Shown here: positions 1 through 64,000 of the stretch, piece by piece
Numbering within the stretch: the stretch's first letter is position 1
Layout of the letters: every line of letters starts with the position of its first letter
Assembly: GCF_000210915.2 (NCBI RefSeq)
Contig: NC_016620.1
Coordinates: 2,790,001 to 2,854,000 of the forward strand
From: Halobacteriovorax marinus SJ
GTDB lineage: Bacteria > Bdellovibrionota > Bacteriovoracia > Bacteriovoracales > Bacteriovoracaceae
DNA length: 64,000 bases
Reading direction: 5' to 3'
Translations under genes and position numbers: made by a program
Notes under the pieces: generated by a model
Databases searched by the model: none
What the model was told of the DNA's origin: nothing
Seen by the model: the letters and a program-made list of their open reading frames with translations, nothing else

Positions 1-903
1 ATAGAAAGAACGTATGAAACTTTTATGGCCAAAGGTCCAAGAAGAATTTCTCCATTCTTTATTCCAGGAATTATTCCTAATATGGCGACAGGTCTCTTAA
101 GTATTAAACTTGACCTCCAAGGTGTTAACTACACGATCGCTTCCGCTTGTGCTTCAGCAGCTCACGCAATATCAGCAGCAGCTTTTGAAATTATGGCCGG
201 AAGACAAGATGTAATGATCACAGGTGGAGCAGAGTCTGTTCTTTCAAACTTACCTATGGGTGGTTTCATCTCTATGAAGGCGCTTTCTAAAAGTGTTGAA
301 GAACCAGAAAAAGCCTCTCGTCCTTTTGATGTAGATCGTAATGGTTTTGTCATTGGAGAGGGAGCAGGTGTTCTCGTATTAGAAAACTACGAATCAGCAA
401 AAGCTCGTGGAGCAAAGATCTATGCTGAAGTTGTTGGTCACGGAACATCAAGTGATGCTCACCATATTACGGCACCACACCCAGAGGGTGAAGGCGCTTA
501 TAAATGTATGAAGATGTGTATTGAATCAGCAGGTGTTGATCCTGCAAAAGTTGGCTACGTAAATGCCCACGGAACTTCTACTCCACTAGGAGACTTAGGA
601 GAAACTAAGGCCATTAAGAAAACTTTTGGAGATCACGCTAAGAATATGTATGTCTCATCTACAAAGTCTATGATTGGACATCTCTTAGGTGCAGCAGGTG
701 GAGTAGAAAGTATTTTCTGTGCGATGGCACTTCATAAAGGAATCCTTCCTCCAACTATTAATTTAGACAATCAAGACCCAGAATGTGATTTAGACTATGT
801 TGCAAATCAGGCCAAGAATGTTCAAGTGGAATATGCACTAAATAATTCATTTGGTTTTGGTGGAACTAACTCTTCTCTACTTCTAAAAAGATATACAGAA
901 TAA
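1..903 (+). CDS. fabF: beta-ketoacyl-ACP synthase II (3' part; start lies outside the window)
   Basis: Condensing enzyme of type II fatty-acid elongation, joining malonyl-ACP to acyl-ACP in the cytoplasm. The frame is open from base 1, so the N-terminal part lies upstream of the window; the first in-window ATG (25) is internal. The thiolase-fold catalytic triad is visible: Cys in SACAS (codon at 148-150), His in [11 protein letters not shown], and His in GHLLGAAGG. The C-terminal NSFGFGGTN signature of KAS II is also present. glyA follows after 10 bases and is probably cotranscribed. Identification rests on family motifs and is firm; only the upstream extent is unknown. Confidence 0.95.
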
Positions 904-913
904 AGGACTCACT

Positions 914-2164
914 ATGTTTCATAAAGATGCAACTTCACTTGATACAATGGATTCAGAGATCACAAAACTTGTAGAGCTAGAAAGAGTTCGCCAAGAAGAG
1001 GGGCTCGAACTTATTGCTTCAGAGAACTATACTTCAAAAGCTGTCATGGAAGCTCAAGGTACAATTCTTACGAATAAGTACGCTGAAGGTCTTCCGGGTA
1101 AGAGATACTATGGTGGTTGTGAAGTTGTTGACTCTGTTGAAACTCTTGCTATTGAAAGAGTTAAGAAATTATTTGGAGCAAAGTTTGCCAACGTTCAGGC
1201 CCACTCAGGATCTGGTGCAAATATGGCCGCTTACTTCTCTCTTTTAGAAGTTGGAGATAAAGTTCTTGGAATGAACCTAGCTGAAGGTGGTCACCTCACT
1301 CATGGTTCTCCAGTTAACTTTTCAGGAAAACTTTTTAAAATTATTCCTTACGGTCTCGATTTAGAAAGTGAAACAATTGATTATGATGCCCTTAGAGATT
1401 TGGCCCTAAAAGAGAAGCCAAAGATGATTATAGCTGGAGCGTCTGCCTACCCTAGAACAATTGACTTCGAAAAATTTAGAAGTATTGCTGATGAAGTTGG
1501 TGCTTACCTTATGGTAGACATGGCCCATATCGCAGGTCTAGTGGCCGCGGGACTCCATCCTAATCCAGTGCCTCATGCTCATGTTGTAACTTCAACAACG
1601 CATAAAACTCTTAGAGGCCCTAGAGGTGGAATTATTCTTACGAATGATGAAGAGCTCGCTAAGAAAATTAATTTCAATGTCTTCCCTGGTATTCAAGGTG
1701 GACCACTTGAGCACGTCATCGCGGCCAAGGCCGTTTCTTTTAAAGAAGCGCTCGAGCCAAGCTATATCGATTACCAAAAGCAAGTGATCCTTAATGCAAA
1801 AGTTCTAGGTGAGAAGCTACAGGCCGAAGGGATTGAAATAGTCTCTGGTGGAACAGACAATCACCTTCTTCTGGTAAAGACAGACTCTGTTAATCTTTCT
1901 GGAAAGCAAGCTGAACATGCACTTGAAGCCGCAGGGATTACTTGTAATAAGAATATGATTCCTGGAGACAAGAGATCTCCTTTTGTAACTTCAGGTGTAA
2001 GACTTGGAACTCCTGCCATCACGACAAGAGGTCTCAAGGAAAATCATATGGAGCAACTTGGAACTTGGATATCTAAGGCGCTTAGAAATAGCGAAGACGA
2101 AGGAGTTCTTAAATCAATTAAAGAAGAAGTCCTCACTCTTTGTAGAGAATATCCTGTTTACTAA
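914..2164 (+). CDS. glyA: serine hydroxymethyltransferase
   Basis: PLP enzyme that converts serine plus tetrahydrofolate to glycine plus 5,10-methylene-THF, feeding one-carbon metabolism. It is 416 residues, the usual bacterial length. The PLP lysine is Lys231 in the [12 protein letters not shown] motif. The N-terminal [10 protein letters not shown] and GKRYYGG motifs are intact. The ATG at 914 is preceded by an AAGGA ribosome site six bases upstream, right after the fabF stop, so a fabF-glyA transcript is likely. The gene ends at an inverted repeat (2176-2198) shared with the convergent glutamate-synthase-like gene. Confidence 0.97.
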
Positions 2165-2175
2165 AATTATATCTA

Positions 2176-2198
2176 GGCCCTATCAATTCGTTAGGGCC
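2176..2198. terminator. inverted repeat between convergent genes
   Basis: GGCCCTA (2176-2182) and TAGGGCC (2192-2198) form a 7-bp stem with a nine-base loop between glyA and the convergent 2183-3706 gene, whose last codons it includes. There is no clean T-run on either strand. It is a plausible bidirectional terminator but not a textbook intrinsic one. Confidence 0.45.
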
Positions 2199-3706
2199 GT
2201 TCTTTGATGAGGATAGATCTCCTCTAAACTCTTCACCTTTGTTGGTGACACTCTTCTAAAAATATCAGCTCGACTTAACTTACTAGGATGATCAACTCCA
2301 GCACTTCCTAGAATCTCTCTAACAGAGTGAACCGTTTCTTGATGAAAATTATTAATTCGCGTTCCCTTATTTTGAACATCTAGTCCCCAAGATAAACTCT
2401 TATCTTGAGTTGCAATTCCTGCTGGACATTTATTCGTGTTACAAATAAGTGCTTGAATACAACCCAATGCTAGCATCATTGCTCTAGCACTATAGCAAGC
2501 ATCTGCCCCTAAAGAGAGAGCTCTCACAATATGAAAGCCTGTAATAATTTTTCCAGAAACAATTAGTTTAATCTGATCTTTTAATCCGTACTTATTTAAG
2601 AGATTACTTACTAACACAAGTCCCTCAGTCATCGGTGTTCCTAAACTATCCGAGAACTCTAGAGGTGCCGCACCAGTTCCACCCTCTCCACCATCAACAA
2701 CAATATAGTCAGGATAATTATCCATCTCTTTCATCTTAATGCAGAGATCTTCAAATTCGTGGAGCTTTCCAAAACAAAGTTTTATACCGATTGGCTTTCC
2801 TCCACTTAAATCTCTTAGTCGCTGAATAAATTTAATTAGTCCTTCGCTATTATTAAATTCAGTGTGCCCAGGAGGAGAGATGACGGCAGTATAAGGTTTT
2901 ACCCCTCTAATGCGCGCAATTTCAGGAGTGTTTTTCTTAGCGGGAAGGATTCCTCCATGCCCCGGCTTCGCCCCTTGAGAGAGTTTAATTTCAATCATCT
3001 TCACACTTTCTCTTTTAGCATTCTTACTAAATAGCTCATCTGAAAAGTTACCATCGTGATCTCGGGCACCGAAATAACCGGTACCGATTTGCCAAATAAT
3101 ATGACCGCCGTGCTTTAGATGGTAATCACTAATACTCCCCTCTCCTGTATTTTGAGCGAAGCCCCCAAGGCTTGCGCCTCTATTAAGAGCCTCAACAGCA
3201 TTACCACTTAGAGAACCATAACTCATGGCCGAAATATTTAAGATACTAGCATTATATTTTTGCTGACAGTGCTTACTTCCAATCTCTACTCGTAAGTTCT
3301 CTAAAGGAACTTCGTGATCACTGAGTGGATACATAGAATGGTTAATCCACTCATATCCAGGTTCATAAACGTCGACTTGTGTACCAAAAGGTTTAGTTCT
3401 TAAAACTCTCTTGGCCCTTTGATAAACAACACTTCTATTGATTCTATTAATTGGAGTTCCGTCTGTGTCACTCTCAACAAAGTACTGATAGACTTTTGGT
3501 CTAAGCTCTTCCATGACATATCTTAATCTTCCAAAGAGTGGATAATTCTTTTTTATCGTGTGCCTTGTTTGAGTTAAATCATAAAGACCAACCAACCACG
3601 AAGGCAGCAATAGGATCAAAGACAGCGACCACCACGGATGTAAGTAGATAAAGTAACTAGCTAGAGGTACTGTAACAATACAGTAAACAATGAACCATTT
3701 TCTCAT
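2183..3706 (-). CDS. FMN-binding glutamate-synthase-family protein, membrane-anchored
   Basis: This 507-residue protein is a stand-alone version of the glutamate synthase central/FMN domain. It begins with two hydrophobic segments (about residues 3-23 and 26-42). It then carries family motifs: KPGHGG, the FMN-phosphate loop GGEGGTGAAP, and a Cys cluster CNTNKCPAGIATQ that in true GltB binds a 3Fe-4S centre. It lacks the glutaminase domain, so it is not a complete GOGAT; the family (GltB2-like) is of unsettled function. The ATG at 3706 has an AGGGAG ribosome site. It is a single gene, convergent with glyA. Confidence 0.85.
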   Translation of the reverse strand: MRKWFIVYCIVTVPLASYFIYLHPWWSLSLILLLPSWLVGLYDLTQTRHTIKKNYPLFGRLRYVMEELRPKVYQYFVESDTDGTPINRINRSVVYQRAKRVLRTKPFGTQVDVYEPGYEWINHSMYPLSDHEVPLENLRVEIGSKHCQQKYNASILNISAMSYGSLSGNAVEALNRGASLGGFAQNTGEGSISDYHLKHGGHIIWQIGTGYFGARDHDGNFSDELFSKNAKRESVKMIEIKLSQGAKPGHGGILPAKKNTPEIARIRGVKPYTAVISPPGHTEFNNSEGLIKFIQRLRDLSGGKPIGIKLCFGKLHEFEDLCIKMKEMDNYPDYIVVDGGEGGTGAAPLEFSDSLGTPMTEGLVLVSNLLNKYGLKDQIKLIVSGKIITGFHIVRALSLGADACYSARAMMLALGCIQALICNTNKCPAGIATQDKSLSWGLDVQNKGTRINNFHQETVHSVREILGSAGVDHPSKLSRADIFRRVSPTKVKSLEEIYPHQRTALTN

Positions 3707-3787
3707 GAATTTCTCCCTTAACTTATTATATAACGGGAGTGATATTTTTTATGCTAGGTAAAAGAGTTGTCTTAGTAGTTGATTGAT

Positions 3788-4717
3788 TTATTCACACATT
3801 GATGACCATTCTGAAATTGGTTCAAGTGCCTTATTATAATCCTCTTTGCAGCCATCAATTGGAACATAGGAGTAATAGAGAGAACCGCCTGCGATCTTCT
3901 CCATTATTTTTCGACCTTGCTTTGGTACGAATGCCGGACATCCAAAACTTCTTCCCATAACACTTCCCGTATTATAATAAGCTTCGTGCATCACTACGCC
4001 CTGGGCCCTGGCCTTATCGTTTACACCATCACTTAGGCCATCCATTCTCATACCGTTATAACTTCTTCCATTCACTCTAAAAGTTGGCCAACCTCTATTT
4101 CCTTTCTTCGCCTCATTATGACTAGAAGACATATAAAATTCTCCAGTCTTAAAAAATCCAGGTCTCGTTAGAGCATATTGATCGTGCTTATTGCCTACTT
4201 TATTTTTTGGTATACGACATCTTTTCATCATTCCATTGTGGTTTGAAGACTTAGTAACTCTCCCATTTGAGATTGTTGCATCTCCGTACTTAACACCACC
4301 TAAACTACCACTACCGTGAGAGACTTTTGACGAGCTTACTTCCCCTGTCCTCATATCCAATAAGAAAAATCTCTCTTTGGTCGAGTTCACAGAGTAATCA
4401 GCAATCGTTATATAGTTTTTATTCTTGAATGATTTCTTATTCTTTTCAAAATAGTAGAGAGATTGTTTTAGAGCATTAACAGGAACCCCGGCCTTAATAA
4501 ATTTCTTATAATACTGACAACTCTCACCTCTAAGAAGAGTATCCGCTATTCCAATGGATTGCTTTGCCGCAAGTCTTAACTCTTCATTAAGGGCCTCAAT
4601 ATATTCAGGAGAGCACTTATCAGCGACTGCGGGCTCTTCCTCATACTCAACAGGTATAGACTCATCAGCAAAGACTGAGAAATGAAGGCAAAATATCAAT
4701 AATAGCAATTTAGACAC
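3788..4717 (-). CDS. secreted murein L,D-transpeptidase-like protein (YkuD_2 type)
   Basis: A 309-residue exported protein with an N-terminal signal peptide (about residues 1-17, ending VFA). The second half matches the catalytic-domain family related to YkuD L,D-transpeptidases: HEAYYN, then GRSFGCPAF, in which the Cys is the expected nucleophile and the upstream His its partner. Such enzymes crosslink or edit peptidoglycan in the periplasm. In predatory bacteria they could modify self or prey wall; that is inference. The start is GTG at 4717, chosen because GAGGAG lies just upstream. Transcribed alone, divergent from nrdR. Confidence 0.8.
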   Translation of the reverse strand: MSKLLLLIFCLHFSVFADESIPVEYEEEPAVADKCSPEYIEALNEELRLAAKQSIGIADTLLRGESCQYYKKFIKAGVPVNALKQSLYYFEKNKKSFKNKNYITIADYSVNSTKERFFLLDMRTGEVSSSKVSHGSGSLGGVKYGDATISNGRVTKSSNHNGMMKRCRIPKNKVGNKHDQYALTRPGFFKTGEFYMSSSHNEAKKGNRGWPTFRVNGRSYNGMRMDGLSDGVNDKARAQGVVMHEAYYNTGSVMGRSFGCPAFVPKQGRKIMEKIAGGSLYYSYVPIDGCKEDYNKALEPISEWSSMCE

Positions 4718-4876
4718 AAGAATCTCCTCTCCACACTTCTTATCGGTTACTAAGACATGTCACTTGAGCTCCTAACAGACTGAAATCATATGTACTTTTT
4801 TCAGGAAAATAAAATAATGCCTTGCCAATGAAGCCTAAATTACAGTAAAAATTCACTTACTTTAATAGGATTTTAT

Positions 4877-5362
4877 ATGCATTGCCCAATTTGCCAACTT
4901 ACAGACACCAAAGTCATCGATTCACGCTTAATGCCTGAAGGATTTAGTGTGCGCAGAAGAAGAAAATGCGAAGGTTGTGACAATAGGTTTACAACTTATG
5001 AAAAAATCCAAATTCAAATGCCTGCCGTTTTAAAACATGACGGTAGACGCGAGAGCTATAACAGAGAAAAGATCTTGAGCGGTCTAAAGAAAGCTTCACA
5101 GAAAAGACCAGTCTCAACAGAAGATCTTGAAACATTAATGGAAAAAGTAGAAAAGCATATGCTTGAACATTTTCCAAAAGAAGTTCCTTCCAATGTTATT
5201 GGCGAATTAACAATGAAAGAACTACTTCATCTTGACCCAGTTGCCTACACTAGATTTGCTTCGTTCTATTGGGATTATAAAGATATCGAAGGTTTTGTTT
5301 CTTCTTTACTAAAAAATCTTACAGCATCCAAAGGAGTAGAACGTGAGCAACTTCAACAATAA
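4877..5362 (+). CDS. nrdR: transcriptional repressor NrdR
   Basis: Nucleotide-sensing repressor of ribonucleotide reductase genes. The 161-residue protein has the N-terminal zinc ribbon (Cys3, Cys6, Cys31, Cys34), a basic stretch VRRRRK, and then an ATP-cone domain (about residues 50-140), the standard arrangement. The ATG at 4877 has AGGA eight bases upstream. nusB starts within its last codons (20-base overlap), so the two are translationally coupled. In many proteobacteria rib genes separate nrdR and nusB; here none do. Confidence 0.95.
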   Translation: MHCPICQLTDTKVIDSRLMPEGFSVRRRRKCEGCDNRFTTYEKIQIQMPAVLKHDGRRESYNREKILSGLKKASQKRPVSTEDLETLMEKVEKHMLEHFPKEVPSNVIGELTMKELLHLDPVAYTRFASFYWDYKDIEGFVSSLLKNLTASKGVEREQLQQ

Positions 5363-5816
5363 AACTATTGCGAGAGAGTTCTCTTTCAAATTAATTTATA
5401 AAGTTTTATGTGGAAACGAGAACCTTCTCGAATTAATGCTCTCAAAGAACCCTAAGGCAGAATACGAAAGATTTATGGAAGAGTTTACTAACTCTTGTAT
5501 TGAACCAGACGAAGAACATCCAAATAATCAACTTCCTTCTGGTGCTCAAAACTTCGCACTCTCTCTCATCGATGGAGTATTTACGAATAAAGCTTCACTT
5601 GAAGATGAAATATCTAAGCACCTTAGAAAGAGAAAAATTAATCAATTAGAGAAAATTGACTACGCTCTCTTAATGCTTGGTTGTTATGAAATTCAAAATG
5701 TAGACGCTACACCTAAGGCCGTCGTAATTGATGAAATGGTAAATCTTGCCAGAAAATTTGGGACAGCTGATACGTATTCATTTATCAATGGAACTCTTGA
5801 CTCAATAGGAAAATAG
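5343..5816 (+). CDS. nusB: transcription antitermination factor NusB
   Basis: RNA-binding antitermination factor that acts with NusE(S10) on boxA of rRNA leaders. At 157 residues it is the usual length. The C-terminal half carries the family pattern: LEKIDYALLMLGCYEI, then PKAVVIDEMVNLARKFGT, then FINGTLDSI. The start is GTG at 5343, inside nrdR, with AAGGAG in the nrdR coding sequence as ribosome site. It is followed one base later by the next gene of the operon. Confidence 0.92.
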   Translation: MSNFNNKTIAREFSFKLIYKVLCGNENLLELMLSKNPKAEYERFMEEFTNSCIEPDEEHPNNQLPSGAQNFALSLIDGVFTNKASLEDEISKHLRKRKINQLEKIDYALLMLGCYEIQNVDATPKAVVIDEMVNLARKFGTADTYSFINGTLDSIGK

Positions 5817-5817
5817 A

Positions 5818-6210
5818 ATGAATAGAGAATTATTAAATAAAATTGATAATTCTATAACTTCTATCCTATGGATTAGTGCAACGGAGTTTCACAACACACA
5901 AAATTACTTTGAAGAATTCAATTACCTAATGAGTGGAATCCTTGAGAAGAAACAAGAAAATCTAACAGGTCTCTACCAAACAGATAGTTTTAATAGGCCT
6001 CTTAGTATTGCTCTAATAAAGAAAGATACAAATCAATCAGCGCTAGCTGCCGCTGAGAGCTCTCTTGCAATCATCAATAAAGAGAGCAACTCTAAAGTCT
6101 TAATTGTTCATGAAAATATTGAAGATAATTTAAAAACTAAATTCGAAAAGAAATACAAGGGATGTGAGTTTCTAGAATTTTCACCAACAAAGGAAGATTC
6201 AAATGATTAA
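5818..6210 (+). CDS. hypothetical protein in the nrdR-nusB operon
   Basis: A 130-residue soluble protein that I do not recognise. It has no signal peptide or membrane segment and has a mixed alpha/beta look, with an acidic/lysine-rich C-terminal half. It starts one base after the nusB stop and overlaps the next gene by eight bases, so it belongs to a tight four-gene operon. Its position suggests a housekeeping-linked role, but no function can be given. Confidence 0.75.
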   Translation: MNRELLNKIDNSITSILWISATEFHNTQNYFEEFNYLMSGILEKKQENLTGLYQTDSFNRPLSIALIKKDTNQSALAAAESSLAIINKESNSKVLIVHENIEDNLKTKFEKKYKGCEFLEFSPTKEDSND

Positions 6211-6802
6211 GTATTTAGCCGCAATCTCACTTCTACTTTCTTTAAACTCATTTGCCGACTGTGAGAAAGAATATAATAAATTTAAACTTATTGCTCTCAC
6301 TGAACCAATTACAACGCCTATAAGAACTGGACTCTACTTCTCAAGTGGTGCCATTTCTTCAACAGGAGCCTCTCTAATTGGAACACTCGCTCTCAACTTA
6401 GAGCTCAGTACGGCAGGAGTACTCTATGGAGCGGCCTTTACTTATGAAGGTACCTACTTCATAAAGGCTACAATTGCTAATTTTAGAAAGTTTAAAGGAC
6501 GTGCTCACGCACAAAAATTAATCATCGAATCAAAAATTGGACTCGGAGATACTTTGGAAGAGTTCATTGATGATGTTAATGAAGCCTTAAGCGATTACAT
6601 CTTGCTCTCTAAAGAGCAAGTGATAGAAGAAGTACTTCTTGGTAACACTACTTTTGATTTCTGCCAAAGTAGAGAGACTATGTTTACAATCAATAATATT
6701 AAAAACCATATTATTAGAAAGTACACACCACAATCAGATATAGAACCTGATTACGATGATGATTTGGATATTGATATCATTGACGGTGGGTACGAATTAT
6801 AA
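6203..6802 (+). CDS. hypothetical exported protein
   Basis: A 199-residue protein with a cleavable-looking signal peptide (residues 1-18, LNSFA before Asp-Cys). The mature part contains a Gly/Ala/Ser-rich hydrophobic stretch (about 45-90) that could be one or two membrane hairpins. It ends in a strongly acidic tail (DIEPDYDDDLDIDIID). The residue before Cys20 is Asp, so it is not a good lipobox. It is the last gene of the nrdR operon and runs directly into the terminator at 6802. Not recognised. Confidence 0.7.
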   Translation: MIKYLAAISLLLSLNSFADCEKEYNKFKLIALTEPITTPIRTGLYFSSGAISSTGASLIGTLALNLELSTAGVLYGAAFTYEGTYFIKATIANFRKFKGRAHAQKLIIESKIGLGDTLEEFIDDVNEALSDYILLSKEQVIEEVLLGNTTFDFCQSRETMFTINNIKNHIIRKYTPQSDIEPDYDDDLDIDIIDGGYEL

Positions 6803-6829
6803 AAAAAACCGGCTATTGCCGGTTTTTTT
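6802..6829. terminator. bidirectional intrinsic terminator
   Basis: The CCGGC/GCCGG stem (6809-6813 and 6818-6822) has a TATT loop and is flanked by A7 on the left and T7 on the right. It therefore works as an intrinsic terminator for both the nrdR operon and the convergent methyltransferase gene. Confidence 0.93.
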
Positions 6830-7616
6830 ATTTTAGAGCACAAATATAAGTTACCCAAGATTCACAATTTTCTTCTTTCTTAGCCGGATAGAAGTTACCA
6901 TCTCCTCCACCGTCTCCGTCCTCACCTTCCCAGTAAGGAATAACGCTTGAGAACCCTGCTTCTTTCATAATATCTTGAAGCTCTTTTAGTCCCCACATAC
7001 GCCAATCATATGTGAATACTTTCTCATGCTTCTTACCTTTATACTTGAAGTGAATATAGTAAAGTACTTCAGATGTTATTGGATTAAAGCTCTCACAGTC
7101 CCAGAAGTATGTATGATCATCATGGTCTGTCTCTTCTACCATTTCTTGACATGCATCTGTTCCACCAAAGAGGTCTACAAAGAAAGCTCCATTATCATTT
7201 AACCCTTCTCTAACTTTTTTAAAGTAATTCAGAAGAACTTCTCTTTCTTTAAAAATAAAGTAAGAAAAATTAAAGGCCACAACAACATCAGACTTAAAGT
7301 TTCTATCTTCAAGAACATTGCCTTCAATATATTCCATTCTAGATTGCTCAGCATCACTCAGCCTAGAGTAATGATTTTCTCTTCCATACTTTATAGGTTC
7401 AGAATCTAAGTCCACTCCCCAAGCCTTGTGATCACTAGATTGTCTAACCCAGTCACATGCCATAGCGGCTGTACCACCAAAGTCTTCTCTTAAAGTTAGA
7501 GGCTTTCTTTTAAAATATCTCTTATACTCTTTATTTATAAAATCGATATCTGTTTCGTGATTCTGAACAGAGGCTTCATAAAGTTTATACTTATCCTCTA
7601 ATGATAGCTTTGCCAT
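6828..7616 (-). CDS. class I SAM-dependent methyltransferase
   Basis: A 262-residue cytoplasmic enzyme. Motif I is seen in REDFGGTAAMACDWV with the acidic ribose-binding residue in AWGVDLDSEPI. A motif IV-like strand follows (SDVVVAFNFSYFIFKE), then NGAFFVDLFGG. The substrate cannot be read from the sequence. I use the ATG at 7616; a TTG one codon upstream is less likely because AGGGAG is spaced correctly for the ATG. Single gene ending in the shared terminator. Confidence 0.85.
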   Translation of the reverse strand: MAKLSLEDKYKLYEASVQNHETDIDFINKEYKRYFKRKPLTLREDFGGTAAMACDWVRQSSDHKAWGVDLDSEPIKYGRENHYSRLSDAEQSRMEYIEGNVLEDRNFKSDVVVAFNFSYFIFKEREVLLNYFKKVREGLNDNGAFFVDLFGGTDACQEMVEETDHDDHTYFWDCESFNPITSEVLYYIHFKYKGKKHEKVFTYDWRMWGLKELQDIMKEAGFSSVIPYWEGEDGDGGGDGNFYPAKKEENCESWVTYICALK

Positions 7617-7676
7617 CAAAAACTCCCTATTAATTTTTTTAAAAATGTATCATACTTCCAGTAGATTTTTGAAGTA

Positions 7677-8057
7677 TTAATATTCTTCGTAGGACTTGAC
7701 CTCTTGAATAGAAGAACCAAATTTAATATTCACTTCATTCTTTAGCGCAAAGCGCTGATCGTTTGTTATATACACTGCTCTTGCTAATTCAATAAATCCA
7801 GTAGAGAAGTCACCTCTTCGCTCATACTCTCGGATATTATCTTCAATCTCCCAGAGTTTTGTATTCACTTCTCGGAGTTGACTGATGTAGCTCTCGATTT
7901 CTGATAAGTTTAACTTTTTTAAAGTATCTCCCAAAGTTTCTAATTCCTTTGATGCATTTTCATTTTTAACTTTATCTAAGATTTTCTCTTTCTTAATTTC
8001 AAGAATCGAGATCTTATCGACAAGCTCTCCAAGTGAAACTTCACAAAGTATTTTCAT
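7677..8057 (-). CDS. DUF6165-like protein
   Basis: A 126-residue protein beginning with the pattern EVSLGELVDKISILEIKKEKI, typical of the DUF6165 family, followed by a long charged helical region. Function unknown. Its ATG overlaps the greB stop as ATGA, so translation is coupled to greB. It is the last gene of a three-gene minus-strand operon (phosphatase, greB, this gene). The family assignment is from memory of the N-terminal motif. Confidence 0.7.
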   Translation of the reverse strand: MKILCEVSLGELVDKISILEIKKEKILDKVKNENASKELETLGDTLKKLNLSEIESYISQLREVNTKLWEIEDNIREYERRGDFSTGFIELARAVYITNDQRFALKNEVNIKFGSSIQEVKSYEEY

Positions 8058-8518
8058 AATATTTCCTTATATTCTATTTTCAGTATCTCTAATTCAAAAC
8101 TTCCATTTGGTGCATCAATGCTAACAATGTCTTCAACCTCTTTACCAAGTAATGCTCTTCCAATGGGCGATCTCCAACTAATCTTACCTTTCGAAACTTC
8201 AACTTCATCAATTCCAACAATGGAATAGACTTTAACTTCAGCCTCTTCATCTTCAACCGTAACTGTTGCTGAGAATTGAACCTTTTCACTACTCATCTTT
8301 AGAGGGTCAATAACCTCTGAGTCATCGAGCCTCTTTTTGAGAAATCTTAATCGTCTATCAATTTCTCGAAGTCTTTTCTTTCCATAGATATAATCAGCAT
8401 TCTCAGAACGATCACCATTTCCTGCTGCCCACGCAATTATCTGAGTCGTCTTTGGTCTCTCTACCTTTAGAAGATTTTCCATCTCGGCAGATAGCTCATC
8501 AAAGCACTTGGGAGTCAT
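8054..8518 (-). CDS. greB: transcription elongation factor GreB
   Basis: Binds the RNA polymerase secondary channel and stimulates cleavage of backtracked RNA. The 154-residue form has the N-terminal coiled coil with GDRSENADYIYGKKRLREIDRR, the tip acidic pair (D and E) that activates cleavage, and the C-terminal FKBP-like domain (ISWRSPIGRALLGKEVED). I place the start at ATG 8518, just after the phosphatase gene. The frame stays open to 8608, but this start gives the usual length (E. coli GreB is 158) and avoids a 77-base overlap. Confidence 0.9.
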   Translation of the reverse strand: MTPKCFDELSAEMENLLKVERPKTTQIIAWAAGNGDRSENADYIYGKKRLREIDRRLRFLKKRLDDSEVIDPLKMSSEKVQFSATVTVEDEEAEVKVYSIVGIDEVEVSKGKISWRSPIGRALLGKEVEDIVSIDAPNGSFELEILKIEYKEIL

Positions 8519-8531
8519 ATAGTTTTTCTTC

Positions 8532-8987
8532 TTACCTTTCAGCGATAAACCCCTTAATTGCATCTTCCAAAATATCAATAACTTCAAAAAATCCCTGGTC
8601 ACCTCCATAGTAAGGGTCAGGAACTTCCGAGGCCCTCATCGTAGTGCAGTAATCTGTTATTAATTTAACTTTATTAAAATCATCATCACTTGCAGCAAGA
8701 CGAGTTATATTTTTATAATTACTTTGGTCCATTACAAGAATAGAGTCAAAGTCTTGAAAGTCTTCCTGTCTAAACCCTCTCGATCGAATTTGACTTAAGT
8801 TATACCCTCTTCTACTAGCGGCTTCCCTCATTCTAGCATCGGCCATCTCACCTTCGTGAAATGCACTTGTTCCCGCAGAATCACAGCTCATATTTAAGTT
8901 TAACTTTTCAATATAGCTAGACAATATGCCCTCTGCCATTGGCGATCGACAAATATTGCCCAAGCAAACAAATAGAACTTTCTTCAT
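8532..8987 (-). CDS. low-molecular-weight protein-tyrosine phosphatase
   Basis: A 151-residue cytoplasmic phosphatase. The P-loop CLGNICRS (Cys8 nucleophile, Arg14) sits right at the N-terminus. The general-acid loop DPYYGG (about residue 120) is intact, as in active family members. Substrates may be phosphotyrosine proteins or arginine-phosphate; that cannot be told here. The ATG at 8987 follows GAGGG. First gene of the operon with greB and the DUF6165-like gene. Confidence 0.92.
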   Translation of the reverse strand: MKKVLFVCLGNICRSPMAEGILSSYIEKLNLNMSCDSAGTSAFHEGEMADARMREAASRRGYNLSQIRSRGFRQEDFQDFDSILVMDQSNYKNITRLAASDDDFNKVKLITDYCTTMRASEVPDPYYGGDQGFFEVIDILEDAIKGFIAER

Positions 8988-9056
8988 ATTCCCTCATGTA
9001 AAAATCTAGCTTGAAGTAGAATTCTATTCTATCATGTTTTTAGAGGAGTTTTAAAA

Positions 9057-9596
9057 ATGGCGATTAAAGATTTGACTAAAATGGGGAATCCTGTCTTAAG
9101 AAAAGTAGCTCTCGAATATCCGAGCGAAGAGATTGGTGGAGAGAAGTTTATAAAGCTCATTAAAGACTTAGAAGATACAATGAAAGAAAATGGTGGTATT
9201 GGTATCGCAGCACCGCAAATTGGTGTCTCCTATCAAGTCGCAATAATTCAACTCCCAGATAACTCTGAAAGATACCCCGATATTGCAAAGAGTGACCAAT
9301 ACATTGTTGTAAACCCAACCATTGAAGTTCTTGATCAAACTGAGCAAGGTTTTTGGGAAGGCTGTCTCTCTGTACCTGGCCTAAGGGGTTTTGTTCACAG
9401 ACCACGTAAGGTTAAAATTACATTTCTAAATGATCGTGCCCAACAAGAGGAACTAATACTAGAAGGATTTCTCGCTACAGTATTTCAACACGAATTAGAC
9501 CATCTATTTGGAAAGCTCTATATCGATAGAATTAAGGACCTAACTCTCTTAAGTTACGAAGAAGAGTTTCGACAATTCTGGCAAGATACGATCTAA
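9057..9596 (+). CDS. def: peptide deformylase
   Basis: Metalloenzyme that removes the N-formyl group from nascent proteins. All three family motifs are present in the 179-residue protein: GGIGIAAPQ (46-54), EGCLS (101-105, metal ligand Cys103) and HELDH (145-149, two His ligands and catalytic Glu). The ATG at 9057 has a GAGGAG ribosome site. It is usually paired with fmt, which is not next to it here. A hairpin (9640-9679) follows, before the next gene. Confidence 0.96.
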   Translation: MAIKDLTKMGNPVLRKVALEYPSEEIGGEKFIKLIKDLEDTMKENGGIGIAAPQIGVSYQVAIIQLPDNSERYPDIAKSDQYIVVNPTIEVLDQTEQGFWEGCLSVPGLRGFVHRPRKVKITFLNDRAQQEELILEGFLATVFQHELDHLFGKLYIDRIKDLTLLSYEEEFRQFWQDTI

Positions 9597-9639
9597 GTAC
9601 CTGAAATAAAGATATTGAGATTAATTTAAGGTAAATAAA

Positions 9640-9679
9640 TTCCCTCAAACTTCCGATAGAGGAAGAGGAATTGAGGGAA
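9640..9679 (+). promoter_or_regulatory. nested hairpin covering the ribosome site of the 9684 gene
   Basis: Outer arms TTCCCTCAA (9640-9648) and TTGAGGGAA (9671-9679) are perfect complements. An inner stem CTTCC/GGAAG (9650-9654, 9661-9665) closes a GATAGA loop. The right outer arm contains the only purine-rich ribosome-site candidate (GAGGGAAG) of the TTG-start gene at 9684. No T-run follows, so it looks more like an RBS-masking structure than a terminator. Confidence 0.55.
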
Positions 9680-9683
9680 GAAT

Positions 9684-10925
9684 TTGATAGTTCTAAAGAA
9701 GTTTAAAAACATTGTCCTGTGGCTACCATTTGTCATATTTGTATGTGTATTGTCGACCTATATACTCGCAAATTTCTATGGACCCTACCACCAGTACTGG
9801 GCCTCCCAATCACTTGAGAATATTCAAGAGAGATCAATTGCAAGTTCAATTGGAGATCTCGAATACGATGCGTATAGAGATTACTTTTTTCAAAATCAAT
9901 TTAATAAATATATTAATTATAAAATCGAATCAGAGATTTGGAGCAGCAATAAAGAGCAAAGTACTAGTGAGATTACGAGTGCCTACTCACAAGCTATAAA
10001 AGAGACCTTAGAGGGAGAAAATGCGAGTGAGAACTCTCTTGCTCAAGTCTTTCAAAGACATACACTTAAAACATTTATTAAGAAAATGCGCTCTCACTTA
10101 AAAAGTAAGAGCAATGCCAGTGGCGAGCTTCAAATTGATATTCACTTCATTCCACAATTTGAGCAGACCCTCAATTACAACACAGAACATTCTACAAATA
10201 ATTTAGTTAACGTCGACCAATTCAATTTAAAAAGAGAACTCGAATATAAAGAAAAGACTATTAGCGAGCAAATATTAAATTCTAAGATTCCCTCTTCACA
10301 CTCACGCTACCAATATAACGGTGGAACAATTAGCATCGTTTTAAATCTGGAAAAAGAAGGTAGCACAGAGATTCGATTTCGCCGTTTTTTTAAGGCCAAT
10401 AGTATGACTGAGCCAGATCTAAATATTCGCTCTAAAGAGTTTAAAGTAACGATGTTCCACTCTGTTTCATCTAAAGAATCTGATAACGACTATATAACAG
10501 TTGACCTCATAAAGAATTACAATACTCAAGAAGATACAATTGAAAAAGACAAAGTCATGATACATCTTGGTAAGATTCTCCCATCCATTAAAGAATCAGG
10601 AGTATGGGTAAAGAAACTTAGCGACACTAACAAGACTCCTACAATTACAAATGATTTCTATATTCATGGTAGATATAGTGCCCCTTCAGAGAATCTAAAA
10701 GTTAAAATGAAAGTTGATACCTTAGTTTACTCTCTAAAAGACAGGGAATTTTTAAAAGAATCAAAGTACTTTATTAAAATAACTTCTAGAGATCCAGCAA
10801 GTACAAATCCATATAGAGAAAGAGAAATTCTTAAAGAAAATTTTAGATTGAATACAATTCCAGAAGTAATCAAGAAATTAGAACTTGGTCATTTCTTATA
10901 CTCTAAGCAAGAAGGAGATCTCTAG
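9684..10925 (+). CDS. hypothetical membrane-anchored periplasmic protein
   Basis: A 413-residue protein with one N-terminal membrane segment (about residues 10-30, WLPFVIFVCVLSTYILANF) and a long polar remainder that should face the periplasm. I recognise no domain. The start is TTG at 9684, with GAGGGAAG upstream inside a predicted hairpin; no ATG is available near the membrane segment. The stop overlaps the start of the next gene by one base (TAGTG), so the phospholipase-D-like protein is translated together with it. The two may form one envelope or secreted unit. Confidence 0.75.
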   Translation: MIVLKKFKNIVLWLPFVIFVCVLSTYILANFYGPYHQYWASQSLENIQERSIASSIGDLEYDAYRDYFFQNQFNKYINYKIESEIWSSNKEQSTSEITSAYSQAIKETLEGENASENSLAQVFQRHTLKTFIKKMRSHLKSKSNASGELQIDIHFIPQFEQTLNYNTEHSTNNLVNVDQFNLKRELEYKEKTISEQILNSKIPSSHSRYQYNGGTISIVLNLEKEGSTEIRFRRFFKANSMTEPDLNIRSKEFKVTMFHSVSSKESDNDYITVDLIKNYNTQEDTIEKDKVMIHLGKILPSIKESGVWVKKLSDTNKTPTITNDFYIHGRYSAPSENLKVKMKVDTLVYSLKDREFLKESKYFIKITSRDPASTNPYREREILKENFRLNTIPEVIKKLELGHFLYSKQEGDL

Positions 10926-12793
10926 TGAATAGGTATCTCATACTCTTCTTATTCATGTTTAATATTAGTGCAGCGGAATTTCACCTCCAAGAGAGAATCC
11001 TTGCAAGAAGCTACTACCTAGAGAGCGCTCCACTCATATTTGATAATGATCAAATTAAAAATACTTCTATGTTTAAGAAGAATCTTATTTCTTTAGACAC
11101 TCAAAGAAATAAAAGGGCCAATTTATTAATCAATCGTCTTGCCCCCGTTCTTCCCTCAGAATTTTTAAAACCAATTATACATTGGAGATTAATAGAGCCA
11201 GATAGAAACAAACTAAATAGAACACTTAGTTTTATAATGCTATATAAGGCAAATATACTAAGAGATCACCTCCAGTATCCAAATCTTTCGGAGTCAGAAA
11301 AAGAGTCAGCTGAAAACCTTTTCAAAAAAACTTACCACCATAAGTTTTCAAAGGGCCAATCTCTTCACCTAACTTTAATTAAAGATTTTGAACAAAAATC
11401 AAACTTCATTACCAATTTTGAAAATACTGAAAACTTTATTACAGCGATAACTGAAACGACTCCCCTTTCAATTAACTTCAAAAAACATTCAGAGATAAAT
11501 CCATACTCACTAAACTTTGGTGGATACATTCCAGGTAATAAAATAACTTTCTTCAATAATGGGCCAACTACTAAAGAGAGAATAGAGACTTTAGTTGAAC
11601 AAGAGAATTACCTCAAATCAAACGGCGAGCATATTGCTTTAAGTAATGATCCAGTATTTAAAGAAACAAAGAAATTAATTGAAAAAGCGAAAGAGTCCAT
11701 TGTTATCAATATGGACAGAATTAGCGGTACAATTGGAGCCTCTTTCTACAAAGCTTTAAAAGAGAAAACGACTCGAGAGCTAAAGAGAAATCCTAACTTT
11801 AAAACAATTATTTTAACGAATTCCATATATAAAGAGAATTTAAATGCTGAACGTAACTCTTCTTTTATTATCTTAAACTCACCCACTCATTCACCCGTCA
11901 ATCACACTAGAGCAATTATAATCGACTCTAATTCCAGTTCACCAATGGCCCTTATAGGTTCAAAGAATTGGAGTGATCATCAAGGTGGCTACTTCCATGA
12001 CAATGATCTTCTAGTGGAAGGACCAGGTGCGGCCTTTATTCAACATACAATTCAAGAGGATATCTCTAACGCTCTTAGTGATCCGCAAAATAGAGTTTCG
12101 AGTACAATTCAAAGTGAAGTTTTGAATTTCATCAAAATTAAAAGAGAGAGCTATCCAATTATTGGTAAGCAAAGTATTCGCATTAGTGAAACAGATTCAT
12201 CAAAGAAATTAAGAACAACAAGAAACTTCATCATTGATATGATCAAAAAGGCACAGACCAATATCTATATGGAGCAACAGTATCTATATGATTCCTATAT
12301 TATAAACTCACTTATTAAGCGAAAATTAGAAGTACCCACTCTAGACATTCGTATCCTTGCTGATCACAGTGAGAGCATTGCTCTTGGAGGTCTTCCCAAT
12401 ACAATCTATCTTAGAGAACTAAAGCTTTATGGTATTGAAGTAAAGTCTCGTATGAATGTGACTTATAAGCAGTACCAGACAATGAATCACAGAAATACAA
12501 TTTCAGTTGATGGAAAAATCTTACTAACAGGCTCCAATACAATTTCACCTAAAGCGATGCAAGGAGATTCTAGAGAATTAAGTATCCAAATTTATGATAG
12601 CTCTGCTATCAAATCTTTTGACTCCAACTTTCTAATCTCTTGGAATAATCGTAATCAAGTAATGGATCTAGATATTCAAAATTTTCGCGCAAAGATTAAA
12701 AATGAAACTCTATCCAAAGAAATTTCATCATTAATAAACGCTGTTGCAGCAAGTTTTCTGAAGGCCAAAGACAAGCTACAAAATGATTTTTAG
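10925..12793 (+). CDS. secreted phospholipase-D-like protein with altered HKD motifs
   Basis: A 622-residue exported protein (signal peptide about 1-17, NISAA). It has two PLD-type half-sites. The first is HTRAIIID (His327, Arg329, Asp334) followed by GSKNWS; the second is HRNTISVD (His522, Asn524, Asp529) followed by GSNTIS. Canonical PLD enzymes have HxKx4D, so Lys is Arg in the first and Asn in the second motif. The fold is well supported; whether it hydrolyses phospholipid or nucleic acid is open. GTG start at 10925 with AAGGAG, coupled to the upstream membrane protein. Confidence 0.82.
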   Translation: MNRYLILFLFMFNISAAEFHLQERILARSYYLESAPLIFDNDQIKNTSMFKKNLISLDTQRNKRANLLINRLAPVLPSEFLKPIIHWRLIEPDRNKLNRTLSFIMLYKANILRDHLQYPNLSESEKESAENLFKKTYHHKFSKGQSLHLTLIKDFEQKSNFITNFENTENFITAITETTPLSINFKKHSEINPYSLNFGGYIPGNKITFFNNGPTTKERIETLVEQENYLKSNGEHIALSNDPVFKETKKLIEKAKESIVINMDRISGTIGASFYKALKEKTTRELKRNPNFKTIILTNSIYKENLNAERNSSFIILNSPTHSPVNHTRAIIIDSNSSSPMALIGSKNWSDHQGGYFHDNDLLVEGPGAAFIQHTIQEDISNALSDPQNRVSSTIQSEVLNFIKIKRESYPIIGKQSIRISETDSSKKLRTTRNFIIDMIKKAQTNIYMEQQYLYDSYIINSLIKRKLEVPTLDIRILADHSESIALGGLPNTIYLRELKLYGIEVKSRMNVTYKQYQTMNHRNTISVDGKILLTGSNTISPKAMQGDSRELSIQIYDSSAIKSFDSNFLISWNNRNQVMDLDIQNFRAKIKNETLSKEISSLINAVAASFLKAKDKLQNDF

Positions 12794-12799
12794 AGAAAG

Positions 12800-13087
12800 C
12801 TACTTAGCTGCTGAAACGTCGCAACCAGTATCTCCACCTTGGAGTTGAAAGGCTTCTTGCTTGGGCTTTGCCAGCTTCTCTTTTAACTCTTCCTCTGTTT
12901 CACAGGACTCATCATCTACTTTCTTTAAATCAGAGAAGTCATCTTTCACTGCCATTGAGTTAGATTTTTTAGAGAAGTCATAATTTGGAGTTTCTTTTTT
13001 TACTGAGTTCACACTCTTAGAAGCAATAGGAGCTTCCTTATTACAACTCACTAATAAAAGAGTAAAAAGTAAAAAAAATTTCTTCAT
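12800..13087 (-). CDS. small lipoprotein
   Basis: A 95-residue protein with a clear lipoprotein signal: a Lys-Lys start, a hydrophobic core, and lipobox LVSC at residues 13-16 (Cys16 after the signal). The mature part is short, charged and low-complexity, with two Cys near the C-terminal half (ESCETEEE, DTGCD). I chose ATG 13087, which gives a proper signal peptide, over a longer frame to 13114 that would overlap the SDR gene. It lies eight bases after the SDR stop, so the two are probably cotranscribed. Function unknown. Confidence 0.75.
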   Translation of the reverse strand: MKKFFLLFTLLLVSCNKEAPIASKSVNSVKKETPNYDFSKKSNSMAVKDDFSDLKKVDDESCETEEELKEKLAKPKQEAFQLQGGDTGCDVSAAK

Positions 13088-13094
13088 ATAAACC

Positions 13095-13838
13095 CTACTT
13101 ACTATAATTTGCAAATGGTAGCTGCATAAAAAAGCGATACATCCACCTAGGAAGTCTCTCCAGTATAAACATAACCGTCTTCATTTGCCATGGAAAAACA
13201 AAGAGAGGAAGCTTTCTGTCTAAGGCTTTTTTAATTTTTCTTGCGGCTTTTTCACTACTCATAAGCCAAGGCATACTATGGTCATTTTTTTGAGTTAGAG
13301 GTGTATCAATAAAACCAGGTGCAATACAACTGACCTTTATATTCTCAGAGTGAAGATCCATACTGAAAGACTCACATAACTTCAAAACTGCGGCCTTAGA
13401 AGCTGAGTACGAAGACGCTCCCGGCAGTCCCACCATTCCAGCAACACTAGCAATGGCTGCAATATGACCTCTTTTATTAGGAAGCATATTCTTCAAGGCT
13501 CCTTCAAAAGAGTTGAGAACACCTAAGACATTTATATTAATCACATCTCTTGCTGCTTCAAAGTTTGGAGTTCTCGTCTTACTTCCAACACTCCTTCCAG
13601 CACTGGCAACTAAGAGATCTAGTTCGCCTTTACTAAAATCATCAATGGCCGCTAGGACTTCATCTCTATTTGTAACATCAACTTTATAACAAGTTAGATT
13701 CTTATATTTTTCATTTGCTCCAGACTCAACTTTAGATAAATCACGACCACAGATCGCAACCTGATGCCCCTCTTCTAAGTAAATCTTTGCAAGAGACCAA
13801 CCAATACCTGTCGTCCCCCCAGTGATAAAAACTTTCAT
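13095..13838 (-). CDS. short-chain dehydrogenase/reductase
   Basis: A 247-residue classical SDR. The NAD(P)-binding TGGTTGIG is at the N-terminus; the NAG-type motif is changed to ASAGRSVG; the active-site YSASK and the preceding Ser (AIASVAGM) are intact; PGFIDTPLT follows. The substrate is unknown. The start is ATG 13838 with AAAGGA upstream, which places the Rossmann motif right at the beginning; the frame is open to 13883. Divergent from the TauE/SafE gene and followed by the small lipoprotein. Confidence 0.88.
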   Translation of the reverse strand: MKVFITGGTTGIGWSLAKIYLEEGHQVAICGRDLSKVESGANEKYKNLTCYKVDVTNRDEVLAAIDDFSKGELDLLVASAGRSVGSKTRTPNFEAARDVININVLGVLNSFEGALKNMLPNKRGHIAAIASVAGMVGLPGASSYSASKAAVLKLCESFSMDLHSENIKVSCIAPGFIDTPLTQKNDHSMPWLMSSEKAARKIKKALDRKLPLFVFPWQMKTVMFILERLPRWMYRFFMQLPFANYSK

Positions 13839-13918
13839 ACACAATCCTTTATACCATTCTATCAATCTTATTAGATGTGACAACTGTACAAGCTTACAAG
13901 ATCACTATAAGATTAACT

Positions 13919-14740
13919 ATGCTAATTCTCGGTCTTATTGTTACAGGTATTTTCGTAGGTCTTCTCTCAACTTTCTTTGGAGTTGGTGGTGGTATCCTTA
14001 TCGTACCGACTCTCTACACGTTTTTTAGCTTCCTACCTGCTCAGGTGGTAATTGCAACCTCTTTAACTCTTATCTTCTTCAACTCCACTAGAAATACATA
14101 TAACTTTACAAAAGCAGGCGTAAAACCAAATTTTAAGTTCGTTGCCCCCATTGCACTTGCTATGCTTATTGGAGTCATCGTTGGAGGAAGACTCGCCCTT
14201 ATTCTTGATGCAAAAACTATTAAACTCATTTTTAGTATTTTTGTTTTCATCATTGCTATCAGAAATATTTTCAACAAAAATAAAGTAGCTGATCATAATA
14301 ACTGGAGTCCAAAGTTTACATTTAAAACAATTTCCCTAGGGACACTTACCGGACTAGTAGGAGGACTCATTTCTGGCCTCACAGGACTTGGTGGCGGCGC
14401 TGTACTAATTCCCCTTTTTATACTCATACTCGATATCCCCTTTAAAAAACTCTCCGTCCACAGCAACGCCTGCATGGTGGTCGGAACATTTACTGGAATG
14501 CTCACCTACCTCATCCAACCGACTCCAACATTCGTTTTCAACTATAGAATTTTAGAAATGGGACAAGTCGGTTACGTTAACTTTTCAATAGTCATCGCAC
14601 TATTCATTGGCTCAAGCCTCTCTTCTAAGTTAGGAGTCAACCTCACTCAGAAAGTTAGCCCACAAGTGGCGAATATGCTCTTCAGCATACTGCTGATGGT
14701 CATTTCAATAAAAACATTTGTATCTTCTCAATTATTTTAA
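13919..14740 (+). CDS. TauE/SafE-family permease
   Basis: Integral membrane protein of the sulfite/organosulfonate exporter family, about eight membrane helices in 273 residues. The two family repeats are visible: LLSTFFGVGGGILIVPTL near the N-terminus and LISGLTGLGGGAVLIPL in the middle. The transported anion is unknown. I take ATG 13919, since a TATAAG hexamer seven bases upstream would give a leaderless message and the protein then starts with its first helix. A GTG at 13877 in the same frame is the alternative. The stop is 63 bases before tRNA-Asp. Confidence 0.85.
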   Translation: MLILGLIVTGIFVGLLSTFFGVGGGILIVPTLYTFFSFLPAQVVIATSLTLIFFNSTRNTYNFTKAGVKPNFKFVAPIALAMLIGVIVGGRLALILDAKTIKLIFSIFVFIIAIRNIFNKNKVADHNNWSPKFTFKTISLGTLTGLVGGLISGLTGLGGGAVLIPLFILILDIPFKKLSVHSNACMVVGTFTGMLTYLIQPTPTFVFNYRILEMGQVGYVNFSIVIALFIGSSLSSKLGVNLTQKVSPQVANMLFSILLMVISIKTFVSSQLF

Positions 14741-14758
14741 AAAAAGATCATTTTCATA

Positions 14759-14787
14759 TTGACTCTACGACCAGAAATACTTATATT
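14759..14787 (+). promoter_or_regulatory. sigma70-type promoter of tRNA-Asp
   Basis: TTGACT (14759-14764), a 17-base spacer, then TATATT (14782-14787). It is 16 bases before the first base of the mature tRNA, as expected for a primary transcript with a short leader. Confidence 0.8.
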
Positions 14788-14803
14788 AAATCTCACGAAA
14801 TGC

Positions 14804-14880
14804 GGGGGAGTAGTTAAGTTGGTTATAACGTCGCCCTGTCACGGCGAAGGCCGCGGGTTCGAGTCCCGTCTCTCCCGCCA
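14804..14880 (+). tRNA. tRNA-Asp(GTC)
   Basis: A full cloverleaf can be drawn. The acceptor GGGGGAG pairs with CTCTCCC (one G-T). The D stem is GTTA/TAAC. The anticodon stem TCGCC/GGCGA encloses the loop CTGTCAC, giving anticodon GTC. The variable loop is AGGCC; the T stem GCGGG/CCCGT has loop TTCGAGT; the discriminator is G and CCA is encoded. It decodes GAC and GAT. It has its own promoter and terminator. Confidence 0.97.
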
Positions 14881-14916
14881 TTTTATACTTGATCAGATAC
14901 CAACTATCATGATCAT

Positions 14917-14948
14917 AAAAAAGCCCAGTTTAACGACTGGGCTTTTTT
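14917..14948 (+). terminator. intrinsic terminator of tRNA-Asp
   Basis: AGCCCAGT (14922-14929) pairs with ACTGGGCT (14936-14943) around a six-base loop. The stem is preceded by a run of A and followed by a run of T. Confidence 0.93.
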
Positions 14949-15258
14949 GTTTCTAGACTCAAATCAATCAAAACCATATACATCAAGACTCAAAAGTTGC
15001 TTAAAAATAGGAGAAGTTAATGATCAAATAGAGGTGAAGCTTATTAAATTTATTCTATCAACTTCTGAAAGTAGCGGCGAATTGATTAAAGAAATACATA
15101 CGGAATTAAATACACTGCAAAGACTTCGAGGTAGAGGAAAAGCCCATGGTAACTGGCAAGTTCCAGATGGGTCTTTGATTGAAGATGCCGAGAATAGATT
15201 AATCAGAGTAATTAATGCTCTAACAAAACTCAAAGAACATCTAGAAAAGATTAACTAA
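14947..15258 (+). CDS. short open frame next to tRNA-Asp, possible remnant
   Basis: An open frame of 103 codons with no ATG. Its first start-type codon (TTG 14947) lies in the T-run of the tRNA terminator; a GTG at 15034 would be a better start but has no good ribosome site. The last half has a protein-like, charged helical pattern and an R-x5-H arrangement (RGRGKAHGN) of the sort seen in HEPN RNases. It overlaps the convergent 15241 gene by 18 bases. It could be the 3' remnant of a gene inserted beside the tRNA, or a small real gene; I cannot decide. Confidence 0.35.
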   Translation: MFLDSNQSKPYTSRLKSCLKIGEVNDQIEVKLIKFILSTSESSGELIKEIHTELNTLQRLRGRGKAHGNWQVPDGSLIEDAENRLIRVINALTKLKEHLEKIN

Positions 15259-16467
15259 AACGATAACACCTAGTAAAAATACAAAGGAAAATCTAAAGTT
15301 CTCAAAAATCAAAATCAGTAGTCCCTCAAAAAAAGTTGGAAGTCTCTTATCTTCTTGCCGGTATTTCGTCTCTACAAGATTCTGAGATCTATTTGAAAGG
15401 CTAGGCCATTCCTCCTCTATCAAACTATCCTCTTTAAAAACATGAGGTTCAGACTCCTTACAGTCTTCTATAGTAACACTGACAGCCTTCATTTCTTCAA
15501 TAACTGACTCAATATTTCTTTTTGGTATCTCAGCCTTGACCACACTATTAACAAGGTGTCTTGAATTGCCCCATCTTGAAATATCGACAGCATCATTTTG
15601 CTTTTCTACTTTTCTTTCTTCGACTGGCGTCGCTCTTATTTTTTTCACTTCCTTTCGGTTAGAATCTTTTTCCCTCTCTATTCCCTCGATATAAAACCCT
15701 GTCCCTTCTAGGTCTCTACTAGAGACATCTCCCCTTGGAATCAATATCCCAACAGACTTCTTACGACCAATCCTTCTCTTACAATCATTTAGTAACTGCT
15801 GCTGCTCTTCAACCATTAGAACTCTATTAGGTATATCTGGAAATTTAGGAACTAGAATGGCTATAATTTGAAGACTTTTACTATTTAGATATCTTATTTT
15901 CTTCGGACACAGAGAGCTCGAAACAATAGCCTCTAGGGCAACTTTCCCCTTTCTATTCTCACTAACTAAGTCCGCGATGACGTCAACGATCTTCATTCCT
16001 TTCTCTAATTTTTGAGACTCAGAAAAAGACATCTCACCTCTAGGATTTCTATATTTAACAGTATAGCCTTGACTAGATCCTGGCTTTATACACTTCAGTT
16101 CACTCAACTGCGTTAGTGCTATTTTGAAAAACTGGTGTTCATAGGACTCATTACTTCCAAGAGGCGGCTCTTTTGAGTTTTTCTTCAGTCTAAAAAAAGG
16201 GCCATTTTTACTCGTCGATTGACTCACTCGAATATCTTTTGAGCCAGGTAAGTACAAGCATCGATCTTTTAGCTCTTTCTCTGAGCTATTGTTAATCTGA
16301 AGTAAGTTATGAAGTACTCCACTTTTCACTTGCTCTGCAGAAACAAGAAACTCTCGACTTTGATACCTAAGTGATGCATGTAGCAGTGAGTACTTAGCTT
16401 TTTTCTTTTTAAACTTAACGGAATAGCCCAAATGATCTCCTTGATAAGGACTAATCACATATATCAT
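15241..16467 (-). CDS. CoiA-nuclease-like protein with C-terminal membrane segment
   Basis: A 408-residue protein (start ATG 16467; numbering below counts from a TTG two codons earlier). The middle resembles the competence CoiA / PD-(D/E)XK nuclease pattern: ESYEHQFFK (Glu109, His113, Lys117), then IVDVIADL (Asp164), then ALEAIVSSS (Glu181) and an IIAILVP strand. The usual Gln/Lys after the last Glu is absent, so catalysis is doubtful. The C-terminus has a hydrophobic tail (about 385-409) that could anchor it in the membrane. No ribosome site is seen. Function not known; the nuclease reading is an inference from spacing of a few residues. Confidence 0.6.
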   Translation of the reverse strand: MIYVISPYQGDHLGYSVKFKKKKAKYSLLHASLRYQSREFLVSAEQVKSGVLHNLLQINNSSEKELKDRCLYLPGSKDIRVSQSTSKNGPFFRLKKNSKEPPLGSNESYEHQFFKIALTQLSELKCIKPGSSQGYTVKYRNPRGEMSFSESQKLEKGMKIVDVIADLVSENRKGKVALEAIVSSSLCPKKIRYLNSKSLQIIAILVPKFPDIPNRVLMVEEQQQLLNDCKRRIGRKKSVGILIPRGDVSSRDLEGTGFYIEGIEREKDSNRKEVKKIRATPVEERKVEKQNDAVDISRWGNSRHLVNSVVKAEIPKRNIESVIEEMKAVSVTIEDCKESEPHVFKEDSLIEEEWPSLSNRSQNLVETKYRQEDKRLPTFFEGLLILIFENFRFSFVFLLGVIVLVNLF

Positions 16468-16631
16468 ACTCAAAATTTTTCACAACAAAAAAACAACACA
16501 TCGCAACAAGAAAAACAAATAAAGTAAGACGTACTATCGTTATGTTAGAGATTTCGTATTACCGGTATCGAATCTTTAATATCCCCGCCAATTTAAATAC
16601 AAAATTGGAAAAAGTTATAAGACACCGCCAA

Positions 16632-17072
16632 CTACTGTATTCCGATATAAACTTTTACGGAATTTGGCCCATCATAAAGTTCAAAATCTGTTTTATAAAG
16701 ACGCTTAAACTCTGAATCTTCATCAGAGAAGTAATTCCAAATATCAGTCCATACTTGAATCACGGCCTGTGGCATTTCACCTTGTGCAGTAAAAACAAGG
16801 TATTTTCCTGCTTCTATCGCCACAGCTTCTGTTCCATCAACTTTCTTTTCTGAGGCGGCCGTTACATTAAACTCGCCAGAGTGATCAGACTCATAGGATG
16901 AATAAATTCCATAGACAAGTTCTTCTTTATTAAGGAGAGGAGCAACTTCTGAATAAAAGCTTCCCCATAGATTTCCTATTTTCGCAGTCTCTTGGTTCAT
17001 CTCATTTTCATTCTTAGTACGGATCGTGAGGCCATAGACTAATTTTAATTCATTAATTGTTTCTACTTTCAT
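16632..17072 (-). CDS. GyrI-like effector-binding domain protein
   Basis: A 146-residue stand-alone GyrI-like / AraC effector-binding domain: an N-terminal strand, GNLWGSFYSEV, YGIYSSYESD, a central strand GKYLVFTAQGEMPQAV and the end FELYDG. Such domains bind small hydrophobic or amphipathic molecules, and some act as gyrase-inhibitor or hydrolase-type proteins. No DNA-binding domain is fused. The ATG at 17072 is preceded by AAAGG. The 158-base gap to the CoiA-like gene contains only an inverted repeat (CCAATTT/AAATTGG, 16588-16608). Confidence 0.8.
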   Translation of the reverse strand: MKVETINELKLVYGLTIRTKNENEMNQETAKIGNLWGSFYSEVAPLLNKEELVYGIYSSYESDHSGEFNVTAASEKKVDGTEAVAIEAGKYLVFTAQGEMPQAVIQVWTDIWNYFSDEDSEFKRLYKTDFELYDGPNSVKVYIGIQ

Positions 17073-17108
17073 TGAATTAACCTTTTGATCACTCGAAAGA
17101 CTAGTGAT

Positions 17109-17561
17109 CTACTTGTAGCCCTTTTGAGCGAGTATTTTACTTAGTGAATTGGCGAAGTTTTCTTTGTCCTTAGCACCAAAAGGTTCAGGACCTCCAGTTA
17201 CAACTCCACTATCTCTTAAGTCTTTCATAAAATCACGCATAGAGAGCCTCTCACCTATATTCTCATCATCGTATAGCTCTCCACGAGGATTTATTGCCAC
17301 AGTTCCTTTTTCCACAACTTGAGCAGCAAGTGGAATATCTGCTGTAACCACTAAATCTTCTGGAGCAATATGGTTCGCAATATACATGTCAGCAACATCG
17401 TCGCCGCTTTCAACTTTTACAAATGAGATCAGCTTATGAAAAGGAACATTCATATAAGAATTCGCTACCAGACAAATAGGAATCTCCAAACGAAGGCAGC
17501 TCTTAAATAAAAGCTCCTTTACAATTTTGGGACAAGCATCTGCATCAACCCAAATTTTCAT
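17109..17561 (-). CDS. YaiI/YqxD (DUF188) family protein
   Basis: A 150-residue protein with the family start IWVDADACPKIVKELL, the middle GDDVADMYIA and the strand VTADIPLAAQVVEKG, resembling PIN-like nuclease folds with conserved Asp residues. The biochemical role is not established. I place the start at ATG 17561, which has AGAGGAG five bases upstream; a TTG at 17579 is less likely. Confidence 0.9.
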   Translation of the reverse strand: MKIWVDADACPKIVKELLFKSCLRLEIPICLVANSYMNVPFHKLISFVKVESGDDVADMYIANHIAPEDLVVTADIPLAAQVVEKGTVAINPRGELYDDENIGERLSMRDFMKDLRDSGVVTGGPEPFGAKDKENFANSLSKILAQKGYK

Positions 17562-17731
17562 ATAACTCCTCTCAAGCATCAGTAAAGTCCTCTAAACGTT
17601 TTTAAACTATAACAAATAGAAGCTGAAAATTACAATTTATCGATTCACATTATAAATCCTCTTATGGTACTTCATAGTTTCAAGATAACTCTTCCCTCTA
17701 ACTTTAGAGAAGCACATAAGGCACAAAACTA

Positions 17732-18019
17732 ATGAAAAAAATATTTAATCTTACAGCTCCAAATAAGAAACCAGAGCGCCAGGCTGACTCCGTAAAATAT
17801 GAAATAAAGAAATACATAAAGAGAGAGCGCCGCAAAGAACTCCCAGAGGGACATAGCTGTTGGGAGCTTGATTGTAAAATTGGCAAAGATCAAAACCAAG
17901 CACAAGTAATAACACCAGATAGGTTCAGCTCAATGATCGATGAGTTTGTAGCTCAAGGGTGTGAATCTATTTACGTCGAAGTTCTAAGTCGTGCGGGACA
18001 TAGACCAAAGAAAAAATAA
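17732..18019 (+). CDS. DUF6172-like small protein
   Basis: A 95-residue basic protein resembling the DUF6172 family: N-terminal KKIFNLTAPNKK, then a Lys/Arg-rich KYIKRERRKELPEGHSCWELDCKIG and the end YVEVLSRAGHRPKKK. Function unknown; the charge pattern suggests nucleic-acid or ribosome association but nothing proves it. ATG 17732 has AAGG ten bases upstream. Two hairpins follow (18066-18123). Confidence 0.75.
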   Translation: MKKIFNLTAPNKKPERQADSVKYEIKKYIKRERRKELPEGHSCWELDCKIGKDQNQAQVITPDRFSSMIDEFVAQGCESIYVEVLSRAGHRPKKK

Positions 18020-18065
18020 GATTAAAGCTTGTCTCTTACATAACAATTATATATAAACACTTTAT

Positions 18066-18089
18066 CAAATATCTCTCCGGAGATATTTG
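18066..18089. repeat. perfect 10-bp inverted repeat
   Basis: CAAATATCTC and GAGATATTTG are perfect complements around a TCCG tetraloop. It lies four bases before a classical terminator, so the transcript would carry two hairpins in tandem. Confidence 0.75.
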
Positions 18090-18092
18090 TAG

Positions 18093-18123
18093 AAAAGCCA
18101 GGGTTAACCCACTCTGGCTTTTT
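18093..18123 (+). terminator. intrinsic terminator of the DUF6172-like gene
   Basis: AAAAGCCAG pairs with CTGGCTTTT (arms 18093-18101 and 18114-18122). The stem ends in the T-run of the right arm. Confidence 0.8.
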
Positions 18124-18212
18124 GTATTTCTAAAACTTCCTTGATAAAAACCAAATATAATCAAACTACTCACTAAAGTATTCAATTTCTCTTACTAATT
18201 TATAAAAGTGAG

Positions 18213-19379
18213 CTATTCAAAAGGTAAACCTAAAATCACAACAGCAAGACAGAAAAGTCCAACAAATAAAGAGAAGCTTAACCTTGATAGAGATCTGCGA
18301 AAGTAATACTTAGCTGAAGAAATACATTGAAGCAGATAATAAAGTGCAAACCCCTTAGATGCGAGAGAGATAACTTCAAATATATTAAACGACCAAATAA
18401 TAACAAGTATTAAAATAGCGATTAAAATATATGAGTTTCTTTCAGAAATCTTACCTTTAGAAAACTCTCCTATTAAACCTCCACATCCACTCATATCTGC
18501 GAGTGCTGCACTCAATTGACTAGAAAGAGCGGCAAGAAGAATTAAAACAGGAGCAACTCTAAAAACATGTTTTGCAGCATCAATAACAGAGGTCTCCTCT
18601 ATCGCCCCACTAAGTGGATACAAAATAAATACACTAGAAAAAAGGATTATAAAGAGAAGATAAATTCCAGTACTTATTAACTGAGCATTTCTCATACTTG
18701 TGACTCTTATTTTACTCGAGTAGCTAGATCCTAAATAGCGACTAGTCTCAAACCCTTGGACCATAATAACAAGTCCAAGAAGGACTCTAATAACATCAAA
18801 ATCAAAAGCTTTCTCCTGAGCAACTGGTGAGTCATTTTGAATATTAAAAACAATCAAAGAAACTAAGAAAGTAAAAATTATGGAGAGCTTAATATTTACG
18901 GATATTGACTCAACTTTCTCTAATGACTTAAAACCATGCTGATGGCCGTAATACGCAATACTGCAAACGATTAAAGTGGTTAAGCCTCTCTCTAAGTCAA
19001 GGCCATGTAAAGAGGTTGCCTTTAAAATGAATGAACTTAATAAGTATAAATAATATGAAACAGAGAGTATGTATGCGATAGATAAGAAAATATCGCTTAG
19101 TTTCTCGCTAATGTAGCTAGAGCTATTCTCTTCCACATTTTGAATATTCCATCTAATGATAATACCAATACAGTAAGTCGCACAACAAAGCCCAAGCATT
19201 AAGAGATAGCTATATTTAGAGTTTAAGGAGTTTAAAATTGGAGCTGCAATTAAAAAACCACTCCCTATTATAGAGGCAAGTGGAGTTATTGTTGCTCTCC
19301 AAGTTTCGTTACTAGAGACTTTTTTATTGAAGAAAAATCCTAAAAAGATAATACATATAAAGAGGTAAACTAAATCCAT
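18213..19379 (-). CDS. integral membrane transporter, APC/LeuT-fold-like
   Basis: A 388-residue protein with about ten or eleven hydrophobic helices. The first repeat has an unwound-helix pattern typical of the APC superfamily (TPLASIIGSGFLIAAP). Mid-protein, GLVIMVQGFETSRYLG resembles helix 6 of the same fold. These point to an amino-acid or related solute permease, but the subfamily and substrate are not recognisable to me. The ATG at 19379 has AGGTAAAG upstream. No neighbour gives a hint. Between 19380 and 19576 I see nothing. Confidence 0.7.
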   Translation of the reverse strand: MDLVYLFICIIFLGFFFNKKVSSNETWRATITPLASIIGSGFLIAAPILNSLNSKYSYLLMLGLCCATYCIGIIIRWNIQNVEENSSSYISEKLSDIFLSIAYILSVSYYLYLLSSFILKATSLHGLDLERGLTTLIVCSIAYYGHQHGFKSLEKVESISVNIKLSIIFTFLVSLIVFNIQNDSPVAQEKAFDFDVIRVLLGLVIMVQGFETSRYLGSSYSSKIRVTSMRNAQLISTGIYLLFIILFSSVFILYPLSGAIEETSVIDAAKHVFRVAPVLILLAALSSQLSAALADMSGCGGLIGEFSKGKISERNSYILIAILILVIIWSFNIFEVISLASKGFALYYLLQCISSAKYYFRRSLSRLSFSLFVGLFCLAVVILGLPFE

Positions 19380-19576
19380 ACGAGAACTTTACCTGATAAT
19401 ATATCAATTTTCAGTCCTTATTTTTCTAATTTCTAATAAGTTTTATCTTTAAAGAACTATCGACTGGTTTCTCAACAAACCATGGGAATTGACTAAGTCA
19501 TACAGCTTCTTATAATCAATTTTCCTCGCAATTTTTTCACCATTGATAGCTACTAGCAAAAAGTCCAAACACTTCA

Positions 19577-20146
19577 CTAAGAATCTAGTTTCTTCATTTT
19601 TTCTATCCAAGCACTTCTTTTTTCTTCGCTAGATTTTATAACGGGGCCAATATAGATAATCTTCTTTGTCTTGATTCCACAGAAACTTAGAATCAGGTTC
19701 TTCAATGTTCTCACTCCTAAATTTCCTTGAAAGTACCTATAATACCAAGGGGGAGTGTCTAGAGTCGTAATTATTGAGGCTGTTTTTCCCTTTAATAACT
19801 TCGTCGGAAGAGTCTTTCCTTCTTCAAATTTAAAAGCAAAGCCAGGAAGTAATACTCTATCAAAGAAACCTTTTAATTTTGCGGGAAGAGTTCCCCACCA
19901 AGTTGGATAAAAAATAGTGATGTGATCAGCTTCCTTAATAAGACTTTGACACTCAAGCAGAGAATCCTCTAAAGGCATTATTTCTTTGTATCCCATCTCT
20001 AAGATAGGATTAAAGTCTAATACTGATAAGTCTACAACATTCACTTTATCACCACTCTTTTTACGGGCCTCTATGTAAGAAAGCGAAAGAGAGTGAGTTA
20101 AAGAAGAGCTATCTGTATGTCCTTGTATCACTAATATATTTCTCAT
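19577..20146 (-). CDS. flavodoxin-fold NAD(P)H oxidoreductase
   Basis: A 189-residue protein of the NQO1/MdaB/KefF type: an N-terminal FMN/FAD-binding strand ILVIQGHTDSSS, a FYPTWWGTLPAKLKGFFDRVLLPGFAF motif typical of the family, and GKTASIITTLDTP. It likely reduces quinones or related electrophiles in the cytoplasm. The start at 20146 is chosen for AAGGG six bases upstream. Divergent from a TetR gene, with an 18-bp palindrome between them, so it is a likely target of that repressor. Confidence 0.87.
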   Translation of the reverse strand: MRNILVIQGHTDSSSLTHSLSLSYIEARKKSGDKVNVVDLSVLDFNPILEMGYKEIMPLEDSLLECQSLIKEADHITIFYPTWWGTLPAKLKGFFDRVLLPGFAFKFEEGKTLPTKLLKGKTASIITTLDTPPWYYRYFQGNLGVRTLKNLILSFCGIKTKKIIYIGPVIKSSEEKRSAWIEKMKKLDS

Positions 20147-20187
20147 CTTTACCCTTGTCACAAATATTAACGGTTGATAACATATTA

Positions 20188-20205
20188 TGTGAACATATGT
20201 TTACA
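20188..20205. promoter_or_regulatory. palindromic operator candidate between oxidoreductase and TetR genes
   Basis: TGTGAACAT (20188-20196) faces ATGTTTACA (20197-20205), an 18-bp palindrome with a single mismatch pair. It sits in the 85-base divergent promoter region, the usual place for a TetR-family operator. Confidence 0.7.
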
Positions 20206-20231
20206 TTCAATATAAAAATAGAGAATTTACA

Positions 20232-20789
20232 ATGAACAAAAGAAAATTAGATACTTATCATCACGGAGACCTAAGAAGTGACATTATTGAAAAGTCTAGC
20301 TCTATTATTGCTAAGAATGGCTCTCTAGATTTCTCTATTCGAGATATAAGTAAATTATGTGGTGTATCACCTGCTGCGATTTACAGACATTTTAAAACAA
20401 GAAATGAAATCGTGGTGACTATTGCACTTGAAGGTATAAAAATTCTAAAAAATAATTTTGAAGAAATACGTCTCTCCAAGAATCCTAGTCTCATAAAGTT
20501 AGGTATGGCCTATATTTCTTTTGCAAAAGAGTATGAAGGTTTCTTTAGAGCAATGAACTTTAGACAGATCGCAGAGATGAAAGAATATACTGAAGTTGAG
20601 ACAATCTCTGAACAATTAATATCTTATATTTTTGAATTTGTAGCAAAAGGAACTCCCACAAATAAGGTTAAGATGAATACTCAAACATTAATTGCCTACG
20701 TACATGGAGCCTCATTTCTAAGTATTGATGGATGTATTAATCTCAAAGAAAAAGAAATTGAGAAGTCTCTAAAGGCCATTCTTAACTAA
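20232..20789 (+). CDS. TetR/AcrR-family transcriptional regulator
   Basis: A 185-residue regulator. The N-terminal HTH is clear (FSIRDISKLCGVSPAAIYRHFKTRNEIV), preceded by the common YHHGDLR motif. The C-terminal ligand domain is helical and ends in a WHG-like region (AYVHGASFLSIDG). It probably represses the divergent oxidoreductase and itself through the palindrome at 20188. The inducer cannot be predicted. Confidence 0.92.
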   Translation: MNKRKLDTYHHGDLRSDIIEKSSSIIAKNGSLDFSIRDISKLCGVSPAAIYRHFKTRNEIVVTIALEGIKILKNNFEEIRLSKNPSLIKLGMAYISFAKEYEGFFRAMNFRQIAEMKEYTEVETISEQLISYIFEFVAKGTPTNKVKMNTQTLIAYVHGASFLSIDGCINLKEKEIEKSLKAILN

Positions 20790-20802
20790 ATAGTTCAGCC
20801 CA

Positions 20803-21834
20803 TTACTCCACAAAGGATTCTTTGATTTCAAAGCGAACATCAAAATCATCATTGGCCACAATCTTAACACTTACTCTTTGAGCGATTGTATGCATCGGTA
20901 TCGTATGGGAGCAATCAAATTCAGATATGATTGGATAGTCTCTCTGTCCAACAATTTCCAGTAATAAATCATTAAGATCAAAGGGAGCACCTTCATTATT
21001 AGGCATCTCGGGTTTCCCCATAATCAATCCTGCAATTTGATCAAAAACACCTATGAGCTTAAGCTGCGTCAAGCTTCTCTCTTCCTTTGACCATGGCGCG
21101 GCCATTTCTTCAATTAGTAGAATTTTTCCTGATAACTCTGGGAAATAATTTGTCCCAGCACTTGAAATGAGAGTGTTTAGGTTTGCAATGACAATCTCAG
21201 CTTCTGCCTTACCGGCATTTAAAACACGCCATCCATCGTTCTTACTCCACTCTCTTGGAATATTCTTCCAATCACCATTGGACCAGTCTCTAAAATGATT
21301 ACTCCACCTAGAGAATGGTTTTATTTCTCTAGGTGAATTATTTGTATTCATAGAGGCCTGTAGAAAAGAGTCGATACTCTCTTCTATTCCATTTGGGTAC
21401 TCTCCAAACCAAGTCATAATAGCTGGGCCATAGAATGTACTTAATCCAGAATATTTAAGAATCGAAAGATGGAGTGACGTTACATCACTATATCCGCATA
21501 TGATCTTTCTCTTCTCTCTGATTAGATCAAAATCTAAATAGGGAATCATACTATTTGAATTCATTCCGCCAATTGTTGATATAAGACACTTTACTTCACT
21601 ATCTTCTATCAGCTCCATAAACTCATTCGCTCTTTCTCTGGGTGTTCCTGAGCGATAACCTTGCGATGATCTATTCTGAGTAAGGCTTCCTAGTTTCACT
21701 TTGAAACCTAGTGCTTCAATATTTTTTACACCATTAACAAAGAGCTCTTCATTAGCCTTATAAGCAGGAGATGAAGGAGTGAAGATACCAATTGTATCTC
21801 CTTTTTCTAACTTATAAGGCTTAATTATTTTCAT
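20803..21834 (-). CDS. S66 peptidase (L,D-carboxypeptidase / MccF-like)
   Basis: A 343-residue Ser peptidase of family S66. The nucleophile Ser is in CGYSDVT; the Glu is in LLIEEMAAPW; the His is in CSHTIPMH. The N-terminal GIFTPSSPAY is the usual start. The middle segment HFRDWSNGDW resembles the MccF-type insertion, so microcin-C-type self-immunity peptidase is as possible as LD-carboxypeptidase of murein recycling. The ATG at 21834 is preferred because the frame upstream (to 21873) runs into the previous gene. It follows that gene after four bases, so they are likely cotranscribed. Confidence 0.87.
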   Translation of the reverse strand: MKIIKPYKLEKGDTIGIFTPSSPAYKANEELFVNGVKNIEALGFKVKLGSLTQNRSSQGYRSGTPRERANEFMELIEDSEVKCLISTIGGMNSNSMIPYLDFDLIREKRKIICGYSDVTSLHLSILKYSGLSTFYGPAIMTWFGEYPNGIEESIDSFLQASMNTNNSPREIKPFSRWSNHFRDWSNGDWKNIPREWSKNDGWRVLNAGKAEAEIVIANLNTLISSAGTNYFPELSGKILLIEEMAAPWSKEERSLTQLKLIGVFDQIAGLIMGKPEMPNNEGAPFDLNDLLLEIVGQRDYPIISEFDCSHTIPMHTIAQRVSVKIVANDDFDVRFEIKESFVE

Positions 21835-21838
21835 TTGA

Positions 21839-22519
21839 TTATAATTGCCAACGATAAAGAGCCGCGACAACATAGTCCTTTGTCACTAATAGATAAGGTC
21901 TATACTCATAATTCTCGTTATAAAGCGCATTAGTAAAATCTATTGTAACAAGTGACTCTGAAGAGTTCGCTTCGGCTTGAGTCGTAACAAAGTTTTGAAC
22001 AACCTTTAAGCTAGAGTCTAAAACTGTTACCTTCTCTCCATTTGAGTTTGTATTATAATTATAATAGTAAGCTTCAAAACTTAATGGTTCCGTTAAGTTT
22101 CCATTACCATAAAATTTAATCTGATTATAAAATTTAATGAGATCAGTGAAAAAGTCACTACCCATTCCGTATCGAGATAACATTGCCCTATAATCACTAC
22201 CTTTAAATAAAGTACTACCATTTTGAAGTATCGTACGTACTTCATTCTCGTTCAAATTACTTGGCCTCAAACTTCTAGTACTATATTTACCTTCTCTCTT
22301 AAAAACTCTGAACCAAAGATTCCCCTCAGCCTCATTAGTTTTAATTAACTCTAGCCCATTACTATTAATTAAAGTAACTGCTTCTCCTAATTCCTTATTC
22401 TGATTCTGACCTAGCTCTACCCAACACTCTCTCTCAAATAAACAAACCTTTTGATTATTAGATGCCAAAATATTTGAACCTGAAAGTAATAAACAACAAA
22501 TAAGAAATAGCTTTCTCAT
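21839..22519 (-). CDS. hypothetical exported protein
   Basis: A 226-residue protein with a signal peptide (KLFLICCLLLSGSNILA) and a polar mature part with two Cys near the new N-terminus (VCLFERECW). The rest is beta-rich with no domain I recognise. ATG 22519 has GGGGAG upstream. It ends four bases before the S66 peptidase start. Function unknown; co-expression with the peptidase is likely. Confidence 0.75.
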   Translation of the reverse strand: MRKLFLICCLLLSGSNILASNNQKVCLFERECWVELGQNQNKELGEAVTLINSNGLELIKTNEAEGNLWFRVFKREGKYSTRSLRPSNLNENEVRTILQNGSTLFKGSDYRAMLSRYGMGSDFFTDLIKFYNQIKFYGNGNLTEPLSFEAYYYNYNTNSNGEKVTVLDSSLKVVQNFVTTQAEANSSESLVTIDFTNALYNENYEYRPYLLVTKDYVVAALYRWQL

Positions 22520-22622
22520 GGATCTCCCCTTTAAATACCTATAATTATAAAAATGAAATACCACAGGGAAATTAACATAAAAATATTTATGTAATCATTA
22601 CACTGAATAGAAAGTTAATACT

Positions 22623-23522
22623 TTAGGCCAAATACTCTTTTAAGATCTCTTCACACCAATTCATAAAAACCTTAACACGAGAAGGTATCCTCTCTCGATT
22701 AGTATAAAGTAAGTAGACGTTCATTGGTGGCATCTCATATTTCTTTAAAACTTGAATCATTTCTCCAGATTCAAGATATTTCAAAATCCCAATCTCAGGA
22801 ACTTGGATAATTCCTAGCCCAGCTAGGCAGGCCGCTTGATAAGAAACTGTATTATTGACTGTCGCAAATGTCTTCATCTTAATCATTTTCACACGACTTC
22901 CATCTAGATACTCAAAGCCATCCTTACCAGAGCCAAAATTCTGTAAGTAACATACTTGATAATGCTTATGTAGCGAATCCAAGGAGCGAGGGATACCGTA
23001 CGTATCAGCATAAGAGCGACTTACGCAATTTACAATCTTATGCTTTCCTATTCTTTTAGCAATTAGACTACTATCTTTTAACTTTCCAGCACGAATAACA
23101 AAATCAATGCCTTCTGCAACGAGGTCTAAATCCCTATCACTAGATCCAATCTCTAATTTTATTTCAGGATATTGTAAGCTAAATTCTGGTAAGCGAGGAA
23201 TGATGACTCTCTCTGCGAGAATCGTTGCCATATCAACTCTAACTCTCCCCTCAACAGTGCTTGATATACCAGTGAATGAAGATTCTAGGTCTATTAAATC
23301 ACTTAGAACATTCTGCGCCTTCTCATACAGAAGATGTCCTTCATCAGTTACTGATACTTTTCTTGTTGTTCTTTTAAGTAACTCTGTTCCAAGATCTTCT
23401 TCAAGTCTCTTAATGGAATCAGAGACAGTGGATCTTGGAATATTCAATGCTTCTGCTGTCTTAGAAAAGGAAAGAGTCTCGCATAGTTTTACATAAATAC
23501 TTAATACTTCAGGCTTAATCAT
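22623..23522 (-). CDS. LysR-family transcriptional regulator
   Basis: A 299-residue LysR protein. The N-terminal winged HTH is clear (TLSFSKTAEALNIPRSTVSDSIKRLEEDLGTELLKR), followed by the usual linker helix and a periplasmic-binding-like effector domain. It is divergent from the SDR at 23613, with a palindrome (23567-23589) between them. The ligand is unknown. Confidence 0.94.
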   Translation of the reverse strand: MIKPEVLSIYVKLCETLSFSKTAEALNIPRSTVSDSIKRLEEDLGTELLKRTTRKVSVTDEGHLLYEKAQNVLSDLIDLESSFTGISSTVEGRVRVDMATILAERVIIPRLPEFSLQYPEIKLEIGSSDRDLDLVAEGIDFVIRAGKLKDSSLIAKRIGKHKIVNCVSRSYADTYGIPRSLDSLHKHYQVCYLQNFGSGKDGFEYLDGSRVKMIKMKTFATVNNTVSYQAACLAGLGIIQVPEIGILKYLESGEMIQVLKKYEMPPMNVYLLYTNRERIPSRVKVFMNWCEEILKEYLA

Positions 23523-23566
23523 AATAATCCGATTTTCACTAACAATATTTTAACATTATCACTATT

Positions 23567-23589
23567 TATCCGTTTAAATCAAACAGATA
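23567..23589. promoter_or_regulatory. palindromic operator candidate of the LysR/SDR pair
   Basis: TATCCGTTT (23567-23575) and AAACAGATA (23581-23589) are inverted with one mismatch and a five-base spacer, between the divergent LysR and SDR genes. This is the expected type and place of a LysR binding site. Confidence 0.68.
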
Positions 23590-23612
23590 AAATCATATAA
23601 AAAGGAGATTAT

Positions 23613-24365
23613 ATGAAAATAGCACTTATTACAGGAGGAAGTAGAGGGTTAGGAAGAGAGGCCGCAATAAATATGGCAAAGAAAAATACGGCCGTCATCA
23701 TAACTTATCTAAGCAATGAAGTTGAAGCTCAAAAAACTGTAGATCAAATAAAGACGCTAGGTGGAGTAGCTTATGCCCTTAAACTGAATACAGCAAAAGC
23801 CGATAGCTTTGATTTATTCGTAAGTGAGTTAACAAATTTATTGCAAACGAATTTAAAGACTAAAAGCATTGATTATCTACTAAATAATGCAGGAATTGGT
23901 CGCTATAGCTCAATTATAGAAACAAGTGAGGACACTTTTGATGAGTTAATGAATATTCATCTCAAGGGAGTCTTCTTTCTTACCCAAAAACTAATACCTT
24001 TAATTAACTCTGGTGGAAAGATATTAAACATCTCTTCTGGTCTAACGAGGTTTTCTTATCCAGGCTATGCCGCCTATGCAATGATGAAGGGTGCCATCGA
24101 AGTATTTACAAGGTACCTAGCAGTTGAACTTGGGGAAAGAAGAGTTAATGTAAATTGCCTCGCTCCTGGGGCGATCGAAACAGACTTTGGAAATGGTGCT
24201 GTTAGGGATAATAAAGAACTCAACAACAAGATTGCTGAGCAGACTCCTCTAGGCAGAGTTGGTCTACCCACTGATATTGGTCCAATTATTTCAGAGCTTC
24301 TGTGCGATGAGATGAAGTGGATTAATGGTCAAAGAATTGAAGCTTCAGGCGGGATTCATAGTTAG
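23613..24365 (+). CDS. short-chain dehydrogenase/reductase (FabG-like)
   Basis: A 250-residue classical SDR: TGGSRGLGREAA for cofactor, NNAGIG, the active-site Ser (LNISSGLT) and YAAYAMMKG (Tyr-x3-Lys), then CLAPGAIETDFGN. It is FabG-like, but its place opposite a LysR gene suggests a specialised catabolic or detoxifying reductase. ATG with AAAGGAG. A strong terminator follows. Confidence 0.9.
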   Translation: MKIALITGGSRGLGREAAINMAKKNTAVIITYLSNEVEAQKTVDQIKTLGGVAYALKLNTAKADSFDLFVSELTNLLQTNLKTKSIDYLLNNAGIGRYSSIIETSEDTFDELMNIHLKGVFFLTQKLIPLINSGGKILNISSGLTRFSYPGYAAYAMMKGAIEVFTRYLAVELGERRVNVNCLAPGAIETDFGNGAVRDNKELNNKIAEQTPLGRVGLPTDIGPIISELLCDEMKWINGQRIEASGGIHS

Positions 24366-24380
24366 ATTATAGAAGAAATT

Positions 24381-24410
24381 AGCGCTGATATTATTCAGCG
24401 CTATATTTTT
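24381..24410. terminator. intrinsic terminator between convergent genes
   Basis: AGCGCTGA (24381-24388) and TCAGCGCT (24395-24402) form a perfect 8-bp stem with a six-base loop. It is followed by an ATATTTTT tract, so it serves the SDR gene. The convergent gene at 24412 begins its stop just after it. Confidence 0.85.
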
Positions 24411-24411
24411 C

Positions 24412-25110
24412 TTATTTTAATCCAACTGCATTCTTTGCCTTAGAAAATAGTTTATCTCCAATAGCAAAACCAACAGATACACCTACAGAATAATCATGTA
24501 ATTTATCAGGAGTATCTCCTTTAAATTCGAGAATTCTATTATTCTTTAAATAGTCCCCTTCTGTTTTTCTATATTTAGTATAAGATCCAAAAACCTTATA
24601 GCTAATAGACTCAACCCATGATGAACTCTGAGTGTATTGCTTAAATTGAACTCCTAGCTTTCCTCCATAGCCCCATGACTCATGAGAATTGTCCTCTGTT
24701 TTTCCAGTTGTTAAGTCAGTAAACTTTGCAGAGTTATCCGCCGAAGTATGATTATAAAAAACTCCCGCAAACGGTGCCCAAGACCAAGTTCCACTTTCTG
24801 AGTAAATATGGTACTTAAGTGTCGGCCCTACACTCACTGAGTGCCAATTGTAGTCATCCCCATTAGCGCTTTGAAGATAAGAAAAATTAAAGTCTTTTTG
24901 TCTTCCTATAGAATACATTGTATCTAGAGAGAAATCCCAGTTTACCCACTGATGACCAAGAGAAGCTTCTGTTAAAAAAGACTGACTTGATTTGTAAGAC
25001 TTAGAATCACCTTTAAGCTGCTTGTGAAGAACTCCACCTGAGAGCTCTAAGTAACCTCCAGCCCATGAGGGTAGTGAAAATAGTAGTAGTGTTAACGATA
25101 AATATTTCAT
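24412..25110 (-). CDS. outer-membrane beta-barrel-like exported protein
   Basis: A 232-residue protein with a signal peptide (LTLLLFSLPSWAGG) and alternating aromatic/polar strands of a small outer-membrane barrel (SLDTMYSIG, SVGPTLKYHIYSES, YGGKLGVQFKQY, YSVGVSVGFAIG). It is close to no family I can name. It lies just upstream of, and divergent from, the NarL-type regulator; the intervening 102 bases hold that gene's promoter and the shared motif at 25161. Confidence 0.65.
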   Translation of the reverse strand: MKYLSLTLLLFSLPSWAGGYLELSGGVLHKQLKGDSKSYKSSQSFLTEASLGHQWVNWDFSLDTMYSIGRQKDFNFSYLQSANGDDYNWHSVSVGPTLKYHIYSESGTWSWAPFAGVFYNHTSADNSAKFTDLTTGKTEDNSHESWGYGGKLGVQFKQYTQSSSWVESISYKVFGSYTKYRKTEGDYLKNNRILEFKGDTPDKLHDYSVGVSVGFAIGDKLFSKAKNAVGLK

Positions 25111-25160
25111 ATAAACCTCCGTTTTATTCTTCTATTCTCCCTCCATATTAAAGTTTTTTG

Positions 25161-25206
25161 ATGTGTCAAAATGTCACATTTTCAAGCTCTGAATAAGTGA
25201 TATAAT
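25161..25206 (+). promoter_or_regulatory. promoter region and operator-like motif of the response-regulator gene
   Basis: The consensus TATAAT (25201-25206) is followed by exactly six bases and the ATG, so the message should be leaderless. There is no good -35 hexamer. Instead the motif ATGTGTCAAAATGTCACAT (25161-25179) lies in the activator position. A close copy stands before the kinase gene (27743-27759). Confidence 0.7.
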
Positions 25207-25212
25207 CTCTTT

Positions 25213-25842
25213 ATGAACCTATTAATCGTAGAAGATGAAAAAGTTTTATTGGATAAGTACAGTGACTACCTAAAGGAAGTATTCTCTTCAATAAGAACAG
25301 CTAGAAGTAAAGAAGATGCCTTTCAACTTATTGAAGAGCACGAATTTGATGTGGCGTTAATTGACTACAACCTTCCCGACGGCAAGGGCCTAGATATACT
25401 TAGGGAATACCCTAAAAATGGTGATGCCCCAGTTTTTATAATGCTCACTGCTTACTCCAAGGAAAGACTTGCTATAGAGTGTTTAAATATTGGAGTCTAT
25501 AAATATTTAGAAAAGCCAATTGATAAAAAAGAACTTATTCATACTTTAATTGAAGCTAGAGAAGAGGCTTCAAATAGGGATACAATAAGAAGTTTGAAAA
25601 GAAAATTTACTATTTCTGAAAGAGTTGCAAATGTGCTCGTTGAAAAGTATCAAATTTCAAATAGAGAGCTAGAAGTACTAAAGTCTATTATTATACATGG
25701 TAAGAATAAGATTGTGGCCGAAAAACTATTTATTAGCCAAGGGACAGTAAGGAACCACTTAAGCAATATTTTCCAAAAAGTACATGTAAATACAAAAGAG
25801 CAACTTAATGGATTAATTGAAGATCTTAACTCAAAGAATTAG
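25213..25842 (+). CDS. NarL/LuxR-type response regulator
   Basis: A 209-residue regulator. The receiver domain (1-120) has the acidic pair VEDE, the phospho-Asp in ALIDYNLP, Thr in MLTAY and Lys in LEKPID. A LuxR-type HTH follows (about 145-205; SNRELEVLKSIIIHG, IAEKLFISQGTVRNHLSNIF pattern). Its likely partner is the convergent kinase at 25826-27718, whose 3' end overlaps it by 17 bases. It has no ribosome site and a TATAAT six bases before ATG. Confidence 0.92.
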   Translation: MNLLIVEDEKVLLDKYSDYLKEVFSSIRTARSKEDAFQLIEEHEFDVALIDYNLPDGKGLDILREYPKNGDAPVFIMLTAYSKERLAIECLNIGVYKYLEKPIDKKELIHTLIEAREEASNRDTIRSLKRKFTISERVANVLVEKYQISNRELEVLKSIIIHGKNKIVAEKLFISQGTVRNHLSNIFQKVHVNTKEQLNGLIEDLNSKN

Positions 25843-27718
25843 TCTTCCTAGGAATTTTGAAAGTGAAACAATTAAGCCCATCAGAATGTGAATAGAGCAA
25901 ATCTCCACCAATACTTTTGGCCACGTCTTGAGCAATAGCGATTCCCATCCCTCTTCCAATTCCTTCCTTACTTGAGTAGAGACTATCGAATATCTTATGA
26001 GACTCTTCTATGGCTCCTCCCTCATTAGAGATTTTAATGTAAATACTATCTTCTACTTGCTCAATAGAGACTTCAATCTTCTTTGAAGTACTTTTGTGGC
26101 TTACTATATATTCAATAGCATTATCTAATATATTAGAGATTGCTCCAAGTAATTCAGTTTTTGATGCATAAATAGCATACTTCGCATTTTCGTTATCAAA
26201 GTTAAGATTAATATTAACTTCAGCACTACTGGCCATTGAATCATACATGGAAACTAAGTCTTTTATCATCGCCCTTAAGGAGATCTCCTCTTTGACTGAA
26301 AGATTATTTCGAGACCCTAACTTTCCCGCAACAACTTTTAATCTCTCAAGAGCATGAGAAGCTTTTTCAAGTTCATTCTTTGCGAGATGAAAATCTTTTG
26401 ATTTTAAGAAATTCTCTGCATCATCTAAACAATACATCAAAATGGCCAAGGGATTTTTAAGTTCATGGGCCATCTTAGCAGAATACTCTCCTAGCTCACT
26501 CACCTTCCTCATCCTCTGTATGGAATCTAAAAGCTTAATCTTCTCCTCTTCAATTTCTCTTTGTTTTATAATATATTCGTTAAGCTCTGTACTCATTTCA
26601 TTGAAGGCCAACATCACTTGACCTATCTCATTTTTTGGAATTTTACTGTCAATTCTCTTTGAAAAATCACCTTTCCCAACAAGAATTGCTCTATCTTGTA
26701 ACACTTTTAGTTGAGGGAAAATTCTTAAAAATAAAATACACATTATTAGTAAGATAAAAACACCAATAATAATGACTGAAGTAACTACAATTCGAAGTCT
26801 ATCGGCTCTCTCTCTCGTTTCTAGATCTAGCTGTATTTCACGAAAACTTTGCCAACTAGGCACAAGGTGGGTATTGAGATGATGTGAAACTTCATTCTTT
26901 ATGGATTTTATCTCAGCTTCAATGCTCTCTTTAGTACTTAAAGTTCTTTCTATTTGGAACTTTATACTCTGTAGATTTTCAAAACTTCTTATCAAATGAC
27001 TTTTTAATTTTTCATTTAACTTTGTAGATTTTATTTTCTCAAAGGCTCCAGTAAATTTACTTTTTAAGTTTACATCCCTAGTTTGCTCAAAATTTTTCCA
27101 ACTGATTAGCCAATCCGAGAAATCCATTAACTCTTTCAACTCTTGAAATTTCTCCTGTTGCACATAGGAAATATCTAAAGAATTACGGACCTTTTCAAAA
27201 AATGGTATATCCTGTGCCCACTTTGAAAGAGTCGTCTTGAAACCTGGTAGAAACTCTTGCCCATTCTTCATTCGAGTAACAATTTCAGTACTCAATTTCT
27301 TTTCAATTTCATCCCATGTTTGTTTCTCTACAATCGACTCTTTATTCAATCGCTCTCTACTTAGAAGTAAACTTCTATTTAGAACTTTCATTCGATCTAA
27401 TTTCTTCTTAGGGTGAGAGAGCTTTAGCTCACTTAACTCATCAGTCTCTGCGATCTGCATATAACTATTATTTAAGTCATTTAAGGTAGAGCTAACCTCC
27501 TTCATACTATTAAGAGGAAAACTTGAAATTAATTTATACTTAGAAATATAATTTACAATCAAAAGACTTTTCTCAAGATCCTTTTTTGATCTTTGCCAAT
27601 CTTCTTCGATTTGGTCTTGCCCATCGTTAAGAATAAAGCCAACTCCACCTAATAAGACTGAAATAATTAAAAATGTAAGTAAAAGAAATGTTGAGCGTAG
27701 TCCCATAGAGATCATCAT
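25826..27718 (-). CDS. HAMP-containing sensor histidine kinase
   Basis: A 630-residue inner-membrane kinase. TM1 is near residues 6-26, with a large periplasmic helical domain to about 300 (four-helix-bundle style, no small-ligand motif). TM2 is about 302-325, then HAMP, then HisKA with His418 in MAHELKNP, then the ATPase domain with N-box (ISNILDNAIEY) and G-box (GIGRGMGIAIA). Likely signals to the response regulator at 25213; the two 3' ends overlap by 17 bases, an unusual convergent layout for a pair. Start ATG 27718 (GTGAG upstream) or the next ATG. Confidence 0.9.
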   Translation of the reverse strand: MMISMGLRSTFLLLTFLIISVLLGGVGFILNDGQDQIEEDWQRSKKDLEKSLLIVNYISKYKLISSFPLNSMKEVSSTLNDLNNSYMQIAETDELSELKLSHPKKKLDRMKVLNRSLLLSRERLNKESIVEKQTWDEIEKKLSTEIVTRMKNGQEFLPGFKTTLSKWAQDIPFFEKVRNSLDISYVQQEKFQELKELMDFSDWLISWKNFEQTRDVNLKSKFTGAFEKIKSTKLNEKLKSHLIRSFENLQSIKFQIERTLSTKESIEAEIKSIKNEVSHHLNTHLVPSWQSFREIQLDLETRERADRLRIVVTSVIIIGVFILLIMCILFLRIFPQLKVLQDRAILVGKGDFSKRIDSKIPKNEIGQVMLAFNEMSTELNEYIIKQREIEEEKIKLLDSIQRMRKVSELGEYSAKMAHELKNPLAILMYCLDDAENFLKSKDFHLAKNELEKASHALERLKVVAGKLGSRNNLSVKEEISLRAMIKDLVSMYDSMASSAEVNINLNFDNENAKYAIYASKTELLGAISNILDNAIEYIVSHKSTSKKIEVSIEQVEDSIYIKISNEGGAIEESHKIFDSLYSSKEGIGRGMGIAIAQDVAKSIGGDLLYSHSDGLNCFTFKIPRKTNSLS

Positions 27719-27742
27719 ATCTCACTTTACATCTAAAGGCCT

Positions 27743-27759
27743 ATGTCAATTTGACACAT
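27743..27759. promoter_or_regulatory. operator-like motif upstream of the kinase gene
   Basis: Read on the minus strand, ATGTGTCAAATTGACAT shares its first ten bases with the motif before the response-regulator gene (25161-25170). It includes a perfect TGTCAA-T-TTGACA inverted repeat. It is 25 bases before the kinase start. Confidence 0.65.
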
Positions 27760-27770
27760 TTTTAGAAGAA

Positions 27771-28358
27771 TTATGGTGTATTTTCGGTGCTAGATTGCTC
27801 ACCTTGCCCAGAGTAGATAACACCTCGACTCGTAAAGACGTATGACTTTCCATAGGCACCCGATGATGTCATTACCGCTTCAAATATTGGAGGTATTATT
27901 TTATCTTTTGAAGAGAAGATTACAATGAAGTTAGCACCAGAGCCTCCCTCAACATCACTTCTTTGAACAAAGACTTCTCTTGTTTCTAGAGGAGCAAGGG
28001 TAACTCCCTCTTTAAAATAACTTCTAATTAGATTACCTGAAGTATTATAATATAGAACTTTTTCTATTTGTAATGAGTTCTTTAAATCTATATTCCTAAG
28101 ACTTAAGGTAATGGCCATTGGTAAGCTCTCACCTTTTGACTCATAAATATTTGAGTATGCAGGAACATAACTATAGATCAATTTCTTATCGCTATTTAAT
28201 TTAAAAGACTTTGAGATATCTTCATTAAGCCCTTCAACGACTTCGTAAGAAACACTATAAGATTTCGAAGGTTGTAAATACTGTGAAAAGTTTTTTGCAA
28301 GAAAAACAAGAGTAATCATACTTATAACTATAGATATTGTTTTTACTTTCTCTAACAT
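27771..28358 (-). CDS. DUF3124-family protein
   Basis: A 195-residue protein with a membrane segment or uncleaved signal near the N-terminus (about 8-22). A DUF3124-like domain follows: SYVPAYSNIYESKGESLPMAITLSLRNIDL, a strand VLYYNTSGNLIRSYF, and GGSGANFIVIF near the end. Function unknown. ATG 28358 has AGAGGA. It precedes the kinase gene on the same strand and may be expressed with it, but the motif at 27743 lies between them. Confidence 0.8.
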   Translation of the reverse strand: MLEKVKTISIVISMITLVFLAKNFSQYLQPSKSYSVSYEVVEGLNEDISKSFKLNSDKKLIYSYVPAYSNIYESKGESLPMAITLSLRNIDLKNSLQIEKVLYYNTSGNLIRSYFKEGVTLAPLETREVFVQRSDVEGGSGANFIVIFSSKDKIIPPIFEAVMTSSGAYGKSYVFTSRGVIYSGQGEQSSTENTP

Positions 28359-28436
28359 TTATTCCTCTTTATAATCTTATTCTTTAATGTAGAATCTAAT
28401 TCTTTTATACTCTCACCAAAAAAATATTATTACTAT

Positions 28437-29372
28437 CTAAAATTCGCCAAATGCAACTTCAAGCTTTAAATATGCTCCGTGAACTTGCTTAAAATTCTTT
28501 TCTCTCGAAAAAGAAATATATGGACCCAAGTCGTAATAAAGCCAATCTTTATGAAGCTTTTGTCTATAGTTAATAAAGAATCTCAAGTTTGTTAAATAAA
28601 AATGAGGTTTATTTTCGTAATCAAATCTAAAGTTGTACTCAATTGATCTTCTCTTAGACAGAAAATATATATACGAAGGACCTGTCGAAAGAGATACTAT
28701 ATTTGTACTTTCTCTCCATCCTTGCTCCACGACGTAGCGAAATGTACTTATATCGTTAATCTTCTTACTTAAAGTTATTCCAGAAGATTGAGAAAAACGA
28801 TCTCTACTATACCACTCACTTCCCAAGTAAGTTGTCATATTAAAGTATTGAAAACTATCTTCTCTTGAAAAATAAAGCTTTGAAAAGATTTGAGGCTGGC
28901 TTGATACAGTTAACCCGGCCGATGTTCTCATGGAAGCTAACTTACTTAACTTTAGAAAGTGGTGAAGATTTGCTTCTACCTTTTCTTCAACTTTTCGATT
29001 ATCACTACTATCGACTTCCCCTTCATCGGAGTTTCCATTTACAGGTGTTTTATTATTACTGTCAAAGGATAACTGTAAGGACTTTGAAAGCCTAGGGAGT
29101 CTCAAGCTCAGTCTATAGTTAATTTCATTTAGAAATTGGCCATCATTAGAAAAAGAAACTTTATTAAAAAAATATATTCTGGAACCGGTATCTTTATTAA
29201 GCTCTTTTTCAGTAAAAACAAAATTATCTAATCTGTTGACACTCTTTCCAAATTTTTCAGAAATCATTGAATGTCCAGAGTCTATCTTTTCTTTGAAACT
29301 ACCTTGAGCACAAACCTCTCCCCCACGGCATAAGAAAATAATAATGAAAATTTTAATATGGAGCTTTAGCAT
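28437..29372 (-). CDS. hypothetical outer-membrane-type protein
   Basis: A 311-residue exported protein. After an N-terminal signal-like hydrophobic stretch, the mature part contains repeated amphipathic strands with aromatic residues (FNKVSFSNDG, INYRLSLRLPRL, YLGSEWYSRD, EYNFRFDYENKPHFYL). It ends in a strand pair with a terminal Phe, as in outer-membrane barrels. No family recognised. It follows tag by 18 bases. Confidence 0.65.
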   Translation of the reverse strand: MLKLHIKIFIIIFLCRGGEVCAQGSFKEKIDSGHSMISEKFGKSVNRLDNFVFTEKELNKDTGSRIYFFNKVSFSNDGQFLNEINYRLSLRLPRLSKSLQLSFDSNNKTPVNGNSDEGEVDSSDNRKVEEKVEANLHHFLKLSKLASMRTSAGLTVSSQPQIFSKLYFSREDSFQYFNMTTYLGSEWYSRDRFSQSSGITLSKKINDISTFRYVVEQGWRESTNIVSLSTGPSYIYFLSKRRSIEYNFRFDYENKPHFYLTNLRFFINYRQKLHKDWLYYDLGPYISFSREKNFKQVHGAYLKLEVAFGEF

Positions 29373-29390
29373 ATATATAGTCTATAGTAT

Positions 29391-29963
29391 CTAGACTAAA
29401 TCTCGCAAATAACAACTCTTTGCATGGTCATTAACCATTCCCATCGCTTGCATGAAAGCATACATTGTCGTAGGTCCCACAAACTTCCAGCCTCTTCTTT
29501 TTAAATCTTTAGATAGAGCGATTGACTCTTCAGAAGTCGAAATATCTTTAGTGCTTTTTCTTTTTTGTTTTGGCTTAAAGCTCCAAAAGTAATTTGCAAG
29601 ACTGTCATATTCTTTAATGATCAACTTGGCCATTTTTGCATTATTGATAGTAGCTTCAATTTTTCCACGGTGCCTAATAATACCTTCATCTTTCAAAAGT
29701 CTTTCGACATCGCTTTCCTTAAACTTTGAAACTTTATTAAAGTCAAAATTTTTAAAGGCCTTTCTAAAATTCTCTCTCTTAGTTAGAATTGTTCTCCAAC
29801 TCAGCCCAGACTGAAAACCTTCCAGACAGATTTTCTCAAATAATCTTTGATCATCGTGTACAGGAAAACCCCACTCTGTATCGTGATAGCTCATGTACTC
29901 TGGAGTCGCTATACACCACTTACATCTCTTTTTTCCATCTTCACACTTTACTGCCGTAACCAT
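29391..29963 (-). CDS. tag: DNA-3-methyladenine glycosylase I
   Basis: Excises 3-methyladenine from alkylated DNA in base-excision repair. The 190-residue protein has the zinc ligands in the TAG positions (Cys14, His27 in YHDTEWG, and the C-terminal His and Cys in NDHAKSC). Substrate-pocket motifs LEGFQSGLSWRTIL and RHRGKIEATINNA are also present. ATG 29963 has GGAG upstream. It is an intact, normal-length enzyme. Confidence 0.95.
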   Translation of the reverse strand: MVTAVKCEDGKKRCKWCIATPEYMSYHDTEWGFPVHDDQRLFEKICLEGFQSGLSWRTILTKRENFRKAFKNFDFNKVSKFKESDVERLLKDEGIIRHRGKIEATINNAKMAKLIIKEYDSLANYFWSFKPKQKRKSTKDISTSEESIALSKDLKRRGWKFVGPTTMYAFMQAMGMVNDHAKSCYLRDLV

Positions 29964-30002
29964 TACTTACTCCAATGAAATATAAAGAGGTATTCTCTCA
30001 GT

Positions 30003-30440
30003 TTATTTTAATTCTCTCAAGTACTCACTCAACCTTTCTTTATTCATAGAGACTTTCTTCTTATATTTATTAGAAAATTCAATGGCATGATCTAAGTTCA
30101 TAACTTTTCCAACCTGTATAACTCCAACCATTCCCATTACATAATGATTTTTACAATCATAGATATAAATCCCCTCTTTATTGAAGGTTACTTCAATTTC
30201 CTTATTCCCTTTCATCTCCCAACTCTTTGCATCCTTTGGAATAAAAATCGAACGAGGATGATGTCCTCTTGTTGATGGAAGAAATTTCACAGTGTCTCCC
30301 ACATTAATCTTAAGAACACTTGGATTGAATATCATTAACTCTTTTCCTTCTTTATTTAACATTTTCACCTCATAAGTTGCGGCAAAAGTTTTCGAAAAGA
30401 GAAGACACATAATAAGAATTTTGAATAAATTTAACTTCAT
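30003..30440 (-). CDS. pseudoazurin-like blue copper protein
   Basis: A periplasmic type 1 copper electron carrier, 145 residues with a signal peptide (LMCLLFSKTFA region). The copper ligands fit pseudoazurin: His60 (GHHPRSI), Cys96 and His99 (YDCKNHY), Met104 (VMGMVG). Pseudoazurins donate electrons to reductases such as nitrite reductase or to peroxidases. It is immediately downstream of the katG gene on the same strand, but a strong terminator separates them. Confidence 0.9.
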   Translation of the reverse strand: MKLNLFKILIMCLLFSKTFAATYEVKMLNKEGKELMIFNPSVLKINVGDTVKFLPSTRGHHPRSIFIPKDAKSWEMKGNKEIEVTFNKEGIYIYDCKNHYVMGMVGVIQVGKVMNLDHAIEFSNKYKKKVSMNKERLSEYLRELK

Positions 30441-30453
30441 TTATAACTCCATA

Positions 30454-30481
30454 AAAAAAGGCCTAGATTACTCTAGGCCTT
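30454..30481 (-). terminator. intrinsic terminator of katG
   Basis: AAGGCCTAGA (30458-30467) pairs perfectly with TCTAGGCCTT (30472-30481). On the minus strand the stem runs into a T-run (30453-30459), so it ends katG transcription before the pseudoazurin gene. Confidence 0.9.
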
Positions 30482-30498
30482 CAAATCCAAGGAAGGAT

Positions 30499-32730
30499 TT
30501 ATTTAATATCAAAGCGATCGAGCTGCATAACTTTTGACCACGCTTTAACAAAATCTCTTGCAAATTTATATTTAGCATCATCAGAAGCATAGACTTCTGC
30601 AATGGCCCTTAATTCCGCATGAGAACCAAATACTAAATCAACAGGTGTTCCTGTCCAAAGAACTTTCCCCGACTTTCTTTCAACTCCATTGTAAATTCCA
30701 GGAGTATTTGACTTTTCCCACTTTGTTCTCATATCGAGAAGATTTACAAAGAAATCATTCGAAAGAAGCCCAGGTCTCTTAGTAAAAACTCCATGCTTTA
30801 CTCCATTAGTATTAGCATCTAAAGATCTCAAACCACCAATAAGTACCGTCATCTCTGGAACTGTTAGAGAGAGCATATTTGCTTTATCAACTAACATATA
30901 AGTAGGAGTTCTCATCGTTTCTTCTGTAAAGTAGTTTCTAAATCCATCTGCTAGTGGCTCAAGAACACCAAATGACTTCACATCAGTTTGTGCTTGAGTA
31001 GCATCCATTCTACCAAGCTTATATGGAACACTAATTCCTTTATAGCCTGCTTTTCTTGCAGAATCTTCAATAGCAGCTGCCCCACCAAGTACGATAACGT
31101 CAGCAAAAGAAACTTTCTTTCCACCAACTAAAGTACCATTAAACTCTTCATGAACTTCTCTAAGCTTTGCTAATACTTTTGTAAGCTCTTCAGGGTTATT
31201 CACTTTCCAATTTCTTTGTGGAAGTAAGCTTACTCTGGCACCGTTAGCACCTCCGCGCATATCAGTTCCTCTAAATGAAGCCGCTGATGCCCACGCAGTT
31301 CTAACTAGCTCTTGATTTGTAAGTCCTGATCTTAAAATAGATCTTTTTAAAGAAGCTACTTCTGATTTATTAATTAGCTTATGATTTCTTCTTGGAATAG
31401 GATCTTGCCAAGAAAGAATCTCCTTAGGCTTATCTTTACCTAGGTATCTCGCCAATGGCCCCATATCTCTATGAGTAAGTTTAAACCATGCTTTAGCAAA
31501 TGCTCTTTCAAACTCTTTAGGATTCTTTCTAAAACGAGTTGTGATCTCTCTATAAATAGGATCTCTCTTTAATGCCAGGTCAGTTGTAAACATGATTGGC
31601 GCATGTCTCTTTCCTTCAATGTGAGCATCAGGAACTAGATTTGATGCATTCTCATCTTCAGGAACCCACTGAATTGCCCCAGCAGGACTCTTAGTTTGTT
31701 TCCAAGTAAATGCATAGAGATTATCTAAATACTGTGTCGTCCAAAGTGTTGGTGTTGCTGTCCATGCACCTTCAAGACCGGAAGTAATTGTATCTTCACT
31801 ATGACCTTTACCACACTTATTGATCCAACCTTCGCCTTGCTTTTCAATACTCTCAGAACCTGGGTCTTTTCCGACACACTCTTCTACTTTATGAGCACCG
31901 TGGGCCTTACCAAAAGTATGTCCACCAGCAATTAACGCCGCTGTCTCTTCATCATCCATTGCCATTCTTCCAAATGTCTCTCTAATATCTTTTGCTGCTA
32001 ATAGAGGATCTGGTACCCCATTTGGCCCCTCAGGATTAACATAGATAAGACCCATTTGAACTGCAGCCAATGGTCTTTCAAGCTTTCTATCACCTTCGTA
32101 TCTCTTATCATCTAACCACTTAGTCTCTGGTCCCCAATATACTAGATCTGCTTCCCAATCATCTGTACGTCCACCGGCAAAACCAAATGTTTTAAATCCC
32201 ATGTCTTCAAGAGAAACATTTCCTGTTAAGACCATTAGATCGGCCCATGAAATTTTCTTTCCGTACTTTTTCTTGATTGGCCAAAGGAGTCTTCGCGCCT
32301 TATCTAAGTTTGCATTGTCCGGCCAACTATTAAGTGGTTCAAATCTCTGTTGTCCACCTCCGGCGCCACCTCGTCCGTCCATAACTCTATACGTACCAGC
32401 ACTATGCCAGGCCATCCTAATGAAGAAAGGACCGTAATGACCATAATCTGCTGGCCACCAATCCTGAGATGTTGTTAAAACTTTTCTAATATCTGCTTTA
32501 ACAGCATCTAGGTTTAATTTTTTGAATTCCTTAGCATAGTTAAATCTCTTGTCCATTGGACTTGATTCTTTAGCATGCTGTCTTAGAGGGCTTAGATTAA
32601 TCTGGTCAGGCCACCAAAATCTATTTGGCTTTGCTTCCCCTACTCCAAAATGGGAATCCATTTTCTTTTCAGGCGTAGAGCAACCTACTACTGAAAGTAG
32701 AGTGGCCATCAAGACGATTCTTGATTTCAT
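30499..32730 (-). CDS. katG: catalase-peroxidase with a lipoprotein signal
   Basis: Haem enzyme removing hydrogen peroxide. The 743-residue protein has the two fused peroxidase-like halves. The active residues are Arg105, Trp108 and His109 (distal), the crosslink partners Tyr230 and Met256, and proximal His271; these sit one residue off the M. tuberculosis numbers. The unusual part is the N-terminus: [16 protein letters not shown], a lipobox with Cys17, so the enzyme should be lipidated and outside the cytoplasm. ATG 32730 has AAGGAG. Upstream are four palindromes (32797-32864). Confidence 0.95.
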
Positions 32731-32796
32731 ACAAACTCCTTTTTATAGAATTAATTTTAAATTTTCTAAATGGTAGCTCATTTTTAGACTAAACAT

Positions 32797-32864
32797 AGTA
32801 AATTTACTCTATCGGTTGATAGAAAAAATTTATCGGCCGATTAAAGTATTAAGATATCTTAATA
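32797..32864. promoter_or_regulatory. palindrome cluster upstream of katG
   Basis: Four palindromes stand in the 142-base gap upstream of katG. AGTAAATTTACT (32797-32808) is perfect. CTATCGGTTGATAG (32809-32822) has 5-bp perfect arms. ATCGGCCGAT (32832-32841) is perfect. TATTAAGATATCTTAATA (32847-32864) is a perfect 18-mer. The second and third share ATCGG-YY-GAT with 21-base spacing (two helical turns). They are likely regulator sites for a peroxide or redox regulator, which the sequence does not identify. Confidence 0.7.
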
Positions 32865-32872
32865 TGTTCATT

Positions 32873-33619
32873 TTAAGTGTCTGCAATTATATTGACATAG
32901 AAGATAGTAGACTGATCTGATCGGCGAATGCCTTTAAATTGTGTGTCATGTGCACTTTCATCTTTTGCACTACTGGCCCTGTAGATATCAATTTCATCTC
33001 CAAGGTGAGCTTCTTTTAAGAAGTTGATTTGATAATTTCTTAGCTTTGCACTCTTGTGTAATTCAATAGGTATTGAGTCTAAAACCCATTGAGTGTATTT
33101 CGTATTATTGACATGCATATTCAAATCAAGATCACTTATTCTAACTTTGATTTCATTAACAAGCTCAAAGTTATCGAGGACCTTAATTCTCTCGGCACAA
33201 TAATCTAGTAGAGAATCTAATCTAGGGTTAATCTTTTCTATCGGAAAATCTGGTTTCTTTATTCTTCTTGTATCTCCACTAAGAATCATCCAAGCGGTTG
33301 AACAGCTCCCAACTTTCTCATCATTTAAGAAGAATTCAAACTCTCTAAAAGCATACATCCCTTGAGGAGTTCTCGACCATGTTTGAATTTCAATTTCATC
33401 ATTCCACTTAGGAAACTTATTCATTCGAATCTCTTGTCTGACTAAAACCCAGAATGAATTAGAGGAGATCATCTCATCTAACCCAAACCCTGCTATCTCT
33501 GCGTGTAACGTTGCTATGTCTTGAAGATAGCCAAGTAATCCAAATAGACCAAGCCGCTTATTGATATTTACATTGCTTATACTAACTTGATATTTCTTTT
33601 TAAATACAGGTGATTTCAT
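32873..33619 (-). CDS. acyl-ACP thioesterase family protein
   Basis: A 248-residue tandem-hotdog thioesterase of the plant FatA/FatB-like (acyl-ACP TE) group. Features seen are WVLVRQEIRMNKFPKWNDEIEIQTW in the N-terminal hotdog and the catalytic Asn/His region DLDLNMHVNNTKYTQWVLD in the second. It would release fatty acids from acyl-ACP. No signal peptide, so cytoplasmic. It is the gene upstream of katG on the same strand. The AT-rich sequence before ATG 33619 lacks a ribosome site. Confidence 0.88.
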   Translation of the reverse strand: MKSPVFKKKYQVSISNVNINKRLGLFGLLGYLQDIATLHAEIAGFGLDEMISSNSFWVLVRQEIRMNKFPKWNDEIEIQTWSRTPQGMYAFREFEFFLNDEKVGSCSTAWMILSGDTRRIKKPDFPIEKINPRLDSLLDYCAERIKVLDNFELVNEIKVRISDLDLNMHVNNTKYTQWVLDSIPIELHKSAKLRNYQINFLKEAHLGDEIDIYRASSAKDESAHDTQFKGIRRSDQSTIFYVNIIADT

Positions 33620-33663
33620 AGCTCTATTTAATCAAAGACTTAAGTAAATGTCCTTAATTTTTC

Positions 33664-33691
33664 TTGTTTAGAATTAGAGATACTATATAAT
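33664..33691 (+). promoter_or_regulatory. promoter of the GST-like gene
   Basis: TTGTTT (33664-33669), a 16-base spacer, TATAAT (33686-33691), six bases, then ATG 33698. There is no ribosome site, so a leaderless transcript is predicted. Confidence 0.7.
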
Positions 33692-33697
33692 CTAAAT

Positions 33698-34429
33698 ATG
33701 AATAAGAATAAGTTAATACTTTGGTTTGGAGACTCTCACGTTGAGACAATCTCTGTTCGCTGTCACTTTATTATTAGACTGCTCAGTTATTGTGAGATTG
33801 ATTTTGATGTTCAATGGGTAAAGCTTCCTGAGCAAGCAAAGAAATTAGATATAGAAGCCAAAACAATTCCGATCTTAGATATGGGCGGTAAGAAATTAAC
33901 TTGTCCTGAAATTATAGAGTATTGTCGTAAGCATATTAATAAAGTGGAAAAGGATCTTATATTTCCGGACTATAGCTTAGTTCAAACGATTACATTTCAG
34001 TGGGCAACAACTACACTGCTTGGACTATATGTAAACTATGTCTACACCTGTGAAGAAACAAGAAAGAGATTTTTTAAAGATTTCAAATCGACTCACTCAG
34101 AGATTAAAGATAGCGACCTCAATCAAATTTCTCAACTTATGTCCCAATGGGTAGACCACTGCTCTAGTATTAATATTCCTCGAGTAGAGTATGATAATCA
34201 TGTCTTTAAACTTATTGAGCATTTTGATAATCAATTAAAAGATCATGAGTTCTTTTTTGGAGATACTGTTTCTACTACAGATATTGCAATCTTTAGTTTT
34301 ATCTTTTTAATGTGCAATCCACATATTCATAAATTTAAAGAGAAAGTGAGGCAGTCAAATAACTTATTTAAGTGGTGTAAACGTATGGATCATCTTACTC
34401 AGCATGAGTTTAGAAAATATAGAATTTAG
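33698..34429 (+). CDS. glutathione S-transferase-like protein
   Basis: A 243-residue protein. An N-terminal thioredoxin-fold segment is seen (LILWFGDSHVETISVRCHFIIRLL, VKLPEQAKK, KTIPILDMGGKKLTCPEIIEYC with the cis-Pro and substrate-binding E/C positions). A helical C-terminal domain follows, with an FFGDTVSTTDIAIFSFIFL motif typical of GST. The substrate is unknown. Its stop overlaps the convergent binding-protein gene by four bases. Confidence 0.85.
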   Translation: MNKNKLILWFGDSHVETISVRCHFIIRLLSYCEIDFDVQWVKLPEQAKKLDIEAKTIPILDMGGKKLTCPEIIEYCRKHINKVEKDLIFPDYSLVQTITFQWATTTLLGLYVNYVYTCEETRKRFFKDFKSTHSEIKDSDLNQISQLMSQWVDHCSSINIPRVEYDNHVFKLIEHFDNQLKDHEFFFGDTVSTTDIAIFSFIFLMCNPHIHKFKEKVRQSNNLFKWCKRMDHLTQHEFRKYRI

Positions 34430-35211
34430 AGATTATACTTACTTTTAAGTTTTGAAATTACACCTTTTTTAGTTAATTGCTCATACTCACGATCAATTAG
34501 TTTCTTTAACTCTTCCGAGAATTTGTTCTGCCTATTAATAAGCCAGTAGAAATTTTCCTTCTTGGCCCCTTTTATTTCTGAATATGCAATATCTGTATAC
34601 TCTTTATAGTTAGGTAACTCTCGTTTTAAAACCTCTAATCTCGTTAAGCCTACTTTACATCTTCTCTCACTTACAAGATCAATGATTCTTCCTAGCGCCT
34701 TAGAAAGCTTCTTTACTTCCTCGTTAGGAATTCCAAAATTTGTATACGTATATCCAGTCTGCCCACAAATTGGCTGACTTGAGACAATCTGTTTGGCAGT
34801 CTTATCTCTTAAACTTGCTTCGAAGCTTTTATGAAAGAAATATGCAGGAGTCATTGTATATATTGGAGTAGTAAGTAAGTAGTCTCTTCTTCTTTGCTCA
34901 TTGGAAGCAGCATCTAATACAATGTCGACTCCGCCCTCAATAGCTTCCTTTAAACATCTTTGCCAAGGCTTAACAACAAATTTAAACTTAATTCCAACAC
35001 GAGAAAATACAGCTTCTGCCACATCTCGATTAAAGCCAAGAACATCAAACTCTCCTGTTGCTGAGTCTCTTACTGGACTAGAATAAGGAAGCCACCCAGT
35101 ATCCTCTGCGCAAATATTGATCACCTTTTCAATCTTAGGAGAATCCTTCTGAGCGAACCCAGATGAAGAACTTAGAATTAAGGTTAATATAAACAATAAG
35201 TTAAAGTGCAA
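34426..35211 (-). CDS. periplasmic solute-binding-like protein (family 3)
   Basis: A 261-residue secreted protein: signal peptide, then an amino-acid-binding-protein fold (VINICAEDTGWLPYSSP, LGFNRDVAEAVFSRVGIKFKFVVKPW, VDIVLDAASNEQRRRDY). It has the size of extracellular solute-binding proteins, with no transporter genes next to it. The start is TTG 35211 with AGG upstream. It may act as a stand-alone sensor or scavenging protein. Confidence 0.82.
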   Translation of the reverse strand: MHFNLLFILTLILSSSSGFAQKDSPKIEKVINICAEDTGWLPYSSPVRDSATGEFDVLGFNRDVAEAVFSRVGIKFKFVVKPWQRCLKEAIEGGVDIVLDAASNEQRRRDYLLTTPIYTMTPAYFFHKSFEASLRDKTAKQIVSSQPICGQTGYTYTNFGIPNEEVKKLSKALGRIIDLVSERRCKVGLTRLEVLKRELPNYKEYTDIAYSEIKGAKKENFYWLINRQNKFSEELKKLIDREYEQLTKKGVISKLKSKYNL

Positions 35212-35370
35212 AGCATACCTGTAAAATAAATTACTAAATAAATCTATTGTACTTCAATTTTATCTTTCTACTACCTCAAATTATAAATAAATATAAACTT
35301 TACCCATCTGCTCGAAATTCTTTACCAAACCAAAATAAAACCTTAATTTTTCCTCACAAGGAGAAATAAT

Positions 35371-35856
35371 ATGAGACATATATTAATGGCGATTATGCTA
35401 TATTCATCATTTGCCAGTGCTTCGGAAGTAGCCCCTCAAGCAAATGACATGAAATTTGTAACAGATTTTACTAACTTTGCTTGTAAGAGCTTTAGAGATA
35501 AAGTCGATGCCCCAAATGAATTAGCAGAGCTTGAAGTGGAATTTACTAATTTAGGAATTTCAAGTTCAACAAGAAGAGCAATTATTGACGTAAAAACTCT
35601 TGATGGAGAATGCCTCTACTCAGCTGACTACTCGAGAAAGAAAGGTGAGACTATTCTTACTTTTGAAAACTCATACATGACTAATACACCAAAGTGTCTT
35701 GAGGTTAAGAAAAATCTTGATGAGATTATGTCTGAAGGTTTCAGATATAGAATCAAGTACAATGCATTTATCTCAATGCTATTTCTAAAAAAACTTTCTG
35801 GTCAATGTGACGACGTTAGTGGAAATCATTTAATTGAATTTCAGTGGATGCTATAA
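35371..35856 (+). CDS. hypothetical exported protein
   Basis: A 161-residue protein with a signal peptide (HILMAIMLYSSFASA). The mature part has four Cys (ACKSF, GECLY, KCLEV, GQCDD), which could form two disulfides. I recognise no family. ATG has AAGGAG. It ends at the terminator shared with the efflux operon. Confidence 0.75.
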   Translation: MRHILMAIMLYSSFASASEVAPQANDMKFVTDFTNFACKSFRDKVDAPNELAELEVEFTNLGISSSTRRAIIDVKTLDGECLYSADYSRKKGETILTFENSYMTNTPKCLEVKKNLDEIMSEGFRYRIKYNAFISMLFLKKLSGQCDDVSGNHLIEFQWML

Positions 35857-35878
35857 AAAAAGGGCCCTAGATGGGCCC
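35855..35878 (-). terminator. intrinsic terminator of the RND operon
   Basis: GGGCCC (35862-35867) and GGGCCC (35873-35878) flank a five-base loop. Read on the minus strand, the stem is followed by a T-run (from 35861 down), so it ends the efflux operon. On the plus strand the downstream tract is C-rich and weaker. Confidence 0.85.
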
Positions 35879-35886
35879 CCTTCCTT

Positions 35887-38800
35887 CTAAGATATCACTT
35901 CTTTATTTCGAAACTTTGCAATTAAATTCTTAACTTTATAAACCAAGTAATGAACTATTGGTACTAAGAAGTAAGTGAAGATAATTGATCCAATCATACC
36001 ACCGATGATTACTGCCCCCATTGCTGACTTGATTTTATCTAGAGCAAAGAGCTGCGGTAGAGTACCAGCGATAATAGCAATTGATGTCATAAGAATTGGC
36101 TTAAGCTTCTCTTTGGCTCCTAGCCAAATTGCTTCTCGAACTTCTATTCCTTCAGCTATTTTCTGTTGAGCATATTCAATCATTAAGATCGCATTATTAA
36201 CTGCTAGACCAACAACCATAACCATCGCCATCATAGATCCAATATTCACCGTTTGATCTGTATAGAACATCAGCGCGAATGATCCTAAGAATGAAGTTAG
36301 AATCGCTGATCCAATTGAGATTGGAAAAACAAAAGAATCTAAAACTGCAACAAGTAGCATATAAGTTAAGATAACTGCCAGCATAAAGGCCTTACCTAAC
36401 TCCTGTGATGATTCAGCTTGGTTTTCAGCATTTCCTGTATAGGCGTATTCTACAGATTCAGGAAGATCTAACTCTGAAAATTTCTTAGTGAGCTCACCCA
36501 TCACTGTACCTGTATTCGACTTTGCGAGATAACCATTGAGCTGAATGATACTCTTCTTATCCCTTCTCTTTAAAGGAGAAGTAGCCTCAGTAAATTCAAC
36601 CTTACCAAGTGAAGCGATTGGAATTAATCCATCTTTTCCATGAATAAGGAACGAATCAAAGTCTTCAACATTTTTCTTAAAATCATCTCCAAGAGTGATG
36701 TTGATATCATATTCCTCACCCTCTTCTTTATAAACAGAGTCATCATTACCATTAACGAGACCTCTAATCACTTGCCCAATTTGAACATTTGAAAGACCTT
36801 GCCTGATAATCTTTGAAGCATCTGGGTTAAACTGAACTTCCATTTTTGGAATTCTATAAGAGCTTTCAATAGAACCAAAGTAGCCACTATTGGCCATAAT
36901 CTCTTTCATTTTCTCAGAAGCTTTAGCCATTTCTTCAAAATTACGTCCAGTAACATCAATTGTAATATCCCCTTGACCACCTGAACCAGAGTCCCCCCCA
37001 GATAATGTGACTTCAGCTTCAGGAATTTTTGCTAAATCAATGAGAAGCTCGGCCATAAGAACGTCGTAACTCTTCTCTCTAGACTCAGCAGGAGTTAAGC
37101 TAACAGTTACTCTCGCCTTCTCCTCACCATCATATCCAATATCAGAGAGAGTACTTGTAACTTCAGGATATTCTTTTAGTAGTACATCAATCTTGGCAAC
37201 AACTTCACCAGTTTTCTCAACAGGTGTCCCATCAGGCATAACAACAGTCACTGTATACTCATCTCTATCCGACTTTGGAACAAATTCAGAACCGAGCTGT
37301 CCAGCAGGAACTACGATTGTGAAAAATACGGCTAATGAAAGAATTGTCGCTGTAATTGGCCAGTCCATCATTTTATCAAAGAACCATTTATATTGAGTTG
37401 TAATCCAAGCGATTACTCTATCAGTTATTTTAGCAATAAAAGGAAATGGTCCCTTTAACCTTGAAGGATCCTTTAAGAGTATTGAACAAAGCATTGGAGT
37501 AAGTGTCACAGATGCCATAATAGAGAAGATTGTTGCATAAACAACAGTCATACCAAATTGAACCATGAATTGACCTACAATACCTCCCATAAATGCAAGT
37601 GGCGTAAATACAACAAGGTTAGTCCCAGAAGAAGCAAAGATAGCAAGAAGAACTTCCTTAGTTCCATCAATTGAGGCAAGTTGTGGGTCTTTTCCCATTT
37701 GAAGGTGCTTATAAATACTTTCAATAATAATCAGAGCATTTGCAATTAGTGTCCCTAAACAAGTCCCAAAAGCAAGTAGAGTCATCATATTAATTGAAAA
37801 GTCAGACATATCCATAATAAAGAATGTCGAGATAATCGATGTTGGAATAACGACAGCTGCAATGATTGCACCTCTCCAATCACCTAAGAAAACCAAGAGA
37901 ATAATAATTGTAAGAACAACACCTAGAAGAATACTGTTAATTGTTCCAACTGTATTATCAACTGTAACCCTAGTTGTATCAACAGCAATCTCTAACTTCA
38001 TTCCCTCTGGTAACTCTTTTTTAATGACTTCTAAGTCACTTTTTAAAGTTCCAACGATTTTTACAGCGTCACCATCAGATAGTTTCTTAACAGCAATACC
38101 CACTGTGTCCTTTCCATTGAATCTTGCAATAGAGTCAACATCTTTATAACTATCACTTACAGTACCTACTGATGAAAGCTTTATAGTTCGTCCCTCTCTT
38201 GAGACAATTGAGAGATTTTTAATTTCTTCAACACTTTCAAATTCACCAACAAATCGAACACTTACTTTTGAGTCTTTTCTATTTATTGACCCACCTGGAA
38301 CATTTAAGTTCTTGCTCGAAACAGAATTGATAACGTCTTCAATCGAAAGATAATTTTGAATCATTAAATTATTATCTAACTCAACATTAATTTGTCTCTC
38401 TCGACCACCAAAGACATCGACAGTCGCAACACCATTAATCGCAGATAACCTTGTTTTTAGTTTTTTATCTGCATATTCAAAGAGTTCTGTAAGATTATGC
38501 TTATCACTCATTAAAGCGAGAGTTGCAATTGGTTTAATTAAAGGGTCAAATTTTGCAATAATTGGTCTATCGGCTCCACTTGGGAAGTCGTTCATTATTG
38601 CTTCAACTTTATCTTTAACCTCAATCGACTTAATATTAACATCTGCTTCGATTAAAAATTCAATTATAACAACACCGTAACTATCTCTCGCCTCAGAAGA
38701 TATCTTCTTAATTTGAGAAATCTCAGATACGGCATCTTCCACTCTTTTTAAAACCTGAGTTTCAATCTCTTCAGGAGAGGCTCCACCATAGGTTGTCTGT

Positions 38801-38934
38801 ATTGTGATAATTGGAAACTCAATTTTAGGAGTAGGTTCAATAATTAAATTCCCTATTGACACAAGTCCCATCACCATAAATATTGCAATAAAGATAATCG
38901 TCGTTGCGGGACGCTTTACAAATATTTCAATCAT
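35887..38934 (-). CDS. RND (HAE1-type) efflux permease with altered proton-relay residues
   Basis: A 1015-residue inner-membrane pump with the usual twelve helices and two large periplasmic loops (GSEFVPKSDRDEYTVTV type segments). It is typical in length and start (FVKRPATTIIFIAIFMVMG). In AcrB, Asp407/Asp408 in helix 4 and Lys940 in helix 10 carry protons. By motif alignment (GLLVDDAIVVVEN with GTLIANALIIIES; GLSAKNAILIVEF with GLAVNNAILMIEY) the same positions here are Ala398, Asn399 and Asn913. The drug or lipid substrate is unknown. Last gene of a MarR-TolC-adaptor-RND operon. Confidence 0.93.
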   Translation of the reverse strand: MIEIFVKRPATTIIFIAIFMVMGLVSIGNLIIEPTPKIEFPIITIQTTYGGASPEEIETQVLKRVEDAVSEISQIKKISSEARDSYGVVIIEFLIEADVNIKSIEVKDKVEAIMNDFPSGADRPIIAKFDPLIKPIATLALMSDKHNLTELFEYADKKLKTRLSAINGVATVDVFGGRERQINVELDNNLMIQNYLSIEDVINSVSSKNLNVPGGSINRKDSKVSVRFVGEFESVEEIKNLSIVSREGRTIKLSSVGTVSDSYKDVDSIARFNGKDTVGIAVKKLSDGDAVKIVGTLKSDLEVIKKELPEGMKLEIAVDTTRVTVDNTVGTINSILLGVVLTIIILLVFLGDWRGAIIAAVVIPTSIISTFFIMDMSDFSINMMTLLAFGTCLGTLIANALIIIESIYKHLQMGKDPQLASIDGTKEVLLAIFASSGTNLVVFTPLAFMGGIVGQFMVQFGMTVVYATIFSIMASVTLTPMLCSILLKDPSRLKGPFPFIAKITDRVIAWITTQYKWFFDKMMDWPITATILSLAVFFTIVVPAGQLGSEFVPKSDRDEYTVTVVMPDGTPVEKTGEVVAKIDVLLKEYPEVTSTLSDIGYDGEEKARVTVSLTPAESREKSYDVLMAELLIDLAKIPEAEVTLSGGDSGSGGQGDITIDVTGRNFEEMAKASEKMKEIMANSGYFGSIESSYRIPKMEVQFNPDASKIIRQGLSNVQIGQVIRGLVNGNDDSVYKEEGEEYDINITLGDDFKKNVEDFDSFLIHGKDGLIPIASLGKVEFTEATSPLKRRDKKSIIQLNGYLAKSNTGTVMGELTKKFSELDLPESVEYAYTGNAENQAESSQELGKAFMLAVILTYMLLVAVLDSFVFPISIGSAILTSFLGSFALMFYTDQTVNIGSMMAMVMVVGLAVNNAILMIEYAQQKIAEGIEVREAIWLGAKEKLKPILMTSIAIIAGTLPQLFALDKIKSAMGAVIIGGMIGSIIFTYFLVPIVHYLVYKVKNLIAKFRNKEVIS

Positions 38935-38937
38935 AAT

Positions 38938-39597
38938 TTACTCCACTCTCTTTACGACAAGTACTTTCTGTTGATCTTTTAAGTACCTTTGGTCACTAAT
39001 CACAATTTCATCACCGACCTTTACGCCCGAAGATATTGCGTAATAGTCGTCATTATTCCCACCTAGAGAAACAAACTTTTTAGAAATTTGATTATTCTTA
39101 ACAATATAAAGGTGTGGTTTACCACCTCTAGTAGATACAGCTTCTCTCTTAACAACTACTGATCGGTCCAAGTGTCCTATTTCCACTTGAACAACCACAG
39201 ATTTAGATGTCACAACATTCTTTGAAAAAGTGATTACAATTTCAAATAGCCCAGAAAGTTCATCAACTTGATTAGAGATGAAAGTAACCTTTCCATTGTA
39301 AATTGTATTATCCTTAGTAATTCTTGCAATTGCTCCAACACTAAGTTTAGAGGCAATCCTTGGTGCAACTAAAGACTTTACTCTTCTTCCAGTTGTTCTA
39401 AGCCCAGTCACAGCAATAGTATCTGAAAGTGATCTCTCAACTGCTTTCTCTGTGTAAACAGGTGTTCCACTCTCTTGCCAGTATCGATAGAGAGTCGGCA
39501 CATCTTTATTCTTAGCAATCTTCACCTGCTCACCTTTCCAGATGAGACTCCCAGCGTAGATGGCACCAATTATTAAAAGAAATAATATTCTCTTCAT
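38938..39597 (-). CDS. truncated-type RND membrane-fusion protein
   Basis: The periplasmic adaptor of the pump, only 219 residues where family members are about 350-400. An N-terminal membrane anchor is seen, then about 45 residues, a beta-barrel domain (VKSLVAPRIASKLSVG, FISNQVDELSGLFEIVITF) and a membrane-proximal domain (VVVKREAVSTRGGKPHLYIV). The lipoyl domain and the alpha-hairpin that reaches TolC are not visible. The frame is intact, so it looks like a naturally short protein rather than a decayed gene. It overlaps tolC by one base (TAATG). Confidence 0.85.
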   Translation of the reverse strand: MKRILFLLIIGAIYAGSLIWKGEQVKIAKNKDVPTLYRYWQESGTPVYTEKAVERSLSDTIAVTGLRTTGRRVKSLVAPRIASKLSVGAIARITKDNTIYNGKVTFISNQVDELSGLFEIVITFSKNVVTSKSVVVQVEIGHLDRSVVVKREAVSTRGGKPHLYIVKNNQISKKFVSLGGNNDDYYAISSGVKVGDEIVISDQRYLKDQQKVLVVKRVE

Positions 39598-40892
39598 TAC
39601 TCACCCCTCTTCGAGCTTTCAGTCTTAATTCTTTGAATATCAACCATAGTGTTTAAAAGCTCTAGCTTTGTACCTGCGTAGTTAATTTTATTATTTGTCA
39701 GAAGAAGTTCACTATCGTTTAGCTGAAGTTGAGAAACTCCACCTGTAGCGAAAGCACCTAGAGAAACTTTATAAGATGACAAAGCCAGCTCAATAGCACG
39801 TAACTCAGATTCTAACTTTCTCTCTAAACTTTCTTTTTGACGATAAAGCTTAAGTAACTTCACTCTTTGGTTTCTTGTTTCCATATCCAGTTGAAGCTTA
39901 GCGATTCTTGATTGTGTCTTCTTAATCTGGACAGCATCATTTAGTGATCCACCAAATGGCCATTCAAAAGTAAACATCACCCCAAAAGTTAAATCTTTTT
40001 GGTCTTTGATTTTGTCCCCAAGAAATCCATCTTTATAGTTAGATGGTGTGAAGTTTGCGAACGCACTAAGGGTTGGCATTCTATTTGATCTTTCATTATC
40101 AACTGCCAATTCGCTTAACTTTAAATTCTCAGTCAATATTTTAATATCTATATTATTCTCAACAGTACTTAGCCCATCGTCTTCACTTAATGAAACTTTT
40201 CTAAGCGAATTAACTTCAAGATTAAGTTCACTACTCTCTGGAATATTGATAAAGTTCATTAAATCAAATTTAGCAATATTAAGATTTTTTTCAGAATCTA
40301 TAAGTAAAGGCTTTCTACTTGCAACATCTGCCTGCATCTTCAAATTATCGTTACGACTTATTCTTCCGTAGGCAACTCTTTTCTCTAAAGTCTTCTTATT
40401 CTGATTTGCATTTTCAAATGACTCTTTTGAAACTCTTAGAATATCACTACTGAAAAGAACTCTATAATATAGTTTTCTTGCAGTATTTACGATATCAGCT
40501 TTAGTAGCTAGTGCTTGAGATTTACTTATCTTCTGACTAACTTTAGCAATATCAATTGCACTACTTATTTTTCCAAAAGTATAAATGGGCTGACTCACAC
40601 CAATAGTCGCTCTCTCATTCCAATCATAAGCATTAGGAGCAGCATTCCCTCTTCCAGAAGATTTTTGCACCTGCGCTTGTATTGATAGAGTAGGAAGAAG
40701 AGATGATGTTGCAGCATCAATTTTAGAGTTAGCAATTTCAATCTCTGCTTGTGAGATCCCCATGGCCTCATTTCTTTTCAAGGCCATCTCTATAACCTTT
40801 GCTTCATTTAAGTTCACAACTTGAGCAAAACTAAGTGGACTCAAAGCAAAACTCGTAATGCATATAAGAGATTTAAATTTATTTCTCATCAT
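39597..40892 (-). CDS. TolC-family outer-membrane efflux protein
   Basis: A 431-residue outer-membrane factor with a signal peptide (FALSPLSFAQ). Repeated long helices with the family pattern follow (IEMALKRNEAMGISQAE, LSLQA-like strand, IDIAKVSQKISKSQALAT, NQRVKLLKLYRQKESLERKLES). It forms the export channel of the pump. It starts within marR (14-base overlap) with GGGGGAG, so translation is coupled. Confidence 0.92.
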   Translation of the reverse strand: MMRNKFKSLICITSFALSPLSFAQVVNLNEAKVIEMALKRNEAMGISQAEIEIANSKIDAATSSLLPTLSIQAQVQKSSGRGNAAPNAYDWNERATIGVSQPIYTFGKISSAIDIAKVSQKISKSQALATKADIVNTARKLYYRVLFSSDILRVSKESFENANQNKKTLEKRVAYGRISRNDNLKMQADVASRKPLLIDSEKNLNIAKFDLMNFINIPESSELNLEVNSLRKVSLSEDDGLSTVENNIDIKILTENLKLSELAVDNERSNRMPTLSAFANFTPSNYKDGFLGDKIKDQKDLTFGVMFTFEWPFGGSLNDAVQIKKTQSRIAKLQLDMETRNQRVKLLKLYRQKESLERKLESELRAIELALSSYKVSLGAFATGGVSQLQLNDSELLLTNNKINYAGTKLELLNTMVDIQRIKTESSKRGE

Positions 40893-41346
40893 GTACTCCC
40901 CCTTTTTTCATACACGATTCAATATATTCTAATTGTTCTAGTAACTTCTCTTTCTCTTCCTTAGAGAATTTTTCAAGAATATCTTCTGTCATTCTGAAAT
41001 ACTTAGGAGATATTTCGTTTAAAACCACATGGGCCTTCTCTGTAAGAAGAAGAACTTTTGCTCTTGAATCTTCAGGATCGACTCCCCTTTGAATGTAATT
41101 TGATGATTCAAGTCTTGCGATTAGTCCTGAGATATTTGCTTTAGAAACACATAACTCCTCAGCTATCTCAGTTGCCTTCAAACTATTCCCATCAGCATAT
41201 TTAATAACAAAGAGAACATCTAATTGAGGCTTAGTCAGAGAGTACTTCTCTACTGAGCCGGTAATCATTTTTTCCAAAAATCTAATTGAGCGGGCCATAG
41301 CTCCAATAATGTTGATGTCTACGCCCTCGATTTTAATTTTACTCAT
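40879..41346 (-). CDS. MarR-family transcriptional regulator
   Basis: A 155-residue winged-helix repressor (KPQLDVLFVIKYADG, KATEIAEELCVSKANISGLIARLE, then GVDPEDSRAKVLLLTEKA with the wing). First gene of the efflux operon; it probably represses the operon through the repeats at 41358-41432 and is relieved by ligands of the pump. I use ATG 41346 (AAGG upstream) rather than the GTG two codons earlier. Confidence 0.93.
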   Translation of the reverse strand: MSKIKIEGVDINIIGAMARSIRFLEKMITGSVEKYSLTKPQLDVLFVIKYADGNSLKATEIAEELCVSKANISGLIARLESSNYIQRGVDPEDSRAKVLLLTEKAHVVLNEISPKYFRMTEDILEKFSKEEKEKLLEQLEYIESCMKKGGVHDEK

Positions 41347-41357
41347 AGTCACACCTT

Positions 41358-41432
41358 AGTTAACATATTAACTACATAGTTAACATATTTACTAATTTGA
41401 GACAATTTAATTTACATGTTAACTAAGTTAAC
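41358..41432. promoter_or_regulatory. MarR-type operator repeats
   Basis: AGTTAA-CATA-TTAACT (41358-41373) and AGTTAA-CATA-TTTACT (41378-41393) are two adjacent inverted repeats. GTTAAC occurs twice more (41418-41423 and 41427-41432), itself palindromic. They cover the promoter region just before marR, as expected for autoregulation. Confidence 0.8.
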
Positions 41433-41465
41433 AATTTAAAATTTCGTTAGATTTCAAGTAGTTAG

Positions 41466-42209
41466 CTAAAATAAATCTTCTAGACTCTCATATTGGTTTG
41501 ATTTGATCACTTTTTCATTGGCCTGCTCGAGTGCTGACTTAATCTCATTGGAGATACCTTTTCTTAAGTGAATCCAGTTTTTCTGCTCATTGAGCATGAA
41601 GGTATTAAAGCTCTTCTGAGCATCTAATTTATTTTCAGAAATAAAGTACTTAAATGCCGCAGATGATATGACCACAATATCAACTCTATTTAGTAAGAGC
41701 ATCTGTAATGCTTTACTATAGTCTTGCATAAAAACTGTTCCAGGCTTCTCTAGTGCATCAAACCCAGGTGAATACTTCGCACCTCTAATAAATGCAATTT
41801 TTCTAGAACCTATATCGGATAGTTTCTTTATCTGAATATCTTTAAGCGAAACAAGATAATTTATATTTCCAAGAGTTGGAGTAAGCTGGTCAAAGTCTTT
41901 CTTATATTTAGAGGATGGATAGAAAATCGCCATATCCATTTCTCCGTCCTTTAAGAGCTTAATCGCTCTCGCATACGGAACTAAAGTATAAGTGAATTCA
42001 AGATTAGATTCTTTTTCAATCTTCTTACAGAGATTATAAACGAGCCCATCCAATTTCCCATTCTCATTAATATAACTAAATGGAGCGACATCAAATAAAG
42101 CTACGCGTACCTTGCTATGGGCTTCGAATGATATCAAAGAAAAGAGTAAGATTAGTATGGCCTTCAATTTAATTCCCGAGAAAACTTTATTTAAGACTAT
42201 CACAGGCAT
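41466..42209 (-). CDS. periplasmic solute-binding-like protein (family 3)
   Basis: A 247-residue secreted binding-protein fold with a signal-like N-terminus (ILILLFSLISFEAHS), then VRVALFDVAPFSYINENGKLDGLVYNLCKKIE and DMAIFYPSS. The second half has a short lobe ending QANEKVIKSNQ. No permease is adjacent. ATG 42209 lacks a ribosome site; a TTG just before LKAILI is an alternative. It is the second such protein in the window (see 34426). Confidence 0.8.
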   Translation of the reverse strand: MPVIVLNKVFSGIKLKAILILLFSLISFEAHSKVRVALFDVAPFSYINENGKLDGLVYNLCKKIEKESNLEFTYTLVPYARAIKLLKDGEMDMAIFYPSSKYKKDFDQLTPTLGNINYLVSLKDIQIKKLSDIGSRKIAFIRGAKYSPGFDALEKPGTVFMQDYSKALQMLLLNRVDIVVISSAAFKYFISENKLDAQKSFNTFMLNEQKNWIHLRKGISNEIKSALEQANEKVIKSNQYESLEDLF

Positions 42210-42219
42210 GTGCTATTTA

Positions 42220-43404
42220 CTACATGCATAATTTCTTCTCATAAGACCTAAGTCCAAAGAAGTAAAATGAGAAAGTAAGGGCATTAAAAGTAAATAATGT
42301 TAGTACCATAGGCCATGCTGTTCCATTGGCAAAAATAGTCACTAACACAGACCCTAAAGAAGATATGCTAAATTGAATACTCCCCATCATCGCGGAAGCA
42401 ACCGCCGCTCTTTCGTGCTGAAACTCCAGAGCCTTCGCAGTAATATTTGGAATAATAAAACCAATTGAAGCAATTGAGCAAAATAGTGGGATTAAAAAGT
42501 AAATAAGATCAAGATGTAAACCAATTGAGATTAACGTACAAGCAGCAGCGACAATCGCAAAAAATATAGCTTTCTCTAAAATTGAATCAATTGAATAATG
42601 ATTTAATAATCTAGCATTTATTTGAGAACAAATAATAAAGCCAAGTGCATTTGAGCCAAAGATGATTGGATATGCAGTTGCCGACACTTTAAAAATATTT
42701 AAAAATATAAATGCACTACCAGCAATATAAGAAAACATCCCCGCAGTTATTGTTCCACAAACAAAGCTCGCCATAAGGAACTGTCTATCTCTTAACAACT
42801 CATAGTAATTTACAAATCCTTTTTTAATTGGAACAACGACTTTAAGAGACTCTGGGATTTTAACTATTGAGCCCAATAGAGTCACTGCACCAAATACTGC
42901 TAAGAAAATAAATAACATTCTCCAAGTCGAAAAGAGCAATATCTGTGTTCCAAGTAAAGGTGCGATGATAGGTGCGACACCCATAACGAGAATAATTAAA
43001 GAGAATACTTTTGCTGCATCTCTTGGTTCATAAAGGTCTCTAATAATGGCCCTAGTGATAACCATTCCAACACAAGACCCAAGAGCTTGGATAAAGCGTA
43101 AAATAACGAGAGCTTCTAGAGATTTAACCATTGAAATGAAAATAGAGGTAATTATAAAAATGGTGATACCAATTAGGAGTGGTTTCTTTCTCCCAAACCT
43201 GTCAGATATTGGTCCATAAATTAATTGTCCAATTGAGAGTCCTGCCAAGAAAGATGTTAGAGAGTACTGTATATCTTCAGTTGGGACGAGTAGATCTTTA
43301 CCTATTTCAACAAAGGCCGGCAGATAGAGATCAATAGTCATGGGTCCAAAGGCAGCCAATGCACCTAGTATAAGCAAAAGTGATTTTTCAATTGTTCTAG
43401 ACAT
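42220..43404 (-). CDS. Bcr/CflA-type MFS drug exporter
   Basis: A 394-residue major-facilitator protein with about twelve helices. The family signature is MTIDLYLPAFVEIGKDL near the N-terminus, then GQLIYGPISDRFGRKKPLL (loop 2-3 motif A) and IIAPLLGTQI. It likely exports small drugs or dipeptides using proton motive force. It has AGGAG 12 bases before the ATG. Transcribed alone or with the binding protein below it. Confidence 0.93.
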   Translation of the reverse strand: MSRTIEKSLLLILGALAAFGPMTIDLYLPAFVEIGKDLLVPTEDIQYSLTSFLAGLSIGQLIYGPISDRFGRKKPLLIGITIFIITSIFISMVKSLEALVILRFIQALGSCVGMVITRAIIRDLYEPRDAAKVFSLIILVMGVAPIIAPLLGTQILLFSTWRMLFIFLAVFGAVTLLGSIVKIPESLKVVVPIKKGFVNYYELLRDRQFLMASFVCGTITAGMFSYIAGSAFIFLNIFKVSATAYPIIFGSNALGFIICSQINARLLNHYSIDSILEKAIFFAIVAAACTLISIGLHLDLIYFLIPLFCSIASIGFIIPNITAKALEFQHERAAVASAMMGSIQFSISSLGSVLVTIFANGTAWPMVLTLFTFNALTFSFYFFGLRSYEKKLCM

Positions 43405-43470
43405 ATTGCAAGACTACTCCTATAAGCCGGGCAATACTAGGTAAATAAAGTTAAATTTTGATGATAAAAA

Positions 43471-43953
43471 TTAGACTTTCTTAAACAGTTTCTTAGCATC
43501 CTTTCTTCTGACATAGAGAACTTTGTTTACAGACGCTACGACTTTATTTTCACTATCAATTATTTCGACCGTGTACTCAGGCTCATAACTGAAATTATTA
43601 AGGCAAGCTTTCCTAATAGATTCTATTTCTTCTAAAGAAACATAGAACTTCGCGCGAACCTCTCCCTTAGCTGGTCGCAGATAATTTATAGAAGCACTTT
43701 TATCCCATACTATATGCTCATCTTTTAAATGATGAAGTAAAATAAACATCAGAAAGGGATCGCACATTGAGTAAAGAGAGCCTCCAAAGTGGCTCCCTAC
43801 ATAATTTGTATTGTAGAATCTCTGCTTCATTCTTGTCTCAACTTCAGTGAAGTCTTCACTTATACTCTTGACGTAAACTCCTGCTCCTAAATAAGGTGGC
43901 CAAAACTTTATTAATTTTAATATCTTACGTGGTTCAATAAAATTAATCAGCAT
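43471..43953 (-). CDS. DUF4442 hotdog-fold protein
   Basis: A 160-residue hotdog protein of the DUF4442 group (YNTNYVGSHFGGSLYSMCDPFLMFILLHH, INYLRPAKGEVRAKF, YTVEIIDSENKVVASVNKVLYVRRK). Related proteins are thioesterases; the substrate is unknown. Start codon near 43953 is ATG. It is divergent from the 44011 gene. Confidence 0.82.
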   Translation of the reverse strand: MLINFIEPRKILKLIKFWPPYLGAGVYVKSISEDFTEVETRMKQRFYNTNYVGSHFGGSLYSMCDPFLMFILLHHLKDEHIVWDKSASINYLRPAKGEVRAKFYVSLEEIESIRKACLNNFSYEPEYTVEIIDSENKVVASVNKVLYVRRKDAKKLFKKV

Positions 43954-43975
43954 TCCTTTCTACCCTTATTTAATA

Positions 43976-44004
43976 TTCCAATTCCACAATAAACTTACTA
44001 TAAT
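43976..44004 (+). promoter_or_regulatory. promoter of the 44011 gene
   Basis: A TTCCAA hexamer (43976-43981), a 17-base spacer, TATAAT (43999-44004), six bases and ATG 44011. There is no ribosome site, so a leaderless message is predicted. The -35 is weak. Confidence 0.6.
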
Positions 44005-44010
44005 TCGTGC

Positions 44011-44907
44011 ATGAAATTTATAATCGCTTTCTTATTTATTATACATGCAAATGCATTTGAACATCTAAGTATACACCCTTATCTAAAAAAAGGGCAAAGT
44101 GCTCTCATTCTCTCAACAGGAACTTGGGAAGACGAGAAAACTTATGAGAAAGACAGTGACATTATAGATATGAGTGAACAGAAGGGTTATGTTCAGACTC
44201 TTAACTATAAAAAAGCTTTCAGCAACCAGTTTACTTTTGCTATTGAATTACAATTATTAGTTGATGGAACTTACTCAGAAAACTATTCAGGCAGTCTTTC
44301 ACATATCCCAGATAAGAAGCAAAGTAGCCATGGCCCAAGAGAGCCACTTTTTAAAGGTTACTACTGGCTAGACTATCCTGGTAAAGAATTTAAGCACGCT
44401 TTTCTCTTTTCGCTGAGACCAAAAATTATCGAACCTAAAGCACATGAGTTCTTTACTGGTAGAAATGAACTCTCATTTAGTTACCTTTATAGATACCAAC
44501 GAAGTAACTTTGAAGTAGCAGGAGATATTTATTCTACTATCTTTGGAAAGAAAGAAGTGAGACTAGACTCTGGTGCTGAAGATACAATTGAAGCTTTCAC
44601 AGAAGTTGGTCTCAGATTTAACCCTGGATTAATTTTTGAGAGATTCTCTATTCACGTACTCTCTGCCTACTCTTCAATGACTGATTACAACACTAAGAAT
44701 AGCTACTTTAGTCGCTATAGTGACAAGGGTTATGCTGTAGAGATTGGCCTAAAAATCAATTTTAAAATTTCAAACTCTCAAGGAATCTCATGGTTCTATT
44801 TAAATAGAGAATCATACTTCAACTCAATTGAAGAGGACCTCTCTAGGGCCATAGAATATGAAATAGACAGTGATGAACACAGATTAAGCTGGTGGTTAAT
44901 ATTTTGA
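44011..44907 (+). CDS. hypothetical outer-membrane-type protein
   Basis: A 298-residue exported protein with a short signal peptide (KFIIAFLFIIHANA). The rest is a series of amphipathic strands (FTFAIELQLLVDGTY, AFLFSLRPKII, LSFSYLYRYQRS, GLRFNPGLIFERFSIHVLSAYS) ending in Trp-rich strand RLSWWLIF, as in outer-membrane barrels. The C-terminal Phe fits this. It overlaps the PAP2 gene by 16 bases, so they form an operon. Confidence 0.7.
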   Translation: MKFIIAFLFIIHANAFEHLSIHPYLKKGQSALILSTGTWEDEKTYEKDSDIIDMSEQKGYVQTLNYKKAFSNQFTFAIELQLLVDGTYSENYSGSLSHIPDKKQSSHGPREPLFKGYYWLDYPGKEFKHAFLFSLRPKIIEPKAHEFFTGRNELSFSYLYRYQRSNFEVAGDIYSTIFGKKEVRLDSGAEDTIEAFTEVGLRFNPGLIFERFSIHVLSAYSSMTDYNTKNSYFSRYSDKGYAVEIGLKINFKISNSQGISWFYLNRESYFNSIEEDLSRAIEYEIDSDEHRLSWWLIF

Positions 44908-45617
44908 TAAAAACTTTTCTAATTATTTTTACATTAATATTCTCGATTTCAAGTCTTGCAAAGAAAAGATCGTGGTACAGCGATTTCGCAAGCCCAATTA
45001 CTACTGACGCAAAATATATTACAATGAGTGGTGCAGCCGCGACGCTAATGGTTTATGCAAATAAGTCTAGTAGAACTTATCGCAAGAGAGAGTCACTAAA
45101 AGAAGCTCAACCATTTGGGAAGTACGGAATTATTGGGGATATCGCAGGACAAGGTTTTTTAAATACTTTCTATGCACTCGCCTACTTGGGACATGGTTAC
45201 TTTGGAGAAAGTAATGAAAGTATGCAAAATGGTGAGCATATGGCCAAGGCTTCGATTTACTCAACCTCTCTCATTGTTGTTGGTAAGTTACTAGTAAGTG
45301 AAAAGAGACCTGGATATCCTGACGATGACGATTCATTCCCTTCTGGACATTCTGCTGCTTCATTTGCTTTTGCTTCTGTTGTAGCCGCTAGACATGGTTG
45401 GTACTGGGGCGGCGCTGCTTATGGACTAGCCGGTTTCATCTCAATTAGCCGAATTAATGATGACTTTCACTACCTGCACGATGTGGTTCTAGGTGCGACA
45501 ATTGGAGCCGCTTACGGATGGGGTACCTACTATAACTATAAGGATGGTATGCCCTACTTCTTCTCCCCAATCATCGTAGATGATGGAGGAGGAATAAATG
45601 TGAGTTGGAGTTTTTAG
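44892..45617 (+). CDS. PAP2-family phosphatase, exported
   Basis: A 241-residue acid-phosphatase/vanadium-haloperoxidase fold protein with all three active-site motifs: SEKRPGYP (KxxxxxxRP type), FPSGHSAAS (the central His) and SRINDDFHYLHDVV (SRxxxxxHxxxD). A signal peptide is present (LIFSISSLA), so it acts in the envelope, on lipid phosphates or related compounds. The GTG start at 44892 lies inside the upstream gene; TTG 44904 is an alternative. Confidence 0.88.
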   Translation: MVNILIKTFLIIFTLIFSISSLAKKRSWYSDFASPITTDAKYITMSGAAATLMVYANKSSRTYRKRESLKEAQPFGKYGIIGDIAGQGFLNTFYALAYLGHGYFGESNESMQNGEHMAKASIYSTSLIVVGKLLVSEKRPGYPDDDDSFPSGHSAASFAFASVVAARHGWYWGGAAYGLAGFISISRINDDFHYLHDVVLGATIGAAYGWGTYYNYKDGMPYFFSPIIVDDGGGINVSWSF

Positions 45618-45997
45618 ATATCTAGAATAGTACCAATCTTTTCCATAAGCTTTTGACGATTAAAAGGCTTTACTAAGATATTCTTCACCCCTAGCTTCAT
45701 TGCAAATAAGGTTTCCTCTTTAGTTAAACACCCAGAGATTAACAGTACTTTTACCTTTCCAAGCTTAAATGATTTTTTCAAGTTCTCTATAAATTCAAGC
45801 CCTGTACGATTAGGCATAGATTTATCTACAATGATTAAGTCAAACTCTTGATTATTTAACTTCATCATACCTTCGAGGGCATCTTTAGCTAGAACAACAT
45901 TACTGAAGCGAGAAGACATATCTAGAAAAATCTTAATGATTTTACAAATTTTCTCTTCATCATCAATCACAAGAACACTAAACTTCTTCTTCTTCAT
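45614..45997 (-). CDS. single-domain response regulator
   Basis: A 127-residue receiver domain alone. The acidic pair is VIDDEE; the phospho-Asp is in IIVDKSMPN; Ser in LLISG and Lys in LVKPF are intact. No output domain. Last gene of the SpoIIE operon, starting inside the kinase gene with a 20-base overlap (ATG 45997, GGAG upstream). Probably receives phosphate from the kinase and acts by protein contact. Confidence 0.88.
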   Translation of the reverse strand: MKKKKFSVLVIDDEEKICKIIKIFLDMSSRFSNVVLAKDALEGMMKLNNQEFDLIIVDKSMPNRTGLEFIENLKKSFKLGKVKVLLISGCLTKEETLFAMKLGVKNILVKPFNRQKLMEKIGTILDI

Positions 45998-47498
45998 GAC
46001 CTTCTCCAGCAGCAATTGAAAGACTTGTTAAAACACTCTCTTTATCCAGAGGTAAACTTACATAACCTTGGATTCCTTTAATTTTCTTATCTTCTTCACT
46101 CGCAATTAGGTAAAATTCAATCTTCTCATTTAAAGAAGAAACTTTTTTAATATCTAGCTTTGAGTGTAGATTCTTACTAATAATTATTTTATCAATTTCA
46201 ATATTCTCTAGAAGGTCTAGAGACTTTGAAGCACTTCTTGAAACAATAAATGAAGTTCCTCTTTCACCATTTAGAGCAATGAAGAAATTTAAATGATCAT
46301 AGTCCTCATCTAAAACAAGGACTTTAGTTGTAGAAGATGTATCAATATTAGAGATCTTAGCTTGAATCTCTAGATAATTACTAATTTCAGCAGATGGAAG
46401 CTCTATTATAAAAGAGCAGTGCTCTTTCCTATTCTCACCCAACTTTATTGAACCCTGATGCTCATCAATAATCTGAGAGGATAGTGAAAGACCCATACCT
46501 GTTCCCTCTCCTAGTTCCTTTGTTGTAAAGAACGGATTAAAAATACTTTCTACATTCTCTTTATCAACTCCATTTCCACTATCAATGACTTCTATAGTAA
46601 ATGAATCACTTTCTTCTCTTGAGGAGGCCTTAATAGAAACCTCTTTCTTCTTATTATTTGATTGAACAACAGAATCTAGCGCATTTTTTAAAAGGTTTAC
46701 AAGAACTTGCTCAATGGCCAATTCATCGACATAGGCCGAGATATCAGTGCTTGAATCAATTAATAAACTCACACTCTGTCTCTCATACGACGACGCGACT
46801 AGACTGACTGATGATTCAATTAAGTTTTTTACAGAGACAAACTTCTTCTGTTTAACTCCTTCATGAATAAACTTCTTCATATTAAGAGTTATTTTATTAA
46901 TTCTTAGAAGTGAGTTCTGTATATTGGAAATTGATTCCAGTATATCTTCCTTAGATTCAACACCTACTTGCTCGGCCAATAATATCTCTAAGATTTCAGT
47001 GTTCCCAGAGGCGATTGTTAAAGGATTACTTATTTCATGGGAAATTCCCGCTGACAGCTCTCCAATACTTTTCAATTTATCTGCATGAACTAATTGCTTA
47101 TAAGAAACCTTTAGTTCCTCAACTTGCTTTCGGTATTTGTCGTAAATAGATTTCTCTATTGAGAGATCATTAAAGCAAATTAAATACTCCTCATCAGACA
47201 CCTTATTAATTTTCACTACACAATTTATAATATCACTAGATTGGTGGAATTGAATTTCTCCTTCTTTACTAACAAAAGGATGTCCTGAAGACAGTACTTC
47301 TTCGAAGTGCGAGATTAAATCGATTCTCTTATCTACGGAAGTAAACAAATTTGAAATATCTTCTATTTTCTTAATCTTTCTCGGGGAAAGACCTGAGAAT
47401 GTTGAAAAGTAATGATTATAATAAACTAATTGCTTAGATTGATTTACAATAATTACTGGTTCAAATAATTGATCTAAATAACTCTTATCTTCTCTCAT
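45978..47498 (-). CDS. PAS-like sensor histidine kinase with pseudo-receiver tail
   Basis: A 506-residue soluble kinase. It has an N-terminal PAS-like domain (1-130) and a HisKA with His154 (AGISHEISNP). The ATPase domain carries the N-box (VLVNLLKNALDSV) and G-box (GEGTGMGLSLSS). Residues about 392-500 are receiver-like (TKVLVLDEDYDHL) but the phospho-Asp position reads IIISKN (Ser instead of Asp) and the Lys-Pro reads LPLD (Leu instead of Lys), so this part cannot be a normal receiver. No membrane segment. Eight bases after the STAS gene. Confidence 0.86.
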   Translation of the reverse strand: MREDKSYLDQLFEPVIIVNQSKQLVYYNHYFSTFSGLSPRKIKKIEDISNLFTSVDKRIDLISHFEEVLSSGHPFVSKEGEIQFHQSSDIINCVVKINKVSDEEYLICFNDLSIEKSIYDKYRKQVEELKVSYKQLVHADKLKSIGELSAGISHEISNPLTIASGNTEILEILLAEQVGVESKEDILESISNIQNSLLRINKITLNMKKFIHEGVKQKKFVSVKNLIESSVSLVASSYERQSVSLLIDSSTDISAYVDELAIEQVLVNLLKNALDSVVQSNNKKKEVSIKASSREESDSFTIEVIDSGNGVDKENVESIFNPFFTTKELGEGTGMGLSLSSQIIDEHQGSIKLGENRKEHCSFIIELPSAEISNYLEIQAKISNIDTSSTTKVLVLDEDYDHLNFFIALNGERGTSFIVSRSASKSLDLLENIEIDKIIISKNLHSKLDIKKVSSLNEKIEFYLIASEEDKKIKGIQGYVSLPLDKESVLTSLSIAAGEGHEEEEV

Positions 47499-47506
47499 AA
47501 TCTGCT

Positions 47507-47974
47507 CTACTTTATAAATTGAAAATACTGCTCTTCAATAGCATCAAACTCCATTTCATCACTTCCGCAATCAGGACACTTTACGGCCGGTGCACTTAAT
47601 CCTTTTACGTCAGATACTTTTAAGTGCATTTTAAATTCTTTATCACAGTCCTCGCAATAGTAAGGAGCATAGAATGACTCTACAGTTGCACCCTCTCTAA
47701 TGAACCCATGTACCATATTGATCTGCTCTATAATGATTTGACGACAATTTCTATAAACAAGTACAGAGTCCTTATCAACAGACTCAAGAAAGTTAACCCA
47801 CTCTCTTATTCCGCAAGAGTTTATTAAAGACACTTTCTCAAAGTCGAAAATAACTTTCCCTTTAATCTTTCCATCAAGCTCCGAGAAATTAGAATCCTCA
47901 TCAATCAAACCTTCAAATGAAATCAAGAGGCCATCCCCCTCTTGTCCTATTGTTATCTTTAATCCTTCGCTCAT
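47507..47974 (-). CDS. STAS-domain protein with zinc ribbon
   Basis: A 155-residue protein. Residues 1-100 are an anti-sigma-factor-antagonist STAS fold; the phosphoacceptor region reads FEKVSLINSCGI, with Ser53 where SpoIIAA has Ser58. Residues 107-136 hold a zinc-ribbon of two CxxC pairs (Cys107/110 and Cys133/136), an unusual addition. It overlaps the SpoIIE gene by four bases (ATGA) and precedes the kinase. It likely is the substrate of the phosphatase and ATPase-like domains of that protein. Confidence 0.83.
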   Translation of the reverse strand: MSEGLKITIGQEGDGLLISFEGLIDEDSNFSELDGKIKGKVIFDFEKVSLINSCGIREWVNFLESVDKDSVLVYRNCRQIIIEQINMVHGFIREGATVESFYAPYYCEDCDKEFKMHLKVSDVKGLSAPAVKCPDCGSDEMEFDAIEEQYFQFIK

Positions 47975-50577
47975 ACCTTTTCCTGTTCTTCAAAATAATG
48001 AAAAGAAGTTATCCTTTCTTTATATGTTTTAAATCTCTTATTTTTTTCAATTATGCATATGACTTCAGTACTTACACCAGGTCTTCTCCTGACAATAAAC
48101 TGATTAGAATATGAAAAAGCTAGAAATAATCCTAACCCTGCTCCTCCATTCTTATTTTGATGTTCGCGCTCCCTAAAGCTTCTTTCCAAATTAGAAACAA
48201 TAACTTCTCGATCTAGACGACCAGTAAAATCAATCACACAGATTGCAATAAACTCTCTTCCAACTGCAAGAGAATAGTCTATATGCTCATCCTCTCCTAA
48301 GAGTGGAGATGACTGACGATCCATTTCTGAGCGCTCATTGAAGACACTGCCTTTTCCTGAGTGGTAAAGTGCATTTGTAAGTAATTCATTACTAATGATC
48401 TTCAAGTAATCAATTGGACTTTCAAAGTATCCATCAGCATCAAGAGTCCCAAGTAAATTATTGATCTTCTCAAAGTCTGACTTCTCACGAACTGTTGTAT
48501 TGTGAAAATGAGCTTCCCCTAGATACTCTCCAAGAGAGAGCGATTCTTTGTAATTTTCAATATTGTGTTGAATTTCATGAACGAGGTGCGGAGAATTTCT
48601 TCCAACAAGATGATTAATGCTTTCATTCTCTTTTAATATAGAGATATTCTCGCAGTCCTCCCTAGAGGAAATAAAAACAAATCTAGAATCATTTATAACT
48701 TTATCAGTTACGTACTTCTTACATTCTTCTTTAAGATTTTTATTAAGTAGAGTTTTCAATTCAGAATCATCAATATTACCACTCTTTGTGGCTTCCTCTT
48801 TCTTAATATCTTCAGACTTTACACTTACTATTGTAACATCATCATCAATTGGAATATCTCCATAGAAATCAAATGCACCACTGACAATATTATCCCTGAA
48901 CACATCATTAGCTTCAGCTATATTTGCATTAAGACTCTTTAAGAATCTTCTCTGCCCATAGTCACGATCTTCACTATTTTTTGACTCTAGAATTCCATCT
49001 GTAAATAGAAGGACTCTTTCAACTTCACTAATATCAATGCTATCTACTTTATAATCCCCAAATCCCTTGTGCCCAAGCCTTGGGCCATTACTTCCTAAAA
49101 GCGGCTTAAAGTTGTTCTTAGCATTTACGTCGTAATCAAAACCCCTATAGAGAGGAGGATTGTGAGAAGCATTAGAGTAGAGAACCTCTCCCCTCTCCTT
49201 ATCAAAGACACAGCAAAATGCGGTCATCAACATCTTACCTTCTAAGCACTGAATGGAGCGGTTCATGAACTCGAGAACTTTCTCTGGAGAACGAATAATA
49301 CTTTCATCGCCTTGCTTCAAGTTCTCTAGACAACAATGGGCCGTAGCGGTTAGTAGTGCTGCAGGAACTCCATGTCCAGTAGCATCGGTAATCACAACTG
49401 TGAGAAATTTATCACTCTCATAATATCCCCACCAATCTCCACCACACTCACTAGCTGGTTTATAAAAAGAGGATATATTGAAAGAGTTTAGGCCTAAGTT
49501 CTCATTTGGAAAATATGTAGATTGAACATACTTAGCCGTCTCAATTTCATTTTCAAGACGTGCCTTCTCTTTCATCTCATCCATATAGCGAAGAATTTCT
49601 TCACTCATATAATTAAATGAATCTCCAAGTGCTCCAATTTCATCCCTAGAACTAATCTCGGCCTTTTTCGTAAATTCACCTTTTGAGATTGAAAGTGTTA
49701 AATCATATAATTTTTCAAGTGGAGATGTTAGCGATCTCGAAAACAAAAGAGCAATAAACCCTGAAAGAGAAAGCAGAACAAGACCAAAAATCTTAGATTT
49801 CCCTAATAAGTACTCATTAACCTTATAAGCTTCTTTTTTTGAAATTTCAGAAATAAATATTAATTTAAATTTCGCATCGATAATATACGATAGGATTTTT
49901 GGTTCAACTGTATCAACTTCAATTGTGGCCTCTTTTAGAGACTTTTCTTTTATCTCATCGAAGTAATTTTTAGATATATCACCAAAGAAAGCAGTTCCAT
50001 CAGGATTAAGTATATAAGAGTCATATTGAGAGAATGAAGATAGGATACTCTCTAAGTAATTTGTACGTAAGAACATTACTAAATTAAGAGAATTCTCCTT
50101 ATTGAAGTATTTTAATACTAAGTAGCTCTCCAATTGATCTTTGAAAATTATGAAGCCGTTTATATCTTGAATATTGAGACTGCCTACTATTCTCTTGTAC
50201 TCCTCCACAGAATGACCTAAGTTTTCAATTTGGCTTTGATTGTAGAACGAGCTCTTTTGCTCTCCATCTTTATAAATATCTAGATGTAGAACATCTTGGT
50301 AATTACCAAGAATATCCCCTACTTTTTCAATTGGCATGTAACTTAAAATTTGTAACTTATCAAAAGTGGAAGATAGATAATTAGATACTCGATTATTGAA
50401 AGAGAGATTGGCCTCACTACTATTTCCATAGATATAAGCCGACTTATCTTTTTCAAATAAGTTAAGAGCAAAGATTGCATAGAGAGAAATAGAACTCACC
50501 AAAAGAGCTGCCATTATCACAACTAGCTTTATCTTTAGAGGAAAAACTACCCTTCTACTCAAAAATGCCTCACTCAT
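47971..50577 (-). CDS. SpoIIE-type phosphatase with HAMP and a C-terminal ATPase-like domain
   Basis: An 868-residue membrane protein: TM near 18-38, an extracytoplasmic sensor to about 262, TM about 263-285, HAMP, and a PP2C/SpoIIE phosphatase (about 350-570). Metal-binding motifs are FTDGILESKN, DATGHGVPAALLT and DDDVTIVSVK. The C-terminal third has a GHKL/RsbW-like N-box (IISNELLTNALYHS, about 728) and G-box (GGAGLGLFLAFSYS, about 810). One protein thus joins phosphatase and kinase-like halves, as in partner-switch systems. First gene of the operon, 71 bases from the divergent FecR gene. Confidence 0.88.
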   Translation of the reverse strand: MSEAFLSRRVVFPLKIKLVVIMAALLVSSISLYAIFALNLFEKDKSAYIYGNSSEANLSFNNRVSNYLSSTFDKLQILSYMPIEKVGDILGNYQDVLHLDIYKDGEQKSSFYNQSQIENLGHSVEEYKRIVGSLNIQDINGFIIFKDQLESYLVLKYFNKENSLNLVMFLRTNYLESILSSFSQYDSYILNPDGTAFFGDISKNYFDEIKEKSLKEATIEVDTVEPKILSYIIDAKFKLIFISEISKKEAYKVNEYLLGKSKIFGLVLLSLSGFIALLFSRSLTSPLEKLYDLTLSISKGEFTKKAEISSRDEIGALGDSFNYMSEEILRYMDEMKEKARLENEIETAKYVQSTYFPNENLGLNSFNISSFYKPASECGGDWWGYYESDKFLTVVITDATGHGVPAALLTATAHCCLENLKQGDESIIRSPEKVLEFMNRSIQCLEGKMLMTAFCCVFDKERGEVLYSNASHNPPLYRGFDYDVNAKNNFKPLLGSNGPRLGHKGFGDYKVDSIDISEVERVLLFTDGILESKNSEDRDYGQRRFLKSLNANIAEANDVFRDNIVSGAFDFYGDIPIDDDVTIVSVKSEDIKKEEATKSGNIDDSELKTLLNKNLKEECKKYVTDKVINDSRFVFISSREDCENISILKENESINHLVGRNSPHLVHEIQHNIENYKESLSLGEYLGEAHFHNTTVREKSDFEKINNLLGTLDADGYFESPIDYLKIISNELLTNALYHSGKGSVFNERSEMDRQSSPLLGEDEHIDYSLAVGREFIAICVIDFTGRLDREVIVSNLERSFREREHQNKNGGAGLGLFLAFSYSNQFIVRRRPGVSTEVICIIEKNKRFKTYKERITSFHYFEEQEKV

Positions 50578-50648
50578 TTATCATTACAATATGATTATCT
50601 ATCTAAGTAGTGAAAAATTAAAGACGGGCAAAAGCTCCACGTTGTGAA

Positions 50649-53600
50649 ATGAACTATAAGAAGCTTGATTACTTCCTAATTCCCTTTACATTTATCTGCT
50701 TTCTCATAAGTAGTTACTACCTAGTGGCCGACCAACTTACTTTGACCAATGAGATTAGAGAATCCATTGCTAAAATAACTCAAACAACAAATACAGTACG
50801 AACAAAAAGAGGAACAAGCCTCTTTTGGAAGAATGCACATATGGGAGAAGATCTTGATCAAAGCGATCAGATTTATACTCATCAAGGTTCTACAGCTAAG
50901 ATTGCGCTCTCTGATGGAGCAAAAATTAATATCTCACAAAGTACACTACTCTCTCTATCTCAATTCTCTAAAACAAATGAAATCTCAGTGGAGAAGGGAT
51001 TTATCATTGCTGAACTTGGTGATAGTAAAAAAGAAATTAGTATAAAACTTGGGGATAAAACTCTTCGTCTTCAAAGTAATAAGGCTAAAGTTCAAATTAC
51101 GACAGAAAATAATCAATCTTCTCTATCCATCCTAGATGGTAGTGTCAGCATCTCACATGACAATAAAGAGACAACAGGTAGTAAAGGACAAATTCTTAAA
51201 CAGAAAGGAAAGAATATCGAAGTTGAAAATACTATTGCACAAATAGATTTTCCAACTAGTGGGGCAAGAGTTTTTATTGGTGATAAAACTAAGAAAGTAG
51301 CATTTAAATGGTCAGGTACAAAATCCCCAATAATTCAAATTGCTAAAGACTATAACTTTAAGAGAATTATACAGAGAAAGTCCTTAACAAAGAATAATAT
51401 CGAATTACCTCTAATGACAGGACAGTATTACTGGAGAATCGTCGAAGGAAATAAAACGAGTCTAACCCATCGTCTAGAGGTTCTCCCAGAGGTCTCCACG
51501 ACTCTCACCTCTGCTTTCGACAAAGAGGAAATTGAGTTCTTAAACAAAGAGTCTTCCCTCCTTCTCACTTGGGTTGATCAATACTTTAACGACTTTGAAA
51601 TTGAGATTAACGGAAAAAGAGAAATTGTAAGTGGAAAGAACTTTTTCAATTTCATATATTCTAGAGAAGGTATTTATAATTGGAAAGTTAGACCTTTAAA
51701 CTCTCCTGCTTCAAAATGGTCAAAAGAGGGAATTTTTATTGTTAAGAACCCTCCCCTTCCCCCTCCAGTAAATCTTATTACCCCTGAGAATGATCATGAA
51801 ATTATTGTTTTTCCAAATTCTAAAGCAGAATTTAGATGGTCTGGACGAAATAGCGATCGTTATCTTTTAGAAATATCTAAGGATCAGAACTTCAAAGATA
51901 TTGTTTTCTCAAATACCCTAACAACAAACTCTATTCTTTTTAGAATGAAGAAAAGTGGAAAGTACTTCTGGAGGGTAAAGTTAATTGATCCCCTTAATAG
52001 AGAAACAGAATATTCCAAAGCTAATATTGTACATATAAATCTATATGACACGAGTTCTATCCCAAGAGATGGAACTAAATTAGTCATCAATAGACCTAGT
52101 AAGAAAGTTCAATTTAAATGGGAAGACTTAAGAACACGAGATCAGAGAGTTGTTTCTTATCAATTCGAACTTTCAAAAGATTCAAACTTCAAGAGTATTG
52201 AGAAATCTGCAAGTGTAAGAACGAATTCTATAGAAGTTAGTGTTCCACAAATTGGAACGTACTACTGGAGAACGAAAGTTGAAATCCCTGGTAAGGAAGC
52301 ATACTACGGTAGCCCCCAAAGAGTTACAATTAGCCCTACCCCTCCGCCAGTTCGTCCTATACTAGACGATGAGGTTGAAATTGAGCTTAAGATTAACTCG
52401 ATCTTCAATTCCATTAAGAATATATTCACTAAAATTATTGATCTTATTATACCTTCTGTATCTGCAAGTGAAGAGACAACACAAGCAACCATCCGCTGGA
52501 AAAAAGTTGTAGACACTAAGAAGTACTACCTTGAGATATACAAAGACCCTGAACTTAAAGAAATTGTGATAAAGGAAGAAGTTAGTGAGAATGCTTTTAA
52601 GTTGAATAATTTTGAGGAAGGTATTTACTACTGGAGAATTTCTACTCTTGATCACTGGAATAGAAAAAGTGAGTTCTCAAATATTTCTAAACTGATTCTT
52701 AAACTTCCAGAAGAAGTAAAAAAAATCGAAAATGTGAAATTAAATCTCCCATCAAATAACTCTACCTACAGAGGAGAAAAGAGAAGAATAAGATTTAGGT
52801 GGAGTAAATCAAGTCAGGCGGTAAAGTATCAACTTATAGTTTCAAAAGACATTAATTTTGAAACGACATACCTCATGAGAACAGCAACAAAGAACTTGTA
52901 TAATATCTCCCTCTCAAAAGGAAAGTATTTTTGGAAAGTCACCTCTTTTAATAAATATAATAGGTCTATAGAGAGTAAAGTAAGCTCTTTTCAAATTGCT
53001 CCTAAGAAAGATCCGCCAACACTGGCCCAGCCAAAAGAAGCAAAGAATATACTTATATTTAAAGATAAAAGCTCTTTTAAAGAAAGAGATCATCTCTATT
53101 TTCGCTATGACTTCACTCTTTCTAGTGCCAAGCAAGAGCATCAGAGCTACACAGTAAATGCCAAAGACCCTATCTTCACATCAATAGAAATAGGAAACTT
53201 CTCTGAAACTAATTGGGGAGACTTTAATTCACAACTAAGAAGATTCTCAGGAAAGGTCTTTGAAGATCAAAGCTATGGAGTACTATCTATTCAATCCACT
53301 TATCAATATGCTCTAACAAAGAGTCTATTTCTAAATGCAGGACTTGGATTTAGTAAGTTCTCTAGCTATCAAAGAGATGTTAATACAGTTGTCTCCGTTG
53401 ACCAAACATCCATTCTCTTACCTATTTCAATTCAATACAATTCTGTCTTTTTAGAAAATCGAAATCGCTTACGTTTCGAGTACACCATTGGTAAATTAAG
53501 TTCTATGAAGTTAATTAATACTTTTGATTTTAACTATAAGAAAAATAAGTTCTTTAGTGTAGGTCTTGGATATGAGAAGTACTCTGCAAGCGTTGAAAGT

Positions 53601-53657
53601 AGTGACTTTACAATATCAAATATGATGAGCTTTCTTAGATACAATATACGCTATTGA
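50649..53657 (+). CDS. FecR-domain protein with six repeats and beta-barrel end
   Basis: A 1002-residue surface protein. There is an N-terminal membrane segment or signal (about 9-27), a FecR-type domain (about 50-190; GSTAKIALSDGAKINI, GFIIAEL, KLSSLSILDGSVSI-like), then six fibronectin-like modules each ending in Gly-x-Tyr-x-Trp (near residues 259, 342, 437, 537, 659, 758). The last 200 residues are beta strands with a terminal aromatic (FLRYNIRY), as in an outer-membrane barrel. No TonB genes are near. Divergent from the SpoIIE operon; its 3' end overlaps the glycine-rich gene by 42 bases. Confidence 0.82.
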   Translation: MNYKKLDYFLIPFTFICFLISSYYLVADQLTLTNEIRESIAKITQTTNTVRTKRGTSLFWKNAHMGEDLDQSDQIYTHQGSTAKIALSDGAKINISQSTLLSLSQFSKTNEISVEKGFIIAELGDSKKEISIKLGDKTLRLQSNKAKVQITTENNQSSLSILDGSVSISHDNKETTGSKGQILKQKGKNIEVENTIAQIDFPTSGARVFIGDKTKKVAFKWSGTKSPIIQIAKDYNFKRIIQRKSLTKNNIELPLMTGQYYWRIVEGNKTSLTHRLEVLPEVSTTLTSAFDKEEIEFLNKESSLLLTWVDQYFNDFEIEINGKREIVSGKNFFNFIYSREGIYNWKVRPLNSPASKWSKEGIFIVKNPPLPPPVNLITPENDHEIIVFPNSKAEFRWSGRNSDRYLLEISKDQNFKDIVFSNTLTTNSILFRMKKSGKYFWRVKLIDPLNRETEYSKANIVHINLYDTSSIPRDGTKLVINRPSKKVQFKWEDLRTRDQRVVSYQFELSKDSNFKSIEKSASVRTNSIEVSVPQIGTYYWRTKVEIPGKEAYYGSPQRVTISPTPPPVRPILDDEVEIELKINSIFNSIKNIFTKIIDLIIPSVSASEETTQATIRWKKVVDTKKYYLEIYKDPELKEIVIKEEVSENAFKLNNFEEGIYYWRISTLDHWNRKSEFSNISKLILKLPEEVKKIENVKLNLPSNNSTYRGEKRRIRFRWSKSSQAVKYQLIVSKDINFETTYLMRTATKNLYNISLSKGKYFWKVTSFNKYNRSIESKVSSFQIAPKKDPPTLAQPKEAKNILIFKDKSSFKERDHLYFRYDFTLSSAKQEHQSYTVNAKDPIFTSIEIGNFSETNWGDFNSQLRRFSGKVFEDQSYGVLSIQSTYQYALTKSLFLNAGLGFSKFSSYQRDVNTVVSVDQTSILLPISIQYNSVFLENRNRLRFEYTIGKLSSMKLINTFDFNYKKNKFFSVGLGYEKYSASVESSDFTISNMMSFLRYNIRY

Positions 53658-54650
53658 AAAAGTCATTATTAGAGTTAAGAGCATATATTTCATTTTCTCA
53701 CTCTCATCTAAATCAATTCTTCCACAAGAAATTGAAGAGTCATAACTAGCACTTGATACAGCACTGGTTGATGAAGAGACAAATGTATTAATTGAAGCGC
53801 TCGGAGAGGTTGAACCTGTTCCCGTTATAATTCCATCTCCATCGTCGTAGCGAATTCTTCCACTACCACCTTTTCCACCGTCATTATTTGTTGTAAAAGT
53901 TCCATCCCCTGCACTTCCACCATCAGCACTAACTGTCCCATTAATTCTTATATCACCAGAAGCCTGCAAAAAGACTGCTCCACCAGATCCGCCACCGCCG
54001 CCACCTGCACCACCAGAATGAGGAGTTCCTGCTCCTGTAGCAGCACCACCTCCACCAGCTCCACCACCAGAGCCTCCTAAGAAGATATTCTCAAAGTTTG
54101 ACTCTGGTCCATAACTAGATGAACCAGCAGCTCCTGCAGCAACTGCTCCCCCTAGATCGTCCTCTCCAGCTTCTCCATCATCGGGAAGAGTCTCCGTTCC
54201 ATAGCGGCCACCGCCACCACCACCTCCGCCGGCATCGCCAAAACCTAAGTGTGTTGCAACATCTCCACCTTTACCCTCTCCATCATTTCCACCACTTTGC
54301 CCGTCATTTCCAGAAGAAGAAATTGTAGGGCAACTTCCTCCTGCAAAACCTCCAGCTCCAGCGCTTCCAGCACTTGAACCAGCAACAGCACTTCCATTAC
54401 CGCCGTCTCCACCAACAAGGGAGAGATTTCCAGTAACTGTAACCGATGATGTTGATTTGATAATTAAGGCCTTTGATCCGGTAACTGAAATAGAAGAAAT
54501 AGAGACACTCGTACAATTGTAAGTATCTTTCACGTCAGTATCGAGTGCTACTGTGAAGTTACAGGCTCCATCACTTCCGTCGCCAAATTCAGCGCCCATC
54601 GCTCGAGGAGTTAAAATAATGAGAAATAGAAGGGCCCAAAAGCAGTGCAT
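53616..54650 (-). CDS. glycine-rich surface protein
   Basis: A 344-residue protein with a signal peptide (FLIILTPRAMGA), an N-terminal beta-rich part (VSISSISVTG), a central glycine-rich region (GGGGGGGG tracts and GAGGGGAATG, about 90-290) and a C-terminal membrane segment followed by Lys-Lys-Ala-His-His. That layout resembles secreted proteins held at the surface. GC rises here only because of Gly codons. The promoter is TTGTCA-N16-TATAAT with six bases to ATG 54650, predicted leaderless. The 3' end overlaps the FecR gene by 42 bases. Confidence 0.78.
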   Translation of the reverse strand: MHCFWALLFLIILTPRAMGAEFGDGSDGACNFTVALDTDVKDTYNCTSVSISSISVTGSKALIIKSTSSVTVTGNLSLVGGDGGNGSAVAGSSAGSAGAGGFAGGSCPTISSSGNDGQSGGNDGEGKGGDVATHLGFGDAGGGGGGGGRYGTETLPDDGEAGEDDLGGAVAAGAAGSSSYGPESNFENIFLGGSGGGAGGGGAATGAGTPHSGGAGGGGGGSGGAVFLQASGDIRINGTVSADGGSAGDGTFTTNNDGGKGGSGRIRYDDGDGIITGTGSTSPSASINTFVSSSTSAVSSASYDSSISCGRIDLDESEKMKYMLLTLIMTFSIAYIVSKKAHHI

Positions 54651-54656
54651 ATATCC

Positions 54657-54684
54657 ATTATAAGGAACCCTTCTACAATGACAA
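54657..54684 (-). promoter_or_regulatory. promoter of the glycine-rich gene
   Basis: On the minus strand, TTGTCA (54679-54684), a 16-base spacer, TATAAT (54657-54662), then six bases and the ATG at 54650. No ribosome site, so the message should start at or near the ATG. Confidence 0.8.
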
Positions 54685-54693
54685 GATATTAAC

Positions 54694-56433
54694 TTATTCT
54701 ACTTTTTCGACTCTAATTTGAGTATAGATTTCATCGTCACCAAAGCTTGCGGCGATCCCAAAACCAACTATAGTTCTAGTAACAGTACATCTATGTTGAA
54801 CCTGAAATGCACTCGCCTCAGTAACAGTTATAATTCCCATGAAATCTGAGTTCGACACACTTCCGTAACTAGTGTGAGATCTTTGAGTTGTCCCTATTAG
54901 AACATTCTCACCTGTTGTCATATTTACTAATTTTGATTTATGAATATTATCAAAGTATCCCGGAACAACACCGTGAATATGATAAGTCCCTGGAGAGAGA
55001 TACATCTGATTACCAGAAACTGAAACAAAAGAATTATCTCCCTCAACAGTATTTAAATCTCTTGTTAGATAACTTCCCTCTGTACAGTCTCCACCGTGAG
55101 TTCCGTTTGGCTTAACATCTTTAACATAAGCAATTTTTCTTTGAACTCCTGTCTCTGGAATTAATGACGCTGCAATCTTTCCATCAGTCCCTACTTGAAC
55201 AATTTTCCCAGCGCTTGTACCTACATCAACACTAATTTCACCATTTCCATTCTCAATGGCACCTACGATACCAACACCTGAAGAGAGGTTTACATTAGCG
55301 TCTTCACCTTTATCACCCTTATCACCTTTCTCACCCTTTTCACCTTGAATACCTTGAGCTCCATCAGCTCCAGCAAGACCCTGTGGACCTTGAGGTCCTT
55401 GTGGCCCAATAGCACCAGCTAAACCTTGCGGTCCTTGAGCACCAACTTCCCCTTGTGGGCCTTGGATTCCCTGAGGCCCCTGTGGTCCCATTTCTCCTTG
55501 CTCCCCTTTCTCTCCACGCTCACCTTGGTCACCCTTATCGCCTTTTGCTCCAGCAACACCAGCAACACCTTGAATCCCCTGAGGACCTTGTGGACCTACA
55601 TCACCTTTGTCGCCTTTATCACCTTTATCGCCCTTATCCCCTTTCTCACCTTTTGCTCCGGCAGCACCTGCAAGCCCTTGTGGCCCTTGCGGACCAGCTG
55701 GTCCAACTTCACCTTGTATACCTTGAAGACCTTGAGCTCCTGGCGCACCAGCAATACCTTGTGGTCCTTGTTCTCCAGCTTCACCTTGGAGACCTCTTGG
55801 TCCCATTTCACCTTGAGGACCTTGAATCCCCTGAGGGCCCATTTCACCTTGGTCTCCCTTATCTCCCTTTTCACCTTGAGTTCCCTCTGGCATATCAGTC
55901 GGCACCCAAAGGTTTCCATCAAACTGAAGAATCTGCCCAACAACAGGACTTATTCCTTCAAACTCGATTCCTTCAACTTCACTTACAGCTTCCTCTACTA
56001 AGAAGTTTGCTGTTATTGAAAAATTTCTACTTGTAAAAAATGTTCTTCCCTCTAATCTCAATGTTATTTGATCAAAAACTTCTCTAACCTTTCTACTATC
56101 ATAACCATCACTACAACTATCTAAATAGAGCTTATAATCACTGGTTAGAAGTTGTGCTAACGGAAGTCTTTTAGGCGAGTACAAACATGAAACACTATTG
56201 TCGAGGTCTACAAAAACTTTATACTTACCTAGGGTTCCACGAGCGTTCTTCATTCTTATATAGCGTGGAATCTGGACTAAACCTTGAATAGATAGAGAGT
56301 TTTCTGGAACCTTATAGCTTGCAGAGAGCGATACTCTCTCTTTATGAGCATGCCTCTTCTCTGACTTTCTCGCCTCTACTAAAGGAGCAACGAGCAAAGC
56401 AATAGCGATAAAATTTATCTTTAAAGATTTCAT
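54694..56433 (-). CDS. collagen-like surface protein
   Basis: A 579-residue exported protein (start ATG 56433; signal [13 protein letters not shown]). After an N-terminal beta-rich part of about 180 residues it has 65 uninterrupted Gly-X-Y triplets (about 184-378), rich in GPQ, GDK, GEK and GIQ. A C-terminal globular part follows ([47 protein letters not shown]) that resembles C1q-like or phage-tail trimerisation domains. Such proteins form trimeric rods on the cell surface. No hydroxylase is needed by bacterial versions. Confidence 0.9.
55300..55884. repeat. Gly-X-Y repeat DNA of the collagen-like gene
   Basis: 585 bases encoding 65 perfect collagen triplets on the minus strand, with near-identical 9- and 18-base units (for example four GDK triplets in a row around 55610-55640). 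The opposite strand has long open frames here, but these are a by-product of the Gly-X-Y codon pattern and not genes. Confidence 0.9.
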
Positions 56434-56722
56434 AAAACATCCAACGTGCAATTGTTAATTAATTGAGTACTATTGTAGGCCAATTAATAAGATTTCTTAT
56501 GAATTTAAAGAATTCTAATAGTTAATTCCTTTAACCGACTGATAATTCGAATTTTAATTTAATATATTCAATAAACTTAATTTCAACGTCTTATTTGATA
56601 GTAGCGACTATTATTGGCAGTTAAAGAATAAAAACCAACTAACAATATATCCCAATAATATATTTCTCATTTTCAGCTATTATAGGCTAAGCAAGTAAAC
56701 AAAATTAACCGAGTAGTAGAGC

Positions 56723-57526
56723 ATGGATGAATTTGAAATTGAATTAAAACAATCTACCTTAAATGAACTTGAAGATACTCTATCTGACCTTATTGATTAT
56801 TTGCAAAGTAACGAGTTTCACTTACTAGACCTAGATGAATTATTCAGAGCTGCCCATAGCCTAAAGGGCAATTCCAAAGCAGCCGACTTTGACTCCATAG
56901 CAAAGGTAACCCACCAACTTGAAGACCTACTTATTAATAGAAAAGATTCTTCAAAAGAAATGACGAGTAAGTTCTACGACTTACTCCTTACTTATAGTGA
57001 ACATATTCAAAGCTCAATCGAACAATTAAAGGGAGACATTTCGCTTATGCCAAATCTAGATGAACTACAAAATCAAATTGAGAGCTTTGAAGATTCTACA
57101 ACAGAAGAGTCCTCACCAAAGAAAGCCGAAGTCAAAGGTCTTAAAAAGCTCCTCCTAGTAGATGACGATATAGATATCTATACAATAGTTAATAAATATC
57201 TAAACGATAAATTTGAAATTGATTATGTATCAAATGCTGTTCAAGCCATTGAAGATTGTAAACTTGAAGATTATGATCTCATCATCTGTGACTACAAGAT
57301 GCCAGTAATGAATGGACAAGAATTTGCCCTCTACCTTAGACAAGGATCATCTAAGAATAAAGAAACTCCAATGATATTTTTAACAGCTTTTTCACCAAAG
57401 CTATTCAATCAAAAATCTATTTGGGAAGAAGTATTCTTTATGGATAAACCTATTCAAAAAAAGAAGCTACAATATTACGCCAAATGTGCACTACAGTCTT
57501 CTTATATAAAAGAGAAGGCCTCGTAG
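56723..57526 (+). CDS. Hpt-receiver phosphorelay protein
   Basis: A 267-residue protein with an N-terminal Hpt domain (His45 in AAHSLKGN) and a C-terminal receiver (about 142-260). The receiver has the acidic pair VDDDID, phospho-Asp in LIICDYKMP, Thr in FLTAF and Lys in MDKPIQ. It could pass phosphate between the kinases of the region and another regulator; no partner is fixed by the sequence. It has no ribosome site. Between 56452 and 56722 I see an AT-rich stretch with no gene. The convergent xdhC gene ends two bases away. Confidence 0.87.
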   Translation: MDEFEIELKQSTLNELEDTLSDLIDYLQSNEFHLLDLDELFRAAHSLKGNSKAADFDSIAKVTHQLEDLLINRKDSSKEMTSKFYDLLLTYSEHIQSSIEQLKGDISLMPNLDELQNQIESFEDSTTEESSPKKAEVKGLKKLLLVDDDIDIYTIVNKYLNDKFEIDYVSNAVQAIEDCKLEDYDLIICDYKMPVMNGQEFALYLRQGSSKNKETPMIFLTAFSPKLFNQKSIWEEVFFMDKPIQKKKLQYYAKCALQSSYIKEKAS

Positions 57527-57528
57527 GC

Positions 57529-58320
57529 TTAACTTCTCTTAGCTGTATTAAAGAATTTATCTTTAAACTCTAAGAGCTGAGCAATTATACTCATCGATAT
57601 CTCTGGAGGAGAATTATCTCCAATATTTGCTCCAAGAGGACAAATAAAGTCAAACTCAGTAACACCACACTCTTTGAGTTCCTTTTCCATATTATTTCTT
57701 TTTGCAATTGAGCCTATAACCCCAAGGAAAGGGAACTTAATTTTCTTTAATAGAATCTCTTTTAGAATTGGTAAATCTTTTCCATGCCCCATTGTCATGA
57801 GAACAACAAAACTATTCCTAGGAATTCTCTCAATATAATCTTGCATATTTTCAAGATGAACTAATTTAACTTCACTACTTATATCTTCAAACTTATCAAG
57901 CCATTCTCTTCTATTATCAACAATTGTTAAGTTACATTTTAACTTTACAAGAAAACGGCAAAGGCTCTGGGAAATATGACCGGCACCAAAAACAGTGATA
58001 TTCCAAGGATTGCGATTATAAACTTCAAAGAATATTGAGGCGACACCACCACAAGTCATCCCTATATCTTTTTGTAAGTTTATAGTAGAGAATAAAAAAC
58101 TCTCTACGTTTGACTCCCCTAGTAACTCAATTGATTTTTGAATTGTATAATTCTCTAGTTTGCCTCCACCAATAGTGCCTTCAATACTTCCATCGGGAAA
58201 AACTATAATCTTTGCCCCTTGATCCTGTGGAGCACTCCCTAGTGTATTAACTAAGGTTGCCACACAAAAGCATTTGCTCTCAGAATCTAAAGATGCAATT
58301 CGATGTACTATTCTACTCAT
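57529..58320 (-). CDS. xdhC: XdhC-family protein
   Basis: A 263-residue protein of the XdhC/CoxF family, which binds the molybdenum cofactor, helps its sulfuration and inserts it into xanthine dehydrogenase. Motifs are TLVNTLGSAPQDQGAKI, GTIGGGKLE, a Rossmann start VFGAGHISQSL and GVIGSIAKR near the end. It overlaps xdhB by eight bases and is the last gene of the xdh operon. Confidence 0.88.
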   Translation of the reverse strand: MSRIVHRIASLDSESKCFCVATLVNTLGSAPQDQGAKIIVFPDGSIEGTIGGGKLENYTIQKSIELLGESNVESFLFSTINLQKDIGMTCGGVASIFFEVYNRNPWNITVFGAGHISQSLCRFLVKLKCNLTIVDNRREWLDKFEDISSEVKLVHLENMQDYIERIPRNSFVVLMTMGHGKDLPILKEILLKKIKFPFLGVIGSIAKRNNMEKELKECGVTEFDFICPLGANIGDNSPPEISMSIIAQLLEFKDKFFNTAKRS

Positions 58321-60622
58321 CTAATAACGTCACAATCTCCTCACAAGTGGCGGGGAGTTTTAATTTTGAAGCATTCGAAGGATTTGCAAAGTAGAGAGCA
58401 TCCTTCACAGCATTCCACACGGAATTGCCAAGAAGAAATGGAGGTTCTCCCACAGCTTTAGAGCGATGAACACAAACATCATTTGTATTATTTTCAATTA
58501 GATCAATATTAAATTCTCTTGGAGTATCTTGAATACTTGGAATTTTATAAGTCGTTGGCGAATGAGAGAGGAGAACTCCTTTATCCGAATAAGTAAGATT
58601 TTCACTAGTCACCCAACCCATTCCTTGAATAAATGCTCCCGAAACTTGTCCCATATCAATACCAGGATTGATTGAGCGTCCAAGGTCCATTAATACATCC
58701 GCCCTTAGAACCTTTGTCTCTCCAGTAAAGCGATCAATAAGAACCTCACTTACAGCAAGTCCGTTAGTATAGTAATTGAACGCTTGTCCTTTTCCCTTAG
58801 CCTTATCAAAGCCAAGACCAGGAGTTTTATAAAACGCATAGTCTCCCATTGAAACTCTATTAAAGTAAGCTGTTGAGATCAACTCTTTGAAGTCTATCTC
58901 CTTCGATGTTTTAGTATCTCTGACTTTAGAATTTTCAAATACTATATGATCTAGTTCCTCAACAGAGTTTATCTCTATTTCATCAGCAGGAGAAATCTCT
59001 CCTTTTTGAAGAGTATTAAATACACTTGCCAGTCTTTGCTTAATTTTATTACAAGCAATCAGAGTGGCCATTCCATTTAAGTCCGATCCACTAGAAGCAG
59101 CCGTTGGTGAAGTATTGTGATTCTTCTCTGTTGAAGTTGGCATAACTTGAACAAGACTCGCATCTATGCCAAAAGCATTGGCGGCGATTTGTTGAATCTT
59201 AGTATTCACCCCTTGTCCCATCTCTGTTGCTCCAGTAGAAACTTGCACCGTTCCATCTAGATGTAGATTTACAAGAGCATTGGCCTGATTTAAGAATCTA
59301 GCTGTAAAAGCAATTCCAAATTTAGTTCCAGTTAGAGCTAAACCTTTTACGTGAGTCGCAGAGTTCTTATTAAACTCTTCAATCTCTTCTCTTCTTTTTA
59401 AATAATTCGACGACTCTTTTATCTTTTCCATTAATTCAGGAAGAGTATTATTATCAACAATCTGCCCATAAGGAGTTGTTAATTTATCCCCTTGATAAAT
59501 ATTTTTCTCTCTTATCTCCAGAGAATCTTTCTTTAGAAAGTGAGCAATCTCTTCGATGACACTCTCAATAGTAGCGTTACCCTGTGGTCCACCAAATCCT
59601 CTAAAAGCAGTATTTGAATGTATATTCGTTTTGCAAACACGGCCTAAGATTTCAACATTTGGAATATAGTAGCATCCATCACTGTGGAGCATGGCCCTCT
59701 CAAGTATAGATTCTGATAAGTCAGTGTAGGCTCCTCCATTAGAGAATAATCGAATTCTATAGCCTAGGATCTTACCTTCTTTATCAAAGGCCACTTTCCA
59801 AAAATTCTTAAATGGATGTCTCTTACCAGTAATCTTCATATCATCGTCTTTACTGATAATAAGTCGAGCTGGTCTCTTTAATTTCTTCGCACAGAGACCA
59901 ACAAGAGAAGCAAAAGGAGCTGCCTGAGATTCTTTACCTCCAAATCCTCCACCCATTCTTTTAACAACACAAACAACCTGGTGGTAGCTTAAACCTAGTG
60001 ATTGTGCCACTACGTGCTGAGTCTCACTTGGGTGCTGCGAAGATGAATGAACTTCAATTTGATTATTCTCTAGTGGTATTGCCGCACAGGCATGACTTTC
60101 TAAATAGAAATGTTCCTGTCCACCATTTTCAAAAAAACCTTCTAAGGTATGTTCTGCATTTGAAAAAGATTCTTCTACATTACCTCGAGCAATTTTCTTT
60201 TCATCTGAAAGAAAATCCTCTCTATCTATTGCTTCTTGTAAACTAAGAATAGGCTCTATTTCTTCAACTTCAATTTGGATAAGCTGCTTGGCCTTCTCAA
60301 TTGCCTTATAGTTTTCAGCAGCAATTACACATACAGGCTCGGATTCATATGAAATTATATCATCTACTAAAATAGGTTGCTCTTTTACAATGGCTCCCCA
60401 TCTATTACTTGCAAGATCTTTGTGAGTATATATTCCAAGTACACCTGGCACTTCAAGCGCCTTAGAGATATCTATATTCTTCAATCTCCCATGTGCAATA
60501 GGAGCACCCATTAGCCCACAAACAACTTCATTCTTCAAAAAGGCCCTATCGTCAATAAAGATAGACTCTCCACTGACGTGAGTTACTGCTGAATCGTGAG
60601 GAATATTTTTACCGACAGTCAT
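58313..60622 (-). CDS. xdhB: xanthine dehydrogenase, molybdopterin-binding subunit
   Basis: A 769-residue large subunit that oxidises hypoxanthine and xanthine to urate. Molybdopterin-binding motifs are GGGFGGKE, AFRGFGGPQG and TGATEMGQGVNTK. The catalytic Glu is Glu726 in VGEPPFLLGNS. The start is coupled to xdhA (one-base overlap, TAATG). Together with xdhA and xdhC this is a complete set for the enzyme, though no purine-transport gene is next to it. Confidence 0.94.
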   Translation of the reverse strand: MTVGKNIPHDSAVTHVSGESIFIDDRAFLKNEVVCGLMGAPIAHGRLKNIDISKALEVPGVLGIYTHKDLASNRWGAIVKEQPILVDDIISYESEPVCVIAAENYKAIEKAKQLIQIEVEEIEPILSLQEAIDREDFLSDEKKIARGNVEESFSNAEHTLEGFFENGGQEHFYLESHACAAIPLENNQIEVHSSSQHPSETQHVVAQSLGLSYHQVVCVVKRMGGGFGGKESQAAPFASLVGLCAKKLKRPARLIISKDDDMKITGKRHPFKNFWKVAFDKEGKILGYRIRLFSNGGAYTDLSESILERAMLHSDGCYYIPNVEILGRVCKTNIHSNTAFRGFGGPQGNATIESVIEEIAHFLKKDSLEIREKNIYQGDKLTTPYGQIVDNNTLPELMEKIKESSNYLKRREEIEEFNKNSATHVKGLALTGTKFGIAFTARFLNQANALVNLHLDGTVQVSTGATEMGQGVNTKIQQIAANAFGIDASLVQVMPTSTEKNHNTSPTAASSGSDLNGMATLIACNKIKQRLASVFNTLQKGEISPADEIEINSVEELDHIVFENSKVRDTKTSKEIDFKELISTAYFNRVSMGDYAFYKTPGLGFDKAKGKGQAFNYYTNGLAVSEVLIDRFTGETKVLRADVLMDLGRSINPGIDMGQVSGAFIQGMGWVTSENLTYSDKGVLLSHSPTTYKIPSIQDTPREFNIDLIENNTNDVCVHRSKAVGEPPFLLGNSVWNAVKDALYFANPSNASKLKLPATCEEIVTLLDE

Positions 60623-62076
60623 TACTTCCCCCCTCTAGAAATATTTAAACTCTCTTCAGCGTAAAACTTCAAGAGCATATTCTTACTTAGAATTCTTCTA
60701 AAATTTGCAGTACCTCTTACATCATCAATTGGTGTGACTTCTTTTTTCAAAATCATACTTGCCGATTCAAAGGCACTCTTATTAAAAGTTTTACCTTTAA
60801 GCTCATTCTCAGTCTGCTCAACTCTCATCACAACAGGACCGACACCGCCGACTGCAATTTGGATATCCTCTATCTTATCTTCATTAACTTTAAACTTACT
60901 CGCAAAAGTTACAATTGAGATATCCATATCTTTTCTATTACTAGTTTTATAGAGTTTAACTTTTTCTCCCTCATCAAGAAGAGGTATTGAAACTCCTTTT
61001 ATAAATTCGTCGTCCTTCATATCTAACTTCTTGTAGCCTTGATAAAAGTCATTAATATTAACAACTCTCTCTCCTTGGCTTCCGATTAAGATAATTTTCG
61101 CATTCATCACCATAAGAAATGGAATTGAATCACCTATAGGAGAAGCGTTTGCGATATTCCCAACAAGAGTTGCTCTATTTTTAATTTGAGGTGAAGCAAA
61201 AATATGGATCATGTGAGTAAACTCATAAAGTTCATCACGAAGCTCTTGTTCTATCTTGTGAAGATTTACTCTTGCTCCAATGAAAACCTCACCCTCACCT
61301 TTAATGATCTGATTCATTTCTTCTATATTATGAAGGCCTAAAAGAGAGCTTGGATCATAGCCTCTCTTATTATAGAGAACACCTAAATCACTAGCACCAG
61401 AGATTAAAACACAGTCATCACCTCTTACATGCTCAATTGCATCAGATAACTTTGTAGGCAGGTAGACTTCATTCGTCTCACTCTTAACCCTAGTCGCTTT
61501 TGCAATATCACTTCTTAAGTTCTTTAGTATTTCAGCTGAATCATACTTCGATGTTAAAGGCTCAAACTTCGCCATATCTATATTAAGACCAGCTTCAATA
61601 ATTGACTTATATCCAGTGCAACGACAAAGGTTTCCAGTGAGAGCATTTTTAACTTTCTTCTCTGTAAACTTCTTTCCAGAACTCGCACTAGCTTCAGCTC
61701 CAGCATTAAGAGCACACACAAAACCTGGAGTACAAAAACCGCACTGAGCTCCATGATTATCAACCATGGACTTTTGCACTTCGTTTAACTCATCTCCATT
61801 CTTAAGTCCCTCAACAGTCACGATATGACATCCATCGAGAATATGCATGAATGATATACATGAATTCACTGGTACATATTCGAAGTCTCCATCCTTTAAA
61901 GAGCGAGCATTGCCAATGAGAACTGTACAAGCTCCACAATCTCCCTCGGCACAAACAACTTTTGTTCCTACAAGCCCTCGCTCATATCTCAAATAATCAG
62001 ATAAAGTCATAAATGCATGGTCGCCCTTAATTTGACGAGGCTCCCCATTTATATAAATCGATATATAATCTCTCAT
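60622..62076 (-). CDS. xdhA: xanthine dehydrogenase, iron-sulfur/FAD subunit
   Basis: A 484-residue subunit. The N-terminal 2Fe-2S cluster residues are Cys42, Cys47, Cys50 and Cys73; the second cluster uses Cys112, Cys115, Cys151 and Cys153 (CGFCTPG, CRCTGY). The FAD domain follows (about 200-370; NIANASPIGDS near the flavin). Electrons pass from the molybdenum site through the clusters to FAD and NAD. First gene of the operon; ATG 62076 has CGGAG. Confidence 0.94.
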   Translation of the reverse strand: MRDYISIYINGEPRQIKGDHAFMTLSDYLRYERGLVGTKVVCAEGDCGACTVLIGNARSLKDGDFEYVPVNSCISFMHILDGCHIVTVEGLKNGDELNEVQKSMVDNHGAQCGFCTPGFVCALNAGAEASASSGKKFTEKKVKNALTGNLCRCTGYKSIIEAGLNIDMAKFEPLTSKYDSAEILKNLRSDIAKATRVKSETNEVYLPTKLSDAIEHVRGDDCVLISGASDLGVLYNKRGYDPSSLLGLHNIEEMNQIIKGEGEVFIGARVNLHKIEQELRDELYEFTHMIHIFASPQIKNRATLVGNIANASPIGDSIPFLMVMNAKIILIGSQGERVVNINDFYQGYKKLDMKDDEFIKGVSIPLLDEGEKVKLYKTSNRKDMDISIVTFASKFKVNEDKIEDIQIAVGGVGPVVMRVEQTENELKGKTFNKSAFESASMILKKEVTPIDDVRGTANFRRILSKNMLLKFYAEESLNISRGGK

Positions 62077-62216
62077 TAATTTTCTCCGTATTTAAGAAGC
62101 TATTATCACATAAAAAGCATTCATTCGTTAATTACAATTTCTTCAATATACAGCTTCTAAAGATGCGCACTGCAATTTAACTTCACAAGAACTTAAACAT
62201 AGGATAAGTTTCTCTA

Positions 62217-62981
62217 ATGATTACTGATGAGGAAAACCTAACTCCACCTGAACCTATTGAAATTCTCTACCAAGATGAGCAAGTTGTAATTGTAACAAAG
62301 CCATCTGGCCTGCTTGTGCACCCTTACTGGAAAGAGACTAACGAGCGCGATAATTTAATGAGAAGAGTAAGGGATCAAATTGGTCAAAGGGTCTATCCTA
62401 TCCATCGATTGGATCGTCCAGTTTCGGGAGTTCTTTTATTTGGCCTAAATGGCGAAATCGTCAAAAGAATCCAAGAGCACTGGCATGACAAAACGAAAGT
62501 TCATAAAGAGTACTTGGCCCTCGTTTTTGGAGAGATTGAAAACGAAGGTGTCTTTGATTTTCAATTAACTAACGACAAGAAAATTAAGCAAGATGCACTA
62601 ACTAAGTACCGCCCTCTACAGTCGAGTGAACGCGCTACTTTAATGCAAATTACGATCGAGACAGGTAGAACTCACCAAATAAGAAGACACTTCTCTAGAT
62701 CTCGTCACCACCTTATTGGCGACACGAAACATGGAAAGGGAAATATTAATCGTTACTATAGAAGTGAGCACGACTTCAATAGAATCTTTCTACACTCATA
62801 TAGACTCAAATTAAATCTAGACTTTTTAAAGGTAGATATTGAATCCCCTCTTCCAAGTGAATTAACTGAATTATTAGATACGATAAAAATTGATTATAAG
62901 AATGTTCCTACTTGGAAAGAAGTGGCCCACAATCCACAAGAGGCTTCTTCTCCGTCCAAGGATCTCGAATCTTCTGACTAA
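62217..62981 (+). CDS. truC: tRNA pseudouridine synthase TruC-like
   Basis: A 254-residue pseudouridine synthase of the RsuA/RluA superfamily, resembling TruC (tRNA Psi65). The catalytic Asp66 is in HRLDRPVSG. The motif TIETGRTHQIRRHF and the C-terminal HSYRLKLNL are typical. It starts at ATG 62217; an AGGA lies 12 bases upstream. The last 74 bases lie opposite the convergent 62908 gene, an unusually long overlap. Confidence 0.88.
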   Translation: MITDEENLTPPEPIEILYQDEQVVIVTKPSGLLVHPYWKETNERDNLMRRVRDQIGQRVYPIHRLDRPVSGVLLFGLNGEIVKRIQEHWHDKTKVHKEYLALVFGEIENEGVFDFQLTNDKKIKQDALTKYRPLQSSERATLMQITIETGRTHQIRRHFSRSRHHLIGDTKHGKGNINRYYRSEHDFNRIFLHSYRLKLNLDFLKVDIESPLPSELTELLDTIKIDYKNVPTWKEVAHNPQEASSPSKDLESSD

Positions 62982-63357
62982 GATTTCCAGTATCCAATAA
63001 GGCCATATCTGGAAAAGATGCTTCTCGGTCATTACAATTATATTCCATCAGTGCTCTAATCTTTTTCAAGTGGCATGAGCTCTTACTGTATACGCTTACA
63101 ACTGAGTTATGAAGCTTCTTAGCATCTTTAAAATCTACTCTTTCAAGCTTATCATTGAATATATAAGTATTCTTAGGTCTATAGGCCTTTGTTAATTGAA
63201 CTCTCAATTCACAAGGAAATTTATCATTCTTAGTTTTCTTTTGAGAGAGAACCTCTCCCTCCACGCAAATAGCAGGTGGGTTGTGCGGATACTCACACAT
63301 AGCTTGTAGATTCCAACAAAAGAGAGAAATAATAAAAGACTTAAATAGAATTTTCAT
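62908..63357 (-). CDS. hypothetical secreted Cys-containing protein
   Basis: A 149-residue protein with a signal peptide (IISLFCWNLQA) and six Cys in the mature part (MCEY, AICVE, FPCEL, SSCHL, YNCND, VDCGP), so three disulfides are possible. Not recognised. It starts two bases after the preceding gene's stop with an AGG site. Its last 74 bases overlap the truC-like gene on the other strand. The Cys pattern supports it as real. Confidence 0.68.
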   Translation of the reverse strand: MKILFKSFIISLFCWNLQAMCEYPHNPPAICVEGEVLSQKKTKNDKFPCELRVQLTKAYRPKNTYIFNDKLERVDFKDAKKLHNSVVSVYSKSSCHLKKIRALMEYNCNDREASFPDMALLDTGNLSQKIRDPWTEKKPLVDCGPLLSK

Positions 63358-63359
63358 TC

Positions 63360-64000
63360 TTACCTATTTGAGCAATTTAAAAAGATTGGATAGTGATCTG
63401 AAATAACCTCTTTATACACACGATAAAAAGTATTATTGCTTAATTGAGACAAGAATACTCTATCTCTAAAGTAACTTAAACGTTGATTAATCCTAGAGTC
63501 ATCCTTTACGATTTCACCTCTTTTAATGGTGTAAACCTTCTTTAGCTGACTCTCTAGAGAAGAGATCATCTTCTTCATATGACGCTCACCCGTCTTCGTC
63601 AGTGAGTAATCATATGATTCAGTTAGGCTCTCTTCTAAAATATCTTCAGGATAAACCTGAGTACTATTCTTTATTCTCTTCGATCTTACGATGTAATTAT
63701 CACTAATATACCTATAGACATCACCACTTAAATATTCCAAACGGCTTGTATCATAATCATCATTTTCTTTCTTACAATTGCTTAAACTATTCTTTGGAAC
63801 AATGAAGTGGTCATAGTTACTTGCCATAGCATTAGTAGGTACGCCTCTATAATTTACTTTTGCTAGACTTAAACTTGTTTCAACTTCAATTAGTAGTTCG
63901 TGTTCACCAGTTTCTTTAAGTAAATTACTCCAAAAAGGATTATCAGCAGTAAGGTTCATATCACCAACGTAAATAATATCTTTTTCTTTGTACTTACGTT
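63360..64000 (-). CDS. endonuclease/exonuclease/phosphatase-family protein (C-terminal part)
   Basis: The 3' part of a larger gene whose 5' end lies beyond the window; the frame is open to base 64000. The visible part starts near a GDMNL motif (the GDFN-type motif of DNase I-like metal-dependent hydrolases) and ends SDHYPIFLNC, the SDHxPI motif of the same fold. Substrate (DNA, phosphoinositide, sphingomyelin) cannot be assigned. It is followed after two bases by the small secreted protein gene. Confidence 0.75.
   Translation of the reverse strand, partial: RKYKEKDIIYVGDMNLTADNPFWSNLLKETGEHELLIEVETSLSLAKVNYRGVPTNAMASNYDHFIVPKNSLSNCKKENDDYDTSRLEYLSGDVYRYISDNYIVRSKRIKNSTQVYPEDILEESLTESYDYSLTKTGERHMKKMISSLESQLKKVYTIKRGEIVKDDSRINQRLSYFRDRVFLSQLSNNTFYRVYKEVISDHYPIFLNCSNR

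Follow-up and report, generated by a model that had tools for sequence, protein, structure and literature searches.

Genes and paired sites of the locus

The response regulator (RR) and sensor histidine kinase (HK) genes considered here converge, overlap by 17 bp and cannot share an operon. The initial annotation of the window (the whole stretch of 64,000 nucleotides that was analysed) pointed to a motif shared by the regions upstream of both genes, and proposed that a regulator binding both copies, most naturally the NarL-type RR itself, couples the two. Neither the outer-membrane protein gene on the far side of the first site nor the -10 boxes at fixed spacing figured in that annotation. The genes and sites concerned are the following:

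24412-25110, minus strand: outer-membrane beta-barrel protein (OMP) gene, divergent from the RR gene
25161-25179, plus strand: operator A, ATGTGTCAAAATGTCACAT, a 19-bp near-palindrome (ATGTGTCA-AAA-TGTCACAT) between the divergent RR and OMP genes
25213-25842, plus strand: RR gene, receiver and GerE/LuxR-type helix-turn-helix (HTH), NarL/FixJ type
25826-27706, minus strand: HK gene, HAMP and HATPase_c, convergent with the RR gene
27741-27759, minus strand: operator B, ATGTGTCA-AAT-TGACATAG, preceding the HK gene

The motif was found before both genes, as ATGTGTCAAAATGTCACAT (25161-25179, plus strand) and ATGTGTCAAATTGACAT (27743-27759, minus strand), and the ten leading bases, ATGTGTCAAA, are indeed identical between the two sites. 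A better frame for the unit is 19 bp of the form ATRTGNCA-N3-TGNCAYAT, by which site B becomes 27741-27759. Site A ends 33 nt before the RR ATG (25213), while site B, within the gap between the HK gene and a DUF3124 gene, stands at the similar distance of 34 nt from the HK because the HK start was moved from the listed 27718 to 27706, following alignment with four orthologues. The gene for the DUF3124 protein (27771-28358, minus strand) is located directly upstream of the HK gene, in the same direction. Both sites are rare. The 10-mer ATGTGTCAAA occurs twice in the 64-kb window against 0.15 copies expected (one of 100 shuffles reaches two), and the core TGTGTCAAAWTG likewise twice against 0.01 (none of 100). 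Across the genome (two contigs, 3,437,906 bases) the core is present in exactly two copies, sites A and B, and its reversed control in none. A background count over 293,992 bases including the window gave two matches of at least 18.5, the same number as the window's own two sites, and one more that reached 13.

The RR matches Response_reg (1.8e-22) and GerE (5.7e-12), both above cut-off, and its phospho-acceptor D51, acidic pair E7/D8, T79 and K101 are invariant in all nine aligned sequences. In the HK the HATPase_c match (1.9e-13) is above cut-off and the HisKA match, at 17.4 bits, falls short of the 26.9 required; H414, a putative phospho-histidine in an HE-KNP string, is invariant in 5/5 aligned sequences, and the structural model is mostly helical outside the ATPase domain, at low confidence (pLDDT 70.9, pTM 0.40). 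The HK orthologue of one relative (G088) is without the stretch that holds HAMP in the window's HK, a stretch which the other three aligned HKs have. The OMP model (pLDDT 85.6) is a beta-barrel with some eight strands, and its structure matches include OmpW/OmpX/Ail-type barrels at TM-scores of about 0.4-0.6. Elsewhere in the window (30499-32730, minus strand) a catalase-peroxidase-like protein carries, by eye, an apparent lipoprotein signal (LLSVVGCS) at its N-terminus.

Distribution of the cassette and conservation of the operator

When 129 family genomes were searched with the RR, nine gave a match at E <= 1e-24, six of which are orthologues: that of the present genome (G000) and five at about 50% RR identity. 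No RR orthologue was found in any of four same-genus genomes, and none beyond the six in searches of the class (which, like the family, comprised 129 genomes) or the phylum (368 genomes); a scan of genome contigs with the RR returned one unrelated receiver only. The arrangement of RR and HK convergent, with the OMP divergent beside the RR, is found in 6 of the 129 family genomes, and the OMP in seven, namely the six with the RR and G093, where the match is a fragment (residues 145-228) in an incomplete genome whose sequence breaks off there. OMP, RR and HK co-occur in the same six genomes and therefore appear to behave as a patchily distributed cassette. The HK is complete in five of the six cassettes, the contig of G086 ending within the gene, and these five HKs were scanned for a site. 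An envelope gene of ~350 aa is part of the cassette in G030, G085 and G086 and is present in 26/129 family genomes. Separate copies in the present genome and in G088 were considered as targets and rejected, no nearby site scoring above 12.3.

On the RR side the motif is present before all six orthologues, between RR and OMP. The operators, ATGTGTCAAAATGTCACAT, ATGTGCCAAAATGTCATAT, ATGTGTCATAATGTCATAT, ATGTGCCGAAATGGCATAT, ATGTGTCGAAATGTCACAT and ATGTGTCAAAAAGTCACAG, have half-sites near ATRTGNCA with three bases between, and their mean pairwise identity is 84% as against 33-34% in the 20 nt to each side. The exact consensus ATGTGYCRNAATGNCAYAT was found in 5/129 family genomes, each time only at the RR of the cassette, and in none of the 123 family genomes without the RR; since the consensus was derived from the RR sites themselves, the informative part is its absence elsewhere. 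The operator of G088 is a version with two mismatches.

The HK side is less uniform. The 150 nt upstream of each HK were scanned with a matrix built from the RR sites alone, with 2000 shuffles each. Sites were found directly before three of the five HKs, in the present genome (score 19.7, 0/2000 shuffles), in G085 (18.5, 0/2000) and, as a weak site, in G088 (13.2, 2/2000). No site was found in the 150 nt directly before the HK of G030 (3.7, 388/2000) or that of G095 (-4.7, 1963/2000). In G030 a site scoring 21.5 is instead placed before an envelope gene, after which the ~350-aa gene and then the HK follow co-directionally with short gaps. This site may serve the HK from the head of an operon, but reaches no better than E = 0.5 in the 46-position profile search described below. 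The proposed coupling of the convergent genes through a shared operator thus gains from the conservation in orthologues, but an HK site appears to be absent in G095 and at best indirect in G030. The RR site and the HK site of G085 alike read GCC...GGC, against GTC...GWC in the present genome, which would fit a joint drift of operator pairs, although these are two cases only. The HK coding region of G030 contains an operator-like sequence, CTCTGCCAAAATGTCACAT, with a score of 20.5 (L062:3175-3193; C69:41674-41692).

Predicted promoters facing the operators

In the RR, HK and OMP directions alike, a hexamer resembling a -10 box is located 20-22 nt from the operator edge. Those of the window are:

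25134-25139, minus strand: predicted -10 box of the OMP, GAGAAT, 21 nt from operator A on its other side; weak alone, significant over six orthologues
25201-25206, plus strand: predicted -10 box of the RR, TATAAT, 21 nt from operator A and 6 nt before the RR ATG; recovered by a consensus scan too
27714-27719, minus strand: predicted -10 box of the HK, TATGAT, 21 nt from operator B and 7 nt before the corrected ATG

The corresponding hexamers are TATAAT (three times), TATTAT and TAAAAT for five of the six RRs, TATGAT (twice) and TACGAT for three HKs, and GAGAAT, CATAAT, CAGAAT (twice), CACTAT and GACAAT for the six OMPs. With 15 promoters pooled (the RRs of G085 and G086 included, the operon head of G030 left out), none of 1000 shuffles reached the score at this spacing or in any other window; taken by gene, the score was reached in some window by 0 (RR), 1 (HK) and 15 (OMP) of 1000 shuffles. 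A -35 box sought at 16-18 nt is matched on average in 2.93 of its 6 bases, compared with a background of 2.66 over all positions. A weak -35 is possible in the RR promoters of G000 and G030 (TTTTCA, 4 of 6, at 16-nt spacing), and the HK of G088, which has the weakest operator, has TTGATA as its -35 match. The operator centre falls at about -43 (-42 to -44, usual numbering) from the predicted transcription start. Activator-dependent promoters of the class II type have an activator site near -41.5 and a -10 box but a poor -35; the promoters described here may be of this kind, with a poor -35 and a predicted centre at -42 to -44 as counted from starts predicted from sequence.

As the start codons follow the -10 box by 6-9 nt in the RR and HK of G000 and G088, the RR of G030 and G095 and the HK of G085, the RR and HK mRNAs are probably leaderless or nearly leaderless. 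The RR of G095 was read by eye (start 32 nt past the operator and 6 nt past the -10 box). The OMP starts 21-27 nt after its -10 in five of the six genomes, which leaves room for a leader of ordinary length, and 51 nt after it in G085. Departures are seen on the RR side as well. In G085 only 1 nt separates the RR ATG from the -10 candidate at 21 nt. The RR ATG of G086 follows the operator by 14 nt; a GAGGAGG ribosome-binding sequence is present there but a usable -10 is not, and this RR consequently cannot use the common geometry. On the OMP side of G030 the sequence TGGCAC-N5-CTGCTT was noticed by eye (L062:4482-4527), which we take to resemble a sigma-54 -24/-12 pair; the window has no such sequence.

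The putative regulator, its mode of action and its reach

The RR is a likely binder, as the initial annotation had assumed, since operator and RR co-occur, the operator being found only with this RR among the family genomes, and since NHLSN is the recognition-helix string in all six RRs. In its place three paralogues (28-32% identical) have RHLEN or RHWQN, and the stretches fetched for them hold no operator site scoring above 10.9. With the RR as query, 32 matches were obtained in this genome, which points to many other response regulators, and the identity of the binder consequently rests on the co-occurrence. We consider it probable that the phosphorylated RR activates its own gene, that of the OMP and, in most genomes, that of the HK through the 19-bp operator. 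Upon phosphorylation an RR dimer would bind with its centre near -43, immediately ahead of a promoter whose -10 box lacks a good -35 partner, and would thereby activate that promoter. Operator A would feed two back-to-back promoters, that of the RR (positive feedback) and that of the OMP (output), and operator B would act likewise on the HK promoter. RR and HK may in this way be raised together, because operator B would serve the HK as operator A serves the RR.

Three other readings were weighed against this one. That sites A and B are chance look-alikes seems extremely improbable: by our own estimate from composition a genome this large would hold roughly one or two copies of the core 12-mer, but both genomic copies are placed 33-34 nt before two partner genes, and site and spacing are kept where the proteins are only about 50% identical, a degree of conservation that refutes this reading. 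It is also quite unlikely that the sites belong to some other regulator, such as one of the CRP/FNR type, and that the two-component genes are merely its targets. The outline ATGTG...CACAT looks like a CRP site, but such a site is TGTGA-N6-TCACA, that is TGTG-N8-CACA, where site A has TGTG-N9-CACA, and a global regulator should leave sites elsewhere, while the exact consensus is confined to this RR in 5/129 genomes, with none in the 123 lacking it. The N9 spacing and this absence elsewhere speak against a CRP-like operator, and that reading was rejected.

An unlikely but more substantial reading is that the RR binds the sites and represses, as an autorepressor that covers the DNA immediately ahead of the promoter core and that phosphorylation relieves or switches. 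A site spanning roughly -52 to -34 would be able to block the polymerase too, and the operator of G086, 14 nt before the RR ATG, occupies a repressor-like position there. Against this, the -35 matches are at chance level (2.93 vs 2.66), so that the promoters look activator-dependent, and the 20-22 nt spacing is fixed in three directions, as is typical of activator-polymerase contact. Because of this fixed spacing and the poor -35 boxes, activation by the RR is favoured over repression.

The suggestion that the motif may mark a wider regulon was not borne out, as the present genome has no more matches beyond the cassette than chance would give. Allowing up to three mismatches to the consensus, 2-9 matches per genome are found in 18/18 genomes, with the RR or without. 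A profile of 46 positions was built from 13 promoters (the RRs of G085 and G086 and the operon head of G030 left out). Across 16 genomes it gave 14 places below E = 0.05. Thirteen are the training sites, whose match is built in, and the remaining one, G094:C20:160950 (E = 0.0105), belongs to a genome that lacks the RR; in the present genome nothing outside the cassette fell below E = 0.6. Given these loose matches, equally common without the RR, and a best outside profile match of E = 0.6, a genome-wide regulon is rejected for now. The best outside site here, C1:1257649-1257667 (L107:2150-2168), has two mismatches and is located between FliL-like and trypsin-like secreted protease genes. It is a candidate extra target with no convincing -10, the 21-nt place holding GTTTTC on the trypsin-like side and TATTTT on the FliL-like side. 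More tentatively than for activation itself, the system may be pictured as one symmetric operator with equal faces of 20-22 nt driving two divergent promoters and a second copy driving the convergent HK, with RR and HK expressed from leaderless mRNAs, and with its own parts and one OMP, in some relatives also one or two more envelope proteins, as the sole outputs.

Autoregulated two-component systems are common, and BvgA and FixJ are reportedly NarL/FixJ-family response regulators with autoregulated promoters. The present system is alike in its receiver and GerE HTH, its palindromic target and an activator site by the -10/-35 region; it differs in having an operator sequence of its own, convergent RR and HK genes each with a separate operator copy, and local targets. 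RcsB/RcsC of enterobacteria likewise pairs a NarL-type regulator with a convergent kinase gene, but here the operator is unrelated, the HK itself carries an operator, and no gene for a phosphotransfer protein is seen in the cassette. A general type of two-component system comes with a divergent outer-membrane target, neighbour and self being controlled via one intergenic site, as appears to be the case here; the distinguishing feature is the equal spacing (20-22 nt to each -10) on both operator faces. Positive autoregulation of two-component systems is well studied (PMC10368727). A search of open-licence papers showed no description of this cassette or operator, and no paper on both promoters and transcription starts in Halobacteriovorax, or on both genome and regulon in H. 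marinus, was found among them.

For this two-component system of a predatory-bacterium lineage, the analysis predicts an operator, the genes it targets and the geometry of their promoters. With targets that seem limited to the cassette, the system would be a clean test case of NarL-type positive feedback on a kinase encoded outside the regulator's operon, and it may help to establish when the outer-membrane barrel is produced.

Follow-up and report, generated by a model that had tools for sequence, protein, structure and literature searches.

A probable partner-switching operon of Halobacteriovorax marinus with a histidine kinase as its proposed output

The window analysed here is a stretch of 64,000 nucleotides from Halobacteriovorax marinus SJ, a marine predator (NC_016620.1, positions 2,790,001 to 2,854,000). 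Between 50577 and 45614 its minus strand carries four overlapping or closely packed genes, which encode a membrane phosphatase joined to a GHKL kinase, a STAS protein with a C-terminal CxxC/CxxC ribbon, a histidine kinase (HK), and a CheY-like receiver (REC), with a FecR gene divergent from them (Table 1). The open reading frames agree with the operon that an earlier note on this DNA had described. The stop of the phosphatase gene and the start of the STAS gene overlap by 4 nt, a gap of 8 nt separates the STAS and HK genes, and the start of REC lies within the HK gene, giving an overlap of 38 nt with the TTG at 46015 or of 20 nt with the ATG at 45997, which is the more likely start. Sequence inspection of all four genes found every catalytic motif intact, and the matches to HAMP, SpoIIE, HisKA, HATPase_c, and Response_reg all exceed the curated Pfam cut-offs.

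Table 1. Genes and protein features of the operon and its divergent neighbour (gene positions in the window; protein positions in residues)
Feature	Position	Strand	Details
HAMP-SpoIIE phosphatase and GHKL kinase gene	47971..50577	minus	ORF, 868 aa
Phosphatase-kinase, transmembrane helices	18-36, 261-279		Flank the periplasmic sensor
Phosphatase-kinase, HAMP	278-328		Pfam E 1.9e-12
Phosphatase-kinase, SpoIIE/PP2C	392-587		Pfam E 1.8e-30
Phosphatase-kinase, receiver-like linker remnant	~600-680
Phosphatase-kinase, GHKL serine kinase	~690-845
STAS-ribbon gene	47507..47974	minus	ORF, 155 aa
STAS protein, landmarks	S53; Cys 107, 110, 133, 136		S53 in INSCGIREW
PAS-HisKA-HATPase HK gene	45978..47498	minus	ORF, 506 aa
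HK, PAS domain	47136..47498 (residues 1-122)	minus	Proposed STAS docking point
HK, HisKA	H154		Pfam E 1.3e-7
HK, HATPase_c	258-369		Pfam E 1.8e-21
HK, degenerate receiver	~390-495		Phosphoacceptor Asp absent
CheY-like REC gene	45614..46015	minus	ORF, 133 aa from TTG
FecR gene, divergent from operon	50649..53657	plus	ORF, 1002 aa
FecR protein, transmembrane anchor	9-27
FecR protein, periplasmic FecR domain	73-166		Ig-like repeats also present

The phosphatase retains the PP2C acidic residues D381, D398, D527, D579, and D580, and its fold matches the PP2C domain of SiaA (6k4e), while the match to the SiaA family (NCBIfam E 6.6e-22) covers the HAMP and PP2C part only and scores 77.8 bits where the cut-off is 700. 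By sequence the GHKL part is weak (HATPase_c_2, Pfam E 0.027); the N-box (E731/N735), D783, and GGAGLG from residue 811 are present, and the ATP-binding motifs are kept in ten orthologues. Many relatives encode the phosphatase and the kinase as two genes, with the kinase placed between phosphatase and STAS, and the GHKL part is therefore taken to be a true module. When the full-length AlphaFold model is aligned with the RsbU-RsbW fusion Rv1364c (PDB 3ke6), the match spans both domains; Rv1364c likewise holds a phosphatase and a GHKL kinase in one chain. Motifs and model thus uphold the claimed fusion of a phosphatase to a GHKL-like domain, including the ATP-binding residues, which were checked as a possible refutation and are intact in the window protein. 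The C-terminal tail is conserved (KRxKxYKERITSFHYF). Unlike the window protein, Rv1364c is no HAMP-type membrane protein, and its STAS part belongs to the same chain.

No curated family in Pfam or NCBIfam recognises the second protein as STAS: Pfam STAS (PF01740) matched neither this protein nor the STAS locus in five genomes, and SiaC/DUF1987 gave no match in it (Pfam E <= 0.5, NCBIfam E <= 0.1). Its identity is drawn from an AlphaFold model (mean pLDDT 93), from the structural match of the first 100 residues of that model to TM1442, RsbV, and SpoIIAA (VIA Z 10.9-12.0), and from the family profile, which matched TM1442 in the PDB (E 0.00076). S53 lies at the start of the helix following the third strand, which we take, from a by-eye alignment, to be the phosphoserine position of SpoIIAA/RsbV. 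An equivalent Ser is kept at loci L021-L044 and L127-L142, which were found without bias for the NSCG motif, except in two PilZ-fused proteins; many of the survey loci came from a scan seeded on NSCG, which is thus over-represented. The C-terminal part (103-155), barely covered in the structure comparison, is characterised by its Cys spacing and by weak profile matches, with CxxC..CxxC present, scores for the FmdB-type zinc ribbon (TIGR02605 / PF09723) of 25.2 and 22.1 bits against cut-offs of 31.3 and 34.4 bits, and weak matches to MCM chains among PDB profiles (E 0.05). All four ribbon Cys occur in 52 of 94 relatives and none in 32, and metal binding is therefore not essential to the family. 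The earlier description of a STAS protein with a zinc ribbon stands for the fold, S53, and the CxxC/CxxC motifs of the window protein but not for the STAS-ribbon family, in which the ribbon is not fixed; it had overlooked that about a third of relatives lack the four Cys. Unlike these, the C-terminal segment EFDxxExxYFxFIK is conserved in the family, and the C-terminal helix of the window protein is conserved as EFDAIEEQYFQFIK.

The HK is cytoplasmic and has the features of a two-component kinase (H154, N268/N272, D306xGxG, and GxGxG). The stand-alone REC (Response_reg, Pfam E 1.4e-22) has D18, D19, D64, S94, and K116 and is without an output domain. At the C-terminus of the HK lies a degenerate receiver, overlooked in the earlier reading, whose Asp column holds S in the window and G in L021/L022, the 11 remaining rows having D. 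With the phosphoacceptor Asp lost in the window and two sister species, the stand-alone REC is the probable (sole) phosphate sink.

The STAS-ribbon family was found in 259 of the 369 genomes of the phylum Bdellovibrionota and, outside the phylum, in Myxococcota and one Fibrobacteria MAG. Most of the family to which H. marinus belongs keeps the four-gene order, with FecR divergent from it. At 52 STAS loci four complete neighbours are available on each side, and within four genes of STAS a kinase occurs at 44 of these loci, a phosphatase at 42, the PAS gene at 45, a receiver at 39, and a FecR gene at 38, though much of this set comes from related genomes and the numbers are counts rather than independent events. 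The FecR gene, which the earlier reading had not counted as part of this conserved neighbourhood, is co-conserved with the phosphatase gene, and the FecR-Ig protein is the probable sensory partner of the phosphatase-kinase. The conserved order supports the claim that partner-switch and two-component signalling share one operon. On the further claim that the module is undescribed, a literature search covering few subscription journals found no paper describing a STAS/PAS-effector module; the gene order itself is common (the whole family, with variants in the phylum and Myxococcota). Specificity for predation was considered and dropped, as the module is present in Myxococcota too and in MAGs whose lifestyle is unknown, and some genomes of the same family lack it.

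According to the earlier note, the final target could not be read from the sequence; comparison between genomes suggests the PAS domain of the adjoining HK. Nearly always, the gene beside the STAS gene begins with one specific PAS family, usually present in one copy per genome. In the genome of the window, which has 12 PAS_9 matches, a PAS-only profile scored E 9e-46 for the HK PAS and 0.25 for the next PAS. Of the best 150 matches to this profile across the 369 genomes, at least 77 directly follow a STAS-ribbon gene and another 38 lie no more than 6 kb from one, counted against the best 150 STAS matches; of the other 35, 26 are in genomes without a STAS gene among those matches and 9 in genomes whose STAS gene among them is on a different contig. 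Tallied by hand at a PAS presence threshold of 1e-6, 179 genomes had both families, 14 the PAS only, 80 the STAS only, and 96 neither (n = 369; Fisher p 1e-24, with related genomes not independent). Based on the 80 genomes with the STAS-ribbon family and no PAS match at that threshold, and on Bdellovibrio, whose PAS-CheA gene is divergently oriented at a distance of ~4 kb from STAS, the STAS protein probably has other targets too.

Behind this same PAS stand different outputs (HisKA, n = 38; CheA-like, n = 21; GGDEF, n = 9), and the PAS tree requires at least six output changes compared to a minimum of two, with the GGDEF form falling, at a starred branch, inside the CheA group. A PAS-GGDEF diguanylate cyclase directly follows the STAS gene at L035, L120, L141, and L142 and lies two or three genes from it at L040 and L133, and the gene after STAS encodes a PAS-Hpt-HATPase CheA-like kinase at L105, with the same kind nearby at L127. 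Fusions join kinase and STAS three times (L087, L125, L129), and a PAS-GGDEF-kinase fusion lies directly downstream of STAS at L120/L036. The occurrence of a STAS-PAS switch beside varied signalling enzymes suggests a widespread module. Since what stays constant beside the STAS protein is the PAS and not the output, docking is placed on the PAS; we infer that the STAS protein docks on the HK PAS from linkage and fusions, which indicate a functional link rather than binding. Alternatively, the PAS could bind a ligand that every output requires.

The closest working principle is the partner switching of SiaABCD and of stressosomes with variable outputs (PMC9237108). Like the operon, SiaABCD of Pseudomonas aeruginosa brings together a membrane phosphatase of the HAMP-PP2C type and a kinase with a phosphoprotein of STAS fold and an effector enzyme of its own (PMC8457831, PMC7647112). 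SiaB phosphorylates SiaC and SiaA removes the phosphate; in its unphosphorylated form SiaC binds and activates the adjoining cyclase SiaD, an activation that phosphorylation by SiaB blocks (PMC8457831, PMC7647112). Some relatives of the window operon also have a cyclase as effector. The window operon differs in its effector, an HK with a receiver, and in its kinase, which belongs to the SpoIIAB/RsbW type and is joined to the phosphatase; its STAS protein has a ribbon, Ser instead of Thr, and no Pfam SiaC match, and a FecR protein is added. Membership in SiaABCD was rejected on the lack of a SiaC family match and on an effector that is PAS-HisKA-HATPase rather than a cyclase. The suspected contact also differs, being the PAS here and the coiled-coil stalk of SiaD for SiaC, and the Sia analogy therefore does not predict the docking site. 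By this analogy the operon would nonetheless most likely work like SiaABCD with an HK replacing the cyclase.

In the Vibrio vulnificus stressosome (RsbRSTX with D1/D2), a STAS/kinase/phosphatase module likewise precedes variable outputs (HK, GGDEF, and others), some of which share an N-terminal docking-like RsbU_N in the way that the outputs here share the PAS (PMC9237108). The operon differs in having no RsbR/RsbS pair and no RsbT messenger, the STAS protein itself being the presumed messenger, and a stressosome (RsbRST) was rejected, with one STAS gene in the operon and the other Pfam STAS matches of the genome unlinked to it. RsbT gave no positive interaction with the downstream two-component protein D1 of V. 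vulnificus, and that study left the question of the direct target open (PMC9237108). In SypA/SypE the STAS protein is, as here, a downstream effector of the kinase/phosphatase and not a sigma-factor regulator, but two-component input acts on the kinase/phosphatase (PMC10120452), whereas in the window operon the HK and REC pair seems to form the output. HsbA/HsbR (PMC6482189) and BgrV/BgrR are grouped with Syp as STAS-effector systems resembling the operon, and HsbA and BgrV control cyclases (PMC8457831).

On balance the operon is considered a probable partner switch with the HK as output. The periplasmic domain of the phosphatase-kinase would sense an envelope signal, probably with the FecR-Ig protein; such a signal is plausible by analogy, since FecR proteins are known beside membrane sensors, as in a Burkholderia LysM-FecR/CHASE2-kinase operon, where interruption of the response regulator gene left a strain without biofilm (PMC5192318). 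HAMP would relay the signal and shift the balance between PP2C phosphatase and GHKL kinase, whose motifs are in place, and these activities would set the phosphorylation of Ser53. Unphosphorylated STAS protein may then bind the HK PAS and alter autokinase activity, by analogy with SiaC through activation rather than inhibition, and the HK would pass phosphate to the stand-alone REC. In relatives the same STAS-PAS pair would drive a CheA-like kinase or a diguanylate cyclase. More tentatively, and at somewhat less than even likelihood, Bdellovibrionota and Myxococcota may share a modular class of partner switch in which the STAS-ribbon protein recognises one dedicated PAS adaptor on interchangeable outputs (HK, CheA-like kinase, diguanylate cyclase) and, in the HK form, Ser phosphorylation directly gates His phosphorylation. 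The most distinctive features are a switch that ends on an HK and outputs that are exchanged behind a single PAS. If true, this would provide a testable case of a Ser/Thr partner switch directly targeting a histidine kinase in obligate predators, a phylum-wide module whose STAS component escapes the Pfam STAS model, an explanation of what such modules control where a sigma factor is absent, and one docking domain with three different enzymes for tests.

The two-component pair could instead lie upstream, with the HK signalling through REC to the phosphatase-kinase and the STAS protein acting on an unlinked target. HsbR and RsbY provide two-component input to partner switches. Such wiring is documented for SypE/SypA (PMC10120452), and likewise for RsbK, a hybrid sensor kinase that acts on sigma-B (PMC4574943). 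The receiver-like remnant between phosphatase and kinase, apparently fuller by eye in L096 and L113, would be a possible entry for phospho-signals, but in the window protein it is without a full receiver fold, and in several lineages the HK slot is held by a PAS-diguanylate cyclase that could not feed a phosphoryl group upstream. An arrangement of the SypE/SypA, HsbR/HsbA, or RsbK/RsbY type is thus held to be unlikely, and the HK as output is preferred.

Far less probable is a classical sigma-factor switch, in which the GHKL kinase would act as an anti-sigma factor countered by the STAS protein, with the HK and REC only housed in the same operon. The operon does share with RsbU-RsbV-RsbW-sigma-B the PP2C/SpoIIE phosphatase, the GHKL kinase, and a STAS protein with the phosphoserine position; in fold, the STAS protein corresponds to SpoIIAA/RsbV and the kinase to SpoIIAB/RsbW, and fused proteins of the phosphatase/anti-sigma type exist (3ke6). 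Here, however, the kinase forms one chain with a membrane protein, signalling enzymes occupy the effector slot, and inspection of the window and the listed relatives showed no sigma-factor gene within the operon or next to it, so a switch of the sigma-B type was rejected. Similarly improbable is that the partner switch and the two-component system are co-transcribed without joint function. Close packing alone can mirror genome compaction, and at 16 of 94 STAS loci the next gene on the same strand is without the PAS, but a partner switch with the HK as output is favoured over mere co-transcription by the specificity of the PAS, the repeated output swaps behind it, and the fusions.

Within the operon, the histidine kinase carries a fused receiver domain that no longer has the phosphoacceptor Asp. 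Two sister species share this loss with the window, and other relatives retain the residue (coordinates of this and the other features are tabulated below). A gene for an Hpt-REC protein lies close to the FecR gene, and it holds the same position in loci L021 and L022, from species whose kinase receiver likewise lacks the Asp. The Hpt-REC protein could be a relay partner.

Among relatives, the STAS-ribbon protein and its accompanying genes take several forms. Two genomes of another family (loci L043 and L044) encode STAS-ribbon proteins fused to PilZ, with an acidic residue at the phosphoserine position, possibly a c-di-GMP-reading variant. The large receiver proteins of Bdellovibrio-type loci (L127, L105) may be the output of the STAS module. 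In five Myxococcota loci (L101, L114, L118, L122, L123), the STAS-ribbon protein carries a tail that by eye is long and of low complexity and, judged likewise from sequence, probably terminates in a transmembrane helix; its gene is adjoined by a short gene that weakly matches the profile of the kinase's N-terminal PAS domain in all but L114.

Features of the window and of related loci
Feature	Location	Strand	Remark
Degenerate receiver domain fused to histidine kinase	window 45978-46330	-	phosphoacceptor Asp missing
Glycine-rich exported protein	window 53616-54650	-	adjoins FecR gene
585-aa protein of no known kind	window 54694-56451	-	beside FecR gene
Hpt-REC protein gene	window 56723-57526	+	domains assigned by eye
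STAS-ribbon + PilZ fusion	L043:7228-8028		PilZ Pfam match 7.8e-9
STAS-ribbon + PilZ fusion	L044:2587-3384		
Large receiver protein with DUF4388 domain	L127:4668-6593		accompanies STAS module
Large receiver protein with DnaJ domain	L105:11854-13788		accompanies STAS module

In locus L138 (G333:C19), the FecR gene adjoins PAS-histidine kinase-receiver genes, with no STAS gene within the 12 kb examined. The genes for the glycine-rich exported protein and the 585-aa protein are kept next to the FecR gene in several Bacteriovoracaceae.
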